Positions 1 to 64,000 of a stretch of 64,000 bases of DNA are shown in pieces. A program made the translations under genes and the position numbers. The DNA comes from Kiloniellaceae bacterium (lineage in GTDB: Bacteria; Pseudomonadota; Alphaproteobacteria; Kiloniellales; J153). The notes below the pieces were generated by a model. That model did no database searches. It was given only the letters and a program-made list of their open reading frames with translations, and was not told the origin of the DNA. The stretch lies in contig JAJFGN010000039.1 in the NCBI GenBank assembly GCA_021776115.1, positions 62,001 to 126,000 on the forward strand, written 5' to 3'. Numbering within the stretch: the stretch's first letter is position 1; each line of letters opens with the position of its first letter.

Positions 1-309
1 GGCCATTTCGTGCCGCACCGCGACGACACCACACCCTATACCGCGCACCGGCGTTTCGCTGCGTCGATCAATCTCAATGCCGGCGACTACGAGGGCGGTT
101 ATCTGCGCTTTCCCGAATATGGACCACACCTTTACACGGTGGAAACCGGTGGCGCGGTGGTCTTTTCGTGCTCTTTGCTGCATGAGGCGACGCGGATCAC
201 GCGCGGCCGGCGGTTCGTCTTGCTTGGCTTCTATTATTCCGAGAGCGGACAGGCGATCCGGGAAAAACTTCGCTCACGAGACAATTTCGGCGGGCAAGCG
301 GCGCCTTAG
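1..309 (+). CDS. 2-oxoglutarate/Fe(II) oxygenase, C-terminal part
   Basis: The reading frame is already open at base 1 and runs to a TAG, so only the last 102 residues are visible. The fragment carries the metal-binding HxD (His6-Asp8 of the fragment), a distal His near residue 61 in SLLHEATRITRG and the following Arg that would hold 2-oxoglutarate, in a jelly-roll context (GGYLRFPEYG). This is the layout of prolyl-4-hydroxylase-like oxygenases, which hydroxylate a substrate while decarboxylating 2-oxoglutarate. The substrate cannot be told from the fragment. The next gene starts about 240 bases later behind its own leader. Confidence 0.8.
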   Translation, partial: GHFVPHRDDTTPYTAHRRFAASINLNAGDYEGGYLRFPEYGPHLYTVETGGAVVFSCSLLHEATRITRGRRFVLLGFYYSESGQAIREKLRSRDNFGGQAAP

Positions 310-545
310 GACTTCGGAAACATGTTGTGGTAAAAATGCCACGCACGACGTCCATTGGTCTCGCAAATCACCGAGCTAGCTTGACGAACCGGGCATTTAT
401 TGGCCCTTATTCCACCGTGTTTCCTGAGTTTTCAGTTCTTTGACGAGGGGGCACGCCTAATCTGCCAGTGACTGATGCAAACAAGCAGCAGGGGAAGCGG
501 GCAGAACACAAATGCATCTACAGCTGTAGAGAGGCGGAGAAGAAA

Positions 546-1691
546 ATGAGAAAGCAATTACTGCTTGGCACGACGGCCCTGCTGGCCGGTGCTGTGGCCA
601 TGCCGGACTATGTGTCGGCGGAGGAGCCACTGCGCCTGTCGGTTCGGGGCTATAAGAACGAGTACTTCGGCATCGGTAGTGTCGATGACGACACCGACGC
701 CGCAGCCGGTCGGGACACCGGCAACACCTCGCACTTCAGTGACGGCGAAGTTCACTTCAGGGGCGAGACCGCGCTTGATAACGGCCTGACCGTCGGTGTG
801 CAGATCGAACTGGAAGCCAACAATAACGGCGACCAGGTCGACGAAGCCTACACCTACATTTCGGGCAGCTTCGGTAAGGTTATCCTGGGTTCCGAGAACT
901 TGGCTCCCTACCTCACCTTCTGGGGCGTGACCGCGCCAAACGTCGGTGTGCCGATCAACTCGGGCTGGATTTCCGTCTGGGTTCCGAATGGCGGCGTCGC
1001 CACCGGTTTCCGGGTGCCGATGCAGACCACCAACCTGGAGCTGCGCAACGATAACTTCGGGGCGAGCTATCTGTCGCCGCGCTTTGCCGGCTTCCAGTTC
1101 ACGGCCGGCTACGCGCCGACTTCGGCTGGTGGGTCCAACTCGGGCGATCCGAAGAACGGCTTTACCGACAAGAACACCGAGAACAGCAATATCATTGCTG
1201 TCGGCGGTAACTTTAAGGAAAGCTTCAGCGGCGTCGATGTCGGTGTCGCGGTCGGCTACAACCGGGCCACGGTCAGCGATAACGCCGAAGCGGCTGGTGC
1301 GGACGATCCGCAGCAGATCAAGGTTGGCGCCAGTATCGGTGTCGCCGGCTTCACGATCGCCGGTTCCTACGCCAATGAGTTCGAGGGTCAGACCAACGCG
1401 ACCAACACGAACTCGACCGAAGGCCAGGCCTTCGACGTTGGCGTCAGCTACGGTATGGGCCCGTGGGGCGTTAGCGGGACCTATTTCCAAGGCCAGACCG
1501 AGCAGACCATCGCCGTTGGCGCGGACGACGAAGTCTTCGCCATTGTCGGCGCCGTGTCCTACGCCCTCGGGCCGGGAATCACGACCTCCTTCTCGGTCAT
1601 CCACGCCGAGTGGGAGAGCGAGGACGGCAGTGCCGCGCAACAGGACTCCGAAGGCACCATGGGCATTCTTGGCCTAGCCGTCGGCTTCTGA
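546..1691 (+). CDS. Outer-membrane general porin
   Basis: A 381-residue protein starting MRKQLLLGTTALLAGAVA, a signal peptide probably cleaved after VSA near residue 25. The body is rich in Gly/Asn/Asp with alternating hydrophobic residues, as in beta-barrel porins of the Gram-negative Porin_4 type, and the chain ends in Phe (GLAVGF), the usual outer-membrane insertion signal. It should form a passive channel for small solutes. The frame is open from a GTG at 468, but the ATG at 546 is chosen because it follows a GGAG (about 536-539) and begins the signal peptide. A strong terminator follows the stop, so it is monocistronic. Confidence 0.88.
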   Translation: MRKQLLLGTTALLAGAVAMPDYVSAEEPLRLSVRGYKNEYFGIGSVDDDTDAAAGRDTGNTSHFSDGEVHFRGETALDNGLTVGVQIELEANNNGDQVDEAYTYISGSFGKVILGSENLAPYLTFWGVTAPNVGVPINSGWISVWVPNGGVATGFRVPMQTTNLELRNDNFGASYLSPRFAGFQFTAGYAPTSAGGSNSGDPKNGFTDKNTENSNIIAVGGNFKESFSGVDVGVAVGYNRATVSDNAEAAGADDPQQIKVGASIGVAGFTIAGSYANEFEGQTNATNTNSTEGQAFDVGVSYGMGPWGVSGTYFQGQTEQTIAVGADDEVFAIVGAVSYALGPGITTSFSVIHAEWESEDGSAAQQDSEGTMGILGLAVGF

Positions 1692-1711
1692 TTTTTCAGA
1701 CTCTTCGGTTT

Positions 1712-1744
1712 GAAGGGGGCGGAATTTCCGCCCCCTTCTCTTTT
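1712..1744 (+). terminator. Rho-independent terminator of the porin gene
   Basis: Perfect 13-bp GC-rich stem, arms 1712-1724 and 1726-1738, followed by TCTTTT. It lies 20 bases after the porin stop codon on the same strand. Confidence 0.9.
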
Positions 1745-1806
1745 GCGCCGAATTCCGGCGCCGCGCGGCTTGCCTTGCGGCGTATGGCAGTGCTAGTGGA
1801 TGTGCC

Positions 1807-1830
1807 GCGCCTCGCACGCACTCGAGGCGC
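1807..1830. other. Hairpin in porin-sulfotransferase spacer
   Basis: Stem arms GCGCCTCG (1807-1814) and CGAGGCGC (1823-1830) with an 8-base loop. Part of the 424-base gene-free stretch 1692-2115, which otherwise holds the porin terminator, a short GC-rich hairpin at 1745-1761 and the palindromic element at 1871-2036. No coding signal was seen there. Confidence 0.4.
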
Positions 1831-1870
1831 TAGTGTTGTGAATCTGAAGTTCGCGTCATAATTCATTGTT

Positions 1871-2036
1871 GTCATCCCGGACGTTAGGCGAGCCCGAAAA
1901 TCCTAGGATTTACGGGTGGCGAGCCTTACGATCCGGAATCTTCGGGTGGACCGAGTCTGGCCGTCGCCAAAGATCCCGGATCACTGACTTTCCTTGCCAA
2001 ACCATAGGTTTGGAGGAAAGTCGCGTCCGGGATGAC
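1871..2036. repeat. Palindromic extragenic element, about 166 bp
   Basis: Bounded by 13-bp perfect inverted arms, GTCATCCCGGACG at 1871-1883 and its complement at 2024-2036. Inside are further nested palindromes: AAATCCTAGGATTT near 1894-1910 and a long hairpin at 1986-2022 (outer GACTTTCC / GGAAAGTC, inner CCAAACC / GGTTTGG). Nothing codes. The nested design is that of a non-autonomous mobile palindrome (MITE-like). Only one copy is in this window, so repetitiveness is inferred. Confidence 0.6.
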
Positions 2037-2115
2037 GGTGAGAACTTAAGGCAACGGATCTCAGTTCCACCACACTAGGACCGAATAACATTTCAGCAAG
2101 AGCGGAATACGCGCC

Positions 2116-2967
2116 GTGCCCGGAATCCTGTGGCTCGCCTCCTATCCAAAGTCGGGCAATACCTGGTTGCGGGCTTATCTCGCAAATTTGTTCCGCAATC
2201 CCGCCCGCCCGATTCCCATCAACGAGTTGCCAAATCACGCTTTCGGCGACAACTTCCTGATTCACTACGAGCAATTCACGGGAAAAAAGGCAGAGGAACT
2301 CGGCCCCGAAGAGATCGCCGGCTTGCGCCCCAAGGTCCATGAATGGATCGCCTATTCGAAGTCCGACACGGTCATGGTCAAGACGCACAGCGCCTGCATC
2401 GTGGCCGGCGGCGTGCCCCTGATCACGCCGGCCGCGACCGCGGGCGCGATCTATGTCATACGCAACCCGCTCGATGTGGTTTTGTCCTTCGCGAACCACT
2501 ACCAAACCGACACCGATTCCGCGATCGACATGATGTGCGCCGAGCGCTGCGTGATGCCACCGGTTCCCGGTCAGCTCGAGCAAGTTTTGCTCGATTGGTC
2601 GGGCCATGTGCGCTCCTGGATCGAGGCGCCGGACATGAACCTGCACGTCATGCGTTATGAAGACATGTCCCGCACTCCCTACAAGACCTTCGCCGCTCTA
2701 TCCCGGTTTCTCGGCTTGCCGGAGGAAAAAGACAGGATCCGCCGCGCGATCCGGTTCAGCTCGTTCAAGGAAATGAAAAAGCAGGAAAAAGCCGGGGGCT
2801 TCGTCGAGGCACGCCCGGATGGCAAGGCGAAATTCTTTCGCGAGGGAAAGACCGGCAGTTGGCGCGCGGATCTGACCGAAAGCCAAATCGCGAAAATTAT
2901 CGAGGCGCATCGGGAGATCATGACCAAGTTCGGTTATGTGTCGCCGGACGGAGCGCCGATTGAGTGA
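2116..2967 (+). CDS. PAPS-dependent sulfotransferase domain protein
   Basis: A 283-residue cytosolic protein with the three landmarks of sulfotransferases: the 5'-phosphosulfate loop SYPKSGNTWLRAYL at residues 8-21, the 3'-phosphate strand/helix VIRNPLDVVLSFANHY near 117-132, and the C-terminal GKTGSWRADLT loop. It should transfer sulfate from PAPS to an alcohol or amine; the acceptor is unknown. The start is the GTG at 2116, because the first motif follows at once. No PAPS-synthesis gene is adjacent. A formylglycine-type sulfatase lies 27 kb away, but no functional link is shown. Confidence 0.88.
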   Translation: MPGILWLASYPKSGNTWLRAYLANLFRNPARPIPINELPNHAFGDNFLIHYEQFTGKKAEELGPEEIAGLRPKVHEWIAYSKSDTVMVKTHSACIVAGGVPLITPAATAGAIYVIRNPLDVVLSFANHYQTDTDSAIDMMCAERCVMPPVPGQLEQVLLDWSGHVRSWIEAPDMNLHVMRYEDMSRTPYKTFAALSRFLGLPEEKDRIRRAIRFSSFKEMKKQEKAGGFVEARPDGKAKFFREGKTGSWRADLTESQIAKIIEAHREIMTKFGYVSPDGAPIE

Positions 2968-3000
2968 CGTTCAGGCGGTGCGCCTAAGAAGAAAAATTCG

Positions 3001-3068
3001 AACCACGAAGACACAAAGGACACGAAGGAAAATAGATTCTTCTTCGTGTCCTTTGTGTCTTCGTGGTT
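3001..3068. repeat. Long perfect hairpin repeat (CCACGAAGACACAAAG type)
   Basis: Two perfect 27-bp complementary arms (3001-3027 and 3042-3068) enclose a 14-base loop. The arms are purine-biased on one side and begin AACCACGAAGACAC. It lies between the sulfotransferase stop and yggS, which run in the same direction, so its transcript would fold into a very stable stem able to act as a terminator or 3'-end protector. The hairpin at 24963-25034 has a related arm sequence. Confidence 0.85.
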
Positions 3069-3103
3069 GATTGACTTTTGGTAACACGGTACGGGCGCCA
3101 AGA

Positions 3104-3790
3104 ATGACTGCACCCAATCCCGAATCCATCGCCGCTAATTTGACCGAGGTGCGCGCTCGCATTGCCACGGCTGCGCGCGCCGCCGGGCGCGATCTAGCCG
3201 GCATTGCGCTGGTCGCAGTTGGCAAGACCCACGGCGCGGACGCCATCGAGGCCGCGCTTGACGCCGGTCAGCGGAATTTTGGCGAAAACCGGGTCCAAGA
3301 GGCCCAAGGCAAGTTCCCGCGCTTGAAAACCGCGCACCCCGATCTGGTTCTGCACCTGATCGGCCCGTTGCAAACCAATAAGGTGCGGGACGCCGTGGCC
3401 CTATTCGACGTCATCGAAACCTTGGACCGGCCAAAACTGGCGCGGGCTCTGGCCAAGGAGACGGCCGAAACCGGCCGGCAGCTAGAATATTTCGTCCAAG
3501 TGAACACGGGAGAGGAGCCGCAAAAGGCTGGCGTATTGCCGCGTGAGGCCGATGACTTCGTCGCCTTCGCGCGCGAGGAGCTCGGTCTGCGGGTGACCGG
3601 CCTGATGTGCATTCCGCCGTTGGACGAGGAGCCGGCCTTGCACTTTGCCCTCCTGGCCGGCATGGCGGAGCGCAACAAACTGCCGCACCTGTCCATGGGC
3701 ATGAGTGCGGACTTCGAGACGGCGATCCGTTTTGGCGCGACGCACGTGCGTGTTGGCACCGCGATCTTCGGCGCGCGGGAACCGCGATGA
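3104..3790 (+). CDS. yggS: YggS family PLP homeostasis protein
   Basis: 228 residues, usual for the family. The PLP-binding lysine sits in LVAVGKTHG near residue 35, followed by GQRNFGENRVQEAQGKFP, LHLIGPLQTNK and the C-terminal SMGMSADFETAIRFGATHVRVGTAIFG, all hallmarks of YggS/PROSC. The protein is a single-domain fold-type III PLP carrier that keeps free pyridoxal phosphate and amino-acid pools in balance. The ATG at 3104 is preferred over an upstream alternative because family homology starts here. A 23-bp tandem duplication covers its stop codon and the start of the next gene. Confidence 0.93.
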   Translation: MTAPNPESIAANLTEVRARIATAARAAGRDLAGIALVAVGKTHGADAIEAALDAGQRNFGENRVQEAQGKFPRLKTAHPDLVLHLIGPLQTNKVRDAVALFDVIETLDRPKLARALAKETAETGRQLEYFVQVNTGEEPQKAGVLPREADDFVAFAREELGLRVTGLMCIPPLDEEPALHFALLAGMAERNKLPHLSMGMSADFETAIRFGATHVRVGTAIFGAREPR

Positions 3791-3819
3791 GCGCCCCACG
3801 GGAACCGCGATGAGCGCCC
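3777..3819 (+). repeat. Tandem duplication over a stop/start junction, period 23 bp
   Basis: GGGAACCGCGATGAGCGCCC occurs at 3777-3796 and again at 3800-3819. Each copy contains ATGA. The first ATGA carries the yggS stop; the second carries the ATG used by the HAD gene. An ATG in the first copy opens only a nine-codon frame ending at the second copy, so the duplication appears to have moved an original ATGA overlap apart. Confidence 0.85.
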
Positions 3820-4445
3820 GCATCGATGCCGTCATCTTCGACCTGGACGGCGTCTTGTGCGACTACGATTTTGCCGCCCGCCTGGATCATATGGCGCGCC
3901 TTAGCGGGCGGGCGGCCCCCGATATCCGCGCTGAAATTTTCGAATCCGGCTGGGACGACTTGAGCGATCGGGGCGAGATCGATACCGCGGCGTATCTGGC
4001 CGGCTGCGTCGCGCGCCTCGGCGTCGAAATGTCGGGCGCCGATTGGCTTAAGGCGCGCGCCGCCGCCATGACGGCGCGCCAGGACGTGCTCGCGATCGCC
4101 CGGTCCTTGGCGGCGCGCTTGCCGGTCGCGGTCTTCACCAACAACAACCGGCTCTTGGCCGAAAACCTGTCCGAGATCTTGCCCCAGGTGCCGGAGATAT
4201 TTGGCGCGCATGTCTATTTCTCCGCCGACTTGGGGCACGCCAAGCCCGATCCGGCGGCCTATCTAGCCGTTATGGCGCGGCTGGGCGTGGCGGACCCTGG
4301 ACGCACGCTCTTCATCGACGACCAGATGGATTACGTTGCCGGCGCGAAGCAGGCCGGTTTGAAGACTCACCTCTTCAGGGACGCGGGCGCGCTGCGTGCT
4401 GACCTAGTTGCTTTAATGGGTCAGGCTTGGCCGTCATCCAGGTAA
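3810..4445 (+). CDS. HAD superfamily hydrolase (subfamily IA)
   Basis: 211 residues with all four HAD motifs: FDLDGVLCDYDF (nucleophile and acid Asp, residues 9-20), VFTNNN (motif II), KPDPAAY (motif III lysine) and LFIDDQMDYV (motif IV). An alpha-helical cap follows motif I, as in YihX/glucose-1-phosphate-phosphatase-like members. It is a probable cytosolic phosphatase of unknown substrate. It follows yggS in one transcript. The start is at 3810, since upstream frame gives no HAD homology. Its 3' end overlaps the convergent PhyH gene by 25 bases. Confidence 0.88.
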   Translation: MSARIDAVIFDLDGVLCDYDFAARLDHMARLSGRAAPDIRAEIFESGWDDLSDRGEIDTAAYLAGCVARLGVEMSGADWLKARAAAMTARQDVLAIARSLAARLPVAVFTNNNRLLAENLSEILPQVPEIFGAHVYFSADLGHAKPDPAAYLAVMARLGVADPGRTLFIDDQMDYVAGAKQAGLKTHLFRDAGALRADLVALMGQAWPSSR

Positions 4446-5311
4446 AAGGGTCCGGGCCGGGAATGCAATTCCTCGTAATGGACGAGCGCCGGTTCCCCTA
4501 GGGTGCAAGCGTCACCGTCCCGCCAGGCCCATTCGCCCCGGTCGCAATTCGCCGCCGTCACATACCCGTTGAGATAGGCTCGCCGGTCGATAGGCGCGTT
4601 GTTGGGTCCGCTGCCATGAATAGTGCACAGATGCCAGAAGGCGAGGTCGCCGGGGGCGAGCTCCAGATGGACCAGTTTGCCGGGATCCAACCCCAGGGCC
4701 AACAGATCGGTTTCACTCATGTCCGCGTCCATGATGCGCCCGCGTTCGGGGAAGGCGAGCGGACCGAGCTTATGGCTGCCGGGATAGACCGTCAGGCCAC
4801 CGTTGTCTGGGCCCTGGGGATCGACGGCAATCATGGTCTGGATATAGGAATTCCCGGCGTCGCGGTAGGCCGCGGCGGGCCGGCGAAAGTGGATATCCTG
4901 GTGGTATCCGAAATCGACCTTGGCCGCTCCCGGGGGCTTCCAGTGCATCTGATTGATGATCTGTTTCAGATCCCGGCCAATGAGCGGCGCCAGGATGTTA
5001 AGTAGACGCCCATCGGTCCGATAGGCCGCCAGGACCGGGTCGATATAGGCCGGCCATTGAACGAAACGCACGATGCGATCCAGAGCAGGGTCGGGCGCGA
5101 TCTGAAAAAAAACGTTCCGGTCCCGGTACGACGCTTGATGGGCAAGGCCTTGGGTATAGATCCGGTCGAAGGCTTCGGCGAGGGCCGTGACATCCTTGGG
5201 GCCGAAGACTCCCCTGACCACGGCATAGCCCAGCTCGCGGTATTGCGCCAAGGCGTCAGCAGACGCCTTGGCGTTTGAGACCTTCGCGGTTTCCCGCACA
5301 TCATCGGGCAC
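4421..5311 (-). CDS. Phytanoyl-CoA dioxygenase (PhyH) family protein
   Basis: 296 residues with the PhyH arrangement of a non-haem Fe(II)/2-oxoglutarate oxygenase: HQDIHF supplies the HxD pair (around residues 138-140), NGGLTVYPGSHKLG is the conserved strand, and HGSGPNNAPIDRRAYL supplies the distal His and the 2-oxoglutarate Arg. Such enzymes hydroxylate lipids, compatible solutes or natural products; the substrate is not predictable here. The start is a GTG, with no ATG nearby in frame. The gene converges on, and slightly overlaps, the HAD hydrolase. Confidence 0.87.
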   Translation of the reverse strand: MPDDVRETAKVSNAKASADALAQYRELGYAVVRGVFGPKDVTALAEAFDRIYTQGLAHQASYRDRNVFFQIAPDPALDRIVRFVQWPAYIDPVLAAYRTDGRLLNILAPLIGRDLKQIINQMHWKPPGAAKVDFGYHQDIHFRRPAAAYRDAGNSYIQTMIAVDPQGPDNGGLTVYPGSHKLGPLAFPERGRIMDADMSETDLLALGLDPGKLVHLELAPGDLAFWHLCTIHGSGPNNAPIDRRAYLNGYVTAANCDRGEWAWRDGDACTLGEPALVHYEELHSRPGPFYLDDGQA

Positions 5312-5432
5312 TTAGGGGTCCCTCTCGGTCGTCTAGCCAGTGTTGCTGGAGACCTATACTGCCTCAATACCCCCAAATTCTCGCTAACGAGAGCCCTATA
5401 CGTTCGCTGAATTCCGGGCCGCGTCCCGCGCG

Positions 5433-5858
5433 CTACACCTGAATCGCGCTTAGCCAGACGTCGTGCTTGTTGCACATGCTGACCGCGTAAACCGCGTTCT
5501 GCAGATTCTTGATATCGTGATCGGTGATCGGCGTGTCTTTTTCCGGATCGAACAAAACTTCGCGGACGAACTGGAAATTCTCGTCCAGAATCATGTGCTT
5601 AACGATGTAGTGAACCCAGCCGTCCATGGGGTGCGGCGTGGTGACCTGTATGGTTCCGCCATTTCGCTCGATGCGCGGGCTATGGCCTTTCGCCTTCTTG
5701 GCCCAACGCCCAGGGGATTCCAGGGTGTAGTAGAGTCCGCCCGCCAGGGGTGTTTTGAAAGGATCGAAGCTGGTTGCTGCAGCCTGCGCTGCGCGTGGCA
5801 CGACGATGCCGGCGGCGGTCCCGACTAGGCCAAGGCGAACAAAGTGACGACGATTCAT
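5433..5858 (-). CDS. Tat-exported superoxide-reductase-like (desulfoferrodoxin/neelaredoxin) protein
   Basis: 141 residues. The N-terminus (MNRRHFVRLGLVGTAAG) is a twin-arginine signal, so the mature protein should be periplasmic. The mature part has the Fe(His)4Cys ligand set of the SORL domain: GHSP (His59), HPMDGWVH (His76, His83) and CNKH (Cys129, His132), with Lys57 near the first ligand. There is no N-terminal Cys4 rubredoxin-like centre, so it resembles neelaredoxin. SOR reduces superoxide to peroxide without making oxygen. The ATG at 5858 is preferred: it follows GGGAG and begins the signal; an earlier in-frame ATG at 5951 adds non-homologous residues. Confidence 0.8.
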   Translation of the reverse strand: MNRRHFVRLGLVGTAAGIVVPRAAQAAATSFDPFKTPLAGGLYYTLESPGRWAKKAKGHSPRIERNGGTIQVTTPHPMDGWVHYIVKHMILDENFQFVREVLFDPEKDTPITDHDIKNLQNAVYAVSMCNKHDVWLSAIQV

Positions 5859-6090
5859 GAACGATCTCCCATTTTCGCGAATTCGCTGATCCATTGGTTG
5901 AGGCGGTTCCAAGGCGTAAAGCCAGCGCCGGACCCCAACACCTCGCATCATGTCCTAGTGTGAAACCGCGTGCAACGAACAGTCGCCGCGCCTGTCCCAG
6001 CAAAAAGTGGGATAGCACAGGCTGTGCTCACCAATCGAATTTGTGGTATCGGAGCCACGAGAATCATGTGGCAAAGCGATTCCGGGCAAT

Positions 6091-6166
<76 letters not shown>

Positions 6167-6445
6167 ATCGTGGCCTAAAGGCCGGGCATCCACGTGGCAT
6201 GAAAAGCGCACGGCGGCCCGGTCAGGCGGGCGGATAATGAGAACATGCGCCCCGTCGTGTCAAGCGCGCCAAACCCTCGATCAAAGGAAACTCTTGCCAC
6301 CCTGAAGCGGTAAAATTCCGCGGTCCACCCGGTCCGCCCCTACGTGCCGTGCGGCTTGTCTCGCTCCGCCCGCGCCGCTAGGCTAGCCGCCGTTCCGACG
6401 GGGCGCTTACCGCCCGCGCCCCAACTCACTTCGATAGGCGATGCG

Positions 6446-6754
6446 ATGATCATTCTAGGCCCGCTTTTGAGCATTCTGATTATCGCCATCGACCTTTATG
6501 TCTGGGCAATTATCATCTCGGCGGTGCTGACCTGGTTGGTCCACTTCGGCGTGGTGAACACGCGCAATCAATTCGTTTCCATGGTCGGCGAGTTTCTTTG
6601 GCGTTTGACCGAGCCGGCATTGCGGCCGATCCGTCGTTTCGTGCCCAATCTGGGTGGGATGGACATTTCGCCGGTGGTTCTGATCCTGCTGCTAATTTTC
6701 GTGAAGATGGTGATCGGCAACGTTCATCTGTCCTTGATGCGTGCCAGCTATTGA
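6446..6754 (+). CDS. YggT family integral membrane protein
   Basis: 102 residues with two hydrophobic blocks (LLSILIIAIDLYVWAIIISA at residues 6-25 and SPVVLILLLIFVKMVI near 76-91) flanking the conserved EPALRPIRRFVP loop. This is the YggT signature. The family is linked to osmotic or division-site functions, but its molecular role is not settled. ATG 6446 starts the first membrane segment; the upstream open frame is rich in Arg/Pro and not conserved. Its end overlaps the next gene by 14 bases, matching the common yggT-yggU pair. Confidence 0.9.
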   Translation: MIILGPLLSILIIAIDLYVWAIIISAVLTWLVHFGVVNTRNQFVSMVGEFLWRLTEPALRPIRRFVPNLGGMDISPVVLILLLIFVKMVIGNVHLSLMRASY

Positions 6755-7088
6755 GCGCATAGACTCTGCGCCGTTCAAAGCGGCTGAAGGTGGTGTGCGT
6801 GTGGCGTTGCGGGTACAGCCGGGCGCCGGGCGGAACGGCGTCGACGGTGTCGCGGCCGGCGCCGACGGATCGCCGGTCCTGAAGCTTCGGGTGACCGCGC
6901 CGCCCGAGGACGGCAAGGCGAACGCCGCCGTTATCAAGATCTTGGCCAAGGCCTGGAAGGTGCCCAAAGGCAGTATCGAGATCACCGCCGGGGCAGGTGG
7001 CCGGAACAAGACCGTGTTGGTCGCTGGCGATCCCACGGCGCTAATGCGCCGGCTGCGCGATTGGTTGGCCGGGATCGAGGCCTGGTGA
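6741..7088 (+). CDS. UPF0235 / DUF167 family protein (YggU)
   Basis: 115 residues. LRVQPGAGRNGVDGV, LKLRVTAPPEDGKANAAVIKILAKAW and ITAGAGGRNKTVLVAGD form the conserved core of the YggU fold. Biochemical function is unknown. It starts at a GTG inside the end of yggT, so the two are translationally coupled, and folD follows 118 bases downstream on the same strand. Confidence 0.9.
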   Translation: MPAIERIDSAPFKAAEGGVRVALRVQPGAGRNGVDGVAAGADGSPVLKLRVTAPPEDGKANAAVIKILAKAWKVPKGSIEITAGAGGRNKTVLVAGDPTALMRRLRDWLAGIEAW

Positions 7089-7206
7089 GCCATTCGGCCG
7101 TGTCGGTCCGGCATCGATAAGTGGCGGGGCCTGAACGGTGCCGCAGCGGTAGCGATGGCAAGCCTAGATGAGATTGGCGTTGTTTTAGACAAGAGGAAAT
7201 TTTCGA

Positions 7207-8106
7207 ATGTCCGAGGACAAGATTATCGATGGCAAAGCTTTCGCCGCCGGCCTGCGCGAGCGGATTGGGCGCGAGGCCGCCCGGCTCAAGGCGGAACACG
7301 GCCTGGTCCCCGGCTTGGCCGTGGTCCTAGTCGGCGAGAACCCGGCCAGCCAGGTTTATGTCCGCAACAAGGCCCGCCAGACTGCCGAGGCGGGCATGCG
7401 CTCCTTCGAGCACAAGCTGCCGCCCGAGACCAGCCAAGACGAGCTGTTGAATCTGGTCGAGAAGCTCAACAACGATCCCGCCGTGAACGGGATATTGGTT
7501 CAACTGCCCCTACCCGACCAGATCGCCGAGCAGGCGGTGATCGATGCCATCGACCCGGCTAAGGATGTCGATGGTTTCCACGTCATCAATGTCGGCCGTC
7601 TCTCGACCGGCACCACGGGGGCGAGCGCGCCTCTGGTGCCCTGCACGCCGCTCGGCTGTATCATGCTGCTCAAAAACCGTCTGGGCAGTCTGTCCGGCTT
7701 GAACGCCGTTGTGATCGGCCGCTCCAACATCGTCGGCAAGCCGATGGCGCAGCTTCTCATCAAGGAAAGTTGCACGGTGACGGTGGCCCATTCGCGCACG
7801 CGCGATTTGCCGGCGGTGGCGCGCGCCGCCGATATCCTGGTCGCCGCCGTTGGACGGCCGGGAATGATCAAGGCGGACTGGATCAAGCCCGGCGCGACCG
7901 TAATCGATGTCGGCATCAACCGGGTTGAGGGAGAAGGCGGGAAGTCGCGTATCGTCGGCGACGTCGATACCCAAGCCGCCATGGCGGTCGCCGGCGCGAT
8001 CACTCCGGTACCTGGCGGGGTCGGCCCCATGACCATCGCCTGCTTGTTGGCCAACACCCTGACCGCCGCCTGCCGCCAGGCGGGCATCGAGCCCCCGGTG
8101 TTGTAA
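7207..8106 (+). CDS. folD: Bifunctional methylenetetrahydrofolate dehydrogenase/cyclohydrolase
   Basis: 299 residues. Signatures: [17 protein letters not shown] with the catalytic Lys, [33 protein letters not shown] (NADP fold) and the C-terminal [19 protein letters not shown]. The cytosolic enzyme interconverts 5,10-methylene-, 5,10-methenyl- and 10-formyl-tetrahydrofolate and so feeds purine synthesis and initiator-tRNA formylation. GAGGA lies about 10 bases before the ATG. Gene order yggT-yggU-folD suggests a shared transcript. It converges on the DUF218 gene with a 12-base gap. Confidence 0.97.
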
Positions 8107-8118
8107 GACCGGCCGCGA

Positions 8119-8631
8119 TCAAGGAGCTTCAGGTTTGGCCTGGCGCCGGTACCGGCCGCTCACGATCAGCAGCAAATACCAGCCAATCCCGATCGTCTCA
8201 TAGAGAGCGTAGCGCAGCCACTCCCCAAACGGCGCCTCGCACCAGGGCCAGGGGACGGCGCTGCCCCGCACCTGTACGCCGGCGCTTCGAAACGCCAGCA
8301 AAGCGCGTGGAAGATGCAAGGAGTCTGTCACGACCAGGGCTGTGCGCCAACCCTCGCCACGCATGATCCGGGCTGAGAAGAGGGCGTTCTGGAGGGTCGA
8401 GTGCGAGTCCCGCTCCAGCACCAAGCACTCGCGCGGCACCTTCGCCGCCAGCGCCTGCTCGCACATGACGTCGGCTTCAATCCGTCGCCGCCCGCCGCCG
8501 CCGCTTAACAGGATTCGCTCGGCCCGGCCGGCTTCGAACAGGTGAATGCCCTGCGCCGTGCGCCGTTTCAAGGCCGAATCGGGTCCGCCAAGGATGACAA
8601 CGACGTCGAAATTTCGATCGGAACGCGCCAT
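8119..8631 (-). CDS. YdcF / DUF218 family protein
   Basis: 170 residues. VVVILGGPDSALKRRTAQGIHLF, ILLSGGGG and the central ERDSHSTLQNALFSARIM with VVTDSLHLPRALL match the DUF218 (YdcF/SanA) core, which binds nucleotide-like ligands and is tied to envelope functions. The C-terminal part (YALYETIGIGWYLLLIVSG) is hydrophobic and may touch the membrane. The frame is open far upstream over the neighbour, but the ATG at 8631 overlaps the deaminase stop as TGATG, which fixes the start and shows translational coupling. Confidence 0.85.
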   Translation of the reverse strand: MARSDRNFDVVVILGGPDSALKRRTAQGIHLFEAGRAERILLSGGGGRRRIEADVMCEQALAAKVPRECLVLERDSHSTLQNALFSARIMRGEGWRTALVVTDSLHLPRALLAFRSAGVQVRGSAVPWPWCEAPFGEWLRYALYETIGIGWYLLLIVSGRYRRQAKPEAP

Positions 8632-9635
8632 CACAGTGCGCCGGCATAGGTGTCCAGGCGCGCAAGCTGGGCGTTCTTTTCTTCCCGGCTCAGGAACGCC
8701 GCTTCGAAGGAGTTGCGCGCCAGGGTGACGATCTCTTCCTTGGTAAGGCTCAGGGCTTCCTGCATGGCGAGGTAGTTGTCGTTTACGTAGCCGCCGAAAT
8801 ACGCCGGGTCGTCCGAGTTGACCGTGACGACGAGCCCCTTGTCGAGCATAGTCTTCAAGGGGTGGGCCTTGGCCTCCGCGACCACGCGCAAGCGCAGGTT
8901 GGACAGCGGACAGACGGTCAAGGGCACGCGTTCGCGCACCAGGCGTGCGACCAAGTCTTCGTCGTCGAGGGCGCGGTTCCCGTGGTCGATGCGCGCGACA
9001 TGCAAGAGATCCAAGGCCTCGCGCACATAATCGGCCGGGCCTTCCTCGCCGGCATGGGCGACGCAAAGAAAGCCCGCGTCGCGCGCCCGGGCGAAGACCC
9101 GTTCGAACTTCGACGGCGGGTGACCGACTTCGGCGGAATCCAGGCCGATGCCGGCGATGCGATCCTTGTGCGCCAGCGCCGTATCCAGGGTTCGTTCCGC
9201 GTCCGCTTCCGGCAGGTCGCGCAAGAAACACATGATGAGCTTGCTCGTGAGCCCAAGCTCGCGCTCCCCCTTTTTCAGGGCGCGCCAGATGCCGTTGAGG
9301 GCGGTCTCGAAGGGGACGCCGCGCTGGGTATGGCCTTGCGGGTCGAAAAAAATTTCCGTGTGGCGCACGTTGTCGGCGTGCGCGCGTTTCAAATAGGCCC
9401 AGGTCAAGTCGGCGAAATCCGGCTCCTCGCGAAGGACCTTCATGCCCTGGTAGTAGAGGTTCAGGAAATCCTGCAGGTCGGCAAAATCATAGGCCGCTTT
9501 CAAGGCTTCGACCGAGTCATAGGGCAAGCCGATATTGTTCCGCTTTGCGATCGCGAACATCAACTCAGGCTCGAAAGTGCCCTCTATGTGCAGATGCAGC
9601 TCGGCCTTGGGCAGGCAGGCGATGAAAGATCTCAT
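8631..9635 (-). CDS. Adenine deaminase (adenosine deaminase superfamily)
   Basis: 334 residues with a TIM-barrel metallohydrolase layout: HLHIEG near residues 14-19, SAEVGHPP, the HAGEEG metal/catalytic block, IDHG and NSDDPAYFGGYVNDNY. The last motif with FGGYVNDNY is typical of adenine deaminases (Aah1-like), where adenosine deaminases differ, so adenine to hypoxanthine is the likelier reaction. A divergent hypoxanthine phosphoribosyltransferase 100 bases away would turn the product into IMP, supporting the adenine assignment. Zn-dependent, cytosolic. Adenosine deaminase remains the alternative. Confidence 0.85.
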   Translation of the reverse strand: MRSFIACLPKAELHLHIEGTFEPELMFAIAKRNNIGLPYDSVEALKAAYDFADLQDFLNLYYQGMKVLREEPDFADLTWAYLKRAHADNVRHTEIFFDPQGHTQRGVPFETALNGIWRALKKGERELGLTSKLIMCFLRDLPEADAERTLDTALAHKDRIAGIGLDSAEVGHPPSKFERVFARARDAGFLCVAHAGEEGPADYVREALDLLHVARIDHGNRALDDEDLVARLVRERVPLTVCPLSNLRLRVVAEAKAHPLKTMLDKGLVVTVNSDDPAYFGGYVNDNYLAMQEALSLTKEEIVTLARNSFEAAFLSREEKNAQLARLDTYAGAL

Positions 9636-9737
9636 CTGGGTCCCCGGACGGTCGCGACGCCTGAACTATATGGGATATTCGGGCCGCCGCCAAAAGCCCC
9701 TTGCGCGCCCGCAGTCCCGTATGAGACCAAGGCCGCC

Positions 9738-10262
9738 ATGGCGGAAGCAATCGAAATCCTGCACGACGAAGCGGAGATTGCCGCGCGCGTCAAGGTGCTG
9801 GCGGGCGAGATCGGAGAGGCTATCCAGGGCGATTTCACCATCGTCGGCATCCTCAAGGGCAGCTTCGTCTTCGTGGCCGATTTGGTGCGCGCCCTCGACG
9901 CCTTGGGCCGCCGGTCGCGAGTCGATTTCATCCGTCTGAGCAGTTACGGGGCGGCAAAGAGGAGCTCCGGTGAAGTGCGCCTGGCCGGCGCCGCCCCCGC
10001 CGGCATTGCCGGGCACAAGATCCTGCTGGTCGACGATATCGTGGATACCGGCCGCACCTTGGTCTATGCACGCGAGCTTTTGCAAGCCCAGGGCGCCGCG
10101 GACGTCTGGACTTGCGCTTTGATCGACAAACCCAGCCGGCGGGAGGTTGCCTTCACCGCCGATTTTGCCGGGTTCCAAGTGCCCGATATTTTTATCGTCG
10201 GCTACGGCATCGACTACGCCGAGAACTATCGCCACCTGCCCTATATCGGCAAGATCGATTGA
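9738..10262 (+). CDS. hpt: Hypoxanthine phosphoribosyltransferase
   Basis: 174 residues. VGILKGSFVFVADLVRAL is the pyrophosphate loop, DFIRLSSYG the flexible loop, LLVDDIVDTGRTL the PRPP-binding motif (two acidic residues and the Thr) and PDIFIVGYGIDYAENYRHLPYIG the base-binding end of the HPRT family. It makes IMP (and GMP) from hypoxanthine (guanine) and PRPP. The open frame extends upstream in antisense to the deaminase, but homology starts only at ATG 9738. It is divergent from the deaminase, with a 102-base shared promoter region. Confidence 0.94.
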   Translation: MAEAIEILHDEAEIAARVKVLAGEIGEAIQGDFTIVGILKGSFVFVADLVRALDALGRRSRVDFIRLSSYGAAKRSSGEVRLAGAAPAGIAGHKILLVDDIVDTGRTLVYARELLQAQGAADVWTCALIDKPSRREVAFTADFAGFQVPDIFIVGYGIDYAENYRHLPYIGKID

Positions 10263-10269
10263 GCGCTCA

Positions 10270-10581
10270 CTAGGCCACGCCCGGTGCCGCGGCGAGGCGA
10301 ATCACCCCCTTGACCGGGGCGCGAGGATCGACCGGCTTGCCCTTGCGCAGAATTGCGATCTGGCCCTGGCGCGCGAGGCTCAGGGCCTGTTGCTTGACCG
10401 GCTTAAGATAGCGCCGCCAGGCGTCCGGCGGGTCGCTCGGTTTGGCTTTTGCTTCGGCGAGGGCGCGGGCCACGGCTTCCGGGGCGATCGACTTGCCCGG
10501 CGGCAAGGCGGCGACGAGCGTTAGGATCGTTTCAACGGCGGGATCGTTTTGTGCTGGCGCGGCGGCATCGTCTGTCATCAT
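10270..10581 (-). CDS. DUF3253 domain protein
   Basis: 103 residues. PAVETILTLVAALPPGKSIAPEAVARALA, then DPPDAWRRYLKPVKQQALSLARQGQIAILRKGKPVDPR and GVIRL form the compact helix-turn-strand layout of DUF3253, which looks like a small winged helix. Its role is unknown. Start chosen at the MM pair (10581); longer versions add unconserved residues. It ends 7 bases from the hpt stop in tail-to-tail orientation. Confidence 0.8.
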   Translation of the reverse strand: MMTDDAAAPAQNDPAVETILTLVAALPPGKSIAPEAVARALAEAKAKPSDPPDAWRRYLKPVKQQALSLARQGQIAILRKGKPVDPRAPVKGVIRLAAAPGVA

Positions 10582-10689
10582 GGCGGGCGTGATAGCACAA
10601 AAACCGGCTGAGTCCCCGGGCAAAGCGCCCAACCCAGCCTCCTGCTAAAATCTGGACGGGCTTAGGCTTTGCGAGGATAATTCACCGGC

Positions 10690-11397
10690 ATGTTGACGGG
10701 AACCCTCGATTCGCTTGTGGCCGCGATGGCGATGTTCGTGGCCAGCCACTTCCTGCTGTCCAGCCGGCCGCTGCGCGAGTCTTTGGTCCGGATCCTGGGA
10801 GAACGCGGCTTCCTCATTGCCTATTCCGCCGTTGCCCTTGCCGTGTTCGCCTGGATGTTGAGAGCCTACGGCAATGCGCCGGAAATATCGGTATGGGTCC
10901 CAGTACCCCTGCTGCGCTGGGTTCCGATTGTAACTCTGGCGATCGCCTGCATCCTTCTTGTCACCAGCGTCACGACGCCGAGCCTGACCCGGCTTGGGGG
11001 CGACCGGGCAGCGAGCGCGGGCGGACCGGGAAATCCGTCTCCGGGCATTATCAGCGTAACGCGTCATCCGGGCCTGTGGGGTATCGCGCTTTGGGCCCTG
11101 TCGCACCTGGCCGCGAACGGCGACGCGGCGGGCATGATCCTGTTTTCTGGGATATTGATCCTGTCGTTTGGCGGCATGGCTCACATAGATCAACGTCGCG
11201 AGGCGAGCTTGGGCGGCGCCTGGGGCCCGACCAAACTAACCACCAGCGTCATCCCCTTCGCCGCCATTCTCAGCGGCCGCACGCGCTTGGACTGGAAGGG
11301 TATCGGCTGGCAGCGCCCGCTCGGCGGCCTGGCTCTCTATGCCGTTTTGATCTTTGCCCACCCCTGGATCGCGGGCGTCGCGCTGGTGCCGGGCTAA
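10690..11397 (+). CDS. NnrU family membrane protein
   Basis: 235 residues, mostly hydrophobic, with about five to six membrane segments and the NnrU/isoprenylcysteine-methyltransferase-like core SPGIISVTRHPGLWGIALWALSHLAANGD followed by FGGMAHIDQRR. NnrU was named from denitrification gene clusters, but no nitrite or nitric oxide reductase gene is near, and most family members lie outside such clusters; the function is open. ATG 10690 starts the first helix. Its stop overlaps the convergent acetyltransferase by 4 bases. Confidence 0.87.
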   Translation: MLTGTLDSLVAAMAMFVASHFLLSSRPLRESLVRILGERGFLIAYSAVALAVFAWMLRAYGNAPEISVWVPVPLLRWVPIVTLAIACILLVTSVTTPSLTRLGGDRAASAGGPGNPSPGIISVTRHPGLWGIALWALSHLAANGDAAGMILFSGILILSFGGMAHIDQRREASLGGAWGPTKLTTSVIPFAAILSGRTRLDWKGIGWQRPLGGLALYAVLIFAHPWIAGVALVPG

Positions 11398-11855
11398 AGC
11401 GCCAGTTTCATGCCTTCGTGGCTGGCGACAAAGCCGAGCGATTCGTAGAAGCGGTGCGCGTCGCCGCGCGCTTTGTCGGTGGTCAGTTGAACCAGCTGGC
11501 AATTCTTTTCCCTGGCCCGCGCGATGGCCCATTCGAAAAGCGCGCGGCCTAGACCCTGACCGCGCAGCGCCGAGGCGACGCGCACCGATTCGATTAGCGC
11601 GCGCGTGGCGCCCTGGCGCGACAGGCCCGGAATAATGGTCAGTTGCAGACAACCCACGACCGCGCCATCCTGCTCCAGCACCGCGATTTCGTTGTTGGGA
11701 TCGCGCTCTATCGCCGCGAAGGCGTCGCGGTAACAAGCCGCGAGAGGCTCGCTGGTGTCCTCGCGGCCGCGCCCCAGTCCATCGTCGGCGATCAGCCGTA
11801 GGATGGCGGGAAGGTCGTCTTGCGCCGCGAGCCGGATAGTCGCTTGAGCGATCAC
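11394..11855 (-). CDS. GNAT family N-acetyltransferase (copy 1)
   Basis: 153 residues. IRLAAQDDLPAILRLIADD opens the fold, VGCLQLTIIPGLSRQGATRALIESVRVASALRGQGLG contains the acetyl-CoA pyrophosphate loop (RGQGLG) and AHRFYESLGF the closing motif. It transfers acetyl from acetyl-CoA to an unknown amine or protein. It starts with GTG in a GTGA overlap with the upstream gene, which encodes a protein of identical length and clearly related sequence, so the two are tandem paralogues. Confidence 0.9.
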   Translation of the reverse strand: MIAQATIRLAAQDDLPAILRLIADDGLGRGREDTSEPLAACYRDAFAAIERDPNNEIAVLEQDGAVVGCLQLTIIPGLSRQGATRALIESVRVASALRGQGLGRALFEWAIARAREKNCQLVQLTTDKARGDAHRFYESLGFVASHEGMKLAL

Positions 11856-12313
11856 AGCGACAACTTCATGCCTTCGTGGTCCGCCGCAAATCCGAGAGAC
11901 CTGTAAAAGCGAATCGCTTCGGCGCGGCCTTTGTTGACCGCCAATTGGACGAACTCGCAGCCGTTGTTTCGTGCATGCTCGAGGGTCCAGATCAAGAGGT
12001 CCCGGCCATGGCCTTGGCCCCGCAAGTGCGAAGCCACCCGCACGCCCTCGATCCAGCCGCGCCGTGCGCCGAGGCGGTCGAAGCCAGGAAAGATCGTGAT
12101 CTGTAAGCAGCCCACGCAGACGCCGTCCTGCTCCATAACCACGAGATCGTTGTCGGGGCTTGCAGCAATCGCCTCGAAGGCCCGTTTATATTTTTCGTTG
12201 GGCGGATCGGCTGGATCCTCTCTTTGCGCCCCTATGTTGTCGTCGGCGAGCAGGTGCACGATTGGGGGCACGTCGGCCCGCGCCGCCAAGCGGATGAGGG
12301 GAGCCTCGCGCAT
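11852..12313 (-). CDS. GNAT family N-acetyltransferase (copy 2)
   Basis: 153 residues, the same length as the downstream copy and aligning to it without obvious gaps (for example VGCLQITIFPGFDRLGARRGWIEGVRVASHLRGQGHG and FYRSLGFAADHEGMKLSL). The RGQGHG loop binds acetyl-CoA. Substrate unknown. It follows argG by 12 bases on the same strand, so argG and both acetyltransferases probably share a transcript. Sequence divergence between the copies, especially in the first 50 residues, suggests different substrates. Confidence 0.9.
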   Translation of the reverse strand: MREAPLIRLAARADVPPIVHLLADDNIGAQREDPADPPNEKYKRAFEAIAASPDNDLVVMEQDGVCVGCLQITIFPGFDRLGARRGWIEGVRVASHLRGQGHGRDLLIWTLEHARNNGCEFVQLAVNKGRAEAIRFYRSLGFAADHEGMKLSL

Positions 12314-12325
12314 TGGTCCTCGCCT

Positions 12326-13534
<1,209 letters not shown>

Positions 13535-13731
13535 GGGACGCCCCTGCCCTTGGGTCCGCGGTGGGTTGAAATCGCGGCGGAGTATCCGCGAAAACCCCGG
13601 TCCAGGGCAAGGTTACGCCGCGCCCAGACCCTCACCTTGGGGAAAGTTTCGTTGCATTGCCGCGCTTCGCGGCCTACATGCCCAGAATTGGGCTTTAGTT
13701 GGCGAATTTCAGCGTTCGAAGGAGATAGATC

Positions 13732-14160
13732 ATGTCGCAAGCCGCCTTGGGCAGTACCGTCAAGGTCCACTACACGGGCACCTTGAGCGATGGGTCGGAG
13801 TTCGATTCGTCCCACGGCAGCGAACCCTTGACCGTCACCATAGGTCAGGGCGACTTGATCCCCGGGTTCGAGGACGCGCTGCTCGGCATGCTGGCGGGCG
13901 ACACCAAGAACGTGACCATAGCGTCCGAAGACGCCTATGGCCCGCACCGCACCGATCTCATGCAGGAGGTTGAGCGGGCGCAGCTTCCGCCCGAACTGGA
14001 ACTGGAGGTTGACGGCGCCGTCCTCGTACAAGGCCCCGGCGGCGAACCTATGCGCCTGACGGTCCGGGCCTTGAGTGAGGAGACGGTCACGCTGGACGCA
14101 AACCACCCCCTGGCCGGCCAAGACCTGAACTTCGCGCTGGAGCTCATCGAGATCGTCTAG
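13732..14160 (+). CDS. FKBP-type peptidyl-prolyl isomerase, SlyD/FkpB-like
   Basis: 142 residues. KVHYTGTLSDGSEFDSS and IPGFEDALLGMLAGDTKNVTI form the split FKBP domain, with the insert-in-flap chaperone domain between about residues 70 and 120 (QLPPELELEVDG..) and ANHPLAGQDLNFALELIEI closing the fold. It lacks the metal-binding His-rich tail of E. coli SlyD, so it is closer to SlpA/FkpB. Cytosolic prolyl isomerase and holdase. A strong AGGAG sits about 8 bases before the ATG. It is divergent from argG. Confidence 0.92.
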   Translation: MSQAALGSTVKVHYTGTLSDGSEFDSSHGSEPLTVTIGQGDLIPGFEDALLGMLAGDTKNVTIASEDAYGPHRTDLMQEVERAQLPPELELEVDGAVLVQGPGGEPMRLTVRALSEETVTLDANHPLAGQDLNFALELIEIV

Positions 14161-14163
14161 GCG

Positions 14164-15300
14164 CTAGGCCGTCGCCGGTTCGCGCTCGCTTTTCTTTAGA
14201 CGCTGGCTGGCGCTTTTTAGCTGGCCGCAAGCGGCCAGGATGTCGCGCCCGCGCGGCGCGCGTACCGGGGCCGAGACACCGGCCGCGAACAGAGTATCGG
14301 AAAAGACCGCAATGTCTTTGGGTTTCGAGCACTCGTAGGGCGCACCGGGCCAGGCGTTAAAGGGGATCAAGTTAACCTTAGCCGGGATGTCTTTGAGCAG
14401 CTCGACCAGCGCGCGCGCGTCCTCGACGCTGTCGTTGATGCCGCGCAGCATGACGTATTCGAAGGTGATGCGCCGGGCGTTGTGCGTGCCCGGATAAGCG
14501 CGGCAGGCGTCGAGTAGCTCGGCGATCGGGTACTTTTTGTTCAAGGGCACGATCGCGTCGCGCACCTCATCGCGCACGGCGTGCAACGACACCGCCAGGT
14601 TGACGCCTAGCTCCGCACCGCAACGCGCCATCATGGGCACGACGCCGGAGGTCGAGAGCGTGATCTTGCGCCGCGAGAAGGCCAGACCCTCCGGGTCCAT
14701 GGCGATCTTCATCGCCGCGGCGACGTTCTCGAAATTGTACAAGGGTTCGCCCATGCCCATGAGCACGATATTGGTGATCTTGCGGTCCTCGCTGGAAGCC
14801 GGCCATTCGCCGACTTCGTCGCGCGCCAACATGATCTGGCTCACGATCTCGGCCGCCGACAGGTTGCGCACCAGGCGCTGAGTGCCGGTGTGGCAAAAGC
14901 GGCAGGTCAGGGTGCAGCCGACCTGGCTGGAAATGCATAGCGTGCCGCGCTCTTCCTGCGGGATGAAGACGGTCTCGACCTCTTGCCCATCGGGAAAGCG
15001 CAAGAGCCACTTGCGGGTTCCGTCCGAGGATATCTGCGCCGACGCGATGCTGGGCCGGTCGGCCGCGAAGTGCTTCGCCAGAAGGCTACGGAACGGCTTG
15101 GAAAGCGAGGTCATGGCCTCGAATTCGGTCGCGCCCCGGTGGTAAATCCAGTGCCACAACTGGCGCGCCCGGAAGTCCGGCTCGCCCAGGGCACTCACCG
15201 CTTCCTCCATCTCGGCGCGCGACAGGCCGATCAGGTTCCGGGGCCCCCCGGCCAAAGGGGCTGGGGGGGCGAAATATTGCGTATGGCCGGTTCCGCTCAT
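14164..15300 (-). CDS. rlmN: Dual-specificity 23S rRNA/tRNA adenine C2-methyltransferase RlmN
   Basis: 378 residues. The radical-SAM cysteine motif appears as [11 protein letters not shown], preceded by [17 protein letters not shown] is the conserved SAM-binding strand, STSGVVPMM and [14 protein letters not shown] follow, and the C-terminal Cys of the methyl-carrying loop lies in ILAACGQL. It methylates C2 of A2503 in 23S rRNA and A37 of some tRNAs. It ends 3 bases from the FKBP stop, tail to tail. In many alphaproteobacteria an ialB gene sits just upstream; here ialB lies further on, with an LtaS-like gene between. Confidence 0.97.
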
Positions 15301-15577
15301 AGGGGACTAGATAAGCCGTGGTGGCGGGCCGGGCAAGCGGCCATGGCCCCGCCCCTTCCCGTCTGGCCCCGTCCCGTCTGGCCCGGCTCGGCTCGGGCTT
15401 CATATTGCCATGGGGCATCCACATGCCTAAAAGAAGGCTGAATTCCGGCACCGAAACCTGGCAAGCGTCCGGTAAGGGCCCATTTGGAGAGCAGGAGCAA
15501 ATCCTCTCTTCCCTAGGAGACGACCTCCCGCCCCACCTTCGGGCGTGCCCAGCACGCCCGAAAACATAGCGATAATA

Positions 15578-17515
15578 ATGACCGACACCCTTGTTTCATC
15601 GACGCAGACGGTGCGTCTGCGGGCCCCGGCGTTGCTCGCGCTCTATGCGTTTGCCGGTTTCATAAGCGTGCGTCTGATTCTTGCCGCGCGTGTAGGAAGC
15701 GTTAGCTTCCCAGACGCCCCGGCGGTGTTCCTGAAGGCTTTTGCCCTTGGCCTTTATAGCGACGTCGCCGTCGCCTTGATCCTGGCGATGGTGCTGCGCG
15801 CGCCCTTCGCGTTGCTCTCACGATTCGGACGCCGCTCCTGGGTTCGCAAGCTCGGGCATGCGTTCTTTGTCGCGATGGCCGGGGTTATCGCCTTTGGTTG
15901 GGTCGCCGAGATCTTTTTTTGGGAAGAATTCGATTCACGATTCAACGGGGTTGCCGTCTCCTACCTGATTTTTCCGCGCGAGGTCATCGGCAACCTCGAG
16001 GAATCGTTCCAAGTTTCGCTTTATCTGCCGCTGTTCGCGCTGTTCGCCGCGGCGTATTGGTGGTTTGTCCGCCGGCGATTGGCGAAGGTACTTAGCTATC
16101 GCGACGGGACGGGCACCCGGCTCAAGCGCCTGGGCGCGGCCGTGGCGCTTGGCGGCCTCGGCGTCGCCATGCTCTACGCCGAGCCCGGTGTTCTGCTCAA
16201 GAACCGCGAGCTCGACCAGCTCGCGCGCAATGGCCTGCAGACAATGGCCTCGGCGGCCTTGACCAACGATGCCGAGTACGACGGCGTCTTCCCGGGCATG
16301 CCGCGTGACCAGGCCTTGCAGGTCCTGCGCGCCATGGTGGGGCAGGACAACACCACCTTTATCGAAGCGCCCGGGACGTCGCCGGTCATGCGCCGCGTTG
16401 TCAACGGTCCGGATGAGAAGCGCCTTAACATCGTCATGGTGACCGAAGAAACCTACGGGTCGGGTTTTGTCGACAGCCTCGACAACCCCCTTGACGTGCC
16501 TCTCTCGCCGGAGCTCGATCGCTTGGCGGCGGAAGGTCTGTTCTTCACCAACATCTATGCCCAAGGCGACCGCACGGTGCGCGGCCTCGAAGCGACGGAA
16601 ACCGGTTTCGCCGCCATCCCCGGAATCTCAACCGCCCGGCGGCCGGGCTCCGACGGTATGATGTCGTTGGCGCATCTCTTGAACCAGCGGGACTACGAGA
16701 CCGGCATCCTTTATGGCGGGCGCAACACATTCGACAACATGGGCAACTTCTGGCGCGGGATCGATTATACCAACGTTTGGGATCAACGCGATATTCGCCA
16801 CGAGAGCTTCTCGACCATCTGGGGCGTTTCCGACGAAGACCTCTTCACCGAAGCGTTGCGTCGCGTCGATGAAATGACGGCGAAGGGCAGCCCGGCCTTT
16901 CTGACCTTGATGACGGTCTCCAACCACCGGCCCTACAAGTTTCCCCAGACCAACGTGAAGTGGGACGACCGGGTTGGAAATATAGAGAACACGGCCCGGT
17001 ACGCGCAGTGGGCCTTCGCCGACTTCGTCGAACGGGCGCGGGCCAAGCCTTGGTTCAAGGACACGGTCTTCGTTTTCGTCGCCGACCATAGCGTTAAGAT
17101 CAACGGCGCGGCGCGGGTGCCAGTCAACTCCTTCCGGATCCCGATGCTGTTCTATTCCCCGGCGAATATTCCACCGCAAAAGGTCGAAACGCTGGGCGCG
17201 CAGATCGACCTCATTCCGACCTTGCTTGGCGTGCTCGGCTTTAGCTACGACAGCCCGTTTTTCGGCCGCGACCTGATGCGGGTGCCGAAAGACGGCGGCC
17301 ACTTCGCCATAGCGCACAACTTCTCCGTCGCCTTTGGGCGCCCCGGCCATGTCGTGGTGCTTCAGCCCAATGGCCGGGTCGAAGGCTATACCTTCTCGCT
17401 CGACACCAAGACGCTCACGCCCGAGGACCCCGACGCTACCACCCTAGAGATGGCGATCGCGCAAACCCAGGAGGCTCACCGCGCCTTCTATACCGGCCAG
17501 TATCGCTGGCGCTAA
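15578..17515 (+). CDS. LTA synthase / MdoB-like phosphoglycerol transferase
   Basis: 645 residues. The N-terminal third has about five membrane segments, then a periplasmic alkaline-phosphatase-fold domain. NIVMVTEETYGSGF carries the metal-binding Glu and catalytic Thr, YAQGDRTVRGLEATE the LtaS-type substrate loop and FVFVADHSVKI the C-terminal Asp-His metal ligands. In Gram-negatives such enzymes move phosphoglycerol from phosphatidylglycerol onto periplasmic glucans or other acceptors. ATG 15578 is chosen over an upstream GTG; an 8-bp hairpin (arms 15540-15547, 15553-15560) lies just before it. The 277-base spacer upstream shows no convincing gene. Confidence 0.88.
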   Translation: MTDTLVSSTQTVRLRAPALLALYAFAGFISVRLILAARVGSVSFPDAPAVFLKAFALGLYSDVAVALILAMVLRAPFALLSRFGRRSWVRKLGHAFFVAMAGVIAFGWVAEIFFWEEFDSRFNGVAVSYLIFPREVIGNLEESFQVSLYLPLFALFAAAYWWFVRRRLAKVLSYRDGTGTRLKRLGAAVALGGLGVAMLYAEPGVLLKNRELDQLARNGLQTMASAALTNDAEYDGVFPGMPRDQALQVLRAMVGQDNTTFIEAPGTSPVMRRVVNGPDEKRLNIVMVTEETYGSGFVDSLDNPLDVPLSPELDRLAAEGLFFTNIYAQGDRTVRGLEATETGFAAIPGISTARRPGSDGMMSLAHLLNQRDYETGILYGGRNTFDNMGNFWRGIDYTNVWDQRDIRHESFSTIWGVSDEDLFTEALRRVDEMTAKGSPAFLTLMTVSNHRPYKFPQTNVKWDDRVGNIENTARYAQWAFADFVERARAKPWFKDTVFVFVADHSVKINGAARVPVNSFRIPMLFYSPANIPPQKVETLGAQIDLIPTLLGVLGFSYDSPFFGRDLMRVPKDGGHFAIAHNFSVAFGRPGHVVVLQPNGRVEGYTFSLDTKTLTPEDPDATTLEMAIAQTQEAHRAFYTGQYRWR

Positions 17516-17540
17516 GTGCGGCTTTCCAGGCCGGAAATGT

Positions 17541-18071
17541 CTAAAGCCCACAGGCCTTGTTGATCGCCTGATAAGCCTTAGTAAAGCCGCTTAGGGAATA
17601 GGTGTCGACCGTCTCCGTCCCGCGCGCGGAGACGCCTTTCACCACCATGCCGCGCCCCTTGATCATGGCGGCGACCAACGCGGCGTCGGCTTCTTTGTCT
17701 GGCGCCCAAGCGCCGTCGCCCTGGGTGAACAGCTTAAAGGTCTCGTCCTCGATAGTGACCTCGACCCAGGAATCCTTCTTATGCGCGTAACCCGCGACGA
17801 AGCTGACCTCGTCACGCCGGCTTTCGCTTGGCCTGTGGGTGACGATCGCGAAGACGTCGCCACGCTTAGTGTAATCGCCTTCGGATTTCTTAGGTGCGCT
17901 CGCGACGTAGCAGGCGACGTTTCCTTTTTCCGTGAATTGATAAGCGTTCCAATCCTCGAAGTCGCCCAGGCGCTGAATGCCCTGGCTGGCCGCCGGCGGG
18001 CTCCAAGCCACGAGCACCGCGAAAGCCACAGTGGCGGCAGTTGAAAGGGTCAAGCGAATTGGAAAAATCAC
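17541..18071 (-). CDS. Invasion-associated locus B (IalB) family protein
   Basis: 176 residues. A signal peptide (LSTAATVAFAVLVAWSPPAASQG) leads to a periplasmic domain with FEDWNAYQF, CYVASAPKKSEGDYTKRGDVFAIVTHRP, EVSFVAGYAHKKDSWVEVTIEDETFKLF and ARGTETVDTYSLSGFTKAYQAINKAC, the IalB core with its Cys pair. The family is named for Bartonella invasion but is common in free-living alphaproteobacteria, where the role is unclear. It starts at a GTG. The rlmN neighbourhood is conserved, apart from the intervening LtaS-like gene. Confidence 0.88.
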   Translation of the reverse strand: MIFPIRLTLSTAATVAFAVLVAWSPPAASQGIQRLGDFEDWNAYQFTEKGNVACYVASAPKKSEGDYTKRGDVFAIVTHRPSESRRDEVSFVAGYAHKKDSWVEVTIEDETFKLFTQGDGAWAPDKEADAALVAAMIKGRGMVVKGVSARGTETVDTYSLSGFTKAYQAINKACGL

Positions 18072-18242
18072 AGCAAAAAATCTCCGGTTTTATAGCGGTC
18101 CGCGGCGACTGAGTTTAGTCAGAGCGGATCGCAGCTTTTTAATTTTCGTGGTTAGCCAACATCAGGCGGTTTCTTATCTTTCCAGGGCAGGACATGAATC
18201 GTCCGATACCGGGCCCTGTTCTGAGCAACTGCGGCCTGCCGG

Positions 18243-18782
18243 TCAAGCCTCCCCTTGCCGCCGGCGAATGACTTGCCGTCCGCGAACGTGCCGGGGTGGA
18301 GGTTCGGCCGGACCGCGTGGATTGATCGGCCGGCGGGCGAATTTACCCCGGGCGAGTTGGCGATCGTACATCAGAAGCGCACCGGCGACGCCAAGGTTAA
18401 TGCAGAATTTTGTCGGGATCTTGACCAAGTGGTCGCAGCGCGCCGTCATCGCCGCCGACAAGGCGCCCCGCTCCGGCCCAAGGACATAAGCCGCGGCGCT
18501 GGGGTGGTGAAAGCTTGGCAGGTCGACGGCGTCGGGCGTGAACTCAACCCCGACAAGGGCGCAACCCCGCGGCAGCACCAGATCCTCCACTGTATCGTAG
18601 GTATAAAGCGGCAGGTGATTGGACGAGTCCGAGGTGTCCGAATGGCGCGTCTCGCGGGTCGAGACCGCCGGGGCGACGACGAAGAAAAAGCTCGCGCCGA
18701 AAGCATGGGCAGAGCGCATAAGATTGCCCAAATTCATGGGCTTGCTGATGCCCTCGACGCCGATGGCGAAATAACCGCGCAT
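18243..18782 (-). CDS. TrmH/SpoU family RNA methyltransferase
   Basis: 179 residues. GISKPMNLGNLMRSAHAFGASFFF is motif 1, AAYVLGPERGALS motif 2 and HLVKIPTKFCINLGVAGALLMYDR motif 3 of the trefoil-knot SPOUT fold. Motif 3 has CINLGVAGALL where the usual sequence is SLNVSVAAAI, so the SAM pocket differs a little. The C-terminal 30 residues are basic and could bind RNA. It probably methylates a ribose 2'-OH in tRNA or rRNA; the target position is unknown. Confidence 0.88.
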   Translation of the reverse strand: MRGYFAIGVEGISKPMNLGNLMRSAHAFGASFFFVVAPAVSTRETRHSDTSDSSNHLPLYTYDTVEDLVLPRGCALVGVEFTPDAVDLPSFHHPSAAAYVLGPERGALSAAMTARCDHLVKIPTKFCINLGVAGALLMYDRQLARGKFARRPINPRGPAEPPPRHVRGRQVIRRRQGEA

Positions 18783-18879
18783 GGCCGGGAAACTTGCATG
18801 GCGCCGCTGTGCGGTGCAAGCTTGTTAGCGGTGGCGCGGGCTCCATAGGGGGTCCGCGCTGGCAGTTCGGAGACGATTT

Positions 18880-19935
18880 TTGACCCAAGTTCATACCCAC
18901 GCGCTTGAGGGCGGTGGCGCTGAGGAGGTATCGACCGCGGCCTCCAATCCGGTTTTGGCCGAGGTCATGCGCGGTGGCATGGTGGAAAGTTGGCACCGGG
19001 CGTCCTTGGCCGTGGTCGACGCCGCCGGACACGTGGTGCTGAGCGCGGGCAACATCGAGGCGCCGGTTTATGGCCGCTCCGCGATCAAGCCTTTGCAGGC
19101 CCTGCCGCTGATCGAATCCGGCGCCGCCGAGGCTTTCGATCTGTCCGATGCCGAGGTTGCCCTGGCCTGCGCCAGCCACAGTGGCGAGGCGCGTCATGTC
19201 GATACCGTCGCCGCTTGGCTAAAACGAATGGGGTGTTCGGCTGACGATCTGGAATGCGGTGCCCACCTGCCCTACAACGAGGCGGCCATGATCGCCCTGC
19301 TGCGCAGCGGGGCGGAGCCAAGCACCCTGCACAACAATTGTTCCGGCAAGCACACCGGGTTCCTGGCCGTCGCGCGCCACACCGGCGTCGCAACCAAAGA
19401 CTACATCAAACTCGAGCATCCGGTGCAGCAGCGTATACTAGGCGTGCTGGAATCCATGACCGGCTTGGATTTATCCCGGGCCGCGCGGGGCCTGGACGGT
19501 TGCGGTATCCCGGTGATCGCGATACCGCTGGGCAACACGGCGCTCGCCATGGCGCGTTTGGCCGACCCGCGCGATCAGCCCGAAGTTCGGCAAGCGGCCT
19601 GCACGCGGATCGTGCGCGCCATGGCGGCCGAACCTTTCATGGTCGCGGGTAGCGATCGTTATTGCACGCGGGCCATGAAGGTCCTCAACGGCCGCGCGGT
19701 CATCAAGACCGGCGCGGAAGGGGTTTATTGCGGCGCGGTGCCGGGTGAAGGACTTGGCTTTGCGATCAAGGTCGACGACGGCGCGGGCCGGGCTGCGGAG
19801 GCGGTCGTCAGCCGATTGCTAGAGCGCTTGGGTCTGATTAATGAAGCCGAAGTTAAGCTCTTGGCCCAGCCGCTTCGCAACCGCGCGGGCACGGTGACCG
19901 GGGAGGTTCGCCCGGCCCGGTCTTCGCCATTCTAG
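18880..19935 (+). CDS. L-asparaginase II, Rhizobium-etli (ReAV) type
   Basis: 351 residues. All key residues of the R. etli enzyme are found with a constant offset of 19: Ser67-Lys70 (RSAIKP), Ser99 (CASHSGE), Cys154 and Lys157 (NNCSGKHTG) and Cys208 (GLDGCGIP), matching Ser48, Lys51, Ser80, Cys135, Lys138 and Cys189. This family is unrelated to E. coli asparaginases; it hydrolyses asparagine to aspartate and ammonia with a serine/lysine centre and Zn. The start is TTG 18880 behind GGAG (18869-18872); no ATG gives a better start. It probably supports asparagine use. Confidence 0.88.
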   Translation: MTQVHTHALEGGGAEEVSTAASNPVLAEVMRGGMVESWHRASLAVVDAAGHVVLSAGNIEAPVYGRSAIKPLQALPLIESGAAEAFDLSDAEVALACASHSGEARHVDTVAAWLKRMGCSADDLECGAHLPYNEAAMIALLRSGAEPSTLHNNCSGKHTGFLAVARHTGVATKDYIKLEHPVQQRILGVLESMTGLDLSRAARGLDGCGIPVIAIPLGNTALAMARLADPRDQPEVRQAACTRIVRAMAAEPFMVAGSDRYCTRAMKVLNGRAVIKTGAEGVYCGAVPGEGLGFAIKVDDGAGRAAEAVVSRLLERLGLINEAEVKLLAQPLRNRAGTVTGEVRPARSSPF

Positions 19936-19953
19936 AGACCGTTCTCGCCGTTT

Positions 19954-20454
19954 CTATTTGACCGAGCGCAAATAGACCGGCAGGTCGAGCGACGGCGGTT
20001 CCGCGCCCGCGTCCTTAAGCAGGGCGTGAACTTGTCCGCGATGATGGGTTTGATGATTGAACACCGTCGCCAGCATTTGCCACACCGGCATGGTCCAGGG
20101 ATTGCCTTTGCTGTCGTTGTAGGTGCAGTCGGCGGCAAGCGCGGCCTCACCGATGGCATCGACCTGGGCAACGATGCGGGCGTCCTCCGCCTCACGGGCG
20201 GCGCGCAGCTCGGTGAGGTCGTCGTGTAGCACCTGGTCCAGCTTGAGATCGCTGCGGCTGATCCCGTTCAGGCGGGGGAACCAGAGGTTATCGACGACCA
20301 GGAGATGATTCAGAGTTTTGAGGATCGAGCCGAAGTAAGCGGCGGGACGATTTTTGCAGCACTCTGCCTCACTCAAAAGCGCGGTAGCGTCATACACGGT
20401 GCGGTTCGCCCAGTCGTTGTAGCGGGCCAGGGTTTGAAAATGTGTCGCAAGCAT
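19954..20454 (-). CDS. DinB family protein
   Basis: 166 residues forming the four-helix DinB/YfiT bundle. The metal-site histidines lie in LNHLLVVDNLWF and VFNHQTHHRGQVH. DinB proteins are often damage-inducible or act as thiol-dependent transferases; the specific reaction is not known. Start at ATG 20454 (MLATHFQTLARYNDWAN), because the upstream frame is Gly/Pro-rich and unconserved. It converges on the asparaginase with an 18-base gap. Confidence 0.9.
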   Translation of the reverse strand: MLATHFQTLARYNDWANRTVYDATALLSEAECCKNRPAAYFGSILKTLNHLLVVDNLWFPRLNGISRSDLKLDQVLHDDLTELRAAREAEDARIVAQVDAIGEAALAADCTYNDSKGNPWTMPVWQMLATVFNHQTHHRGQVHALLKDAGAEPPSLDLPVYLRSVK

Positions 20455-20474
20455 CGTGTGTTTTCCGATCCGGG

Positions 20475-21680
20475 TTAGACGGGTTTCGAGAGGACCGGTT
20501 CCAGGCGGTCCAGGGCCTCTGAAAGGCGTGCGGTGGAGCTCGCGAAACACAGCCGCATATGACCTTCCCCGCCGGGCCCGAAGGCCGATCCGGGCGACAG
20601 GCCGACGTTGGTTTCCTCGAGGATTTGTTTGGCGTAGGCCAGGCTATCGCTCAAACCCTCGACCCTGAAAAAGGCATAGAACGCACCCATGGGCCGGGCC
20701 ATGTGCACGCGCGGCAAGGCGGCCAAGCGTTGAAATACAAGCTCGCCGCCGCGGTGACAGCGTTCGACCGTCTCACGCACATAGTCTTCGCCGTCGCGAA
20801 TGGCGGCCAAGCACGCGTATTGCTGGAAATGCGGCGCTCCCGAGGTGTTGAATTCGATCAAGCGGCCCAGGGTCTCGATGAAGGACGGCGGTGTCGTCAA
20901 CCAGCCCATGCGCCAGCCGGTCATGGCCCAGGCCTTGGAAAAGCTGTTGACCACGATCAGTGGGTCCTCGGGCGCGCTGATTTCCAGAAACGACGGCGCC
21001 GCCTTGCGGCCGGTTTCCGGGCCCCCCGTTCCTGCACCGTCGAAAATGAAGCGCGCGTAGACCTCGTCGGCGATCATCCAGATGCCCCTGTCGCGGCACA
21101 TCTCGAGGACGACGCTTTGTTCTTCGGTGCTCATGATCCAGCCGGTTGGGTTGCCGGGCGAGGCGATGAAGATCGCGCGCGTGCGCTCATCGAGCGCACC
21201 GGCGAGGCGGTCAAGATCGAGACGGAAACCACCGTCGGGCAGGTCGTCGAGCTGGACCGCGCGGACCACGCCGCCGGCAATCTGAATCGCTGACATGATG
21301 TTGGGCCAGACCGGGGTAACAACGACCACGTTGTCGCCGGGGCCGACCACGGCCTGTAGTACCATCATGATACCGCTCATCGCCGAGCAGGTGACGGAAA
21401 CCCGCTCCTCCGCGCAATCGATGTCGTAAAGTCCACGCGTGTAACCGGCAATGGCCGCGCGCAGCTCTGGAATGCCGTGTTTGTAAGTATAGAAAGTCTT
21501 TCCTGCTTTCATGGCTTCGGTGGCGGCATCGCAGATGAAGGCCGGCGTCGGCTGGTCGCCCTCGCCAACCCACAACGCGATCAAGCCTTCGCGTCCCAGG
21601 CCAAGATCGAAAACTTGCTGAATGCGCGAGGTCTCCAGCGCGTCGATCTCGGGGCGCAAGGGGGCTGGCAAAGAGTTCAT
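20475..21680 (-). CDS. Class I/II PLP aminotransferase
   Basis: 401 residues. [14 protein letters not shown] opens the fold; [39 protein letters not shown] and the PLP-Schiff-base lysine in [18 protein letters not shown] are all present, with the C-terminal [12 protein letters not shown] arginine. Fold-type I aminotransferase, substrate unresolved (aspartate/aromatic-like). Its ATG overlaps the stop of acetoacetyl-CoA synthetase (ATGA), so the two are translationally coupled, although their reactions do not join in a known pathway. Confidence 0.9.
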
Positions 21681-23629
21681 GTACGCAACTCCGGTAAATC
21701 CGCGTAAAGATCGAGCGCCTCGGGATTGGCAAGCGCTTCCTTGTTCTTGACCGGCCGGCCGTGGATCACGTCGCGCACCGCGAGCTCGACGATCTTGCCG
21801 CTCTTTGTGCGCGGGATGTCTGCGATCCGAATGACCTTGGCCGGCACATGACGCGGTGTGCAGCCTTGGCGAATGCGGGCTTTGACGCGCGCTGTCAGAG
21901 CCTCGTCCAAAGCGGCACCGGACGCCAGGCGCACGAAGAGAATGACGCGCGTGTCGCCGTCCCATTCCTGGCCGATCACGATGGCTTCCTCGATCTCCGG
22001 TAACCCTTCGACCTGACGGTAGATTTCCGCCGTGCCTATGCGCACGCCGCCGGGGTTCAGCGTCGCGTCCGAGCGGCCGTAGATGACCACGCCGTTATGC
22101 TCGGTCAACTCCACGTAGTCGCCGTGGCGCCAGATGTTGGGATAGGTTTCGAAATAGGCGGCCCGGTAACGCTTGTCGCCGGGGTCGTCCCAAAAACCGA
22201 TCGGCATGGAGGGAAAGGGCCGGGTGCAAACCAGCTCGCCCTTTTGCCCGCGCACCGGCTTGCCGTCGTCGTTGAAGACCTCGACCGCCATGGCCAGGCA
22301 GCGCTTCTGGATCTCGCCGCGCCATACCGGGCCAATCGGGTTACCGGCGACGAAGCAGGCGACGATGTCGGTTCCGCCGGCGATGGAGGACAGACACAGG
22401 TCTTCCTTCACATGCTCGTAGACGTAGTCGAAGCCTTCCGGCACCAGGGGCGAGCCGGTCGAAGTCATCGTGCGCAGGGACGAGAGATCGTGGCTCGACT
22501 TTATATCGAGCCCGGCGTTCTTCAGCGCGTCGATATATTTCGCCGAGGTGCCGAATAGAGTGCAGTTCTCCTTCGCGGCGTAGTCCCAGAGGATATTGCC
22601 ATCGGGATAAAACGGCGAGCCGTCGTAAAGCAGCAGAGTCGCCTCGCTGGCCAAGGCGGAGATCAGCCAGTTCCACATCATCCAGCCGCAAGTGGTGAAG
22701 TAGAACACGCGGTCACCCGGCTTTTCATCGCACAACAGGATGTGCTCCGAGAGATGCTTCAGAAGCGTGCCGCCTTGGCCGTGAACGATGCACTTGGGCT
22801 GCCCCGTGGTGCCCGAGGAGTACATGATGTAGAGCGGCGCGTTGAAGGCGATGCGCCGGAACGCGATTCTCTTGGCCGCGTGGGGCGCGATGAAGTCGTC
22901 CAGAGGGACAGCGCGTTCGATACCGGAAAGATCTGCCGCGCCGCCGACATAGGGCACGACCACGATGCGCGTCAGGCTGGGCAGTTTCGCCGCGAAGCCG
23001 CGGACCCGCGCCAGCGAATCTTGGCGCTTGCCGTTGTAGAAATAGCCGTCGGCACAGAATAGGACCTTGGGCTCGATCTGGCCGAAACGGTCGAGCACGC
23101 CTTGGACGCCGAAATCGGGCGAGCAGGACGACCAGACCGCGCCCAGCGCATTGGCGGCCAGGGCGGCCATGACGGTTTCGGGCATGTTGGGCATGAAGCC
23201 GGCGACCCGGTCGCCCTCCCCGACGCCCGCGGCCGCCAGGGCTTGGGTCAGGCGCGACACACCGTCGTAGAGCTCGCGGTGGGACAAGCGCCGCCTGACC
23301 TGGTCCTCGCCCCAAAAAACGATGGCGTCGGCCTCGTCGCGCCGGCGCAGAAGGTTCTCGGCGAAGTTCAGGCGCGCGTCCGGGAAGAATTGCGCGCCGG
23401 GCATCTTGTCGCCCTCGATCAAGACCCGTTCGCCGCGCGTCTCCGCGATCACGCCGCAGAAATCCCAAAGCGACAGCCAGAATTTCTCGATCTCCGCGAT
23501 CGACCAATCGTAGAGCGTGTCGTAGTCGCCGCAGTCCACGCCCCAATCGGCCTTCACTTGCGACATGAAGGCGGTCAGGTTGGCCTCCGCGATGCGCTCC
23601 GGGGAAGCTTGCCAAAGCGGCGCGGTCAT
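21677..23629 (-). CDS. Acetoacetyl-CoA synthetase
   Basis: 650 residues, typical of acetoacetate-CoA ligases. LTAFMSQV and [17 protein letters not shown] are characteristic of the N-terminus; [23 protein letters not shown] is the adenylate P-loop, [22 protein letters not shown] the hinge and [18 protein letters not shown] carries the catalytic Lys. It activates acetoacetate with ATP and CoA, feeding ketone bodies or polyhydroxybutyrate breakdown products into acetyl-CoA. Cytosolic. It precedes the aminotransferase in one transcript. Confidence 0.95.
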
Positions 23630-23819
23630 GGCTCTGCTCCGTTTCTTATCGCCTTAACTCCGGCGCCGTACGTTCGAGCGAACGGCCGCGACGTAAATCA
23701 TATTCCACCGCAAGTATGGCCGAGCGCGGCCGCCCACTCCAGCCCCCCCGGCGCAACATTCCCGCATGGCAGGGTTGAGCGGATCCTATCTGGCCGCGAC
23801 CGCGTTCCGGGCGTAGGGT

Positions 23820-24004
23820 TTATACCAAAGGTCGTTGATATTGACCCCTAGAGACGCTTTACCAAGGCTTTCGGCTAGGAGCGTGGGCTGGGGCGATGCG
23901 GGGCATCGGAACGCCCGCGCGACGCGGCCCGAAAGCCTTGGTAAAGCGCCGTTGCGGTCGCCTAGGCGATCTCTATGGGTCAATATCAAGGACCTTTGGT
24001 ATAA
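23820..24004. repeat. Large imperfect palindrome (MITE-like), about 185 bp
   Basis: The left arm 23820-23874 pairs with 23929-24004 on the complement: both read TTATACCAAAGGTC, then TTGATATTGACCC, then, after an insertion of about 22 bases in the right arm, CGCTTTACCAAGGCTTTCGG. Only two mismatches occur over 55 bp. The centre 23875-23928 is unpaired and GC-rich. It codes for nothing convincing, although an ORF of the EamA gene runs through it. The right tip ends 5 bases before the EamA start codon. Confidence 0.85.
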
Positions 24005-24009
24005 GGCAA

Positions 24010-24957
24010 ATGGCCCGTGACAGCGGTTTAGCCGCACGCTTCGACAGCATCCCGGCGCCGATTCAGGGCGCCCTTTACATGACCTTCGCCTCGGCATGCT
24101 TTGCCGTGATGAACGTGCTTATCCGCATGGCGGCGGCGGAGCTTGAGCCGCTGCAGATCGCCTTCCTGCGCAACTTCTTCGCGCTCACTTTCATGATGCC
24201 CTGGCTGCTGCGGGTCGGGCTGCAGGGTTTGCGGACCCGGCGGCTGCATCTGCACATTTGGCGCGGCCTCATCGGCATCGTCGCCATGGTGTGCTGGTTC
24301 ACCTCGGTCGCGCGCCTGCCGTTAAGCGAGGCCGTGGCGCTCAACTTCACGGTCCCCTTGTTCGCGACCATCGCGGCCGCCGTGTTCCTGCATGAGGTCG
24401 TGCGCGCCCGGCGCTGGACCGCGACCGCCGTTGGCTTCCTGGGCGTCATCATCATCCTGCGCCCGGGCTTCATGGAATTTACGCCGCTCATGGCCTTGCC
24501 CATTGTCGCCGCTGCCTTCATGGCCGGCTCCATCAGCATCGTGAAGGCCTTATCCGATACCGAGGATGTCGCCGCGATCGTGCTTTATCAGAACCTGGTG
24601 CTGACGATCATTTCCGTCGTGCCCGCGCTTTTCGTTTGGCGCTGGCCCAGCGGCACGGTCTGGCTCTACGTCATCGGCGTCGGTTTCGTGGCGACCGTCG
24701 CCCACCTGGCCTTGACGCGCGCCTACACCAAGGCCGACGCCTCGGCCATCATCCCCTTCGATTACACGCGCCTGCCCTTCGTCGCGTTGCTTGCCTTCTT
24801 CCTTTTCGGCGAGACCGCCGACGTTTGGACCTGGGTCGGGGCCGGGGTGATCGCCGCCTCCTCCGTCTACATCGCGCGCCGCGAGGCTATTGTCGCGCGC
24901 GAGGCCCGGCGCGCCGCCAGCCGCGCCGCCGGCGAATCCGTGAAAGCGAGGCCGTAA
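24010..24957 (+). CDS. EamA-type (DMT superfamily) transporter
   Basis: 315 residues with ten predicted hydrophobic helices in two EamA repeats. MTFASACFAVMNVLIRMAAAELEPLQIAFLRNFFAL opens repeat 1 and ATVAHLALTRAYTKADASAIIPFDYTRLPF is the typical repeat 2 signature. Probably an inner-membrane exporter or permease of metabolites; substrate unknown. The frame is open from 23896, but that stretch lies inside the palindrome; ATG 24010 begins family homology. AAGG (24003-24006) is a weak, close ribosome site at the palindrome tip. Confidence 0.9.
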   Translation: MARDSGLAARFDSIPAPIQGALYMTFASACFAVMNVLIRMAAAELEPLQIAFLRNFFALTFMMPWLLRVGLQGLRTRRLHLHIWRGLIGIVAMVCWFTSVARLPLSEAVALNFTVPLFATIAAAVFLHEVVRARRWTATAVGFLGVIIILRPGFMEFTPLMALPIVAAAFMAGSISIVKALSDTEDVAAIVLYQNLVLTIISVVPALFVWRWPSGTVWLYVIGVGFVATVAHLALTRAYTKADASAIIPFDYTRLPFVALLAFFLFGETADVWTWVGAGVIAASSVYIARREAIVAREARRAASRAAGESVKARP

Positions 24958-24962
24958 GGGAA

Positions 24963-25034
24963 TTCACCACAGAGACGCAGAGACACAGAGGAGCCCGCGA
25001 TTTTTTCTCTGTGTCTCTGCGCCTCTGTGGTGAA
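24963..25034. repeat. Long hairpin repeat (CCACAGAGACGCAGAG type)
   Basis: Two 28-bp complementary arms with one mismatch (24963-24990 and 25007-25034) around a 16-base loop containing six T's. It lies exactly between the stops of the convergent EamA and YkvA genes, so it can end transcription from both sides. Related in style and partly in sequence to the hairpin at 3001-3068. Confidence 0.85.
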
Positions 25035-25036
25035 CC

Positions 25037-25459
25037 CTAATTGTTTTCGGAAAGACCGGCCTCGCCGCGCAGGCGAGCCAGAGCCGCGCGGGCCTTGTCG
25101 CGGTGTTCCTCGGTGATGTGCTTCCCGACGGTTTGAACCGCGATATAGAAAACCGTCGCGTCGTCGGTAAAGCCGAGGCCGGTCAGAAAATCCGGGATTA
25201 CGTCGGTGGGAATGATGAAGTAGGCAAGCGCCCCCATGATCACGGCCTTGACCTGAATCGGCGTCGCCCGGTCCTCGGCGCAGAAATAGGCCGCGATCGC
25301 TTCCTCGACGAAGGGAACATAGGCGGCGACGCGGCGGACTTTGCGCCAAAATCCGCCCTCGACCTCATCCCGGTCGCGGTCGAAACGCTCCGGGTCGTAG
25401 GGTACCAGGGCCCGGCCGGGCGCATCGGAAGTTTCCGTATGTTTGGCGCCGTCGTGCAT
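25037..25459 (-). CDS. YkvA / DUF1232 family protein
   Basis: 140 residues. KAVIMGALAYFIIPTDVIPDFLTGLGFTDDATVFYIA is the DUF1232 block: a hydrophobic helical hairpin with the PxDxIPD core. The N-terminal 30 residues are polar, and the C-terminus (KHITEEHRDKARAALARL) is a charged helix. Probably a small inner-membrane-associated protein of unknown job. ATG 25459 is preferred; the upstream frame is Arg/Pro-rich. The stop is 2 bases from the hairpin repeat. Confidence 0.87.
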   Translation of the reverse strand: MHDGAKHTETSDAPGRALVPYDPERFDRDRDEVEGGFWRKVRRVAAYVPFVEEAIAAYFCAEDRATPIQVKAVIMGALAYFIIPTDVIPDFLTGLGFTDDATVFYIAVQTVGKHITEEHRDKARAALARLRGEAGLSENN

Positions 25460-25603
25460 GACCTTGGATATGGGATGATCCGGCGCCGGGCGCAACACGC
25501 AACGTGCTGGCGGGAAACCGGCGGAAATCCGCCCTCGCCAGCGCCGGGACGGTCTGCTATAGAGCCCGCCGATTTCATAAGACCGCAAAGGGAGTCCGGA
25601 TCC

Positions 25604-26359
25604 ATGGATGTGCGAGGGCATGGGGCGATCGTAACCGGGGGCGGCTCCGGGTTAGGCGCGGAGACGGCGCGCGCCTTGGCCGGCGCCGGGGCCAAGGTCT
25701 GTGTGTTGGATGTCAACGCCGACGCCGTGGCCGCGGTCGCCAAGGAAACCGGCGGCTTGGGCCTGGTCTGCGACGTGGCCAGCGCCGAAGCGGCGGAAGC
25801 CGCGGTTGCCCAGGCGCGCGAGGCGCACGGCCCCTGCCGGGTTCTGGTCAATTGCGCCGGCATTGCGCCGGCCAAGCGCATCGTCGGCCGCAACGGCCCC
25901 ATGGCGCTGGCCGATTTCGAGCAGGTTATCCGGATCAACCTGATCGGCAGCTTCAACCTGTTGCGCCTGGCCGCCGCCGACATGGTGGGGGCCGAGGCGC
26001 TCGACGACGGCGAGCGCGGTGTCGTTGTCTCGACCTCCTCGGTCGCGGCGGTCGAGGGTCAGATCGGTCAGGCGGCCTACGCCGCCTCCAAGGCGGGCAT
26101 TACCGGCATGATGCTGCCCGCCGCGCGTGAGTTCGCCAAGGTCGGCGTCCGGGTCATGACCGTCGCGCCGGGGTTGATCGGCACGCCCCTGCTCTTGAAC
26201 ATGCCGCAGGAAGTGCAGGACAACCTGGCCGGCCAGGTGCCGTTCCCACACCGTTTTGGGACGCCTGGGGAGTTTGCCGGCTTGATCATGCATATCGTCG
26301 AGAATCGCATGCTGAACGGCGAGGTCATCCGCCTGGACGGCGCCATGCGCATGCAATGA
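25604..26359 (+). CDS. SDR oxidoreductase, 3-hydroxyacyl-CoA dehydrogenase type 2-like
   Basis: 251 residues. The NAD-binding TGGGSGLG (residues 11-18), LDVNAD acid for NAD preference, NCAGIAP, STSSVAAVEG and the catalytic YAASK are in order; the ending VIRLDGAMRMQ and the insert KRIVGRNGPMALADFEQVIRINLIGSFNLLRLA resemble HSD17B10-type enzymes, which oxidise short-chain 3-hydroxyacyl-CoA. The substrate is inferred from resemblance only. AAAGGGAG precedes the ATG at 25604. The longer upstream frame is antisense to YkvA. Confidence 0.88.
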   Translation: MDVRGHGAIVTGGGSGLGAETARALAGAGAKVCVLDVNADAVAAVAKETGGLGLVCDVASAEAAEAAVAQAREAHGPCRVLVNCAGIAPAKRIVGRNGPMALADFEQVIRINLIGSFNLLRLAAADMVGAEALDDGERGVVVSTSSVAAVEGQIGQAAYAASKAGITGMMLPAAREFAKVGVRVMTVAPGLIGTPLLLNMPQEVQDNLAGQVPFPHRFGTPGEFAGLIMHIVENRMLNGEVIRLDGAMRMQ

Positions 26360-26514
26360 CCGCCTGAAGCGGCCTAGCCTGCATTTCCGAGGGTTTTGAG
26401 CCGCCTTTGGCGTTGAAGCGGCCGGTTTCGTGGGCCATCTTGACCTTGTACCGCCCGATTCGCGGCACCCGGCGATGCCACGCCTGGTTTCCATGAGAGG
26501 CCATGAGAGGATTG

Positions 26515-26928
26515 ATGGCGCATCTGCACGATATTGGGCGATTCACGACGCCACCGGATTTGTCCGATATGGAGGCCTATGCGCGCGAGGCCTTCGCCAC
26601 GATTCCGGACGAGCTGCGTCAATACCTCGACGAGGTTATCGTTCAGGTCCAGGACTTCCCCGACGACGAAACCCTTGAGGAAATGGACTGCGAGTCGCCC
26701 TTCGACCTGCTCGGCCTCTACCGGGGGGTGGCCATGGCGTATAAGAGCGCACAGGACAATCCCGAGGATATCGACACGGTCTATCTGTATCGGCGGGCCA
26801 TCCTCGATTACTGGTGCGAGACCGGCGAGGATCTTGTCGATGTCGTGCGCCATGTCTTGATCCACGAGATCGGCCATCATCTCGGCTTGTCCGACGAGGA
26901 CATGGAGCGCATCGAGGCAGAAGCCTAG
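26515..26928 (+). CDS. Zincin-like metallopeptidase family protein
   Basis: 137 residues. HVLIHEIGHHLGLSDEDM contains the HExxHxxG zinc motif of the minimal zincin family (DUF1025/metallopeptidase family), and FDLLGLYRGVAM and VYLYRRAILDYW are family-typical. Small cytosolic protein, proteolytic activity unproven. Two ATGs (26503 and 26515) are possible; a tandem CCATGAGAGG at 26491-26510 supplies a ribosome site best placed for 26515. Confidence 0.88.
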   Translation: MAHLHDIGRFTTPPDLSDMEAYAREAFATIPDELRQYLDEVIVQVQDFPDDETLEEMDCESPFDLLGLYRGVAMAYKSAQDNPEDIDTVYLYRRAILDYWCETGEDLVDVVRHVLIHEIGHHLGLSDEDMERIEAEA

Positions 26929-26966
26929 ACCGGTCTGTCTATACCGACCGGTCTGTTATCGAAGAA

Positions 26967-28613
26967 TCAATCTTCCCGGGCAACGAAATCGAGAGATTGG
27001 CGGGCCGTGCGCAAGCCGAAGCGGCGCTTGACCGGTGTCTCCAGGAAGCGCCTGACCCCGGCCAGGACATCGCCGCACCCGGGAGCGGCCGGCGCGGCCA
27101 GGACCTCCTCGCGCGCGGCCATAAAGGTTTTCAGTTGGTGCGCGGCGACGATGTATTCGAACTGCCCGTGATCGAAGAGGCGGGCGGCGGTGGCCTCGAA
27201 GAAGACCGCCGGGTCCTCGACCCGCCAAGGGCTCGTGTCCAGATCCTTATCGACATAGGCCGCGTTGCGCCCGGCGAAGCAGGCCATCTGCAACAAACCT
27301 TGCGGCCAGAGAGCCGGGGTGCGGGTACACAGATGGCGGACGGCGTTGGCAAAGGTGATGCCGTGGGTGAAGTCGAGCCAGCCGACATTGTCGGAGACCG
27401 GTGCGTCGTTGCGCGCCTCGACCGCCCGGTCGAAATGTAAGAGGTTCCACCCGGCCGCCCCGAGGAGGGCGCCGTATAACCCCAGGGGATCGCCGGCGAA
27501 ATCGAGGCAGCGCTCCAGCGCCGCGCGCACGCCGAGGCCGATGAAGTCGGCTGGCGTGGGAGTTTGCTCATTCTTATTTGAACCTGCCGCTTCCGGCCAG
27601 GCGCGAAGGACCCGCGCGTAGTCCTTGAATTCGGGGATCAGGTCTTCGCGCGTCGCATAAATCTGGGCGCGGACCAGCGCAAGGAGTAAGGGTTCCGTAA
27701 CCCCAGGCCCCAGATGATCGATCGCTTGGCCGGTCTTCAGGGTATAGATCGCGGAATGGCCGAAATTGGCGTAGTGCGACAACGCGGCACCGGCCAAAGT
27801 CCCTTCAAGCTCCCGATAACTCAAGCCCTCGGCCAGGGCGCCGCGCGCCTGCGCGCAGGCCGCGGCTTCGTCCTCCGCCTCGATGGCCGCGGCCAGGGCC
27901 TCTGGATCGTAGGTCGCGACGCCCTGCGGGTAAGGATACGGTGGCCGACGCAGCGTATCCCAGGCCATGTGCCCCGCGACCTCAACCAGCGGTGCAAGAG
28001 AAAGAACCGGATCGCTACCGGCCCTCGAGGCGCGCAAGGTGAGCCAATCCGCCCCGGCGGCGTAAGCATGCGTGGTCCCGAATTCGAGCCGGTCGTGCGT
28101 CCAGCCAATCGCGGCGCGCAGGGCGTCCAGAGGATCGCGTCCGGCGCGCGTCAAACGAGCGATCTCGCGCGCCATGCGGTCGACCTCGTGATCGGGAAAC
28201 GACTCGGCCAAGGCTTTTAGCGCCGCTTCGGCCCGCTCTGCCGCCGGCGGATCGCTGAGATCCAGCCACACCTTGCCTTCCGTCACCCGCACCGGATAAC
28301 GGCGCAGGCGGTCGCCGCCAACCAGGGTTTCGCCGCTATCCAGATCGAATTTCCAATTGTGCCAGTTGCAGGTTAGGAGACAGGCGCCCGCGCCATCCTG
28401 GGTCAAGACGCCCTCGCTCAGGGGGTAACCTTCGTGCGGGCAGCGGTTATTGCAGGCATAGACATCCCCATCGTTATGGAACAGCGCGATCTGCTTGCCC
28501 CCCTGTTTGACGACCAGGCGCCCGCGTTCGCGTAAGCGCGCCAAGTCCGCGACCGGAACGTAGGAATCCTGGGCCGCCGCATCCGTCGCCGGTGACGCTT
28601 CTTTGGACCTCAT
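26967..28613 (-). CDS. Rieske domain protein fused to a His-rich helical domain (questin-oxidase-like?)
   Basis: 548 residues. Residues 17-120 form a Rieske domain with CPH (Cys58, His60) and CNWH (Cys82, His85) ligands for a [2Fe-2S] cluster. The remaining 420 residues are helical and His-rich: WTHDRLEFGTTHAYAAG, EVAGHMAW, LSHYANFGHSAIYTLK, LLHFDRAVEARND, LDFTHGITFANAVRH and FEYIVAAHQLKT. Spaced His residues of this kind recall questin-oxidase-type proteins, but that is a resemblance, not an identification. It is probably an oxygenase that carries its own electron-transfer domain. It is divergent from a SufR-like iron-sulfur regulator. Confidence 0.7.
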   Translation of the reverse strand: MRSKEASPATDAAAQDSYVPVADLARLRERGRLVVKQGGKQIALFHNDGDVYACNNRCPHEGYPLSEGVLTQDGAGACLLTCNWHNWKFDLDSGETLVGGDRLRRYPVRVTEGKVWLDLSDPPAAERAEAALKALAESFPDHEVDRMAREIARLTRAGRDPLDALRAAIGWTHDRLEFGTTHAYAAGADWLTLRASRAGSDPVLSLAPLVEVAGHMAWDTLRRPPYPYPQGVATYDPEALAAAIEAEDEAAACAQARGALAEGLSYRELEGTLAGAALSHYANFGHSAIYTLKTGQAIDHLGPGVTEPLLLALVRAQIYATREDLIPEFKDYARVLRAWPEAAGSNKNEQTPTPADFIGLGVRAALERCLDFAGDPLGLYGALLGAAGWNLLHFDRAVEARNDAPVSDNVGWLDFTHGITFANAVRHLCTRTPALWPQGLLQMACFAGRNAAYVDKDLDTSPWRVEDPAVFFEATAARLFDHGQFEYIVAAHQLKTFMAAREEVLAAPAAPGCGDVLAGVRRFLETPVKRRFGLRTARQSLDFVARED

Positions 28614-28654
28614 GCTGCCCTCACACTTACTAAAGGATCTCCTATCGAAAAGAT

Positions 28655-28695
28655 AACGCCAGGGCGTTTGTTTTTAAAGCAGATTCTTTATAAAG
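28655..28695. promoter_or_regulatory. Dyad symmetries between Rieske gene and SufR-like regulator
   Basis: In the 121-base divergent spacer, AACGCC-AG-GGCGTT (28655-28668) is a perfect dyad and CTTTATAAAG (28686-28695) a 10-bp palindrome that could overlap a -10 element. Either could be the operator of the adjacent iron-sulfur HTH regulator. No binding data; purely positional inference. Confidence 0.3.
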
Positions 28696-28734
28696 TCCGT
28701 GCCGGCAAAAGTATTTGGGGCGGGCGGTTATCCG

Positions 28735-29394
28735 ATGGCCAAGGCGACCAAGATCCCAGAATCCGGCACCACGCGCCGGGGCTTGCTCGACTGCTTGAAA
28801 CGCGGCGGCGCGCAAGAGGCGGGTGCGCTTGCCCAGCACCTCGGCGTCACCGCCATGGCGGTGCGTCAGCATCTCTATGCCCTGGAGGCGGAAGGCATCG
28901 TGGCGGCGACGCAAGAACCGCGCCCGCTCGGCCGCCCGGTCAAGCTCTGGGCCCTGACCGCAAGCGCCGAACCCTTTTTCCCGGACGGCCACGCGGAGCT
29001 GACGCTGGGCCTGCTCGACGCCATGGGCACGGCGTTTGGGGCGAAAGGCTTGGACAAGCTTCTGGCCGCCCGCACGAAAGCCCAAGGCCAAGCTTACGCC
29101 GCGCGACTCACGCGGCACAAAACCTTGAAGCGCCGTTTGCAAGCCTTGGCGGACATTCGTTCCGAAGAAGGCTATATGGCCGAGGTGCGCGCCACCGGAC
29201 GCGGGCAATATCTCTTGCTCGAAAACCACTGCCCGATCTGTGCCGCCGCACAGGCTTGCCGGGGTCTATGCCGGAGCGAGTTGGATCTCTTCCGTGAGGT
29301 TCTCGGTCCGGGCGTGGATATCGAAAGAGTAGATCATATCCTAACCGGCGCCCGGCGCTGCAGTTACCGCGTGCGGCGCGCCGAGAAAATTTAG
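28735..29394 (+). CDS. SufR-like HTH regulator with iron-sulfur cysteines
   Basis: 219 residues. The N-terminal DeoR/ArsR-type winged helix (AGALAQHLGVTAMAVRQHLYALEAEGIV, then GRPVKLWALT) is followed by a helical region and a cysteine set: HCPICAAAQACRGLC and GARRCSYRV. This is the arrangement in SufR, a repressor of iron-sulfur assembly genes that senses its own cluster. No suf genes are in the window; its divergent neighbour is a Rieske protein, so local control is likely. ATG 28735 is chosen; a GTG at 28699 would add 12 residues. Confidence 0.83.
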   Translation: MAKATKIPESGTTRRGLLDCLKRGGAQEAGALAQHLGVTAMAVRQHLYALEAEGIVAATQEPRPLGRPVKLWALTASAEPFFPDGHAELTLGLLDAMGTAFGAKGLDKLLAARTKAQGQAYAARLTRHKTLKRRLQALADIRSEEGYMAEVRATGRGQYLLLENHCPICAAAQACRGLCRSELDLFREVLGPGVDIERVDHILTGARRCSYRVRRAEKI

Positions 29395-29450
29395 ATATAC
29401 TCGTTACGGCCTCGGTTATCCCCGACGCCTTTGTGGAGGAGTTGCACGTC

Positions 29451-30944
29451 TTGAAACGCGAGAGCCCGAATATTCTTATATTCATGAGCGACAACCAGCC
29501 GGCTGAACTGCTCGGCTGCTATGGCAATGACGAAATCCATACCCCGCATCTCGACGGGCTGGCGGGCGCCGGAATTCGCTTCGACAACGCCTTTTGCGTG
29601 AACGCGATGTGTTCGCCCTGCCGGGCGTCGGTGCTAACCGGACTGATGCCCTCGCAGCATGGCATCCATACTTGGCTCGACGACGGGATCATGGATCGTT
29701 GGCCGGATAAATGGAACGCCATCGGCGAGTTCAAAAGTTTCCCCGCCGTCCTCAAGGAACACGGCTACCTAACCGCCTTGATCGGTAAATATCATTTGGG
29801 TATCCCGTTCGAGCCGCAGAACGGTTTCGACCACTGGGTCACCTTTCCGCACGGGCACACGCTCGATTTCTACAACAACACCGTCATCGAAGGTGACGAG
29901 AAGTACATCTTCGAAGGCCACAGCGTTGACTATTTCACCCAGAAGTCGGTCGAGTTCCTCGATGCCTACGACAGCAAGGCGGGGGCTCCTTTCTTTTTGT
30001 TCGTGCCCTACAACGGACCTTATGGTCACTGGCCGGCGGTTAAGGGGCCGGCGGAAAATAGGTTCGCGCATCTCTATGACGAGACCGAGATGCACTCGGT
30101 GCCGCGCGAGGGTTTGTGCAAGGAGACCATCGATCGCTTTTTGCGACGCCTGCACGAATACACCCGCGAAGCCGATTTCGCCTACCATCTGAGAATCCCG
30201 AACGATCTGGAAACTCTGCGTAACTATTTCTCGCAGATGAGCATGGTCGACGACGGCGTTGGGCGGATTCTAGAGGCGCTTCGCCGCAACGACCTAAGCG
30301 AAGATACGCTCGTCATCTACACGGCGGACCACGGCTACTCGCTCGGCCGCAACGGATTTTGGGGACACGGTCAATCGACTTGGCCGTCCAACATGCATCG
30401 CGCCGCTTTCCACATCCCACTCATTTTCGCGCGCGACCAACATATCGAAGCGTTTCAGGTTCGTGGCGAACTCACCAGCCAACTCGATCTCTTCGCGACG
30501 CTTCTCGATTACATCGGGCTCGACGCGGAGAACCTAAACGGCCAATCGGACTCGCGCAGCTTCGCGCCGTTACTTACAGGCAAACCCTGCACTTGGCGCG
30601 ACGCGGTCTTCATGGAACAGGAGGAGACGCGGGCTATCAGGACCGCGCAGTGGCTGTACATGATGCGCTTCAAGGGCAGCGCGGATCATCCACTGAAAGA
30701 CGAGATGTACGACCTGGCGAAGGACCCCAAGGAAAAAAACAACCTGGCGAGCGATCCAAGATACGCGGGAGTCGCTTCCGAGCTGTCGCAAAGGATCGCC
30801 GCATTTTTCGACGCGCATAGCGATCCACGTTACGATCTGTGGAAGGGCGGCACGGCCAAATCGAATTCCGACGCGCCGTGGCTGTGGAAAGAGGCCTGGG
30901 GCGAGCAATGGGAACCTAATTTCGGCGCAAGCCCTGGGGATTGA
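29451..30944 (+). CDS. Type I sulfatase (formylglycine-dependent)
   Basis: About 497 residues. NILIFMSDNQPAELLGCYG has the metal-binding Asp pair, and MCSPCRASVLTGLMPSQHG is the CxPxR site whose Cys is converted to formylglycine. GKYHLG, TADHGYSLGRNGFWGHG (metal ligands) and a C-terminal subdomain with EMYDLAKDPKEKNNLA follow. It hydrolyses sulfate esters, substrate unknown. There is no signal peptide, so a cytosolic role is likely. A GGAGGA at 29435-29440 points to TTG 29451; GTG 29433 is an in-frame alternative adding six residues. No formylglycine-generating gene is nearby. Confidence 0.9.
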   Translation: MKRESPNILIFMSDNQPAELLGCYGNDEIHTPHLDGLAGAGIRFDNAFCVNAMCSPCRASVLTGLMPSQHGIHTWLDDGIMDRWPDKWNAIGEFKSFPAVLKEHGYLTALIGKYHLGIPFEPQNGFDHWVTFPHGHTLDFYNNTVIEGDEKYIFEGHSVDYFTQKSVEFLDAYDSKAGAPFFLFVPYNGPYGHWPAVKGPAENRFAHLYDETEMHSVPREGLCKETIDRFLRRLHEYTREADFAYHLRIPNDLETLRNYFSQMSMVDDGVGRILEALRRNDLSEDTLVIYTADHGYSLGRNGFWGHGQSTWPSNMHRAAFHIPLIFARDQHIEAFQVRGELTSQLDLFATLLDYIGLDAENLNGQSDSRSFAPLLTGKPCTWRDAVFMEQEETRAIRTAQWLYMMRFKGSADHPLKDEMYDLAKDPKEKNNLASDPRYAGVASELSQRIAAFFDAHSDPRYDLWKGGTAKSNSDAPWLWKEAWGEQWEPNFGASPGD

Positions 30945-30951
30945 ATAGGGC

Positions 30952-31539
30952 CTAGACCAAGGCGCGCACCCGGGCGCGCAAAACCGGCAAAAGCTCCGCC
31001 TCGAACCAGGGATTCTTTTTGAGCCAGCCTGTGTTGCGCCAGCTCGGGTGCGGCAGGGGCAGAGTGCCGGGGCCGTAGTCGGCCCAAGCGCGCACCGTTT
31101 CGCTCAAGGTCTTCTTGCGCCGCTTACCCAGATAGTGGCCTTGCGCGTACTGGCCGACCAGAAGTGTAAGCTCGACCTTCGGCAAGCCCTCCAAGATCGG
31201 TGGGTGCCAGGCCGGCGCGCATTCGGGCCGCGGCGGTTTATCGCCGCCGCGCGCATCGACGCCGGGGTAGCAAAAACCCATGGGCACGATGGCGATTCGC
31301 GACTCATCGTAAAAAGTGTCGCCATCGATCTGGAGCCAGTCGCGCAATCGATCGCCGGAGCGGTCGTTCCAGGGCACGCCGGATTCGTGCACGCGCGTGC
31401 CCGGCGCTTGACCGATGATCAAAAGGCGCGCGGTTTCCTGTGCGCGTACGATGGGACGGGGCCCGAGCGGCAGATGGGCCGCACACAGGGTGCAGGCGCG
31501 CGCCGCGCGCAAGGTCTCGGTAAGATCCACCTCGCTCAT
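30952..31539 (-). CDS. Uracil-DNA glycosylase family protein
   Basis: 195 residues. LLIIGQAPGTRVHESGVPWNDRSGDRLRDWL is motif A of the UDG superfamily and LPLPHPSWRNTGWLKKNPWF holds motif B with its catalytic His; VELTLLVGQYA lies between. Two cysteines near the start (CTLCAAHLPLGPRP) recall Fe-S family members but the four-Cys set is incomplete, so a cluster is doubtful. It is a base-excision-repair glycosylase or a diverged relative. It overlaps the sirtuin gene by 4 bases (ATGA) and follows it in the transcript. Confidence 0.85.
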   Translation of the reverse strand: MSEVDLTETLRAARACTLCAAHLPLGPRPIVRAQETARLLIIGQAPGTRVHESGVPWNDRSGDRLRDWLQIDGDTFYDESRIAIVPMGFCYPGVDARGGDKPPRPECAPAWHPPILEGLPKVELTLLVGQYAQGHYLGKRRKKTLSETVRAWADYGPGTLPLPHPSWRNTGWLKKNPWFEAELLPVLRARVRALV

Positions 31540-32276
31540 CCTCCGTCTTGCAACAAGCGTTGCACGTAGGCGGGAACGACCTCGCTCGCGGGGCCATAGA
31601 TGCGCTCGGCAAACAAGCTATGTCCCTCCGACGGTTCCAGGTTCAGCTCGGCCGTATGGCCCTGATTAGCCATCCGCACTTCTTCTACGAAACCGGCCGC
31701 GGGATAGACGTTGCCCGAGGTGCCAATCGACACGAAAAGATCGCACTTGGCGAGCGCCTGATAAATACGGTCCATCTCGAAGGGCGTCTCGCCGAACCAA
31801 ACGACGTTGACCCGTAAGGTGCCGGTGTGGCCACAGGCCGGGCACTGGCTGGTTCCGTCCATGTCATGGCGCCAGGGACTGATGTCCTGGCACAAAGTGC
31901 ACAGGGCCTTCGATATTTCGCCGTGCATGTGGATCAAGTTGCGCGCGCCCGCGCGTTCATGCAGGTCGTCGATATTCTGCGTGACCAGCAAGACCTCGCC
32001 GGGCCATTCGGCCTCCAGGCGGGCCAGCGCTAGGTGGGCCGCGTTGGGCCGCACGGTCTCGGATAGCAGGCCCTGGCGTCGCGCATTATAGAAGGCGTGC
32101 ACGCGTGCCGGATCGCGCGCGAAGGCTTCCGGCGTCGCGACGTCTTCAACCCGTACGCGCGCCCAGATGCCGTCCGGATCGCGAAAGGTTTCCAAGCCCG
32201 ATTCCTTAGAAATTCCGGCGCCGGTTAGAATGACGATCCGGGCGGTCTTGGATAAGGACTTGTCTGCATGTGCCAT
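31536..32276 (-). CDS. cobB: NAD-dependent protein deacylase, sirtuin
   Basis: 246 residues. ILTGAGISKESGLETFRDPDGIW binds NAD, TQNIDDLHERAG and HMHGE give the catalytic His, CTLCQD and CPACGHTG form the four-Cys zinc ribbon, and VVWFGE and SIGTSGNVYPAAGF close the NAD site. Tyr64 and Arg67-like residues (FYNARRQ) resemble the desuccinylase-type Sir2 class. Symbol refers to the sirtuin CobB, not the cobalamin enzyme. ATG 32276 is chosen over a TTG nine bases upstream. First gene of a two-gene unit with the glycosylase. Confidence 0.93.
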   Translation of the reverse strand: MAHADKSLSKTARIVILTGAGISKESGLETFRDPDGIWARVRVEDVATPEAFARDPARVHAFYNARRQGLLSETVRPNAAHLALARLEAEWPGEVLLVTQNIDDLHERAGARNLIHMHGEISKALCTLCQDISPWRHDMDGTSQCPACGHTGTLRVNVVWFGETPFEMDRIYQALAKCDLFVSIGTSGNVYPAAGFVEEVRMANQGHTAELNLEPSEGHSLFAERIYGPASEVVPAYVQRLLQDGG

Positions 32277-32345
32277 ATCGCCCAAATATTAGCCTAGCCG
32301 TGCCGGGCGAGATAGCGCAACCATCGGGGAGAGGAATTACCGGCA

Positions 32346-32834
32346 ATGCATACGGCGCGCGTCTTGTTCGTTTGCACGGGAAACATCTGCCGCTCGCCGA
32401 CCGCCGAAGCGGTCCTGCGAAGATCTATTGTCGATGCCGGGCTAGTCGGACGGATCGAGTGCGATTCGGCGGGCATGGGCGGTTGGCACGCCGGTAGGGG
32501 GCCCGATCCGCGCGCGGTTCGCGCCGCGTCCCAGCGCGGCTACGAGATGGTCGAACTCAGAGCGCGAAAATTCAGCCGGTCGGACTTCGCGGATTTCGAT
32601 CTGTTGATCGGCATGGATGGCGGCCATATCGATGAGCTTGAAAAGCTGCGCCCGCGTAACGCCATGGGCCGGGTTGCATTGTTCCTCTCATTCTCGCCGG
32701 ATATCATGTCGTCCCACGGCGCCGATGTTCCCGATCCCTATAGCGGTAACGATTCGGACTTCGAGTATGCGCTCGATTTGATCGAACGGGGAACGCCCGG
32801 CCTGATGGCTGCGCTCAAAAGAGACTTTCTCTAA
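32346..32834 (+). CDS. Low-molecular-weight protein-tyrosine phosphatase
   Basis: 162 residues. VLFVCTGNICRSPTAEAVLR (residues 6-25) is the C(X)5R(S) phosphate loop and DVPDPYSGNDSDFEYALDLIE holds the general-acid Asp. It dephosphorylates tyrosine residues; in many bacteria such enzymes pair with exopolysaccharide kinases, but none is near. It is divergent from the sirtuin, with 69 bases between. A GC-rich hairpin follows its stop. Confidence 0.93.
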   Translation: MHTARVLFVCTGNICRSPTAEAVLRRSIVDAGLVGRIECDSAGMGGWHAGRGPDPRAVRAASQRGYEMVELRARKFSRSDFADFDLLIGMDGGHIDELEKLRPRNAMGRVALFLSFSPDIMSSHGADVPDPYSGNDSDFEYALDLIERGTPGLMAALKRDFL

Positions 32835-32852
32835 GGCGGCGCCGAGAAAATA

Positions 32853-32875
32853 GGCCCCGCGTCGTGTGCGGGGCC
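32853..32875 (+). terminator. GC hairpin after the phosphatase gene
   Basis: Stem GGCCCCGC / GCGGGGCC (32853-32860 and 32868-32875), 7-base loop, 19 bases after the stop. The following AGTTTG is a poor U tract, so termination strength is uncertain. Confidence 0.45.
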
Positions 32876-32896
32876 AGTTTGAGGCAGGAGTAAGCA

Positions 32897-32974
32897 ATGA
32901 GAACGAAAGGGGCCTACCATCTCAGCCGGGCGATCCACCGCTTGGCACCTCGGCCGGTTCGCGCGGCTGGTTAG
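32897..32974 (+). CDS. Possible 25-residue small protein
   Basis: An ATG preceded by AGGAG at a spacing of six bases opens a 25-codon frame ending in TAG, in the spacer between the phosphatase and the B3/B4 gene. The product is basic (RTKGAYHLSRAIHRLAPRP) with no membrane segment. The good ribosome site is the only support; there is no homology evidence and it could be chance or a leader peptide. Confidence 0.3.
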   Translation: MRTKGAYHLSRAIHRLAPRPVRAAG

Positions 32975-33056
32975 GTCTCTTCGTCTCCATTTGGACATAG
33001 CGTGCAAATCGCGGACCCATAGTGACGGCCGTCACTGCTGGCTCGATTAAGCCGAA

Positions 33057-33788
33057 ATGAGGGAGGATCGGGTAATTCTCAGCCTGGATGTATCCGAGGT
33101 TCTGGAGAACTTCCCCGATTTCCGGGCCGCCGCGGTGGTGGCCAGAAATTTGACGATACACCCGCAAGCGGGCTCGGCTCTGGAAACCGCCCTGACCGGC
33201 GTTGAGGCCGAGGTGACGGAGCTGGTGTCTAAGAGTCCGCTGGCGGAGATCGCCGAGCTTCAGGTTTGGCGCGCGGCTTATAAGGGCTTCGGTGTGAAGA
33301 AGACCAGTTACCGCAGTTCGGTCGAGCGGTTGCTGAAACAAATTCAGCAAGGCCGCGGCCTGCCCCGGGTTAACGCCTTGGTCGATTGCTACAACGCTAT
33401 CTCCGCCCGCCACCGGATGCCGGTTGGCGCCGACGACCTGGCCAAGACCGCCGGCACTCTGGCCTTCCGATACGCGCGGCCGGGCGACAATTTCTATGCC
33501 TTGGGCGCCGAGCCGGCCGTGGACGATCCGCCAAAGCCGGGTGAGGTCGTTTACGCGGACACCGAAAAAGTCCTCTGCCGACGCTGGAACTGGTACCAGG
33601 ATGGGCGCAGCGCGACGAGCGCAACCACACGGGACGCGGTTCTAACCGTCCAATGGCTTGGCGGTGTGGCCTCACTCGAAGAGGCGGCGGAGGACTTGTG
33701 CGTTTGGCTGCGCGATCACTGCGGCGCCCGCACGGCCTGGGCCGTGGCGCACGCTGGCGCGCCCCGCATCGAAATTGCCGAAGTTTAG
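33057..33788 (+). CDS. Stand-alone B3/B4 tRNA-binding domain protein
   Basis: 243 residues. [27 protein letters not shown] and [27 protein letters not shown] are the B3/B4 domain found in the phenylalanyl-tRNA synthetase beta chain, here on its own, followed by [27 protein letters not shown]. Such free domains are thought to edit mischarged tRNA or bind ligands; activity here is unknown. ATG 33057 is supported by homology starting within ten residues. It converges on msrA with a 4-base overlap. Confidence 0.87.
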
Positions 33789-34258
33789 AAAACGCGGCAG
33801 GTCGCGCGGCCCCGTTTCTCCAAGTACTGCTGGTGATAATCCTCGGCCAGGTAGTAGGGCCCGGCCGGGACAATCTCGGTCACGATTGGCTGGCCAAATG
33901 TGCCGCTTCCGGCCAAGCGCTCCATCGAGACGCGGGCCGCGCTTTCCTGCTCGGGCGAGTGGGTGAAGATCGCCGAGCGGTACTGCGTACCGATATCAAA
34001 CCCCTGGCGGTTCATCTGGGTCGGGTCGTGGGCCGCCCAAAATGCCTCGAGAAGCTGATTGTAATTGATTTTGCTGGGATCGAATGAGACGCGCACCGCC
34101 TCCGCATGGCCGGTATCGCCGCCGCAAACGCGCTCATATCCCGGGTCCGCGACGTTCCCGCCGGTGTATCCGACACTGGTTTCTGTTACGCCTGGCAAGC
34201 GCCGGAAAGCCGCCTCGACGCCCCAAAAGCAGCCGGCGGCAAAGGTCGCCATTTCCAT
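33785..34258 (-). CDS. msrA: Peptide methionine-S-sulfoxide reductase
   Basis: 157 residues. [18 protein letters not shown] carries the catalytic Cys in [20 protein letters not shown] and QYRSAIF follow, and the C-terminal tail keeps one Cys (RATCRVF) for recycling. It repairs the S-epimer of methionine sulfoxide with thioredoxin. Cytosolic, as there is no signal. ATG 34258 has GGAGGG upstream; the longer frame begins at a TTG and is rejected. It follows the sensor kinase by 66 bases on the same strand. Confidence 0.95.
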
Positions 34259-34324
34259 AGCACTTCCCTCCAAGAGGTATTCTGAAGTGAACTATAGAGC
34301 CGATGCCTCAGGATTTCCACCACA

Positions 34325-36703
34325 CTAGCCGCCACCAATGGCGGTGCTATCGTCTGCGGCTTCGCTGCCGACACGCGCCGCCGGCAGGCGCATTGTCACG
34401 GTTGTGCCGACGCCGACTTCGCTTTCCAGTACAATCGTGCCGCCATGAAGTTCGGTCAGGCACTTAGCCAATGGCAGGCCCAAACCGGTCCCCTCGTGCT
34501 TGCGCGACAAAGAGCTCTCAACCTGGCCGAAGGGCGTGAAGGCGGCGTCGATATTCTTGCGCGCGATTCCAATACCGGTATCGCGCACCGATACGATCAG
34601 GTCGCCAGAGTCTTCCAGCTTAGCAGTGGTCACGACCCGGCCGCCTTCCGGCGTGAACTTAACCGCATTCGAAAGCAGGTTGATCAGGATCTGTTTGATC
34701 ATCCTTTCGTCGGCCCAAACCGTCGGCAGATTGTCGACAATCGCGACTTCTACTGCGACCTGTGCGCTCCGCGATCGCTCGCGCAACAAGCGGAGCGCGG
34801 ATTCGATCGGCAGCCGGATGTCGATGTGGTCCTCATTCAGATCCAGCTTGCCCGCCTCCGCCTTCGATACATCCAAAATATCGTTGATGATGTTCAACAA
34901 GTGGATACCACTTTCATGAATATCCTGGACATAACCCAGATATCGGTCGGAGCCGAGATCGCCGAACATCTGCGAGGTCAAGACCTCCGAAAATCCGATG
35001 ATGGCGTTGAGGGGCGTACGCAATTCGTGACTCATGTTGGCCAGGAACTCGGTCTTGGCGCGGTTGGCGAACTCGGCTTGTTCTTTGGCCAAGCGCAAGG
35101 CTTGCTCCGTGCGCTTGCGCGAGATGGCGATGCCGGCCAGATGCGCAGTCGTGGCGATGAACTCCAATTCCAATTCGCTGGGCCCGCGCGGCGTGCGATA
35201 ATAGATCGCAAGCGTTCCAAGGATCTTGCCGGACTTGGACCCTATTGGCTCCGACCAACACGCTCTGAGGCCGGCACGCTTTGCCAAGTCAAGATAGGAA
35301 GCCCAATTTGGATGCAGCAGGATGTCTTCGATAACAACGCGCTCTCCTGAATACGCGGCGGCCCCGCAAGACCCAACGCCCGGCCCTATCTGAAGACCGT
35401 CAAGGGCCTCGTTGTAGTAGTCGGGAAGGCTCGGTGCCGCACCCAGACGCAATCTGTCGTCCTCATCCAGCGTCAGGATCGAGCAGATCATATCGGAATC
35501 CAAGGCTTCGACGCTGGCGGCAATTAGCCCCAATACATCCCCCAAGGAGGCGCCGCTGGTGACTCGCTCCAGAACCAAACTGCGGCCTTTCTGGATTTCC
35601 TCGATCCGCTTGCGCTCTGTGATGTCCTTGAAAACCACGACCGCGCCGGTCACATCGCCATCGTCGTCGACAATGGGTGTGCTGGTATATTCCACAGGAA
35701 ATGTCCTGCCATCGGGGCGCCGAAAAACCTCGTCGGACACTTCGCGGGGTGTTGCGTCGGCAAGCGGCGCGAATATCGGATTCTCTTCCGCGAGCCGGTC
35801 AGGTAACGCTGGCGAGTTCAGCGCGAAGTCCTCAGCCTGAGCGTTGCCGACCAATTCTTCTGGGCGGCGCCCCAGCATGTCGGCGCCGGCCGGATTGATG
35901 AAGGTCATCCGCCCGTCTAGGTCGAGGCCGAATATACCCTCGCCGGCCGCGTTTAGGATCATCTCGCGCTGTCTTGCGAAGGCGCGCACCGCGCGTTCAG
36001 CGGCGATCACGCGCTCCTGGGTTCTGACGGCCTCGCGCAACTCGGCGTCGCGTTCGCGCAGGTTGCGCATAACGAAAGAAGCGCAAATAGCGCCGATGAT
36101 GACCAGCATGCCGACTAGCCCGGCAAGTCCAAAGTAGGAGGTACGGCGCAACTCGGCCGCGCGGACGGTCATGTCGACTTCGACCTTGATGATACCCTTG
36201 AAGGCCTTTCCATCGAGGACGGGGACAAGGGCCACGCCGCTAATTCGCGATTGCTGCCCACTCCGGGCGTTTTCGCTCAAAGTGACTTGCGGCCGCGCGG
36301 TGCGGAGGACTTCGGCCAGTATGTCGTCGGACCCCAATGTCCCGAAATCGCCGGCCCAGGATGACAAGGCGACCATGCCGTTGGGGCGGATGACTTCGTA
36401 GCTTGAAACGCCGCCGGCCTGGCTTGCGAAATCGAACAACCGCTGATCGGGCTGGCCGACCAGACCGCTGCTCAGGATCTCGTCGAGGTTGGCCAGGTTG
36501 TCTTCCAGAAACGTGGCCCAGTGAATTGCAGTCGAGGCCGCTTCTTCTTTTAGCAAGTGGCGCTCGGCCTTGTGCACGGCGATCCAACTCACACCGAGCG
36601 ACAGGATGCTGACCACCAGAATCGCCACGAGCAGGCGCCGGTCCCGGTCAAGCCAAGTCCGGATACCTCTTTTCATGGAACCATCTTGCGGCAGGGGGGT
36701 CAT
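34325..36703 (-). CDS. Membrane sensor histidine kinase (PAS-GAF-HisKA-HATPase)
   Basis: 792 residues. Membrane helices at about 24-44 and 191-212 flank a 145-residue periplasmic sensor. A coiled segment (215-245) leads to PAS (243-366, with [11 protein letters not shown]), GAF (385-532), HisKA ([16 protein letters not shown], phospho-His559) and an ATPase domain ([25 protein letters not shown], 665-775). There is no receiver domain and no response regulator gene nearby. It lies 66 bases downstream of a TRAP-type binding protein on the same strand, which may present its ligand. Confidence 0.93.
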
Positions 36704-36769
36704 GCTAGGAGTCTTCAGGCGCTGGATTGTCGGTCGCGACCGCTGTCGGGACCGGTCCGTAGCCTTCCC

Positions 36770-37915
36770 CTATGTCCATTTGAGGGCATGGCCCTTAATG
36801 TCTTCCGGCGTCACATAGCCAAGGCTGCCCGACATCATGTATTCGAGTTGAACCTTGAACGCGCGGGCCGCCCCTTCGTCCTTGTTGGCCCAATTGAACC
36901 AGAGGGGTATGGCCAATTTTGTGAAGCGATCTACGTCGATCGCCGACAGCCGCGTGATCTGAGATCCGGCGTCCTCGAACCGCTTCCAGGCGGCCTGGTC
37001 GGCTTGTTGGATCGCCGCGTGATGCAAGTCCGAATAAACATGCACCTCCGTTTCAACGAATTGCCGCAGGTGCGCCGTCAGGCGATTCCACGCGGCCATG
37101 CCGACGGTCAGGTCCATCAGGTCGACGGGTTGATAGATCGACATCAGGCCGGGCGGCCCCATGGAGATGAACTTGGTGACTTTGTGAAAGCCGAGCGCAT
37201 AGTTCACCGCCGGTCCGACATAGTCGGCCACGTCGATAGAGCCATTTTCCAACGCGGGAAAAATCTCGGAGCCCGGCAGCAGAGTTGTCCGCGCGCCGGC
37301 CGCTTGAAATAGCTCGGCGACCATCCCGCCCGGCAAGCGCATGCGCCGGCCCTTGAAATCGTCGATGGAGCGGATAGGGACCTTCGAGTGGATGATGTTG
37401 GGGCCATGATGGATGGGCCCGACGTAATGCATGTCGAACCCGGCAAACAAGGCGCGCGCCATCTCCAGACCGCCAAGCTTGTAATAAAAAACATCCCACT
37501 CATGGGGATGGCGCAGACCCATAGGATAGGAGGAGAGAAACACTGCTGCCGGCATGCGGCCCGCCCAGTACAGGGTGAAGGGATTCATCGCGTCCAGCAC
37601 GCCGTTCTGGACCGCCTCGAACAACTGAAATTCGCCGACCAGATCGTTGGCGCCCAGCGGTGTGAAAGCCAGCTCGCCACCGGTTTTCTCGACAATGCCG
37701 TTACACCATTGCTTGAAAATTTCCAGACCGATTCCGCCGGGCCAAGAGGTTTGCACTTTCCAGGTCGTGCCGACCTCGCGGCCGGATACGATCGCCGGCG
37801 CGGCCACGGAATTTTCTTGCAGCGCGGCCCGCGCGAAGCCGTCGATCGCGGCGCCACCGGCCAAGCCCGCACCCAGTCCGACCGCCGTTCCAGTTAAGAA
37901 GTCCCGGCGTTTCAT
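36770..37915 (-). CDS. TRAP-type substrate-binding protein (DctP family)
   Basis: 381 residues. MKRRDFLTGTAVGLGAGLAGG is a Tat signal, so the protein folds before export. TWKVQTSWPGGIGLEIFKQWCNGIVEKTGGEL, FYYKLGGLEMARALFAGFDMHYVG, GRRMRLPGGMVAELFQAAGARTTLLPGSEIFPALENGSIDVADYVGP form the DctP core with the ligand Arg. It resembles binders of keto-acids such as TakP. No DctQ/DctM transporter genes follow; a sensor kinase does. ATG 37915 starts the signal; the longer frame is unconserved. Confidence 0.92.
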   Translation of the reverse strand: MKRRDFLTGTAVGLGAGLAGGAAIDGFARAALQENSVAAPAIVSGREVGTTWKVQTSWPGGIGLEIFKQWCNGIVEKTGGELAFTPLGANDLVGEFQLFEAVQNGVLDAMNPFTLYWAGRMPAAVFLSSYPMGLRHPHEWDVFYYKLGGLEMARALFAGFDMHYVGPIHHGPNIIHSKVPIRSIDDFKGRRMRLPGGMVAELFQAAGARTTLLPGSEIFPALENGSIDVADYVGPAVNYALGFHKVTKFISMGPPGLMSIYQPVDLMDLTVGMAAWNRLTAHLRQFVETEVHVYSDLHHAAIQQADQAAWKRFEDAGSQITRLSAIDVDRFTKLAIPLWFNWANKDEGAARAFKVQLEYMMSGSLGYVTPEDIKGHALKWT

Positions 37916-38174
37916 AATAGAAACTCTTCCATCTGCGTCACCTTGGGTGTGGCGAGTTAATAGCTTGGTCGCCCGCGGGCATTCCCCTGCGTGCGCAGCT
38001 ATGGCTCGACACCCAGGTGTCTCGACGAAAGCGGAGCACGCTTGAGATTCGTGCGCTGGCGGCCCTTGGCCACCCTTCCCCAAGCTAAATGAACATAGTT
38101 AATGTTCTGATAAACACATGAACCAGGCGGTACCGGTCATGCACACGGTAGCGCAATCCCCGCCCCGCCTCGCC

Positions 38175-38741
38175 CTATCGACCAGGCTCAGCCTCGCAGA
38201 CTGGGGTCCGGTCGAGGGGATACCGGGCCTCGGCCCGGTGGATTGCGCCGCCCTGTCCCAAGAAGCTTGAGTAAAGAACGAATTCCTCGACCGCGAAGGG
38301 AGTGCCGCGAACCAAGGCATGGCGCGATATGAAATCGCATAGATGCTTGCCCGGCTTAGTATTGAAGCGGGCCAGCGTGACATGCGGCCGGAATTTGCGG
38401 CTTTCTGGGTCAAGGCCCGCGCGCTGCAGCACTTGCTCAACTTTCGCCTGGAGGCGCATTAGCGGCTCGCTCAGCTCGGCCCCAACCCAAACACTGCGCA
38501 ATTTCGTTTCGGTTCCGAAATAGCCAAGCTCAGTCAGGATGAGGGAAAAGCGGGGATTCCGTATGGCTATTAGGGCGGCATCCACGTCTTGAGCCTGCCG
38601 GCCGTCCAGCTCGCCGATGAAACGCAGCGTGAGATGCAGGTTCTCGGGGGCGACCCAACGGGCGCCGGGGACGCCGTGTTGGAGCGTCGCCAGGTGTTCG
38701 CGGGCCTCCTCCGGCAAGGCGATGGCAACGAACAACCGCAT
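38175..38741 (-). CDS. thpR: RNA 2',3'-cyclic phosphodiesterase
   Basis: 188 residues of the 2H phosphoesterase fold. The two catalytic motifs are HLTLRFIG (near residue 36) and HVTLARFN (near 124), with the start RLFVAIALPEEAR typical of ThpR/LigT. It opens 2',3'-cyclic phosphates on RNA ends and may ligate in reverse. Cytosolic. It stands between the binding protein gene (260 bases upstream of its stop) and the FIST gene. Confidence 0.92.
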   Translation of the reverse strand: MRLFVAIALPEEAREHLATLQHGVPGARWVAPENLHLTLRFIGELDGRQAQDVDAALIAIRNPRFSLILTELGYFGTETKLRSVWVGAELSEPLMRLQAKVEQVLQRAGLDPESRKFRPHVTLARFNTKPGKHLCDFISRHALVRGTPFAVEEFVLYSSFLGQGGAIHRAEARYPLDRTPVCEAEPGR

Positions 38742-38771
38742 GGCAAGTATTCCTCACGCGCGGCCGACGAA

Positions 38772-39923
38772 TTAGCCGAACACCGCCAGCACGCCGGTGT
38801 ATCCGTATAGGCGGTCGTTGGAAATTTCACCATTGGCGAAGAATCCGGCCAAAGGCAGCCCGCCCAGCTCGGTTTGAACCAACTTGAGTTCCTCGGATTG
38901 ATCGCCGAACAGGTTACGTCCGCGGGCAACGCAGGAGAAATACAGGGCCGCCTTGGCCCCATCGCCCGCTCGCCGCTTCACATCCTTTAGCATGCGACGC
39001 AGATCGGTGCGGGCGCTGTCATGGTCGCGCCGGCAAAAGACCACGCGAGATCCAGCGGCCACCGGCGCCCCCACCTGGATCCAACCCCGGCCCATATCTA
39101 TGCCGGTCAGATTACGAACCAGATAATCGCCGGTGTCGCTGCCCGTGATCGGAAATCCGGCGAAGATATATCCGCCGACCCGGCGCAAGTCATGTGCGAG
39201 CAGCTCCCCGATATCCTCCTTGAACACCTCGAGTGCCGGGCGGTCGTCAAGTTCCACGATAACCTCACCCTCGGCCGCGGTGATTGTGCGCGTTTCGCCA
39301 ATTGGGGTGCAGCCTTGGGTTAAGCCGACCGCGACCCGCACGCCTGGGTCGAACAGTACGCCCGACAAGCCGCCTTCGGTGACCGCGTCGGCGATTTGGG
39401 GTAAGCCACCGCGCGAGGCGCTGAGCCCGCCGACCAGGAAGGTCGAGGTGGCGGCGTTTAGCGCGCTCAAGATCTCATCCAGCGCCCGCGTGCGGGGGTC
39501 GCCGTGGGCGACCCCGAAGACCGGACCGTGCTGGGTCAGCCAGGCGTTATGATCGTTTCGGAACGCAGCTAGGCCGCCGTCGTCCGCACCGCTGCCCAGG
39601 GGAGCGAAAACCCGAAAAGAGTCTTCCGGCAGGGCGGCAATCAGAATCGCGGCCGCTGGACGATCGTAAATCTCGATACCGCTTGCCGCGATACCCAGGC
39701 CAACGCTGCCGACCCAATGCTCGACGCCGGTCTTGCTACGCACAAACGCCAGCAGGCTGCTCAAATCGTCGGCCAGCACGTCGGTCGCGTAAAGGAAGCC
39801 CAGGTTCGCGCCCCAAGGCACCTCGCCCAGGTCGGTCAGGCAAGCCTTGGCGCAGGAGGCCCAGTCCGACCCGACTCCGTGGCCACCAATGAACCGGGAC
39901 TCGGCGGGGTTCGGCTCAGTCAT
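38772..39923 (-). CDS. FIST domain protein
   Basis: 383 residues. The N-terminal half (GVEHWVGSVGLGIAASG, FLVGGLSASRG, GGLSGVLFDPGVRVAVGLTQGCTPIGE) and the C-terminal half (YLVRNLTGIDMGRGWIQVGAPVAAGSRVVFCRRD, AALYFSCVARG..LPLAGFFANGEI) match FIST_N and FIST_C, a pair thought to sense small ligands such as amino acids. It is unusual in having no kinase or methyl-accepting output. Start at ATG 39923, overlapping the tesA stop by 8 bases. Confidence 0.88.
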   Translation of the reverse strand: MTEPNPAESRFIGGHGVGSDWASCAKACLTDLGEVPWGANLGFLYATDVLADDLSSLLAFVRSKTGVEHWVGSVGLGIAASGIEIYDRPAAAILIAALPEDSFRVFAPLGSGADDGGLAAFRNDHNAWLTQHGPVFGVAHGDPRTRALDEILSALNAATSTFLVGGLSASRGGLPQIADAVTEGGLSGVLFDPGVRVAVGLTQGCTPIGETRTITAAEGEVIVELDDRPALEVFKEDIGELLAHDLRRVGGYIFAGFPITGSDTGDYLVRNLTGIDMGRGWIQVGAPVAAGSRVVFCRRDHDSARTDLRRMLKDVKRRAGDGAKAALYFSCVARGRNLFGDQSEELKLVQTELGGLPLAGFFANGEISNDRLYGYTGVLAVFG

Positions 39924-40608
39924 CGCGGCGAACCCGTGCAATCAAATCGATGATGCGCGGTGAGATGCGTTCCACGAGAACCTTCACGCCGGCCGGATTG
40001 GGGTGGATGCCGTCGGCTTGGTTGAGACTTGGATCCAAGGCGACGCCGTCCAGAAAAAAAGGATATAGCGGGATACCGTGTTTCTTGGCCAAGCGCGGGA
40101 ACATGCTGTCGAATTCCTGGGCGTAGCCCGCCCCCAGGTTGCGTGGCGCCAACATGCCGGTCAAGAGGACCGGCAAGTTCTCGGCCAACAGCCGGGTCAA
40201 AATGGCGTCCAGATTATCGTATGTCTGACCGGGGTCGAGGCCGCGCAGGCCGTCGTTCGCACCCAACTCTACCAAGACGGCATCGGGTTTATCGGCGAGG
40301 GCCCAGTCCAAGCGTGCGCGCCCGCCCGCCGTTGTATCGCCCGAATTCCCGCCATTAATGACCTGCACGTCGAAGCCGCGCGCCCGCAAGGCGGATTCGA
40401 GCTGTTCAGGGAAAGTCGCACCGGCATCCAGACCGTAACCGTGGACCAGACTATCGCCAAAAGCGAGCAGCTTGACCGGCGCTGCCTTCGCCGAAGGCGA
40501 TCCGGAAACGGCCGCGGCCGCGATAAGGAGGGCGGCAAGTCCAAGAGCCCGCGCGCGCGCGACGCCAGGTCCAAGGATCTCGAGACGGTCTTGTTCGGGA
40601 AACGTCAT
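39916..40608 (-). CDS. tesA: Arylesterase / acyl-CoA thioesterase TesA-like GDSL lipase
   Basis: 230 residues. A signal peptide (LGLAALLIAAAAVSGSPSAKA) targets it to the periplasm. KLLAFGDSLVHGYGL is the GDSL block I serine, INGGNSGDTT block II, LGANDG block III and DGIHPN block V Asp-His. It hydrolyses esters and thioesters. Divergent from an ABC ATPase and permease, the common tesA-ybbA-ybbP cluster. ATG 40608 starts the signal; the longer frame crosses the ABC gene. Confidence 0.92.
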   Translation of the reverse strand: MTFPEQDRLEILGPGVARARALGLAALLIAAAAVSGSPSAKAAPVKLLAFGDSLVHGYGLDAGATFPEQLESALRARGFDVQVINGGNSGDTTAGGRARLDWALADKPDAVLVELGANDGLRGLDPGQTYDNLDAILTRLLAENLPVLLTGMLAPRNLGAGYAQEFDSMFPRLAKKHGIPLYPFFLDGVALDPSLNQADGIHPNPAGVKVLVERISPRIIDLIARVRRDD

Positions 40609-40773
40609 AGCTTCAGAGGTACGGTTCCTAGCCGGACAATACAAGCGGCCGAAGTGCGGCGCCGCGCCTGCCCTTATTGACAGGCGGCGGCCAAGGGCCA
40701 TATCCGAAAGGCTGCCCAAGCCCCCAAACCTCATCCCCGCGACAATGGAACCGATGTGCATGGACGCTGACCG

Positions 40774-41484
40774 ATGATCGACTTGGCCGATGTCGAGTTG
40801 ACTTTGCCATCCTCGGCCGGGCCGGTGCACATCCTGCGCGGCCTGACCCTGAGCGTCGATACCGGCCAGTCGGTTAGTGTGGTCGGGCCGTCCGGTTCCG
40901 GCAAATCCTCGATGATGATGATCGTGGCGGGCCTGGAACGTGCCAGTGCCGGCCGCGTCGCGGTTGGTGGGCAAGACTTGGGAGGCTTGAGCGAGGACAA
41001 CTTGGCGCGCTTCCGCCGCGAGACCCTGGGAATCGTATTTCAGGATTTTCATCTGGTTCCGACCATGACGGCGCTTGAAAATGTGGCCATCCCGCTCGAG
41101 CTGGCCGGCCGCGACGATGCCTTCGACCGGGCCGGGGACAGCTTGCGCTCGGTCGGCCTGGGCCATCGCCTACAACACTATCCCGGTCAGCTTTCGGGCG
41201 GCGAGCAACAACGCACAGCCCTGGCCCGCGCGGTGGCCGCCGCCCCGAAACTGATTCTGGCGGACGAGCCGACCGGAAATCTGGACGGCGATACCGGGGG
41301 CCAGGTGATCGATCTCTTGTTCGATCTGCGCGCCCGGCATGGCAGCACGCTCTTGCTTATCACCCATGACCAGAGCCTTGCTTCGCGCTGCGAGCGCACC
41401 GTTAACCTGCGTGACGGCTTGATCGTTCCCGAAGCGAACGCCGGCCCGGTGGCTCCCATTGCTCTGGCCCACCCGGCGCAGTGA
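40774..41484 (+). CDS. ABC transporter ATP-binding protein (YbbA-like)
   Basis: 236 residues. Walker A GPSGSGKSS (near residue 39), Q-loop VFQDFHLVP, signature YPGQLSGGEQQRTALARA, Walker B LILADEPTGNLDG and H-loop LLLITHD. This is the MacB/LolD/FtsE-type subgroup. It should drive the FtsX-type permease encoded next, whose GTG overlaps its stop (GTGA). The partner permease and the divergent tesA define the ybbA-ybbP-tesA cluster; a lipoprotein- or lysophospholipid-related job is possible but unproven. Confidence 0.94.
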   Translation: MIDLADVELTLPSSAGPVHILRGLTLSVDTGQSVSVVGPSGSGKSSMMMIVAGLERASAGRVAVGGQDLGGLSEDNLARFRRETLGIVFQDFHLVPTMTALENVAIPLELAGRDDAFDRAGDSLRSVGLGHRLQHYPGQLSGGEQQRTALARAVAAAPKLILADEPTGNLDGDTGGQVIDLLFDLRARHGSTLLLITHDQSLASRCERTVNLRDGLIVPEANAGPVAPIALAHPAQ

Positions 41485-44048
41485 CTGACAGACCCACCGT
41501 TTCCGCCCCTGGGGGCGTCGATTGGTCCTTGGCGTTCCGCTTGGCGCGGCGCGAATTGCGCGGTGGTCTGCGCGGCTTCGGCGTCTTCCTTGCCTGCCTG
41601 GCGCTGGGGGTCGCCGCCATAGCGGTGGTCGGGACCGTGTCCGGCGGTGTGCTCGACGCCCTACGCGATGACGGTCGGCGCATCCTCGGCGGCGACATGG
41701 ATCTGCGTCTGGTGCATCGCCAGGCCAGCGAAGAGCAGTTGGCTTGGTTGGGCGCACGGGCCGAGGTTTCGCTCACCACCGATATGCGTGCGATGGCGCG
41801 TGTGCCCGGGCCGAAAGGCCTGCGCGCCTTGGTGGAGTTGCGCGGGCCCGACGAACTTTATCCCCTGTTCGGTGCTGTCGGATTGGACCCGGTCCAGGAT
41901 CTCGCGGCCGCGCTGGCCAAGCGCGAGGGGGCTTGGGGCGCGGTTGTCGAGCCCGCCTTGATGCGCCGCCTCGGCGTGGAGATGGGCGACAGCTTGCGCA
42001 TCGGCGACATCGACTACGAATTGCGCGCGGCCTTGACTTTCGAACCGGACCGCGCGGCGCGGGTTGTCTCTTTCGGGCCGCATGTCCTGGTCGCACAGGA
42101 CAGTCTGCCGGAGACCGGTCTGATCCAACCGGGCAGCCTTGTCCACTATCACTATCGCCTGCGCTTACCTCTGGGGACCGACTTCGCCGGTTTTCGCGCC
42201 GAGCTGAATGACACCTTCCCCGACGCCGGTTGGCGCATTAGGGAGGCCAACGAAGCGGCGCCCGGCGTGACCCAATTCGTCGAACGGCTGTCGCTCTATC
42301 TAACGCTTGTCGGACTGACGGCGTTGCTGGTCGGCGGTCTAGGGGTCGCTAACGCAGTCAACGCCTACCTGGAGGGCCGCGCCGCCACGATTGCCACGCT
42401 AAAATGCCTGGGCGCACCGGGCGCCCTGATCTTTCGCGTGTATATGGCTCAGATCATGTTGCTGGCGTTGCTCGGCATTGGGATCGGATTGGTATTGGGC
42501 GCGAGCGTGCCTTTCGCCGCCGCCGGTTTGTTAAGCGATTTGCTCGGCTGGGAGGTCGACATGGGTCTACAGCCCTTGGCCTTGTCGACCGCCGCCGTCT
42601 TCGGGCTCTTGACGGCCTTCGCTTTCTCGCTCTGGCCGCTTGCGCGCGCCCGTTGGATTCCCGGCGCCAACTTATTCCGCGATACGGTGGCGCCGTTTCC
42701 CACGCCACCGTGGCGGGCCGAGCGCCGCACCCTGGCGGCCATTATCTTGGCCGGACTCGCTTTGGCCGGGCTTGCTATCGCCAGCGCGGCGGACCCCTGG
42801 CTCGGGTTGTATTTCGTTTTGGGCGCGGCCGGCACCTTGGCGGTTTTCCGGCTCGCCGGTCAGGCTATCGTCGCCTTGGCCCGGCGCCTGCCACGACCGC
42901 GCCACACGGGATTGCGTCTCGCGCTCGCCAACCTGCATCGGCCCGGGGCGCCGACCGGCAGTGTGGTCGCCTCTCTCGGCCTGGGCCTGACTGTCTTGGT
43001 CGCCATCGCGCTGATCGAGGCTAACCTGGCACAGCAACTGCGCGACGAGCTGCCGGTCAACGCGCCTGGATTCTATTTCATCGACATTCAGCCCGATCAG
43101 ATCGAGGACTTCGTGCAAATGGTCGAGGCCACGCCGGGCGCGCGGGATTTGCGCCGCGTGCCCATGCTGCGCGGGCGCATCGCGGCGGTGAACGGGACGC
43201 CAAGCGAGGAGCTGAAGGTCCCCCCCGATATCGCCTGGGTGTTTCGTGGCGACCGGGGTCTCACCTGGTCGGCGGAACCGCCCGACGACTCGCCGCTTGT
43301 GGCCGGGGACTGGTGGACGCCGGATTACCGAGGGCCGCCGCTGGTCTCGCTTGACGCCGAGGTTGGCCGCTTGATGGATATCGGGCCGGGTGACCGGATG
43401 TCCATCAACGTTCTCGGCCGCGATATCGAGGTCGAGATCGCTAACCTGCGGGTCATCGATTGGTCGCGGTTGGGGATCAATTTCGTCATGGTTTTTTCCC
43501 CCGGCCTTTTGGAATCGGCGCCGCAAACCTTCATCGCCACGCTCCGCGCCGAAGCCGGCGCCGAGGACGCGATAGAGCGCGCCGTGACCGATCGCTTCGC
43601 CAATGTTTCCTCGATCCGGGTCAAGGAAGTCCTGGTTATGGTGACCGAAATGCTGGGTCATATCGCGACCGCGTTGCGTGTTGCCGGGGCGGTGGCTCTC
43701 GCCGCCGGCATCCTGGTGCTGGCCGGCGCGGTCGCGGCCGGCCACCGCAGGCGGATTTACGACGCCGTGGTGCTCAAGGTTCTGGGCGCCCGGCGCGGCG
43801 ATATCGCGCGGGCCTTCATGGTGGAATACGGACTGCTCGGCGGGGTCACAGCGCTGATCGCGGGCGCCATCGGGAGCCTGGCCGGGTTCCTGATCCTGAC
43901 CGAGCTCATGCACATGCCCTTTGTTTTCTTACCCCAGCCGGTGATCCTCACGGCGCTGGGCGCGGCCCTCATTACCATGATCTTCGGATTTGCCGGAACT
44001 TGGCGGGCGCTGGGCCAAAAAGCAGCGCCCCTTTTGCGCAATCATTGA
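41481..44048 (+). CDS. FtsX-type ABC permease (YbbP-like)
   Basis: 855 residues with about ten membrane segments in two FtsX modules separated by long periplasmic stretches (roughly residues 50-260 and 520-720). ELRGGLRGFGVFLACLALGVAA is the first helix, TALLVGGLGVANAVNAYLEGRAATIATLKCLGA the FtsX signature and AVVLKVLGARRGDIARAFMVEYGLLGG the second. It forms a transporter with the upstream ATPase, probably moving hydrophobic molecules or lipoproteins at the inner-membrane surface. GTG start 41481 overlaps the ATPase stop. Confidence 0.93.
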   Translation: MTDRPTVSAPGGVDWSLAFRLARRELRGGLRGFGVFLACLALGVAAIAVVGTVSGGVLDALRDDGRRILGGDMDLRLVHRQASEEQLAWLGARAEVSLTTDMRAMARVPGPKGLRALVELRGPDELYPLFGAVGLDPVQDLAAALAKREGAWGAVVEPALMRRLGVEMGDSLRIGDIDYELRAALTFEPDRAARVVSFGPHVLVAQDSLPETGLIQPGSLVHYHYRLRLPLGTDFAGFRAELNDTFPDAGWRIREANEAAPGVTQFVERLSLYLTLVGLTALLVGGLGVANAVNAYLEGRAATIATLKCLGAPGALIFRVYMAQIMLLALLGIGIGLVLGASVPFAAAGLLSDLLGWEVDMGLQPLALSTAAVFGLLTAFAFSLWPLARARWIPGANLFRDTVAPFPTPPWRAERRTLAAIILAGLALAGLAIASAADPWLGLYFVLGAAGTLAVFRLAGQAIVALARRLPRPRHTGLRLALANLHRPGAPTGSVVASLGLGLTVLVAIALIEANLAQQLRDELPVNAPGFYFIDIQPDQIEDFVQMVEATPGARDLRRVPMLRGRIAAVNGTPSEELKVPPDIAWVFRGDRGLTWSAEPPDDSPLVAGDWWTPDYRGPPLVSLDAEVGRLMDIGPGDRMSINVLGRDIEVEIANLRVIDWSRLGINFVMVFSPGLLESAPQTFIATLRAEAGAEDAIERAVTDRFANVSSIRVKEVLVMVTEMLGHIATALRVAGAVALAAGILVLAGAVAAGHRRRIYDAVVLKVLGARRGDIARAFMVEYGLLGGVTALIAGAIGSLAGFLILTELMHMPFVFLPQPVILTALGAALITMIFGFAGTWRALGQKAAPLLRNH

Positions 44049-44185
44049 GTTTCCCCGGGTAATTGGGGCGTTTATAGTTAACGCCCAGGCTATTTTCGCA
44101 CGGCGCGTGCGAGAATCTATTGATTCTAAATCTCTTAGGGCCAATATTAGGCTTAGGTTTTCCCCACGGAATGACGAGGTTATTC

Positions 44186-44905
44186 ATGGCATCCGGTCCA
44201 GACCGCAAATTTATGACCCGCACCCAGGCCGAAGCGGCGCAAGTCGACGTCGGCCTGCGCAGCTACATGCTGCGGGTCTACAACTACATGAGCGTAGCCC
44301 TGGCATTGACTGGGGCAGTGGCGTTCTTCGTGTCGACCAGCCCAGCGATGCTCCAGGCCATTTACGGCACGCCCCTGATGTGGGTCGTCATGCTCGCGCC
44401 GATTGGCTTCGTTCTCTTCCTCTCCGCGCGCATCCACAAAATGTCGACCGGCGCGGCGCAGGTTACGTTCTGGGCCTTTGCCGCCGTATTCGGCTTGTCG
44501 CTGGCATCGATTTTCGTGGTTTACACGGGCACCTCGGTCGCGCGGGTCTTCTTCATCACGGCGGGCGCCTTCGCGGGCCTATCCTTGGTTGGCTACACGA
44601 CCAAGAAAGACCTGTCGGGGATGAAGACCTTCCTGTTCATGGGCGTGATCGGCCTGATTATCGCGATGGTCGTGAACATGTTTCTCGCCTCGAGCGGACT
44701 GCAACTCTTGATCTCGGTGGCCGGCGTGCTGATTTTCGCCGGATTGACAGCCTACGACACCCAGAAGATCAAGCTGGCCTACTATGAAGGCGACAGCGGC
44801 GAGGTTAGTGAGAAGAAGGCGATCATGGGCGCGCTGAAGCTCTATCTCGACTTCCTCAACATGTTCATCTTTCTGATGCACATTATGGGTGTCGCGCGCG
44901 AGTAA
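44186..44905 (+). CDS. Bax inhibitor-1 / YccA family membrane protein
   Basis: 239 residues with seven membrane helices. The N-terminal LRSYMLRVYNYMSVALALTGAVAFF, TGTSVARVFFITAGAFAGLSLVGYTTKKDLS and GLTAYDTQKIK plus the ending ALKLYLDFLNMFIFLMHIM are BI-1/YccA hallmarks; the TAYDTQ acid is the calcium-gating type. In bacteria these modulate FtsH proteolysis or ion leak. ATG 44186 has GAGG at a spacing of seven; ATGs at 44120 and 44171 are less well placed. Confidence 0.9.
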   Translation: MASGPDRKFMTRTQAEAAQVDVGLRSYMLRVYNYMSVALALTGAVAFFVSTSPAMLQAIYGTPLMWVVMLAPIGFVLFLSARIHKMSTGAAQVTFWAFAAVFGLSLASIFVVYTGTSVARVFFITAGAFAGLSLVGYTTKKDLSGMKTFLFMGVIGLIIAMVVNMFLASSGLQLLISVAGVLIFAGLTAYDTQKIKLAYYEGDSGEVSEKKAIMGALKLYLDFLNMFIFLMHIMGVARE

Positions 44906-44927
44906 CGAGCCTGACTATATAAAGCCG

Positions 44928-44959
44928 AAAAGGCCCGGGAGGTGATTCCCGGGCCTTTT
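44928..44959. terminator. Bidirectional terminator
   Basis: A perfect 13-bp stem, arms 44928-44940 (AAAAGGCCCGGGA) and 44947-44959, flanked by A's on the left and T's on the right, so it has a U tract in both directions. It sits between the stops of the convergent BI-1 gene (44905) and SDR gene (44961). Confidence 0.92.
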
Positions 44960-44960
44960 C

Positions 44961-45719
44961 TTATGCCGTGCGCCCGCCGTCGACCGGCAGGCAGACACCG
45001 GTCAGGAACGCCGCCTCGTCGGACGCGAGGTAGAGCGCGGCGGCCGCGATATCCTCGGGTGTCGACATGCGCCCCAAGGGAACCGAGGCGACGAAAGCGG
45101 CGCGGTTTTCGGGCGTGTCGGGCTTGCCCATGAAGGTTTCCAGCATGCCGGTCGCGCCGATCACCGGGCACAGCGCATTGACCCGGATTCGATCGGGCGC
45201 CAACTCCAGCGCCATGGCCTTGGTGATGGTGTTCACCGCACCTTTGGAGCCATTGTACCAGACCAAGCCGGGCCGGGGCCGCAAGGCAGCGGTGGAGCTG
45301 GTGTTGAGGATGCAGCCGCCGCCTTGACGCCGGAACACGGGCACCGCCTCGCGTGCCGCCAGATAGATCGCCTTGACGTTGACGGCGTAGGTGCGGTCGA
45401 AATCTTCTTCGCTGACGTCGGTCAGGGGCTGGTTGCGGTGGCTGTAGCCGGCGTTGTTGACCAGGATGTCGAGGCGGCCAAAGCGCTCGATTGCGGCCTC
45501 GATCATGCTCTTCACATCGTCCGCGTCGGTCACGTCCGCGCGCACATGCGCCGCCTTCCCACTTTCGGCGCCAATCCGCTCCGCCACGCCGCGCCCGGCG
45601 TCGTCATTGAGGTCGGCGACCACCACGCTGGCGCCCTCGGCCGCGAAGCGCGCGGCGATGCCCGCCCCAAAGCCTGAACCGGCCCCCGTTACGACCGCCA
45701 CCTTGTTTGCCAGACGCAT
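44961..45719 (-). CDS. Short-chain dehydrogenase/reductase
   Basis: 252 residues. TGAGSGFGAGIAARF (glycine-rich), VVADLND (NAD-type acid), NNAGYSHR, ILNTSSTAA, YNGSK (catalytic Tyr/Lys) and the closing DEAAFLTGVCLPVDGGRTA make it a classical SDR of the glucose dehydrogenase/3-oxoacyl reductase size class. The substrate is unknown. It stands alone and ends at the bidirectional terminator. Confidence 0.9.
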   Translation of the reverse strand: MRLANKVAVVTGAGSGFGAGIAARFAAEGASVVVADLNDDAGRGVAERIGAESGKAAHVRADVTDADDVKSMIEAAIERFGRLDILVNNAGYSHRNQPLTDVSEEDFDRTYAVNVKAIYLAAREAVPVFRRQGGGCILNTSSTAALRPRPGLVWYNGSKGAVNTITKAMALELAPDRIRVNALCPVIGATGMLETFMGKPDTPENRAAFVASVPLGRMSTPEDIAAAALYLASDEAAFLTGVCLPVDGGRTA

Positions 45720-45806
45720 GTTTTTCGCTCCCGCTGCCGCGTGTCAAAGACGCAGGAGTATTTCACGGAAGCAAGGCCGCGCGAAAGCGGGTCGTATGAC
45801 GGAGGA

Positions 45807-46196
45807 TCAATCCAACTGGCCGGTGAGCCCCTGAAGCCGCTTGACCAAGGCTTCGCCAGCGGCGCCGCCCGCGCCCAGGATATTCTTTTCCAAAACCGTG
45901 CTCAGGGCCTGGGCGTGGGCCAGCGCGATCTTGGCGCACCGCAGGTCGCAATATTCGAGGCCCTTCAGCATCCGATTGAGCGACAATCCGATCTGGGTGA
46001 TGAGCGGATAGCCAAAGCTGCTGCCTTGGCCCTTCAGGTTATGCGAGATATCGCAGAGTTCGGCCTTTTTATCCGGCCAAAGCTCGGCCGAGTCCACGAC
46101 CTCGCGCAGACCGGCCTCGAGCGCCGCGATCTGGTCCTTGGCCGCGGCACGAAAGACCTCGACCATGTCCTCGGTGATGGCTGCGATATCGTCCAA
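45807..46196 (-). CDS. Stand-alone Hpt (histidine phosphotransfer) domain protein
   Basis: 129 residues, all helical. LCDISHNLKGQGSSFGYPLITQIG carries the phosphorylatable His in the H-x-x-K-G-x-G pattern of Hpt domains. No kinase or receiver domain is fused and none is adjacent, so it would shuttle phosphate between partners encoded elsewhere. The frame begins with a TTG at 46196 behind a GGGG; the ATG at 46166 is a possible alternative start. The upstream 150 bases are AT-rich and may hold the promoter. Confidence 0.78.
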   Translation of the reverse strand: MDDIAAITEDMVEVFRAAAKDQIAALEAGLREVVDSAELWPDKKAELCDISHNLKGQGSSFGYPLITQIGLSLNRMLKGLEYCDLRCAKIALAHAQALSTVLEKNILGAGGAAGEALVKRLQGLTGQLD

Positions 46197-46347
46197 AGAT
46201 ACCCCGTGGCGGCCGCTGACCGGTGCCGGACAAACCGCCGCCGGTAAAGATTAAAGATTATCGATCCAGCAATTATAGGTTGTATTATCTTAATGGCCTC
46301 TGAACTCACGGGTGTTGACGATAAGCGCGATGCGCGGGGGAAATCGG

Positions 46348-46995
46348 TCAAGAAAACAGGCTGCGGCCCAAGACGATGTCGAAACGCGCTTCCAGCGCCC
46401 CGTTTTCGAGATCGCTAGCGCTCAAGGGCACGATCAGGGCGGCTTTTTGCGCTGGGTCGCGCACGCTGTTCAAAATGCTGTCGCGCAGGTTGCGCGGTTC
46501 ACCCTCGACATACATCTGCGTGGTCAAGCGGCGAAAGCCCGGACCGGATACCGCGAAGTGGATGTGAGGTGTGCGCCAGCTATAAGGAACCGGACGAATG
46601 GTGCGAAAGCGATAGCCCGCGTCCGCGCCGACCCGGGTCTGACCGTATCCTTGAAAGTTTGGGTCGGCACCGCTTTGCGAATCGCCCGCGTGATGATAGC
46701 GGCCGAAGGCGTCGCACTGCCAGATCTCGACGCGCGCGCCCGACATTGGCCGGCCATCTTCGCTCAGTACCCGGCCGAAAACGTGGGTCACGGTGCCGGC
46801 GGCGGGCGCGGGCCGGCCGGTCATGTCGACGAGGTCGGTATCGGAATCGAGAGGCAAGAGCCTTGGGTAGAAAGGGCCCTCGGTCTGGCGCGGCGTCGAG
46901 ACCAGGCCTGCGGTCGCGGAGCCGGCGACCGCCAAGCCGGCCATCGCCAAGCCACCGCGCATCATGCCGCGCCGTGTCGGATACGTGAGTGCCAT
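46348..46995 (-). CDS. Exported intradiol ring-cleavage dioxygenase
   Basis: 215 residues. A Tat-type signal (RRGMMRGGLAMAGLAVAG) precedes QTEGPFYPRLLP, GRVLSEDGRPMSGARVEIWQCDAFGRYHHAGD and YSWRTPHIHFAVSGPGFRRLTTQMY. The Fe(III) ligands are Tyr (GRYHH), Tyr (VPYSWRTPHIH) and the two His. Intradiol enzymes open catechols between the hydroxyls; most are cytosolic, so an exported one is noteworthy. AGGAG precedes ATG 46995. No beta-ketoadipate genes are near. Confidence 0.87.
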   Translation of the reverse strand: MALTYPTRRGMMRGGLAMAGLAVAGSATAGLVSTPRQTEGPFYPRLLPLDSDTDLVDMTGRPAPAAGTVTHVFGRVLSEDGRPMSGARVEIWQCDAFGRYHHAGDSQSGADPNFQGYGQTRVGADAGYRFRTIRPVPYSWRTPHIHFAVSGPGFRRLTTQMYVEGEPRNLRDSILNSVRDPAQKAALIVPLSASDLENGALEARFDIVLGRSLFS

Positions 46996-47176
46996 GTCCG
47001 ATCTCCTTTTCCCGGGCCGTTGGGGCATGACTTAGCACGCATGAGGCGGAAGCCCAATTCACGCCCTTGCGATGGGCATCCTTGCAACGTGGCGCGCAGG
47101 TAACGACAATCACATGTGTTCTCAAGAGACAACGCTGTCACGCGCTGGCGGCCGCGCATCAGGGGGGAGCATTCCG

Positions 47177-47575
47177 ATGGGCTGGACGGCTGGCTATCCG
47201 GAGCGATTCCGGTTCCTCGATGAGGAGCACGCGGAAATCGGCGCGATGCTAGCGGCGCTGAGGAGCGTATCGGGTCCGGAGGGTGAGGAAAATCCGATGC
47301 TTGTGTCGAGGAGGCTGTTCAAGAAGATCGCCGAACACGCGTCCCACGAAGAAGACCTTATGAAGAAGTACGATTATCCGGAGCAGGAACTGCACGAGAA
47401 ATACCATCAACACGTGATCCATTCGATCGAATTGATCCTGCAGCTCTTCAATCGTAAAGGCATGGCCGAGCACGGCGCGGCCATTGCCCGGCACATCGAA
47501 AACAAGATGTCGGAGGAAATGTTCGTCGACCACTTGTTCGCGGAGTTCCTGACGGGTTCCGACCTTCGCGAATGA
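47177..47575 (+). CDS. Bacteriohemerythrin-type protein
   Basis: 132 residues forming a four-helix hemerythrin bundle. Candidate di-iron ligands are FLDEEHAEI, IAEHASHEEDLMKKYDYPEQELHEKYHQHVI and VDHLFAEFL. It should bind oxygen, nitric oxide or iron reversibly. AGGGGGGAG lies about 7 bases before ATG 47177; the longer ATG at 47072 is rejected because that part has no homology. The DUF1330 gene follows by 25 bases. Confidence 0.88.
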   Translation: MGWTAGYPERFRFLDEEHAEIGAMLAALRSVSGPEGEENPMLVSRRLFKKIAEHASHEEDLMKKYDYPEQELHEKYHQHVIHSIELILQLFNRKGMAEHGAAIARHIENKMSEEMFVDHLFAEFLTGSDLRE

Positions 47576-47600
47576 GCGCCGCAGAAAGGAGACGTCGACC

Positions 47601-47888
47601 GTGACCGGATACCTGATCGCGCATATCGAGGTGACCAACCCGCAGGCCTTCGAGGCCTACCGCGCGGCAGTGCCCGCGGTCATCGAAAGTTTCGGCGGCC
47701 GCTACCTCATTCGCGGCGGCAAGGTGGAAATGAAAGAAGGAACTTGGGAGACACCGCGCTTGGTTGTGTTGGAGTTTCCTAGCGTGGACAAGGCACATGA
47801 GTTCTACAACTCATCTGCGTACCAGGAGATTCTGCCTCTGCGCCTCGCGGCCTCTACCGGCACGGTCGCGATTGTCGAGGGCATCTGA
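47601..47888 (+). CDS. DUF1330 domain protein
   Basis: 95 residues with the ferredoxin-like fold typical of DUF1330: GYLIAHIEVTNPQAFEAYRAAVPAVIESFGGRYLIRGGK, WETPRLVVLEFPSVDKAHEFYNSSAYQEILPLR. Function unknown; related to dimeric alpha-beta barrel proteins. GTG start behind AGGAG. Probably cotranscribed with the hemerythrin. Confidence 0.92.
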   Translation: MTGYLIAHIEVTNPQAFEAYRAAVPAVIESFGGRYLIRGGKVEMKEGTWETPRLVVLEFPSVDKAHEFYNSSAYQEILPLRLAASTGTVAIVEGI

Positions 47889-47897
47889 TCGGCCTGG

Positions 47898-49226
47898 CTA
47901 GGCGGCTTTGTCGATCAGGTGCAGGAAGGATCCCATGACCGATCCGTTCCGGCACCCTATCTCCCGCGCTTCGCCGCCTCCAGTCGGGTTGCAGCGGAAG
48001 AGCGGCGCCCCTCCCTCTTCCGACAGAGTTTCGGCGAAGTGAAACTCGTGCCCGCGAAAACGCGCGCCGCCGGGACCGAGCGGACCATCTGAAATAACCT
48101 CCGCCTCGCGGTAACCGAGCCTGCGGCGCGGCCGGGCGAAGGAGGTCTCCAACGGCAGGAGTCCGGCCATGGCGTGGCGCGCGCCTTCGGCATCGATCAA
48201 GCCATGGCCCAGCACCATATAGCCGCCGCATTCGCCATAGACCGTAGCGCCGCGCGCCGCCACCGTGCGCAGGCCTTCCAGGAAGCGGCTGCTGGCGGCC
48301 AAGCGTGCCGTGTGCAGTTCGGGATAACCGCCGGGCAAGTAGATCGCGTCGGCCTCGTCCCCCGGCACCTCGTCCGCGAGCGGCGAGAAAAAACTGACGC
48401 CCGCGCCGGCGGCGCGCCAGGATTCGATAATCAAAGTGTAAGCGAAGGCAAAGGCCAAGTCGCGCGCGATGGCGATATGCTGGCCCAAGGGAGGAACCGG
48501 GGCGCTCGATGCGCGGTTTTCCAGCGCGCAAGGCCGGGCCAGCGCCACCAGGGCGTCGGTATCGGTATGCGCCCCGGCGATCGCGGCCGCGGCTTCCAGA
48601 AATGTTTCCAACTCGGCATGTTCCCCCGCTTGCACCAGGCCGAGGTGGCGTTCAGGCAGTTCCAGTTCGGCGCGCCGGGGGATGCACCCCAAGATGGGTA
48701 TGCCCAGCGGCGCGCAGGCCTCGCGCAGCATCGTTTCATGTCTTCGGCCACCGACCTTATTGAAGATCACGGCGTCGACCGTGACATCCGCCTGGTAGGC
48801 CGCGAAGCCCCGAACCAGCGCCGCGGCGGAGGCGGCCATGCCCTTGGCATCGACGACTAGGACGACGGGCCAGCCGGTCAGGCGCGCGATCTCGGCGCTC
48901 GAGCCCGCGCCGCCCGGCGCTTCCCCGGCGGCGCCGTCGAACAAGCCCATGACGCCCTCGGCGACGACCAGCTCGGCATCTTGTCCCGCGCGCGCCGCAG
49001 CTGCCGCCAGGGTTTCGCGCCGCATGGCCCAGGAATCCAAATTGAAACAAGGCCGGCCGCTGGCGGCAGCGTGAAAAGCGGGGTCGATATAGTCGGGGCC
49101 GAGCTTGGCGGAGGCGACTTTCAGGCCGCGCCGGCGCAGGTGGCGCAGCAGCGCGAGAGTTAAAACCGTCTTACCGCTGCCGGAGGCCGGCGCGGCGATA
49201 ATCAGGCCGCGCGCGCCGCGTGTCAT
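47898..49226 (-). CDS. cbiA: Cobyrinate a,c-diamide synthase
   Basis: 442 residues. The N-terminal synthetase P-loop IAAPASGSGKT (residues 10-20) and SAKLGPDYIDPAFH are followed by a class I glutamine amidotransferase domain with GECGGYMVLG (nucleophile Cys) and the C-terminal HEFHFAE. It amidates the a and c carboxylates of (cobalt-)cobyrinic acid with glutamine and ATP. It is the last gene of its minus-strand unit, downstream of cobA by 10 bases. CobB is the name used in aerobic organisms; both do this step. Confidence 0.95.
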   Translation of the reverse strand: MTRGARGLIIAAPASGSGKTVLTLALLRHLRRRGLKVASAKLGPDYIDPAFHAAASGRPCFNLDSWAMRRETLAAAAARAGQDAELVVAEGVMGLFDGAAGEAPGGAGSSAEIARLTGWPVVLVVDAKGMAASAAALVRGFAAYQADVTVDAVIFNKVGGRRHETMLREACAPLGIPILGCIPRRAELELPERHLGLVQAGEHAELETFLEAAAAIAGAHTDTDALVALARPCALENRASSAPVPPLGQHIAIARDLAFAFAYTLIIESWRAAGAGVSFFSPLADEVPGDEADAIYLPGGYPELHTARLAASSRFLEGLRTVAARGATVYGECGGYMVLGHGLIDAEGARHAMAGLLPLETSFARPRRRLGYREAEVISDGPLGPGGARFRGHEFHFAETLSEEGGAPLFRCNPTGGGEAREIGCRNGSVMGSFLHLIDKAA

Positions 49227-49236
49227 GTAGGCGGGC

Positions 49237-50100
49237 TCATCCGGCTTCCCGGCCCCGCCGGGTGCCGAGCGGATCGGGTGTTAGCACCCGCCCATCGAGT
49301 GCGCCCAGCCAATCCAGCCCGGCCCGCAAATGCACCACCTCGCCGATCGCGATCACGCAGGGCGGCTCGATGCCCTGGATGGCCGCCTCGGTGGCGCAGC
49401 GTTCCAGCGTGGTCTCGAACACGCGTTGCTCGGGTGTCGCGGCCTTGCTGACAATGGCGACCGCTTGATCCGCCGGGCGGCCGGCGGCTAGCAGGCGCGC
49501 GGCAATGCGATCCAGATGCTTCAAGGCCATGTAAAGCACCAGCACCGGCGCGCCACGCGCCAAGGCGTCCCAATCCAAGCGCTCGGGAACCGCGCCGGTC
49601 AGGTCGTGCCCGGTGATGAAGGTGACGGCGGAGTTGGTGTCGCGATGGGTAACCGGAATCCCGGCATAGGCGAGACCGCCGATGCCGCTGGAGACGCCGG
49701 GCACGATTCGAAACGGCACCCCGGCCTCGACCAAGGCCAGGGCCTCTTCGCCACCGCGCCCGAAGACGAAGGGATCGCCGCCCTTGAGGCGCAAGACCCG
49801 TTTTCCGGCGCGCGCCAAGTTTACCAGGCGGTGCGAGATATCGGCTTGGCGTGGCGAGGGGCGCCCGCCGCGCTTGCCGGCGTATTCCAAGTCGCAATTG
49901 GGCCGCCGTAGGGCCAAAACCCCGTCGCTGACCAGGGCGTCGTGGACGATCACATCGGCTTGGCGCATGGCGTGCAAGGTCAGCAAGGTCAGCAAACCCG
50001 GATCGCCTGGGCCCGCCCCGGCCAGCCACACCCAACCCGGCTCCAGGTCGGGGAAATCGATCGCTAGGTCGCTCGGTAGATTGCTCGGCTTATCGTTCAT
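49237..50100 (-). CDS. cobA: Uroporphyrinogen-III C-methyltransferase
   Basis: 287 residues. WLAGAGPGDPGLLTLLTLHAMRQADVIVHDALV is the opening methylase motif, VLRLKGGDPFVFGRGGEEAL the SAM loop and PGVSSGIGGLAYAGIPVTHRDTNSAVTFITGH completes the SUMT signature. It methylates C2 and C7 of uroporphyrinogen III to give precorrin-2, the entry to cobalamin and sirohaem. The ATG at 50100 is taken; another at 50154 would add 18 unconserved residues and overlap the divergent cbiD start. Confidence 0.95.
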   Translation of the reverse strand: MNDKPSNLPSDLAIDFPDLEPGWVWLAGAGPGDPGLLTLLTLHAMRQADVIVHDALVSDGVLALRRPNCDLEYAGKRGGRPSPRQADISHRLVNLARAGKRVLRLKGGDPFVFGRGGEEALALVEAGVPFRIVPGVSSGIGGLAYAGIPVTHRDTNSAVTFITGHDLTGAVPERLDWDALARGAPVLVLYMALKHLDRIAARLLAAGRPADQAVAIVSKAATPEQRVFETTLERCATEAAIQGIEPPCVIAIGEVVHLRAGLDWLGALDGRVLTPDPLGTRRGREAG

Positions 50101-50152
50101 CGCCGGATCATGCTCTGGCCAAGAACGATCTGCAACTTGTAGAGTCTCCGCC

Positions 50153-51244
50153 ATGCCCGATCGGCCCGAAGGATCCCTGCGGCGCGGCTGGACCACCGGC
50201 GCCTGCGCCACCGCCGCCGCAAGCGCCGCCTATCGTGCCTTGCTCAGCGGTGAATTCCCGGACCCGGTCGTCATCGCTCTGCCCAAGGGACAACGCCCCG
50301 CTTTCGCCCTGGCGCGCGAAGAACTGGGCAAAGACTTTGCCCGTGCGGCGGTGATCAAGGATGCGGGCGACGACCCCGACGTTACCCATGGCGCCCTGGT
50401 GGTCGCGACTCTGCGCCGAACCCGGCGTGACGGTGGAGTGACCTTCAAGGCAGGGCAAGGTGTGGGCACGGTAACCCTGCCGGGCTTACCGGTGCTGCCG
50501 GGGCAACCGGCGATCAACCCCGGACCGCGCGCCATGATGTGCACCGCGGTGGCGGAAATTGCCGCTGCGCACGGCGATTCCGGCGACGTCGAAATCGAAA
50601 TTTCCGTGCCCGGCGGCGAAGCCATGGCGGAAAAGACTTGGAATCCGCGCCTGGGCATTATGGGCGGGTTGTCGATTTTGGGCACGACCGGGGTTGTCAT
50701 CCCCTATTCCTGCTCGGCCTGGATACATTCGATCCATAGCGGCATAGACGTCGCACGCGCCAACGGGTTCGCACACGTCGCGGGCTGCACCGGTTCGACC
50801 TCAGAGCGTGCGGTTCAGGCGCATTACGGCCTGCCCGACGCGGCCATGCTCGACATGGGCGATTTCGCGGGCGGCCTGTTGAAGTATCTGCGCCGCCACC
50901 CCGTCCCCCGGCTTACGCTCGGTGGCGGCTTCGCGAAGCTGACCAAGCTCGCGGCCGGGCATCTGGACCTGCACTCGGGACGCAGCCAGGTCGACATGGA
51001 CTGGTTGGCGGACCGCCTGATCGAGGCCGGGGCTGAGCAAGAGCTGGCAGCGCAAGCGCGCGCGGCCAACACCGCCAATCAGGTTTTGGAAATGGCGCAA
51101 AAGCGCGGAATCGCGTTGGGCGATCTCATTGCACGGCTGGCAAGGGCTAAGGCTGCGGATGTCTTGGGGGACGATTGCGCCGTCTCGCTTGACGTTCTGA
51201 TCGTCGATCGCGAAGGCCGGATCGTGGGCCGGGCCGATGCTTGA
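50153..51244 (+). CDS. cbiD: Cobalt-precorrin-5B C1-methyltransferase CbiD
   Basis: 363 residues. LRRGWTTGACATAAASAAYRALL is the classic CbiD opening; PGPRAMMCTAVAEIA, WNPRLGIMGGLSILGTTGVVIPYSCSAW and GGFAKLTKLAAGHLDLHS follow. CbiD places the methyl group at C1 in the early-cobalt pathway, where the aerobic route uses CobF. Its presence is a main reason to call this cluster the oxygen-independent type. Start at ATG 50153; the long frame upstream runs antisense to cobA. It overlaps cobK by 8 bases. Confidence 0.95.
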   Translation: MPDRPEGSLRRGWTTGACATAAASAAYRALLSGEFPDPVVIALPKGQRPAFALAREELGKDFARAAVIKDAGDDPDVTHGALVVATLRRTRRDGGVTFKAGQGVGTVTLPGLPVLPGQPAINPGPRAMMCTAVAEIAAAHGDSGDVEIEISVPGGEAMAEKTWNPRLGIMGGLSILGTTGVVIPYSCSAWIHSIHSGIDVARANGFAHVAGCTGSTSERAVQAHYGLPDAAMLDMGDFAGGLLKYLRRHPVPRLTLGGGFAKLTKLAAGHLDLHSGRSQVDMDWLADRLIEAGAEQELAAQARAANTANQVLEMAQKRGIALGDLIARLARAKAADVLGDDCAVSLDVLIVDREGRIVGRADA

Positions 51245-52019
51245 CGTCAAGCGCCTCCTGATCCTGGGCGGCACGGGGGAGGCGGCAGCTCTCGCCCATC
51301 GGCTTGGCCGCCGGGCGGGTTTGAGTATCGTTACATCGCTGGCGGGGCGCACCCGCGCCCCGGCCGCCGTACCCGGCGAGGTGCGCAGCGGTGGATTTGG
51401 CGGGGCGGAAGGGTTAGCGCGTTATTTGGCCGAGCGGAATATCGATTTGGTGATCGACGCGACCCATCCCTTTGCCGCGCAAATCACCGCCAACGCCGCC
51501 GCCGCCTGCGAAACGGCCGGTGTCCCGCGCCTGGTCCTGGCCCGTCCGCCTTGGCAAGCGCAAGCGAGCGATCGTTGGCTGCGCGTGCCCGATGCCCGGA
51601 CCGCCGCAACCGTAGTGGGGGACCTGGGCCGGCGCGTGTTTCTGAGCACCGGACGGCAGGATCTGGCGCCCTTCGCGGGCCAGCAGGGGATCTGGTTTCT
51701 GGTGCGCATGATAGATGAGCCGGCGGAACCCCTGCCTCTGGAGAACTACGACGTGATTCTGGGCCGCGGTCCCTTCGCGGCCGAGGACGAAGCCGCCTTG
51801 ATGCAAGAGCACGGCATCGCCGTCCTGGTGAGCAAAAATAGCGGCGGTCAGGCCACCTACGGCAAGATTGAAGCGGCCCGGCGGCTCGGACTACCCGTGG
51901 TTATGATCGACCGCCCGGCGCTGCCCGAGGGTCTGGCGGTGCATAGCGTGGACGAGGCCGCCGCCTGGGCCGAATCGCATTGCCCCGCAGAGCCGGAGCC
52001 CCCGGAAATCCGCGCCTAG
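51237..52019 (+). CDS. cobK: Precorrin-6A reductase (CobK/CbiJ)
   Basis: 260 residues. LLILGGTGEAAALAHRL is the nucleotide loop; IDATHPFAAQITANAAAACE, WRRVPD-like RWLRVPD and LSTGRQDLAPF are CobK/CbiJ signatures, and VSKNSGGQATYGKIEAARRLGLPVVMIDRP the C-terminal one. It reduces (cobalt-)precorrin-6A with NAD(P)H. It overlaps the cbiD stop by 8 bases (translationally coupled) and converges on cobM with a 24-base gap. Confidence 0.93.
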   Translation: MLDVKRLLILGGTGEAAALAHRLGRRAGLSIVTSLAGRTRAPAAVPGEVRSGGFGGAEGLARYLAERNIDLVIDATHPFAAQITANAAAACETAGVPRLVLARPPWQAQASDRWLRVPDARTAATVVGDLGRRVFLSTGRQDLAPFAGQQGIWFLVRMIDEPAEPLPLENYDVILGRGPFAAEDEAALMQEHGIAVLVSKNSGGQATYGKIEAARRLGLPVVMIDRPALPEGLAVHSVDEAAAWAESHCPAEPEPPEIRA

Positions 52020-52043
52020 AGCTATTTCCGCGAAGGCAGCAGC

Positions 52044-52808
52044 TTAGGCCCGGCGTTTGGGCCGCAACAGATGGACGTGGCCGGGATCGTAGAGCTTGCT
52101 GTCGGTGAAATCCTGGGACGCTAAAACCCGGCCGACCAGGATCAGCGCGGTGCGGGTGATCTTGGCGGCGCGCACCTGGTCGCGGATGTCGGCCAGGGTG
52201 CCGCGCACGATCTTCTCGTCGGGCCAGCTGGCCCGGTACACGACCGCGACGGGACAGTCGGCACCGTAGTGCGGGGTCAAGGACTCGACCACATGGCGCA
52301 GGTTGCGCACCGAGAGGTGGATGGCCAAGGTTGCGCCCGAGGCACCCAAGGTCGCCAGATCCTCGCGGTTCGGCATCGCCGAGGCCTTCATGGCGGTGCG
52401 GGTCAGAATCACCGTCTGGCTGATATCGGGCAGCGTAAGCTCGGCGCCCAGCGCCGCCGCCGCCGCGGCATAGGCGGGCACGCCCGGCGTGATGGTATAG
52501 GGGATGCTCTTGGCTTGCAGGCGCCGGATCTGCTCCCCGATCGCGCCGTAGAGCGCGGGATCGCCGGAATGAACCCGGGCCACATCGTCGCCGCGTGCGT
52601 GGGCGGACTCGATTTCGGCGATGATCTGGTCCAACGTCAGGGCCGCCGTATCCAGGACCCGCGCGTCCTGGGGCGCGTGGGCCACGACTTCGCGCGGCAC
52701 CAAGGATCCGGCATAAAGCACCACCGGGCAGCGCGCGATCAAGTCGCGCCCGCGCAAGGTCAGGAGGTCGGCCGCGCCCGGGCCCGCCCCGATGAAGTGA
52801 ACCGTCAC
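52044..52808 (-). CDS. cobM: (Cobalt-)precorrin-4 C11-methyltransferase
   Basis: 254 residues. [54 protein letters not shown] and [21 protein letters not shown] are the CobM/CbiF motifs. It adds a methyl group at C11. The start is a GTG at 52808 in a GTGA overlap with the upstream cbiG-cobJ stop; the longer open frame lies inside the fusion gene's end. Confidence 0.94.
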
Positions 52809-54631
52809 GCCGCGTCTCCCACGCTGTCCTTCTTGCCTGCCTTGGCGCCATAGCCGCGCGGGGTGTAGACCCATGACCCGCCGTCTGTACGCGGCGTACG
52901 CCGGGTTTCGCTGGAGCCGATTAGGACCAGGCTCAGCATGTCGACCGCCTCGGCGTTCAAGTCTTCCAGGCCCATGATGTCAAGCGTTTCGCCTTGGCGG
53001 CCCAGGTTGCGCGCGACGATGACCGGCGTGTCCGGGCGGCGGCGCGCCAGGAGGATATCGCGCGCGGTGTTTAGCTGATGGCGTCGGCGTTGCGACACGG
53101 GATTATAAAGCGCGACCACGAAGTCGCCCTCGGCGGCGGCACGCAAGCGCCGCTCGATCGCCGGCCAGGGGGTCAGCAGGTCGGAAAGCGAGATCGCGCA
53201 GAAATCGTGACCTAAGGGCGCCCCCGCGCGTGCCGCAGCGGCTTGCAGGGCGGAGATGCCCGGCACGACCATGGTTTCCACACGGTGCCATTCCGGTTTG
53301 TTCTCGCGTTCCAGCAGTTCGAAAACAAGACTGGCCATGGCATAGATGCCGGGATCGCCGGAACACACCAGCGCGACATCGCGGCCCTTTGCCGCCAGGT
53401 CCAGCGCCGCGCGCACCCGCGCTTCCTCGGCGCCCAGGGGAAAGTCGTGGCGCGCTTTGCCGTTGGCCAAGGGGCCCAGAAGATCAAGGTACAAGGTGTA
53501 GCCGACGAGGTCGCTCGCCGTGCGTACGGCCGTTTCGGCTTCCGGCGCGCGCCAGACCGGATCGCCCGGCCCCAGACCTACGACCGCCAAGCTTCCGCGG
53601 CCCTGTCCCACAGCGTACGCGTCTAAGGGTTCGGGCGTACGGGCGATGGCGCAGGTCGCGCGGGCCGATTTTCTCTTGGGCACAATCAAGTCCGCGCGCG
53701 GTCCGGCTGCGGCCAGGGCCGCGCCCTCGGCCACGCCGCGACAACCGACCTCACGGAATACCGCCTCGGAGGGATTTGCCAGACGGGGTGTTTCTTCTTC
53801 CAGACGCACGGCCGAAAAGAACCGCGCGGGCACGCCTAACGTCTCGGCCAGGGCATGGACCGCTATCTCGTCGGCCTTGAGGTCTAGGGAGACAACCGCC
53901 GCGACCGCGCCCTCGGCCAGGTTCCGCGCGGCCAGGGTCTCGCGCGCAAGCGCGATGACTTCCTCGGCCGCCGCGCCGCGTTCGCAACCGACGCCTAGGC
54001 ACAGGATCGCCGGGTGATAGACCAGGCTGTTCGCTTCGACTTTGCCGACCTGTTCGGTAACATGGATGGTGAGTTCGCCATCCTGGTCCCAGGGTAGCGA
54101 GGATTGCGCGAGCCAGGGCGCTTCGCCCTCCAAGCGCACCCGCGCGCCGGCCAGCAGGGCGGCGGCGAAGTCCTTGTAATGTTGAGGATTGCCAAGTCGC
54201 CAGCCCGGCGGGGGATCGTCAAGCGCCACCCCGAAGGCGAGGTCGCCGGCCGTGGTGATCGCGGGTGCGATGTCCAGCAGGCCACCGATTTTCCGTGCTA
54301 GGTTGTTCGCCCCCCGGTGCCCGCCGAGCAGGGGCACGACGGTTCCGCCGTCCTCGGCCAGGGCCAGCACCGGCGGTTCGTCCGCTTTGTCGGCGAGCAA
54401 GGGGGCGAGCGTTCGGATCAAGACGCCGGCCGCGCACACGCCCACGATCGGGCGTTGTTCGGCGAACAAGCGCCGCAGGTGTTCGCCGGCCGACGCGAAG
54501 TGAACCTCAACCCCGGTAACCCGGCCTCTAAGTCCGTGAACCTCCGCGCCTGAAAGATCCTTGGTCAGGCGCGCCGCCAGATCCGCGCCGCGTTGCGTCA
54601 GGGCGAAGAAAACCGGCGCCGCGCCCGTCAT
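52805..54631 (-). CDS. CbiG-CobJ fusion: cobalt-precorrin-5A hydrolase / precorrin-3B C17-methyltransferase
   Basis: 608 residues holding two enzymes. Residues 1-335 are Cbi[47 protein letters not shown] and the C-terminal [15 protein letters not shown]...RFFSAVRLE. Residues 347-608 are CobJ/Cbi[55 protein letters not shown] and [12 protein letters not shown]. CbiG opens the delta-lactone and loses acetaldehyde after CobJ contracts the ring, so neighbouring steps are joined. ATG 54631 overlaps the cobI stop. Confidence 0.93.
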
Positions 54632-55332
54632 CGCCAGGCCTCCCCGCGCCGGTGAACCAGGATCATGGAGAAATAGGGCGCCGCGTCTTCGCTCACTTGG
54701 TCCAGGGTGAGAACGCGCTGGCTGGCCATGGTGGCATGCTCGACGTAGCGCGCATCCGCGCTGAGGCGCAGATCCTCGAGCACCCGCCGCACCTTGTCGA
54801 GATGGCGCCCGACCTTGATGATCGCCGCCGCGTCGCAATCTTTCAAGCGGGCGAGAAGCTCGGCCTCGGGCAGGGGCGCGGGCACCACGGTCAAGACGTC
54901 GTTACGCGCAGCCAGCGGCGCGCCCAGGACGGCGGCGCAAGCGGTCAGCGAGGAGACGCCGGGCACGACCTCGACCCGAAAATTTTCTGCCATGCGCCCG
55001 AAGAGATACATGAAGGAACCATAGAAGAAGGGATCGCCCTCGCACAGTACGGCGGCGTCGCGTCCGGCGTGCAGGTGTTCGCCTAGCTTGAGCGCGGCGC
55101 TGTCGTATACCTCCTGCGCGGGAAAGCGCGCCTCGACCAGCGGCATACGGATCGCGATCTCGGTCCGGCCTTCGGGCAGATGCGGCGCGACGATCCGCCG
55201 CGCCAGGCTGTCGCCGTGCTCCGGCGCGGGATAGGCAATGACCTCTACGGCTCGCAGCAGGCGCAGCGCCTTGAGCGTGATCAGCTCCGGATCGCCGGGC
55301 CCGATGCCAAGGCCATAGAGCGTGCCGGTCAT
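54628..55332 (-). CDS. cobI: (Cobalt-)precorrin-2 C20-methyltransferase
   Basis: 234 residues. LYGLGIGPGDPELITLKALRLLRAVEVIAYPAPEHG, VLCEGDPFFYGSFMYLFGRM and VPGVSSLTACAAVLGAPLAARND are the CobI/CbiL motifs. It methylates C20 of precorrin-2, or its cobalt form in this pathway. ATG 55332 is in a 4-base overlap with cobL; its stop overlaps the start of the fusion gene, so the whole minus-strand run is translationally coupled. Confidence 0.94.
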   Translation of the reverse strand: MTGTLYGLGIGPGDPELITLKALRLLRAVEVIAYPAPEHGDSLARRIVAPHLPEGRTEIAIRMPLVEARFPAQEVYDSAALKLGEHLHAGRDAAVLCEGDPFFYGSFMYLFGRMAENFRVEVVPGVSSLTACAAVLGAPLAARNDVLTVVPAPLPEAELLARLKDCDAAAIIKVGRHLDKVRRVLEDLRLSADARYVEHATMASQRVLTLDQVSEDAAPYFSMILVHRRGEAWR

Positions 55333-56534
55333 GATTTCACCGCCTGAAACTGAGTGACCGGCATGAGCGCCCGCCACCCGGTGAAGGGCCCGACCGGCCG
55401 GGCGCGCGAAACCGCGATGCGGGTAAGATCGCCGCCCTGGGCGGCGCGGAAGGCCACCAGGGCCTGTTCGCCCTCCAAGGTGACGGCGTTGGCGACCAGG
55501 CGGCCCCCGCCGCGAAGCGCGGCCCAGCAGGTCTCGATCAGGTCCGGGACGCTCAACCCGCCGCCCAGGAATATCGCGTTCGGCGGGTCGAGATCGCGCA
55601 TAACCAAGGGCGCGGCCCCTATAACAATGTGCAACTTCGGTACTCCCAAGGACGCCGCGTTATGCGCGATAAGCGCAGCCCGCTGTATATCTTTTTCTAT
55701 CGCGATGGCCCGGTTGCGCGGATCGAGGCGCAGCCATTCGATCCCGACCGACCCGCAGCCGGCCCCGACATCCCAGAGCACCTGCCCCGGCGCGGGGGCC
55801 AGCGCGGCCAGGGTCGCGGCGCGTACCTCGCGCTTGGTCATCTGTCCGTCGTGGCGGAAGGCCTCATCCGGGAGGCCGGGTGTACGTGGCAAGTACAGAG
55901 TCCCGCTTCCGGCCACGCAGTCAAGGGCCAGGGTATTGAAGTCGGCGAGCTCCGGCGCCCCCCAATCCTTGGCCAAGGCCTCGACGCGGCGCTCCCTGGG
56001 GCCGGCCATGTGTTCGAGAACGACGATCCGGCTGTCGCCGTAGCCGCGCGCGACCAGCAAGGCCGCCGCCCGCGCCGGCGTCTTCGCGTCGTCGCTGAGC
56101 GCCAGGATGCGCGCGCCGGGCTGAATTGCGGGATGCAGGAGTTCCAAGGGCCGCCCATGCAGCGTGAGGCACTCCACCGACTCGCGCGGCCAGCCCAAGC
56201 GGGCGCAGGCCAGGGCGAAGGCCGAGGGCGCGGGCACGATGGTCATCTCGGCGGCGGGAATCCGTTTCGCCAGGGTGGCGCCGATGCCGAAATGGAGCGG
56301 ATCGCCGGTCGCCAGGACGCAGATGTTTTGCCCGCGCCGGGCCACGATGTCCTCGACCAGGACGCTGAGCGGACTGGGCCAGGTCAGGCGTTCGCGGCCG
56401 TCTTGCGGGATCATGGCCAGGTGCCTGGCGCCGCCGACCAGAACCTCCGCCGTCTCGAGCAGCGGGCGCGCGGCGGGCGCGAGGCCCGCGAGACCGTCCT
56501 CGCCCAGGCCGAGGATGCTGAGCCAGGGTTTCAT
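55329..56534 (-). CDS. cobL: Precorrin-6Y C5,15-methyltransferase (CbiE-CbiT fusion)
   Basis: 401 residues. CbiE part (1-210): LSILGLGEDGLAGL, VLATGDPLHFGIGATL, PAPSAFALACARLGW. CbiT part (228-401): FRHDGQMTKREVRAATLAAL, LWDVGAGCGSVGIEWLRL, the SAM-binding GxGxG. The protein methylates C5 and C15 and removes the C12 acetate carboxylate. The open frame extends far upstream but only Arg/Gly-rich sequence lies there. Overlaps cobH and cobI by 4 bases each. Confidence 0.95.
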   Translation of the reverse strand: MKPWLSILGLGEDGLAGLAPAARPLLETAEVLVGGARHLAMIPQDGRERLTWPSPLSVLVEDIVARRGQNICVLATGDPLHFGIGATLAKRIPAAEMTIVPAPSAFALACARLGWPRESVECLTLHGRPLELLHPAIQPGARILALSDDAKTPARAAALLVARGYGDSRIVVLEHMAGPRERRVEALAKDWGAPELADFNTLALDCVAGSGTLYLPRTPGLPDEAFRHDGQMTKREVRAATLAALAPAPGQVLWDVGAGCGSVGIEWLRLDPRNRAIAIEKDIQRAALIAHNAASLGVPKLHIVIGAAPLVMRDLDPPNAIFLGGGLSVPDLIETCWAALRGGGRLVANAVTLEGEQALVAFRAAQGGDLTRIAVSRARPVGPFTGWRALMPVTQFQAVKS

Positions 56535-57169
56535 GTCCGCGCCAGGGCCAGGGCGTTGACCCCGGCGGCGGCCAGGGCGCTGCCGCCGCGCCGGCCGCGC
56601 AAGGTGACGAAGGGAATACCGGTTTGGGCGCCGATCAAGGCGTCCTTGGATTCGGCGGCGCCGATGAAGCCGACCGGAAACGCCAGGATCGCGGCCGGCC
56701 GCGGCGCGCCCTCGACCAGGATTTCGAGCAGGCGGGACAGGGCCGTGGGCGCATTGCCGATTGCGACCACCGCGCCATCCAACTGGGGGTGCCAAAGATC
56801 GACCGCGGCGGCGGAGCGGGTCGTGCCGGCCGCTTGCGCGCGCGCCGCGACCGAAGGATCTCGCAAGGGGCACAGAATCTCGTTTTCCTTGGGCAGAAAG
56901 GCGCGGGTGATGCCCTCGGCCACCATGCGCGCGTCCGTGACGATGGGGGCGCCCTTGGCCAGCGCCTCGCGCCCGGCCTCGGCGACCTCGCCGCCCCAGG
57001 CGAGATCGTCCAGGATATCGGTCATGCCGCACGCGTGGACCAGGCGCACCGCAAGCCCGGCCTGCCCCGGCGCCAAGCCGGAGAGGTCGCACTCCGCGCG
57101 CACCATCTCGAAAGAGCGGCGGGAGATTTCCTGTGGGTCGTGGATGTAATCGAGCATCGGCGCGTTCAT
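56531..57169 (-). CDS. cobH: Precorrin-8X methylmutase
   Basis: 212 residues. DYIHDPQEISRRSFEMVRAE gives the catalytic-His region, IVTDARMVAEGI, IGNAPTALSRLLEI and PVGFIGAAESKDAL follow, all diagnostic of CobH/CbiC. It shifts the methyl group from C11 to C12 to give hydrogenobyrinate or cobyrinate. ATG 57169; overlaps cobL. The 251 bases to cbiX are taken up by a palindromic element, so it may begin a separate transcript. Confidence 0.94.
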   Translation of the reverse strand: MNAPMLDYIHDPQEISRRSFEMVRAECDLSGLAPGQAGLAVRLVHACGMTDILDDLAWGGEVAEAGREALAKGAPIVTDARMVAEGITRAFLPKENEILCPLRDPSVAARAQAAGTTRSAAAVDLWHPQLDGAVVAIGNAPTALSRLLEILVEGAPRPAAILAFPVGFIGAAESKDALIGAQTGIPFVTLRGRRGGSALAAAGVNALALART

Positions 57170-57198
57170 CCGGCCGCCGTGGCGAAAGCAAGAAAGGT

Positions 57199-57376
57199 CC
57201 CCCCACCCCGGCCCTCCCCCTCGAGGGGGGAGGGAGAAGAAAGCCGCCCTCGCGAGAGATCGCGCGCGCCCAAGGGAAAGGAACCCACGCCGCGCATGCG
57301 CTCTCGCCCGCTAAGGCGCGGAGAGGCGTCCCGCGCATTCCCTCCCCCCTCGAGGGGGAGGGTCAGGGTGGGGGGG
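57199..57376. repeat. CCCTCGAGGG-type palindromic extragenic element
   Basis: Inverted arms at about 57199-57234 and 57340-57376 pair over roughly 36 bp with a few mismatches; each arm is itself a near-palindrome with CCCCCTCGAGGGGG. The interior is GC-rich without a gene. The minus-strand open frame across it (translating to a LPLEGGG motif) is a known type of false gene. It separates cbiX from cobH. Confidence 0.75.
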
Positions 57377-57420
57377 CGGTTTGGGCGAGGCGGGGTGCCG
57401 GCCATGGGGTGCGCGGCCGG

Positions 57421-58458
57421 TCAGGCCGGCTCCTTCTTCAGGGTCTTGGGCCCCAGCGGATGATCGGCGTGCGGATAGGGATGATGCCCGTGCCCGTGAT
57501 CGTGATCGTGGCCATGCCCGTGCCCATGATCGTGCCCATGCCCGTGCTCATGATCGTGCCCGTTGCCGCCATCGGCGGCGCCGGTGCCGATGCCCTCGAC
57601 GTGGTGGTGATGGCTTTCCTGGGCCAGGCCGACCTCGGCCTCGAAGCCGAGCACCTGCTCGCGGTACTTGCACATCTTGCAGTTCATGTTGTTCTCGCCG
57701 CGCAGGATTTCCTCGACCCGCTCGGCGAAAGCGTCCAGCACCAGGGGGTGATCGTTGAGGTAGGGCGCCTTGATGAACTCGATCTCCGGATGCTCGGCCG
57801 CGACCCGGTCGGTGTGCTCGTAGATCCGCTTCACCAGGATGCCGGTGAACAGGAAATAGGGAAACACCACGATGCGCCGGTAGCCCAGCTTGGCGGCATG
57901 TTGCAGACCGGGCTCGACCAGCGGAAAGGTTACGCCGGAATAGCAGGTCTCGCCCCAGCCGAAACCGAAGCCTTCCCATAGCAAGCGCATAACCTTGGCG
58001 GCGTTGGAGTTGGCGTCGGGGTCGGAGGCGCCGCGCCCAACAACCATCAGAAGCGTCTCGTTGTTCGGGACTGTACCGCCGGCCGCGTCGAGCGCCTGGG
58101 CGATGCGGTCGCCCGCGGCCCGGATCATTTTGGGGTCGATCGCCAACTCGCGGCCGTAGTCGATATGGACCTCCGGGTGCTGGGCCTCGTAGGTGCCGAG
58201 CACCGAGGGAATATCGTTCTTGGCGTGGCCGGCGGCGAACAGCATGCCCGGCACGGCCAGGATGCGCGTCGTCCCGCGCCCGCGCAGTTTGTCCAGACCA
58301 TCGCGGATGATCGGGCGCGCGAACTCCAGGAAGCCGCTTTCGACATCGAACTGGGGCAGGCGGTCGCGAATCCCGCGCGCGACCGCCTCGAACTCGCGCA
58401 CCGCGTCTTCGTCGCGGCTGCCGTGACCGCACACCATGACGCCAATTTTTTCGCTCAT
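57421..58458 (-). CDS. cbiX: Sirohydrochlorin cobaltochelatase CbiX with Fe-S motif and His-rich tail
   Basis: 345 residues, longer than basic CbiX. Two chelatase halves: MVCGHGSRDEDAVREFE with His11 (metal), then VPGMLFAAGHAKNDIP with His78. Residues 257-268 are NMNCKMCKYREQ, the [4Fe-4S] motif of long CbiX forms. Residues 283-331 are almost only His, Asp and Gly (HDHEHGHGHDHGHGHGHDHD), a metal store. It inserts cobalt into sirohydrochlorin, the early step of the oxygen-independent route. ATG 58458 is chosen; the long upstream frame is basic and unconserved. Confidence 0.93.
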   Translation of the reverse strand: MSEKIGVMVCGHGSRDEDAVREFEAVARGIRDRLPQFDVESGFLEFARPIIRDGLDKLRGRGTTRILAVPGMLFAAGHAKNDIPSVLGTYEAQHPEVHIDYGRELAIDPKMIRAAGDRIAQALDAAGGTVPNNETLLMVVGRGASDPDANSNAAKVMRLLWEGFGFGWGETCYSGVTFPLVEPGLQHAAKLGYRRIVVFPYFLFTGILVKRIYEHTDRVAAEHPEIEFIKAPYLNDHPLVLDAFAERVEEILRGENNMNCKMCKYREQVLGFEAEVGLAQESHHHHVEGIGTGAADGGNGHDHEHGHGHDHGHGHGHDHDHGHGHHPYPHADHPLGPKTLKKEPA

Positions 58459-58873
58459 CGCCCTGTCTCCCGCCCAAGCCGCCCAACGCCGGCCGCCCCA
58501 GAAAGCCGGATTATGCCGCGCGCCGCCGTCGTGGCAAGGACGGGAAAGGGTCTCGGTTTGACATCTTGGCGAAGCCAGGGCCCTGAACGACCGTTTTTTA
58601 GCGGATCGCGGCGGCTTTACGGCCAGCGGTAAACAGGGGCGTGGGGGCATGGTGCGTCTGGCCGTGAACCATAGGTGAAGTCCGTGCGCCGCCTTGGCGG
58701 CGCGGAAAGCAAACCTTGCCATTAGCGCTAGTTCTGTCCCGGAGAGCGAACCTCTGGAGGCCGCTTACTTTGGGGAAGGGTCAAGCGCCTCACATTGCAG
58801 GTAACCCTCGAATTCTGTAGTTTGATTGGCATTCGTACAATGCCCAGAACTACTATTTGGGAGGACGAACTAT
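58459..58873. other. Non-coding spacer upstream of cbiX and of the OLD gene, 415 bases
   Basis: No convincing gene. It holds a perfect 8-bp hairpin GCGCCGCC-TT-GGCGGCGC (58686-58703), a wider inverted repeat ACGGCCAG/CTGGCCGT (58619-58626, 58658-58665), and just before the OLD gene a good GGGAGG (58859-58864). The segment is the divergent control region for cbiX and the OLD gene. No recognisable cobalamin riboswitch core was found on either strand. Confidence 0.5.
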
Positions 58874-60835
58874 ATGAAGCTGGTGCGTGCCCACGTCACC
58901 AACTATCGCAATATCATCGACTCCGACGATGTCGAGATCGGCCCCACGACTTGCCTCGTCGGCAAGAACGAAGCCGGCAAGACCGCATTCCTCAAAGCAT
59001 TGGAGGGGCTGAGATCGGTAAACGAGGAGTTCAAGGAATACGGCAAAATCGAGAACTATCCGCGCCGCTACCTCGCCGACTATGTCGAGCGACACCAGGG
59101 CGAGGAGGCGGTCGTCGTCTCCACCAGCTGGGAATTGAGCGACGCCGATGTCGCCGCGCTCGAAGCACAACTCGGAAAAGGCGTGGTGACTGATCGCTCG
59201 GTTCAGATCAAGAAGACCTACGACACAACGGGCTCGACGTGGACCGTGTCGATTGATTCGGTGAAGGTCATAGCCGGCCTGGTTTCGCGCTTCGGGCTGA
59301 GCCCCGCGGAGCAGGATGTGCTAAGCGGCGCCCGCACGACAGTTGAGGCCGCAACCGCACTCGAAGCGCTGAGCGAACGGACGGCAGGACAGGAAGAAGT
59401 TCTGGCTGCGATCACGAAGTATAGGTTGAACAAATCGAACCTAATGGCGATCGATATCCTCGACGCGCGGACACCACGGTTCCTGTACTTCTCGCACTAC
59501 GACCGTATGAGCGGCGAGATCGCCATCAACCAACTCAATGCCGACAAACAGGCCGGCGAGATTGAGACAGGCGATCAGGTCTTCCTCGACTTTCTCGAAT
59601 ATGCCAGCACTACCTTGGAGGAGCTGACGACCTCCACCCGCTTCGAGGAGTTGAACGCCCGCTGTGAGGCAGCGGCCAACCGCATCACCGACCAGATCTT
59701 TGAATACTGGACGCAGAACGACGAGCTCCAGATCCAGGTGCTGCTGACTGAGGGCAAACCCAAGGACCCGCCGCCCTTCAACGAAGGGCCGATCGCCCGC
59801 GCCCGCGTGGAAAACAACCTCCATCGCGTCTCGGTGCCCTTCTCCGAGCGCTCGGCCGGGTTCATCTGGTTCTTCTCTTTCCTGGTGAAGTTTGCCCAGA
59901 TCAAAAAGAGCCAGGGCAACGTGATCATCCTGCTCGACGAGCCGGGGCTGACCCTTCATGGCACCGCGCAGAAAGATCTGCTGCGCTATTTCACCGAGCA
60001 GCTTGAGCCGAAGCACCAGCTCATTTACTCGACCCACTCGCCCTTCATGGTGCCTGCAGACAACTTGTCGAGCGTCCGCACCGTCGAGGACGTCGTCACC
60101 AGAGATGCGCGAGACCGCAAGGTATCCCAAGGCACCAAAGTGCGCGCCGACGTCCTCACTACCGATCCACAGACGAACTTCCCAGTGTTCGGCGCAATGG
60201 GTTTCGAGGTCACACAAGGGCTCATCATCGCGCCGAACACCTTGCTGGTCGAAGGCGCGAGCGACATCCTCTACCTCCAGGCAGCCTCGTCTGTGCTGGC
60301 CAAGCGCAAGCGCACCGCGCTCGATCCGTGCTGGGCGATTTGTCCGGCGGGCGGCATCGACAAGGTCCTGCCCTTCGTCCGGCTTTTCTATGGCAACAGA
60401 CTCAACGTCGCCGTCCTCACCGACTTCGAGCGAGGGCAGAAGAAGAAGCTTGACGATCTCTACAAGTCCGCGCTGCTCGACCATGAACGAATCACTCTGG
60501 CGACAGAGATCGCAGGCAAGGAGGAAGCAGACATTGAGGACTTCTTCGAGCCTGCGGTGTTCGTCGAACTTGTCAACAAGACCTATGGACTGACGGGCAA
60601 GAATGCGCTCACCGTCAAGAAGCTGATGGAGGCCGAGCCCGGCACGGAACGGATCGTCAAAAAGGCAGAAGCCTATTTCCGGTTGCTGCCCGACACGATC
60701 CCGGAATACAGCCATTACGAGCCCGCGCTCCACCTCCTCAAGCACCCAGAAATTTTGGACGGAGATGACGAGGGTCGTATCAAGACCCTTGACCGCTTCG
60801 AAACAGCATTCAAGCGCATCGCTAAATTCATCTAA
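58874..60835 (+). CDS. OLD-family ATP-dependent endonuclease (AAA-Toprim)
   Basis: 653 residues. Walker A GKNEAGKT (30-37), a coiled-coil middle, ABC-type signature SERSAGFIWFFSFLVKF, Walker B VIILLDEPG (about 349-357) and H-loop STHSPFMVP form an SMC/RecF-like ATPase. The C-terminal Toprim domain has LLVEGASDILYL (Glu near 461), VLTDFE (near 516) and DIEDFFEP (near 556). Related OLD proteins are phage-defence nucleases. A GGGAGG sits nine bases before ATG 58874. It interrupts the cobalamin cluster and has no partner gene beside it, unlike Gabija. Confidence 0.88.
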   Translation: MKLVRAHVTNYRNIIDSDDVEIGPTTCLVGKNEAGKTAFLKALEGLRSVNEEFKEYGKIENYPRRYLADYVERHQGEEAVVVSTSWELSDADVAALEAQLGKGVVTDRSVQIKKTYDTTGSTWTVSIDSVKVIAGLVSRFGLSPAEQDVLSGARTTVEAATALEALSERTAGQEEVLAAITKYRLNKSNLMAIDILDARTPRFLYFSHYDRMSGEIAINQLNADKQAGEIETGDQVFLDFLEYASTTLEELTTSTRFEELNARCEAAANRITDQIFEYWTQNDELQIQVLLTEGKPKDPPPFNEGPIARARVENNLHRVSVPFSERSAGFIWFFSFLVKFAQIKKSQGNVIILLDEPGLTLHGTAQKDLLRYFTEQLEPKHQLIYSTHSPFMVPADNLSSVRTVEDVVTRDARDRKVSQGTKVRADVLTTDPQTNFPVFGAMGFEVTQGLIIAPNTLLVEGASDILYLQAASSVLAKRKRTALDPCWAICPAGGIDKVLPFVRLFYGNRLNVAVLTDFERGQKKKLDDLYKSALLDHERITLATEIAGKEEADIEDFFEPAVFVELVNKTYGLTGKNALTVKKLMEAEPGTERIVKKAEAYFRLLPDTIPEYSHYEPALHLLKHPEILDGDDEGRIKTLDRFETAFKRIAKFI

Positions 60836-60962
60836 CGGGCCTTCCAGCGTTAGTGACACGAGAAGGAAAGGCATTGCGCCGCGCCCGTTCCCACGACTGC
60901 AAATACGAACTACGTTTTAAGGTCTGCTCTGCGGAAAGATTTTAAACTCACACAGCACGCGT

Positions 60963-61050
60963 AGGGCGCAATAGCGTTAGCGTATTGTGCCGAATGGGTT
61001 CCCCCGGAAGGCCGGCATACATTCGGCGGGCACCGCTTCGCTAACCCGCC
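60963..61050. repeat. Composite hairpin repeat upstream of cbiB
   Basis: Within the 318-base gap 60836-61153 lie two hairpins: GGCGCAATA/TATTGTGCC (60965-60973, 60983-60991) and GGCGGG/CCCGCC (61025-61030, 61045-61050), bridged by GCCGAATG/CATTCGGC (60989-60996, 61019-61026). This nested layout is like widespread extragenic palindromes. The rest of the gap (60836-60962, 61051-61153) shows nothing else notable. No riboswitch seen. Confidence 0.65.
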
Positions 61051-61153
61051 CTGGATCGAAAAAGCTGCCGCCCTTTAATGGTTGCTACGAGCTACGAGCT
61101 TTTTCCCTCGATAGATTGGCCGCAACGCATTGACCGGGGCCGCCGCCGGCCCG

Positions 61154-62167
61154 ATGCTCGCGGCCATGCTTCTGACTTCGCTTTCCGGCGCTGCGTCCGC
61201 CGTCGATCCTTGGCCCATCCTGCTCCTGGCGCTCGCGCTCGATGCGGCCCTGGGCGACCCGCGCTGGCTTTACCGCGCCGTTCCGCATCCCGTCGTCTTG
61301 CTCGGCCGCGCAATCGCGGGGCTCGAGCGGCGATGGAACGACCAGTCGCAGCCGCGGCGCGTGCGCCTCATGCGCGGCGCTTACTTGACAGCACTCATGA
61401 CGATCGGAGCCGGGGGCCTGGGATGGATAGTCTCGGGGGCGCTAGAGGGTGTGACCGGCGGTTGGGCGATCGAGGCCGTTCTGGCCAGTACGTTTATCGC
61501 CGGGCGCGGCCTCTATGACAGCGTGCGTAAGGTCGCCAAGGGGCTGACCCTGGGGCTGGAGGAAGGCCGCGCGGCGGTCGGTCATATTGTCGGGCGCGAT
61601 CCGGACAGCCTGGATCGCCCCGGCGTCGCCCGCGCGGCGATCGAAAGCACGGCCGAGAACTTCTGCGACGGTGTGGTTGCGCCGGTGTTCTGGTTCGCGG
61701 TCTTCGGTTTGGGCGGATTGGCGGCCTACAAGGCACTCAACACCCTGGACAGCATGATCGGATACCGCAGCGCGCGCCACGAGGCTTTCGGCAAGGCCGC
61801 GGCCCGCCTGGACGACGCTGCGAACTGGATTCCGGCCCGGCTTAGCGGGTTAATTCTGATTGGGGCGGCGGTTCTGGCGCCGGGCGCGCACGCCGGGCAA
61901 GCCTGGCGCGCGATGCGGCGCGACGCGCACCGGCATGGCTCCCCCAATGCCGGTTGGCCGGAAGCGGCGCTGGCCGGCGCGCTCGGCTTCGCCCTGGGCG
62001 GCCCGCGCTACTATGGCGGAGCCAAGGTCGAGGATCATTGGATGGGGAATGGACGCAAGGATCTTGGCGCGCACGACATTAGCCGCGCGCTACGGCTTTA
62101 TCTCGCCGCGAACGCGCTTCTAGCGGGCCTTCTCACCCTGCCGATCCTGGTCTATATGGCCGCGTAG
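61154..62167 (+). CDS. cbiB: Adenosylcobinamide-phosphate synthase CbiB/CobD
   Basis: About 337 residues with about five membrane segments. LALALDAALGDPRWLYRAVPHPVVLLGRAI, the conserved ARAAIESTAENFCDGVVAPVFWF (invariant SxxEN..DG), YKALNTLDSMIGYRS and DDAANWIPARLSGLI are CbiB hallmarks. It attaches aminopropanol phosphate to adenosylcobyric acid. ATG 61154 is preferred; a TTG at 61130 and an ATG at 61166 are also possible. The gene is cut off from the other cob genes by the OLD insertion. Confidence 0.9.
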   Translation: MLAAMLLTSLSGAASAVDPWPILLLALALDAALGDPRWLYRAVPHPVVLLGRAIAGLERRWNDQSQPRRVRLMRGAYLTALMTIGAGGLGWIVSGALEGVTGGWAIEAVLASTFIAGRGLYDSVRKVAKGLTLGLEEGRAAVGHIVGRDPDSLDRPGVARAAIESTAENFCDGVVAPVFWFAVFGLGGLAAYKALNTLDSMIGYRSARHEAFGKAAARLDDAANWIPARLSGLILIGAAVLAPGAHAGQAWRAMRRDAHRHGSPNAGWPEAALAGALGFALGGPRYYGGAKVEDHWMGNGRKDLGAHDISRALRLYLAANALLAGLLTLPILVYMAA

Positions 62168-62174
62168 CGGCCGC

Positions 62175-62399
62175 TCAGACCTGGATATCCAGATTGCCGC
62201 CGCGGCTCGATTCGGACGGTGGCGGGTCCGGTTGGCGCGCGGCCTCATTGCGGCCGCCTTCGCTCTCCCGGCTCGCGGTGACGGGGTGGCTGGTTTCGCG
62301 TTTGGTCGTGTCTTGCGCACTTGGCGCATTGGCGACCGGTGCCGGTGCGGCGCCGGACTGGCCCGGCGGCGGCGGCACGAGGGGGTTTGTTACTTGCAT
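62175..62399 (-). CDS. Small Pro/Ser-rich hypothetical protein
   Basis: 74 residues, disordered: PLVPPPPGQSGAAPAPVANAP opens it, a charged middle follows and SSRGGNLDIQV ends it. No membrane segment or enzyme motif. It is placed tail to tail with cbiB, 8 bases apart, and its ATG at 62399 has an AT-rich upstream. It is not recognised; the neat ending and its position between genes suggest a real but small gene. Confidence 0.5.
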   Translation of the reverse strand: MQVTNPLVPPPPGQSGAAPAPVANAPSAQDTTKRETSHPVTASRESEGGRNEAARQPDPPPSESSRGGNLDIQV

Positions 62400-62600
62400 G
62401 ACAGAAATATAGGTGTTCCGGCAGAGGCGGTCAAGCATTAAGTATTTGATATTTAAGGGAAAAACAAGGTAAGTTAGAGATAAATCCTAGCCGCAACCGA
62501 GGGTTCTCCAAGGTTTTGCGAGCGCGTTCCGCTTGACCTTCCAGCCGCGAGAAGCCTCATGGTTTCGGAGACACCGAGAATCGCGAATAAGGAGAAGACA

Positions 62601-63077
62601 ATGCTTGCACTATCCCGGCCGGTGCGGGTCGCCGTCCTGGCGCTTGCCGGCCTGTTGTTTACAATTGGCGCTGTAGGGCTTCTGTGGCCAAGGGGCGAAG
62701 AAGCCGCCGCGCCCAGCGTGTCCTTGGCGGAGGGTACTCGGCTCTACGGCGAATACTGCGCGGCCTGTCACGGCGCCAATCTCGAGGGCCAGGCCGACTG
62801 GCGCCAGCGCGGGCCCGACGGTCTCCTGCCGGCGCCGCCCCACGACGCCGCCGGCCATACCTGGCATCATCCCGACCAGCAACTCTTCGCGATCACGAAG
62901 AACGGAACCGCGGCGTTGGTGGGCGGGGACTACAAATCCAGTATGCGCGGCTTCGGCAACGAACTCAGCGATGAAGAGATATGGGGCGTGCTCAAATACA
63001 TCGGTTCGCGTTGGCCCGAGGAAATTCGCCGTCGGCAGCAAGAAATCTCGGCGCGTGCGGCAAAAGCCGCCCAATAA
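62601..63077 (+). CDS. Membrane-anchored class I cytochrome c
   Basis: 158 residues. An N-terminal hydrophobic segment (VAVLALAGLLFTIGAVGLLWP, residues 10-30) is probably an uncleaved anchor. YGEYCAACHGANLEG contains the CxxCH haem site and DYKSSMRGFGNELSDEEIWGVLKYI the distal Met and final helix. It should carry electrons in the periplasm. AAGGAG precedes ATG 62601. The neighbours do not tell its partner oxidase. Confidence 0.9.
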   Translation: MLALSRPVRVAVLALAGLLFTIGAVGLLWPRGEEAAAPSVSLAEGTRLYGEYCAACHGANLEGQADWRQRGPDGLLPAPPHDAAGHTWHHPDQQLFAITKNGTAALVGGDYKSSMRGFGNELSDEEIWGVLKYIGSRWPEEIRRRQQEISARAAKAAQ

Positions 63078-63091
63078 GGCCGGAAAGGGCT

Positions 63092-64000
63092 CTAGGGTGC
63101 GGGCCGATGACCCGCGTCACCCGGCGCGGCGCTCTCTTCGCCGGCGCGCGGCAGGACGACGGTGAAGCTCGATCCTTCGCCTGGCGTGCTCTCGATTTCC
63201 AGCAGTCCACGGTGTCGGTTTAGGATGTGCTTGACGATCGCCAGGCCCAGCCCCGTGCCGCCGAGCTTACGGGAGCGCGCGGTGTCGACCCGGTAGAACC
63301 GCTCGGTCAGGCGCGGCAAATGTTCGCGCGCGATACCCTCGCCCCGATCGGTGACCGAGAGTGCGACGCCCGGCCGGCCTAAGCGCCGTCCGCTGGGGCC
63401 ATCCACCTCGACCTCCTGGCCGCTGATGCGTATCGGCGTACCGGCCCGGCCGTATTTGACCGCGTTGTCGATCAGGTTTTGCAACACCTGGGTTATCTCG
63501 TCGCTGTCGCCGAGCGCTGAGGGTAAGCGGTCGACAGCGAAGTCGAATGTGATGTTCTTGGCTTGCGCCTGCGGTTGCAAGGTGTTGGCGACCGTACGTA
63601 CCAAGGTGGCCAGGTCCACCGTTCCGCGGGGCGGCGTGTGTTCCTGCAATTCGATGCGCGACAGGGACAAGAGATCCTCGACCAGATGCGCCATGCGGCC
63701 CGCCTGTTCGTGCATGACGGCCAGGAATTGCTCACGTGCTTCCGGGTCGTCGCGCGCCGGGCCTTGCAGAGTTTCGATGAAGCCCAGCAAGCTCGCCAAA
63801 GGGGTGCGTAACTCGTGGCTGGCGTTGGCCACGAAATCTGCGCGCATCTGTTCGGCCCGCTTTAGGGCCGTCAGGTCGTGCAAGGTGACGATGGCGGCGG
63901 CACCGTCGCGCCGGGCCCCGGAAAGCCGCGCGACCCGGCCGCCGAAGTAACGCGCGACCGCGCCGCTCAAGGCGAACTCCGTGACCCGGCCCTCGGCCCC
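63092..64000 (-). CDS. phoR: PhoR-like sensor histidine kinase, C-terminal part
   Basis: The frame enters through the window end and stops at 63092; about 302 residues are visible. A PAS-tail (HDLTALKRAEQMRADF) leads into HisKA with [26 protein letters not shown], then the ATPase with NLIDNAVKYG, VTDRGEGIAREHLPRLTERFYRVD and GGTGLGLAIVKHIL. The FIETLQGPA and RFYRVD variants are PhoR-like. It would sense phosphate limitation with PhoB. The N-terminus lies outside. Confidence 0.85.
   Translation of the reverse strand, partial: GAEGRVTEFALSGAVARYFGGRVARLSGARRDGAAAIVTLHDLTALKRAEQMRADFVANASHELRTPLASLLGFIETLQGPARDDPEAREQFLAVMHEQAGRMAHLVEDLLSLSRIELQEHTPPRGTVDLATLVRTVANTLQPQAQAKNITFDFAVDRLPSALGDSDEITQVLQNLIDNAVKYGRAGTPIRISGQEVEVDGPSGRRLGRPGVALSVTDRGEGIAREHLPRLTERFYRVDTARSRKLGGTGLGLAIVKHILNRHRGLLEIESTPGEGSSFTVVLPRAGEESAAPGDAGHRPAP

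Follow-up and report, generated by a model that had tools for sequence, protein, structure and literature searches.

What does a Rieske [2Fe-2S] domain do when it is joined in one chain to something other than the catalytic domain of a ring-hydroxylating oxygenase? This question is raised by a gene in the window (the whole stretch of 64,000 nucleotides analyzed here) that the initial annotation described as a Rieske domain followed by a His-rich helical region, possibly an oxygenase with its own electron input. The interval given for it, 26967-28613, is confirmed as exactly one ATG-to-stop frame, a single complete ORF of 548 codons, and the strand, which had not been given, is minus (Table 1). 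Pfam Rieske models score above their cut-offs and cover residues 17-117 only. The NirD model TIGR02378 matches this part at E 2.2e-17 with 63.1 bits, under its cut-off of 74.65 bits.

Table 1. Positions of the fusion gene, its domains and inferred site residues, the divergent regulator and the palindromes between them
Feature	Coordinates	Strand	Basis
Rieske / questin-oxidase-like fusion gene	26967..28613	-	548 aa; ORF and translation, relatives
Rieske [2Fe-2S] domain, residues 17-120	28254..28565	-	PF13806 E 2.7e-15, PF00355 E 1.4e-14; ligands C58, H60, C82, H85
All-helical questin-oxidase/BTG13-like domain (predicted), residues 124-548	26970..28244	-	AlphaFold2 pLDDT 95.6; VIA-align Z 15.5-18.6
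H182 codon, inferred ligand (corresponds to BTG13 H58 in order and spacing)	28068..28070	-	81/81; 7y3x = H58F
H280 codon, inferred ligand (corresponds to BTG13 H158 in order and spacing)	27774..27776	-	80/81; BTG13 AYHPLI motif
H286 codon, candidate fusion-specific residue	27756..27758	-	81/81; glycine at the motif-aligned BTG13 position
H417-G-I-T420 codons, HxxT motif (BTG13 H296/T299)	27354..27365	-	81/81 for both; 7y3y = T299V
H492-Q-L-K495 codons, HxxK motif (BTG13 H374/K377)	27129..27140	-	H492 81/81, K495 80/81 plus one gap
Putative operator palindrome 2	28627..28650		Matrix score 21.6, second in the window; 20.9 when trained without the window
Putative operator palindrome 1 (TTTnTAAAG-N6-CTTTAnAAA type)	28671..28694		Matrix score 28.9, highest in the window; 28.5 when trained without the window
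SufR-like HTH regulator, five Cys near the C-terminus	28699..29394	+	TIGR02702 E 3.9e-32; start GTG 28699 or, more likely, ATG 28735

A contig scan with six search peptides found 239 stretches of genome_contigs that encode a relative of the fusion protein; some of these may share only the Rieske domain, because one of the six peptides sits there. Conservation was assessed on sets drawn mainly from the best 80 of the 239. Near full-length matches (from residue 34 or earlier to residue 544 or later) in 78 of these best 80 indicate that the proposed architecture is more than chance, and the two shorter matches (L045 and L071) lie at contig ends. Even relatives at 36-38% identity are matched over about residues 17-547. 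The best 80 belong to Alphaproteobacteria, Gammaproteobacteria and unspecified Proteobacteria, together with one SAR324 and one Eisenbacteria MAG (L025, L070), and the nearest named relatives among them are Kiloniellaceae MAGs at 77-79%, on which basis the host is regarded as an alphaproteobacterium. Two kinds of alignment were used: those of 62 rows omit 19 of the 80 loci, and that of 81 rows comprises the window, two deep relatives (36-38% identity) and 78 of the 80 loci, L022 and L080 being excluded from its tree on account of broken frames. The Cys2His2 cluster ligands that the initial annotation had pointed out, C58-x-H60 and C82-x2-H85, are invariant in both (62 of 62 and 81 of 81 rows).

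The host genome has one copy of the fusion gene, near full-length matches occur in 5 of 398 genomes drawn from the host’s phylum (host counted), and the domain profile matches 3 of 299 genomes in a second, overlapping draw. Within the host’s class, the helical domain is present in 38 of 385 genomes; 37 of the 38 have an open frame of at least 525 aa, the length expected of the fusion, and in the remaining one (G540) the frame is interrupted by a TAG. No unfused copy of the helical domain was seen in these 38 genomes, although distant unfused copies could escape a profile made from fused proteins only. Plasmids gave no match to the fusion at E 1e-30.

Beyond the Rieske domain, the remaining 425 residues have no Pfam, NCBIfam or PDB-sequence match, either singly or as a 62-row profile. 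AlphaFold2 models are confident, with a mean pLDDT of 92.9 for the whole protein, and predict the domain to be all helical, which bears out the helical region suggested by the initial annotation. Scattered matches to other families, made by 1 to 11 of the 62 members with a best E of 4e-4, look chance-like, and two rows from an hmmsearch of the helical domain against PDB sequences were likewise judged to be chance. One explanation would be a classical Rieske ring-hydroxylating oxygenase whose catalytic domain has diverged very far; the N-terminal position of the Rieske domain is as in that family, and Rieske oxygenases are matched via the Rieske part. However, no Pfam catalytic-domain model matches any of the 62 members, and classical Rieske oxygenases have a catalytic domain of helix-grip alpha/beta fold, whereas the C-terminal part here is all helical. 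This explanation is hardly tenable, and the absence of a standard ring-hydroxylating catalytic domain, as first claimed, holds. Had any well-described Rieske enzyme family clearly matched, the initial annotation would have been overturned; the Pfam, NCBIfam and PDB-sequence searches gave no such match.

Structural comparison places the domain elsewhere. VIA-align, run on the candidate list of plain Foldseek, compared the model of the domain with PDB, and the top six rows are all of questin-oxidase type (7y3w, 7y3x, 7y3y, 8yxs, 8z4q and 8z4r), with Z from 18.6 to 15.5 over 326-334 aligned residues at only 9-12% identity. BTG13 (7y3w) and its mutants 7y3x (H58F) and 7y3y (T299V) gave Z 18.6 over 327-330 residues at 4.3-4.6 angstrom; AflY (8yxs) followed at 18.1 and the hydroquinone dioxygenase PaD (8z4q, 8z4r) at 15.8 and 15.5. 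The rows thereafter drop to Z 9.7 (98 residues), 9.6 and then 4.0. Using the whole-protein model, 8yxs (Z 18.3), 8z4q (15.8) and 8z4r (15.3) were matched again, and the Rieske part matched 2qpz with Z 17.0. As a baseline, the best Z was typically 14 for five mostly helical models that Foldseek did not clearly match; the questin-oxidase-type values lie above this, their alignments span more than three quarters of the domain, and a single family accounts for all of them. Plain Foldseek found nothing significant for the helical domain, either against PDB (best E 0.04, unrelated) or against a viral structure library. By sequence, the relation is faint: none of the 62 members matches PF14027 at E up to 1, and the hhalign match is weak (E 7e-4, probability 26.5%, 95 columns), with the HxxT and HxxK motifs in register. 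The loose likeness to questin oxidases noted at the outset is thus an apt description of the sequence and understates the resemblance in fold. Judged from predicted models, there is good support for assigning the helical domain to the fold shared by BTG13, AflY and PaD, which are non-heme iron enzymes.

The conserved residues of the domain point to the same family. Residues 120-548 contain 12 histidines, in keeping with the ‘at least ten’ counted earlier, and only five of them (182, 280, 286, 417 and 492) are invariant in all 62 rows. In the 81-row alignment, H182, H286, H417, T420 and H492 are present in every row, H280 in 80, and K495 in 80 with one gap. H482 (61 of 62 and 78 of 81 rows) and H215 vary in the larger alignment and for that reason were not accepted among the core ligands. 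In domain numbering, the fusion family carries H59, H157, H294, T297, H369 and K372, and the BTG13 sequence has H58, H158 (AYHPLI), H296 and T299 (FMHMVT), and H374 and K377 (DDGHLAK); the gaps between the four histidines and the lysine are 98, 137, 75 and 3 in the former and 100, 138, 78 and 3 in the latter. Among six bacterial PF14027-type proteins, two of which (L085 and L086) score under the Pfam cut-off, four histidines and a lysine are the only invariant His or Lys residues, with gaps of 90, 128, 68 and 3. The iron of BTG13 is held by four histidines and a carboxylated lysine. We infer that H182, H280, H417, H492 and K495 form a comparable metal site, an inference from order and spacing along the chain and not from their arrangement in space. 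The conserved pattern of the fusion comprises five histidines and a nearly invariant lysine; H286, the fifth, may be specific to Rieske-fused enzymes, since BTG13 has a glycine at the motif-aligned position. Invariant Glu residues are also present, and a carboxylate ligand is not excluded. Iron and oxygenase chemistry in the helical domain are probable on these grounds, with bound iron, carboxylation of the lysine and activity all being inferred.

Whether electrons from the Rieske domain enter that chemistry is a separate matter. To our knowledge, the characterized questin-oxidase-type relatives work without a Rieske partner, and external electrons may therefore not be needed. The fusion could be a BTG13-like dioxygenase requiring only Fe(II) and O2, with the Rieske domain outside turnover, where it might keep the iron ferrous, reduce a quinone substrate to the hydroquinone, or serve as a redox or oxygen sensor. 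BTG13 is titled a nonheme iron-dependent dioxygenase in the literature, the six aligned bacterial PF14027-type proteins have single-domain length, and the operator-linked SDR genes described below could supply hydroquinone instead. Against this, the Rieske ligands are retained in 81 of 81 rows, a conservation as strict as that of the inferred metal site, and the 38 positive genomes lack a visible unfused copy, within the limits of the profile. Strict ligand conservation and the lack of an unfused copy together point to an obligate role for the Rieske domain, and we consider one outside turnover unlikely. Electron transfer from the Rieske domain to the iron has the better prospects, although it is an inference and the distance between the two centers is not known. 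An oxygenase bearing its own electron input, as the initial annotation proposed, is supported as a reading, with the oxygenase activity and the electron transfer remaining inferences.

The neighborhood of the gene bears on its role. A SufR-like regulator is encoded divergently, 85 bp away from the fusion gene or 121 bp if its later ATG is the start. TIGR02702 scores 111.6 bits on it, under the equivalog cut-off of 178.8 bits, and at E up to 0.001 this model also matches in 12 of 14 control genomes. The window and 45 of the best 80 loci, 46 of 81 in all, have such a divergent upstream regulator (tblastn E up to 1e-6), and in 44 of the 46 it lies within 900 bp of the fusion gene. Five C-terminal Cys columns are kept in 41-42 of these 44 regulators, and the protein is presumably an iron-sulphur redox sensor, cluster binding and regulatory action being inferred. 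Of the 35 loci without the regulator, 32 have more than 500 bp of upstream sequence and three have less. On the 81-row tree, the SufR-like neighbor requires 11 changes, compared with 26.7 for shuffled labels; the tree was midpoint-rooted for drawing only, and we make no statement on the ancestral regulator. Across chosen genomes, the regulator occurs in 10 of 15 with the fusion versus 6 of 15 without it, and co-occurrence at this level is therefore weak.

The intergenic regions share a palindrome. An unbiased dyad count found AAAG-N6-CTTT in 22 of 44 intergenic regions, compared with a maximum of 3 in 20 shuffles. A 24-bp palindrome, TTTCTAAAG-N6-CTTTAGAAA, has 76 sites in 43 of the 44, usually two in each, whereas shuffled regions (50 shuffles) averaged 0.44 sites and never had more than 2. 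This pattern was shaped by eye on the same 44 sequences, and its enrichment is partly by construction; two loci with the regulator more than 900 bp away (L006 and L013) were omitted from training. In the 64-kb window, the third-best matrix score is 8.1, far below the two sites in Table 1. Where the regulator is present, 45 of 46 upstream regions score at least 12; where it is absent, 6 of 34 do, one of the six being a SoxR locus; the regulator-bearing group overlaps the training set, and one locus with less than 100 bp of upstream sequence was omitted from the scan. The two deep relatives, which lie outside the training set, have two sites each (25.3 and 15.9; 22.4 and 17.0), and each still has, as recognized by eye, a regulator of this type in divergent orientation. 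One of them (L125) has a further site, scoring 23.0 at position 93, which is unexplained. In Aestuariispira insulae (L013), two genes are inserted between regulator and fusion, and both promoters keep sites. Among 789,980 other positions in the fetched loci, only three reach a score of 20: the separated regulator promoter of L013 and two sites before an SDR gene in L063, where the SDR gene forms an apparent operon with the fusion and a cysteine-synthase-like gene (by eye) is divergent. The paired palindrome is a clear, falsifiable candidate operator for the regulator family, and no description of this family was found in the open-licence PMC literature searched. Taken jointly, we are highly confident of the fusion, its fold and its local regulation.

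In another group, a different sensor takes the place of the SufR-like protein. SoxR is the divergent neighbor in three loci, L066 and L068 of Gammaproteobacteria and L062 of Proteobacteria, which group together on the tree (100/90) among gammaproteobacterial rows. The first two proteins are complete, score 207.6 and 214.2 bits with TIGR01950, against a cut-off of 116.9, and have the CxxCxCx5C motif; in L062 only part of the gene lies within the 452 bp upstream. Counted against the SoxR box consensus, the fusion promoters of the three loci contain a box with 1, 4 and 4 mismatches and a 19-bp spacer, compared with a minimum of 6 mismatches in 4,000 shuffles and 8 in the next real locus. No reductase or ferredoxin is consistently adjacent to the fusion, as judged by eye from neighbor clusters of at least 10 loci or of at least three regulator-less loci. 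Several neighbors that follow the species were set aside, namely a Zincin_1 metallopeptidase and, by eye, a sirtuin-like deacetylase, a uracil-DNA-glycosylase-like protein, a low-molecular-weight phosphatase-like protein and a DMT transporter. An SDR-type cluster in 22 loci was set aside as well, because its distance and strand vary.

Do the regulator and its operator reach further genes? The sole exact match to the pattern in the host genome is palindrome 1 of the fusion intergenic region, its partner site having 3 mismatches; no second operator target was found in that genome, and four other sites with 3 mismatches are at control level. The regulator thus looks local in the host. Elsewhere, a related SDR gene (37% identical) in G584 (L120) has a site scoring 25.6 about 40 bp ahead of it, if an internal ATG is the start, and in G697 (L121) a site scoring 25.5 precedes an MFS multidrug-type exporter gene by 40 bp. 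These hint at a small regulon. They could be chance, because genome-wide counts at up to 3 mismatches do not exceed those of the reversed pattern (6 versus 6, 13 versus 16, 13 versus 27, 5 versus 12, 0 versus 2 and 12 versus 16 in six genomes), and G600 carries the fusion yet has no pattern match. In three of the six fusion-free genomes with a regulator homologue (L127, L128 and L130), the homologue is divergent to an MFS multidrug-type exporter gene. Two of these exporters share 38% and 29% identity with the G697 exporter, and palindrome scores at the three loci reach no more than 16.6, 15.1 and 11.2. The other three loci (L126, L129 and L132) have different neighbors or a contig end.

The likeness of the regulator to SufR also admits a role in iron-sulphur homeostasis, in which the neighbor would sense Fe-S status and the fusion would serve iron or cluster supply instead of small-molecule defense. 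SufR regulators control suf operons, going by titles cited in PMC9973013, a point in its favor. By eye, however, no suf or isc gene is among the recurrent neighbors listed, SoxR occupies the place of the regulator in another group, and the regulator homologue is divergent to an exporter gene in the three fusion-free genomes above, so that we judge homeostasis to be quite improbable. Defense against quinone-like compounds is the role we put forward instead, and only tentatively, at a little short of even chances. SoxR in E. coli answers redox-cycling drugs (PMC4146615). Questin-oxidase-type members act on anthraquinone and hydroquinone, as far as the titles of structures and papers tell. Two unrelated regulator families with cluster-type cysteines, the SDR and exporter genes of single genomes, and the substrates of the fold together point to oxidation of redox-active quinol-type compounds.

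We propose the following mechanism, each step of which is hypothetical. A separate NAD(P)H-ferredoxin reductase would pass electrons to the N-terminal Rieske domain, which in turn would deliver them to a mononuclear iron in the helical domain, held by H182, H280, H417, H492 and K495, the lysine being carboxylated by analogy with BTG13. The reduced site could then activate O2 and oxygenate or cleave a quinol- or polyphenol-type aromatic. An adjacent Cys-rich redox sensor may switch the gene: in many Alphaproteobacteria this would be a SufR-like protein acting on the paired palindromes, and in one small group of Gammaproteobacteria it would be SoxR. An SDR (NAD(P)-binding) or MFS exporter could stand behind the same type of operator in single genomes. 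The likely job would be defense against redox-active compounds. A Rieske-fed, single-chain non-heme iron oxygenase that is redox-induced and acts on quinol-type aromatics is the reading we favor by a modest degree of belief, its substrate class being inferred.

Descriptions of Rieske oxygenases usually give them a single catalytic fold. The fusion may therefore represent a second, independently evolved class, in which Rieske electrons power the activation of O2 by an iron bound to four His and a (carboxylated) Lys within a questin-oxidase fold, a reductase-free type of dioxygenase has become reductase-dependent, and SufR-like or SoxR control serves defense against redox-active quinones in Alpha- and Gammaproteobacteria; as a whole, this remains a possibility that we would not yet back. 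If true, the electron-feeding Rieske module would be re-usable on an unrelated iron-oxygenase fold. The fusion would then offer a direct test of what Rieske electrons add relative to stand-alone relatives, and the exchange of a SufR-like regulator for SoxR at the same gene makes its physiological role testable in culturable marine bacteria. The fusion was not found described in the open-licence PMC literature; both modules are known, and within the reach of the search neither their combination nor its regulation is.

Several known systems resemble parts of this arrangement. The SoxR regulon of Streptomyces coelicolor comprises a transporter, oxidoreductases, a monooxygenase, an epimerase/dehydratase and a quinone oxidoreductase (PMC4146615). 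This is a small redox-sensor mix similar to the neighbors of the fusion, which by comparison sits mostly beside a SufR-like regulator, contributes a Rieske fusion as the presumed oxygenase and has only single sites to suggest a regulon. MinC of minimycin biosynthesis is likewise a bacterial DUF4243 fusion, its partner being a HAD phosphatase and not a Rieske domain (PMC8724604). Rieske ferredoxins and NirD are close to the Rieske part; there the domain is a separate carrier, and here it is fused. The questin oxidase family PF14027 (formerly DUF4243; BTG13, AflY and PaD) has in common with the fusion its fold, the four spaced histidines and lysine, and the HxxT and HxxK motifs. The fusion differs from that family in its 9-12% identity, the absence of a Pfam match, the N-terminal Rieske domain, the additional invariant H286 and a bacterial redox-sensor neighborhood. 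Like Rieske non-heme iron oxygenases such as carbazole 1,9a-dioxygenase, it is a single chain in which a Rieske domain precedes a putative oxygenase domain with mononuclear iron; unlike them, it has a different catalytic fold, with ligands that are, by inference, four histidines and a lysine instead of two histidines and one carboxylate.

The operator is retained at the promoters of both the regulator and the fusion in one locus (L119, genome G584), despite two genes that are inserted between them. By eye, these were named as TetR-like and DNA-3-methyladenine-glycosylase-like. An operator-like site with a score of 23.0 also occurs at position 93 of the stretch carrying a deep relative of the fusion (L125), where it lies apart from the regulator-fusion pair.

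The genes flanking the pair in the window are listed in the table. Sulfatase-type genes of the same cluster as the window Sulfatase were observed close to the fusion in three other loci (L002, L012 and L025), and the Zincin-like metallopeptidase belongs to a cluster that 18 of 81 examined stretches contain, window included.

Genes flanking the regulator and the fusion in the window
Feature	Coordinates	Strand	Pfam match	E-value	Location
Sulfatase gene	29433-30944	+	PF00884	1.4e-50	adjoins regulator
Zincin-like metallopeptidase gene	26503-26928	+	PF06262	2.2e-35	downstream of fusion

Fusion copies with broken frames occur in loci L022 and L080 and on contig C72 of genome G540, perhaps reflecting assembly errors or decay.

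Bacterial matches to PF14027, the Pfam questin oxidase family, are rare (L082-L091). In one set of 142 genomes, 6 had a match with an E-value of 0.001 or below, and in another set of 299 genomes, 3 did. The family cut-off was exceeded by three of these 6 and two of these 3, and some of the weak matches look spurious.

SufR-like regulator homologues also occur divergent to MFS multidrug-type exporters (L127, L128 and L130), in genomes where a domain search did not find the fusion. It is possible that these homologues represent a wider family of redox- or drug-sensing regulators.
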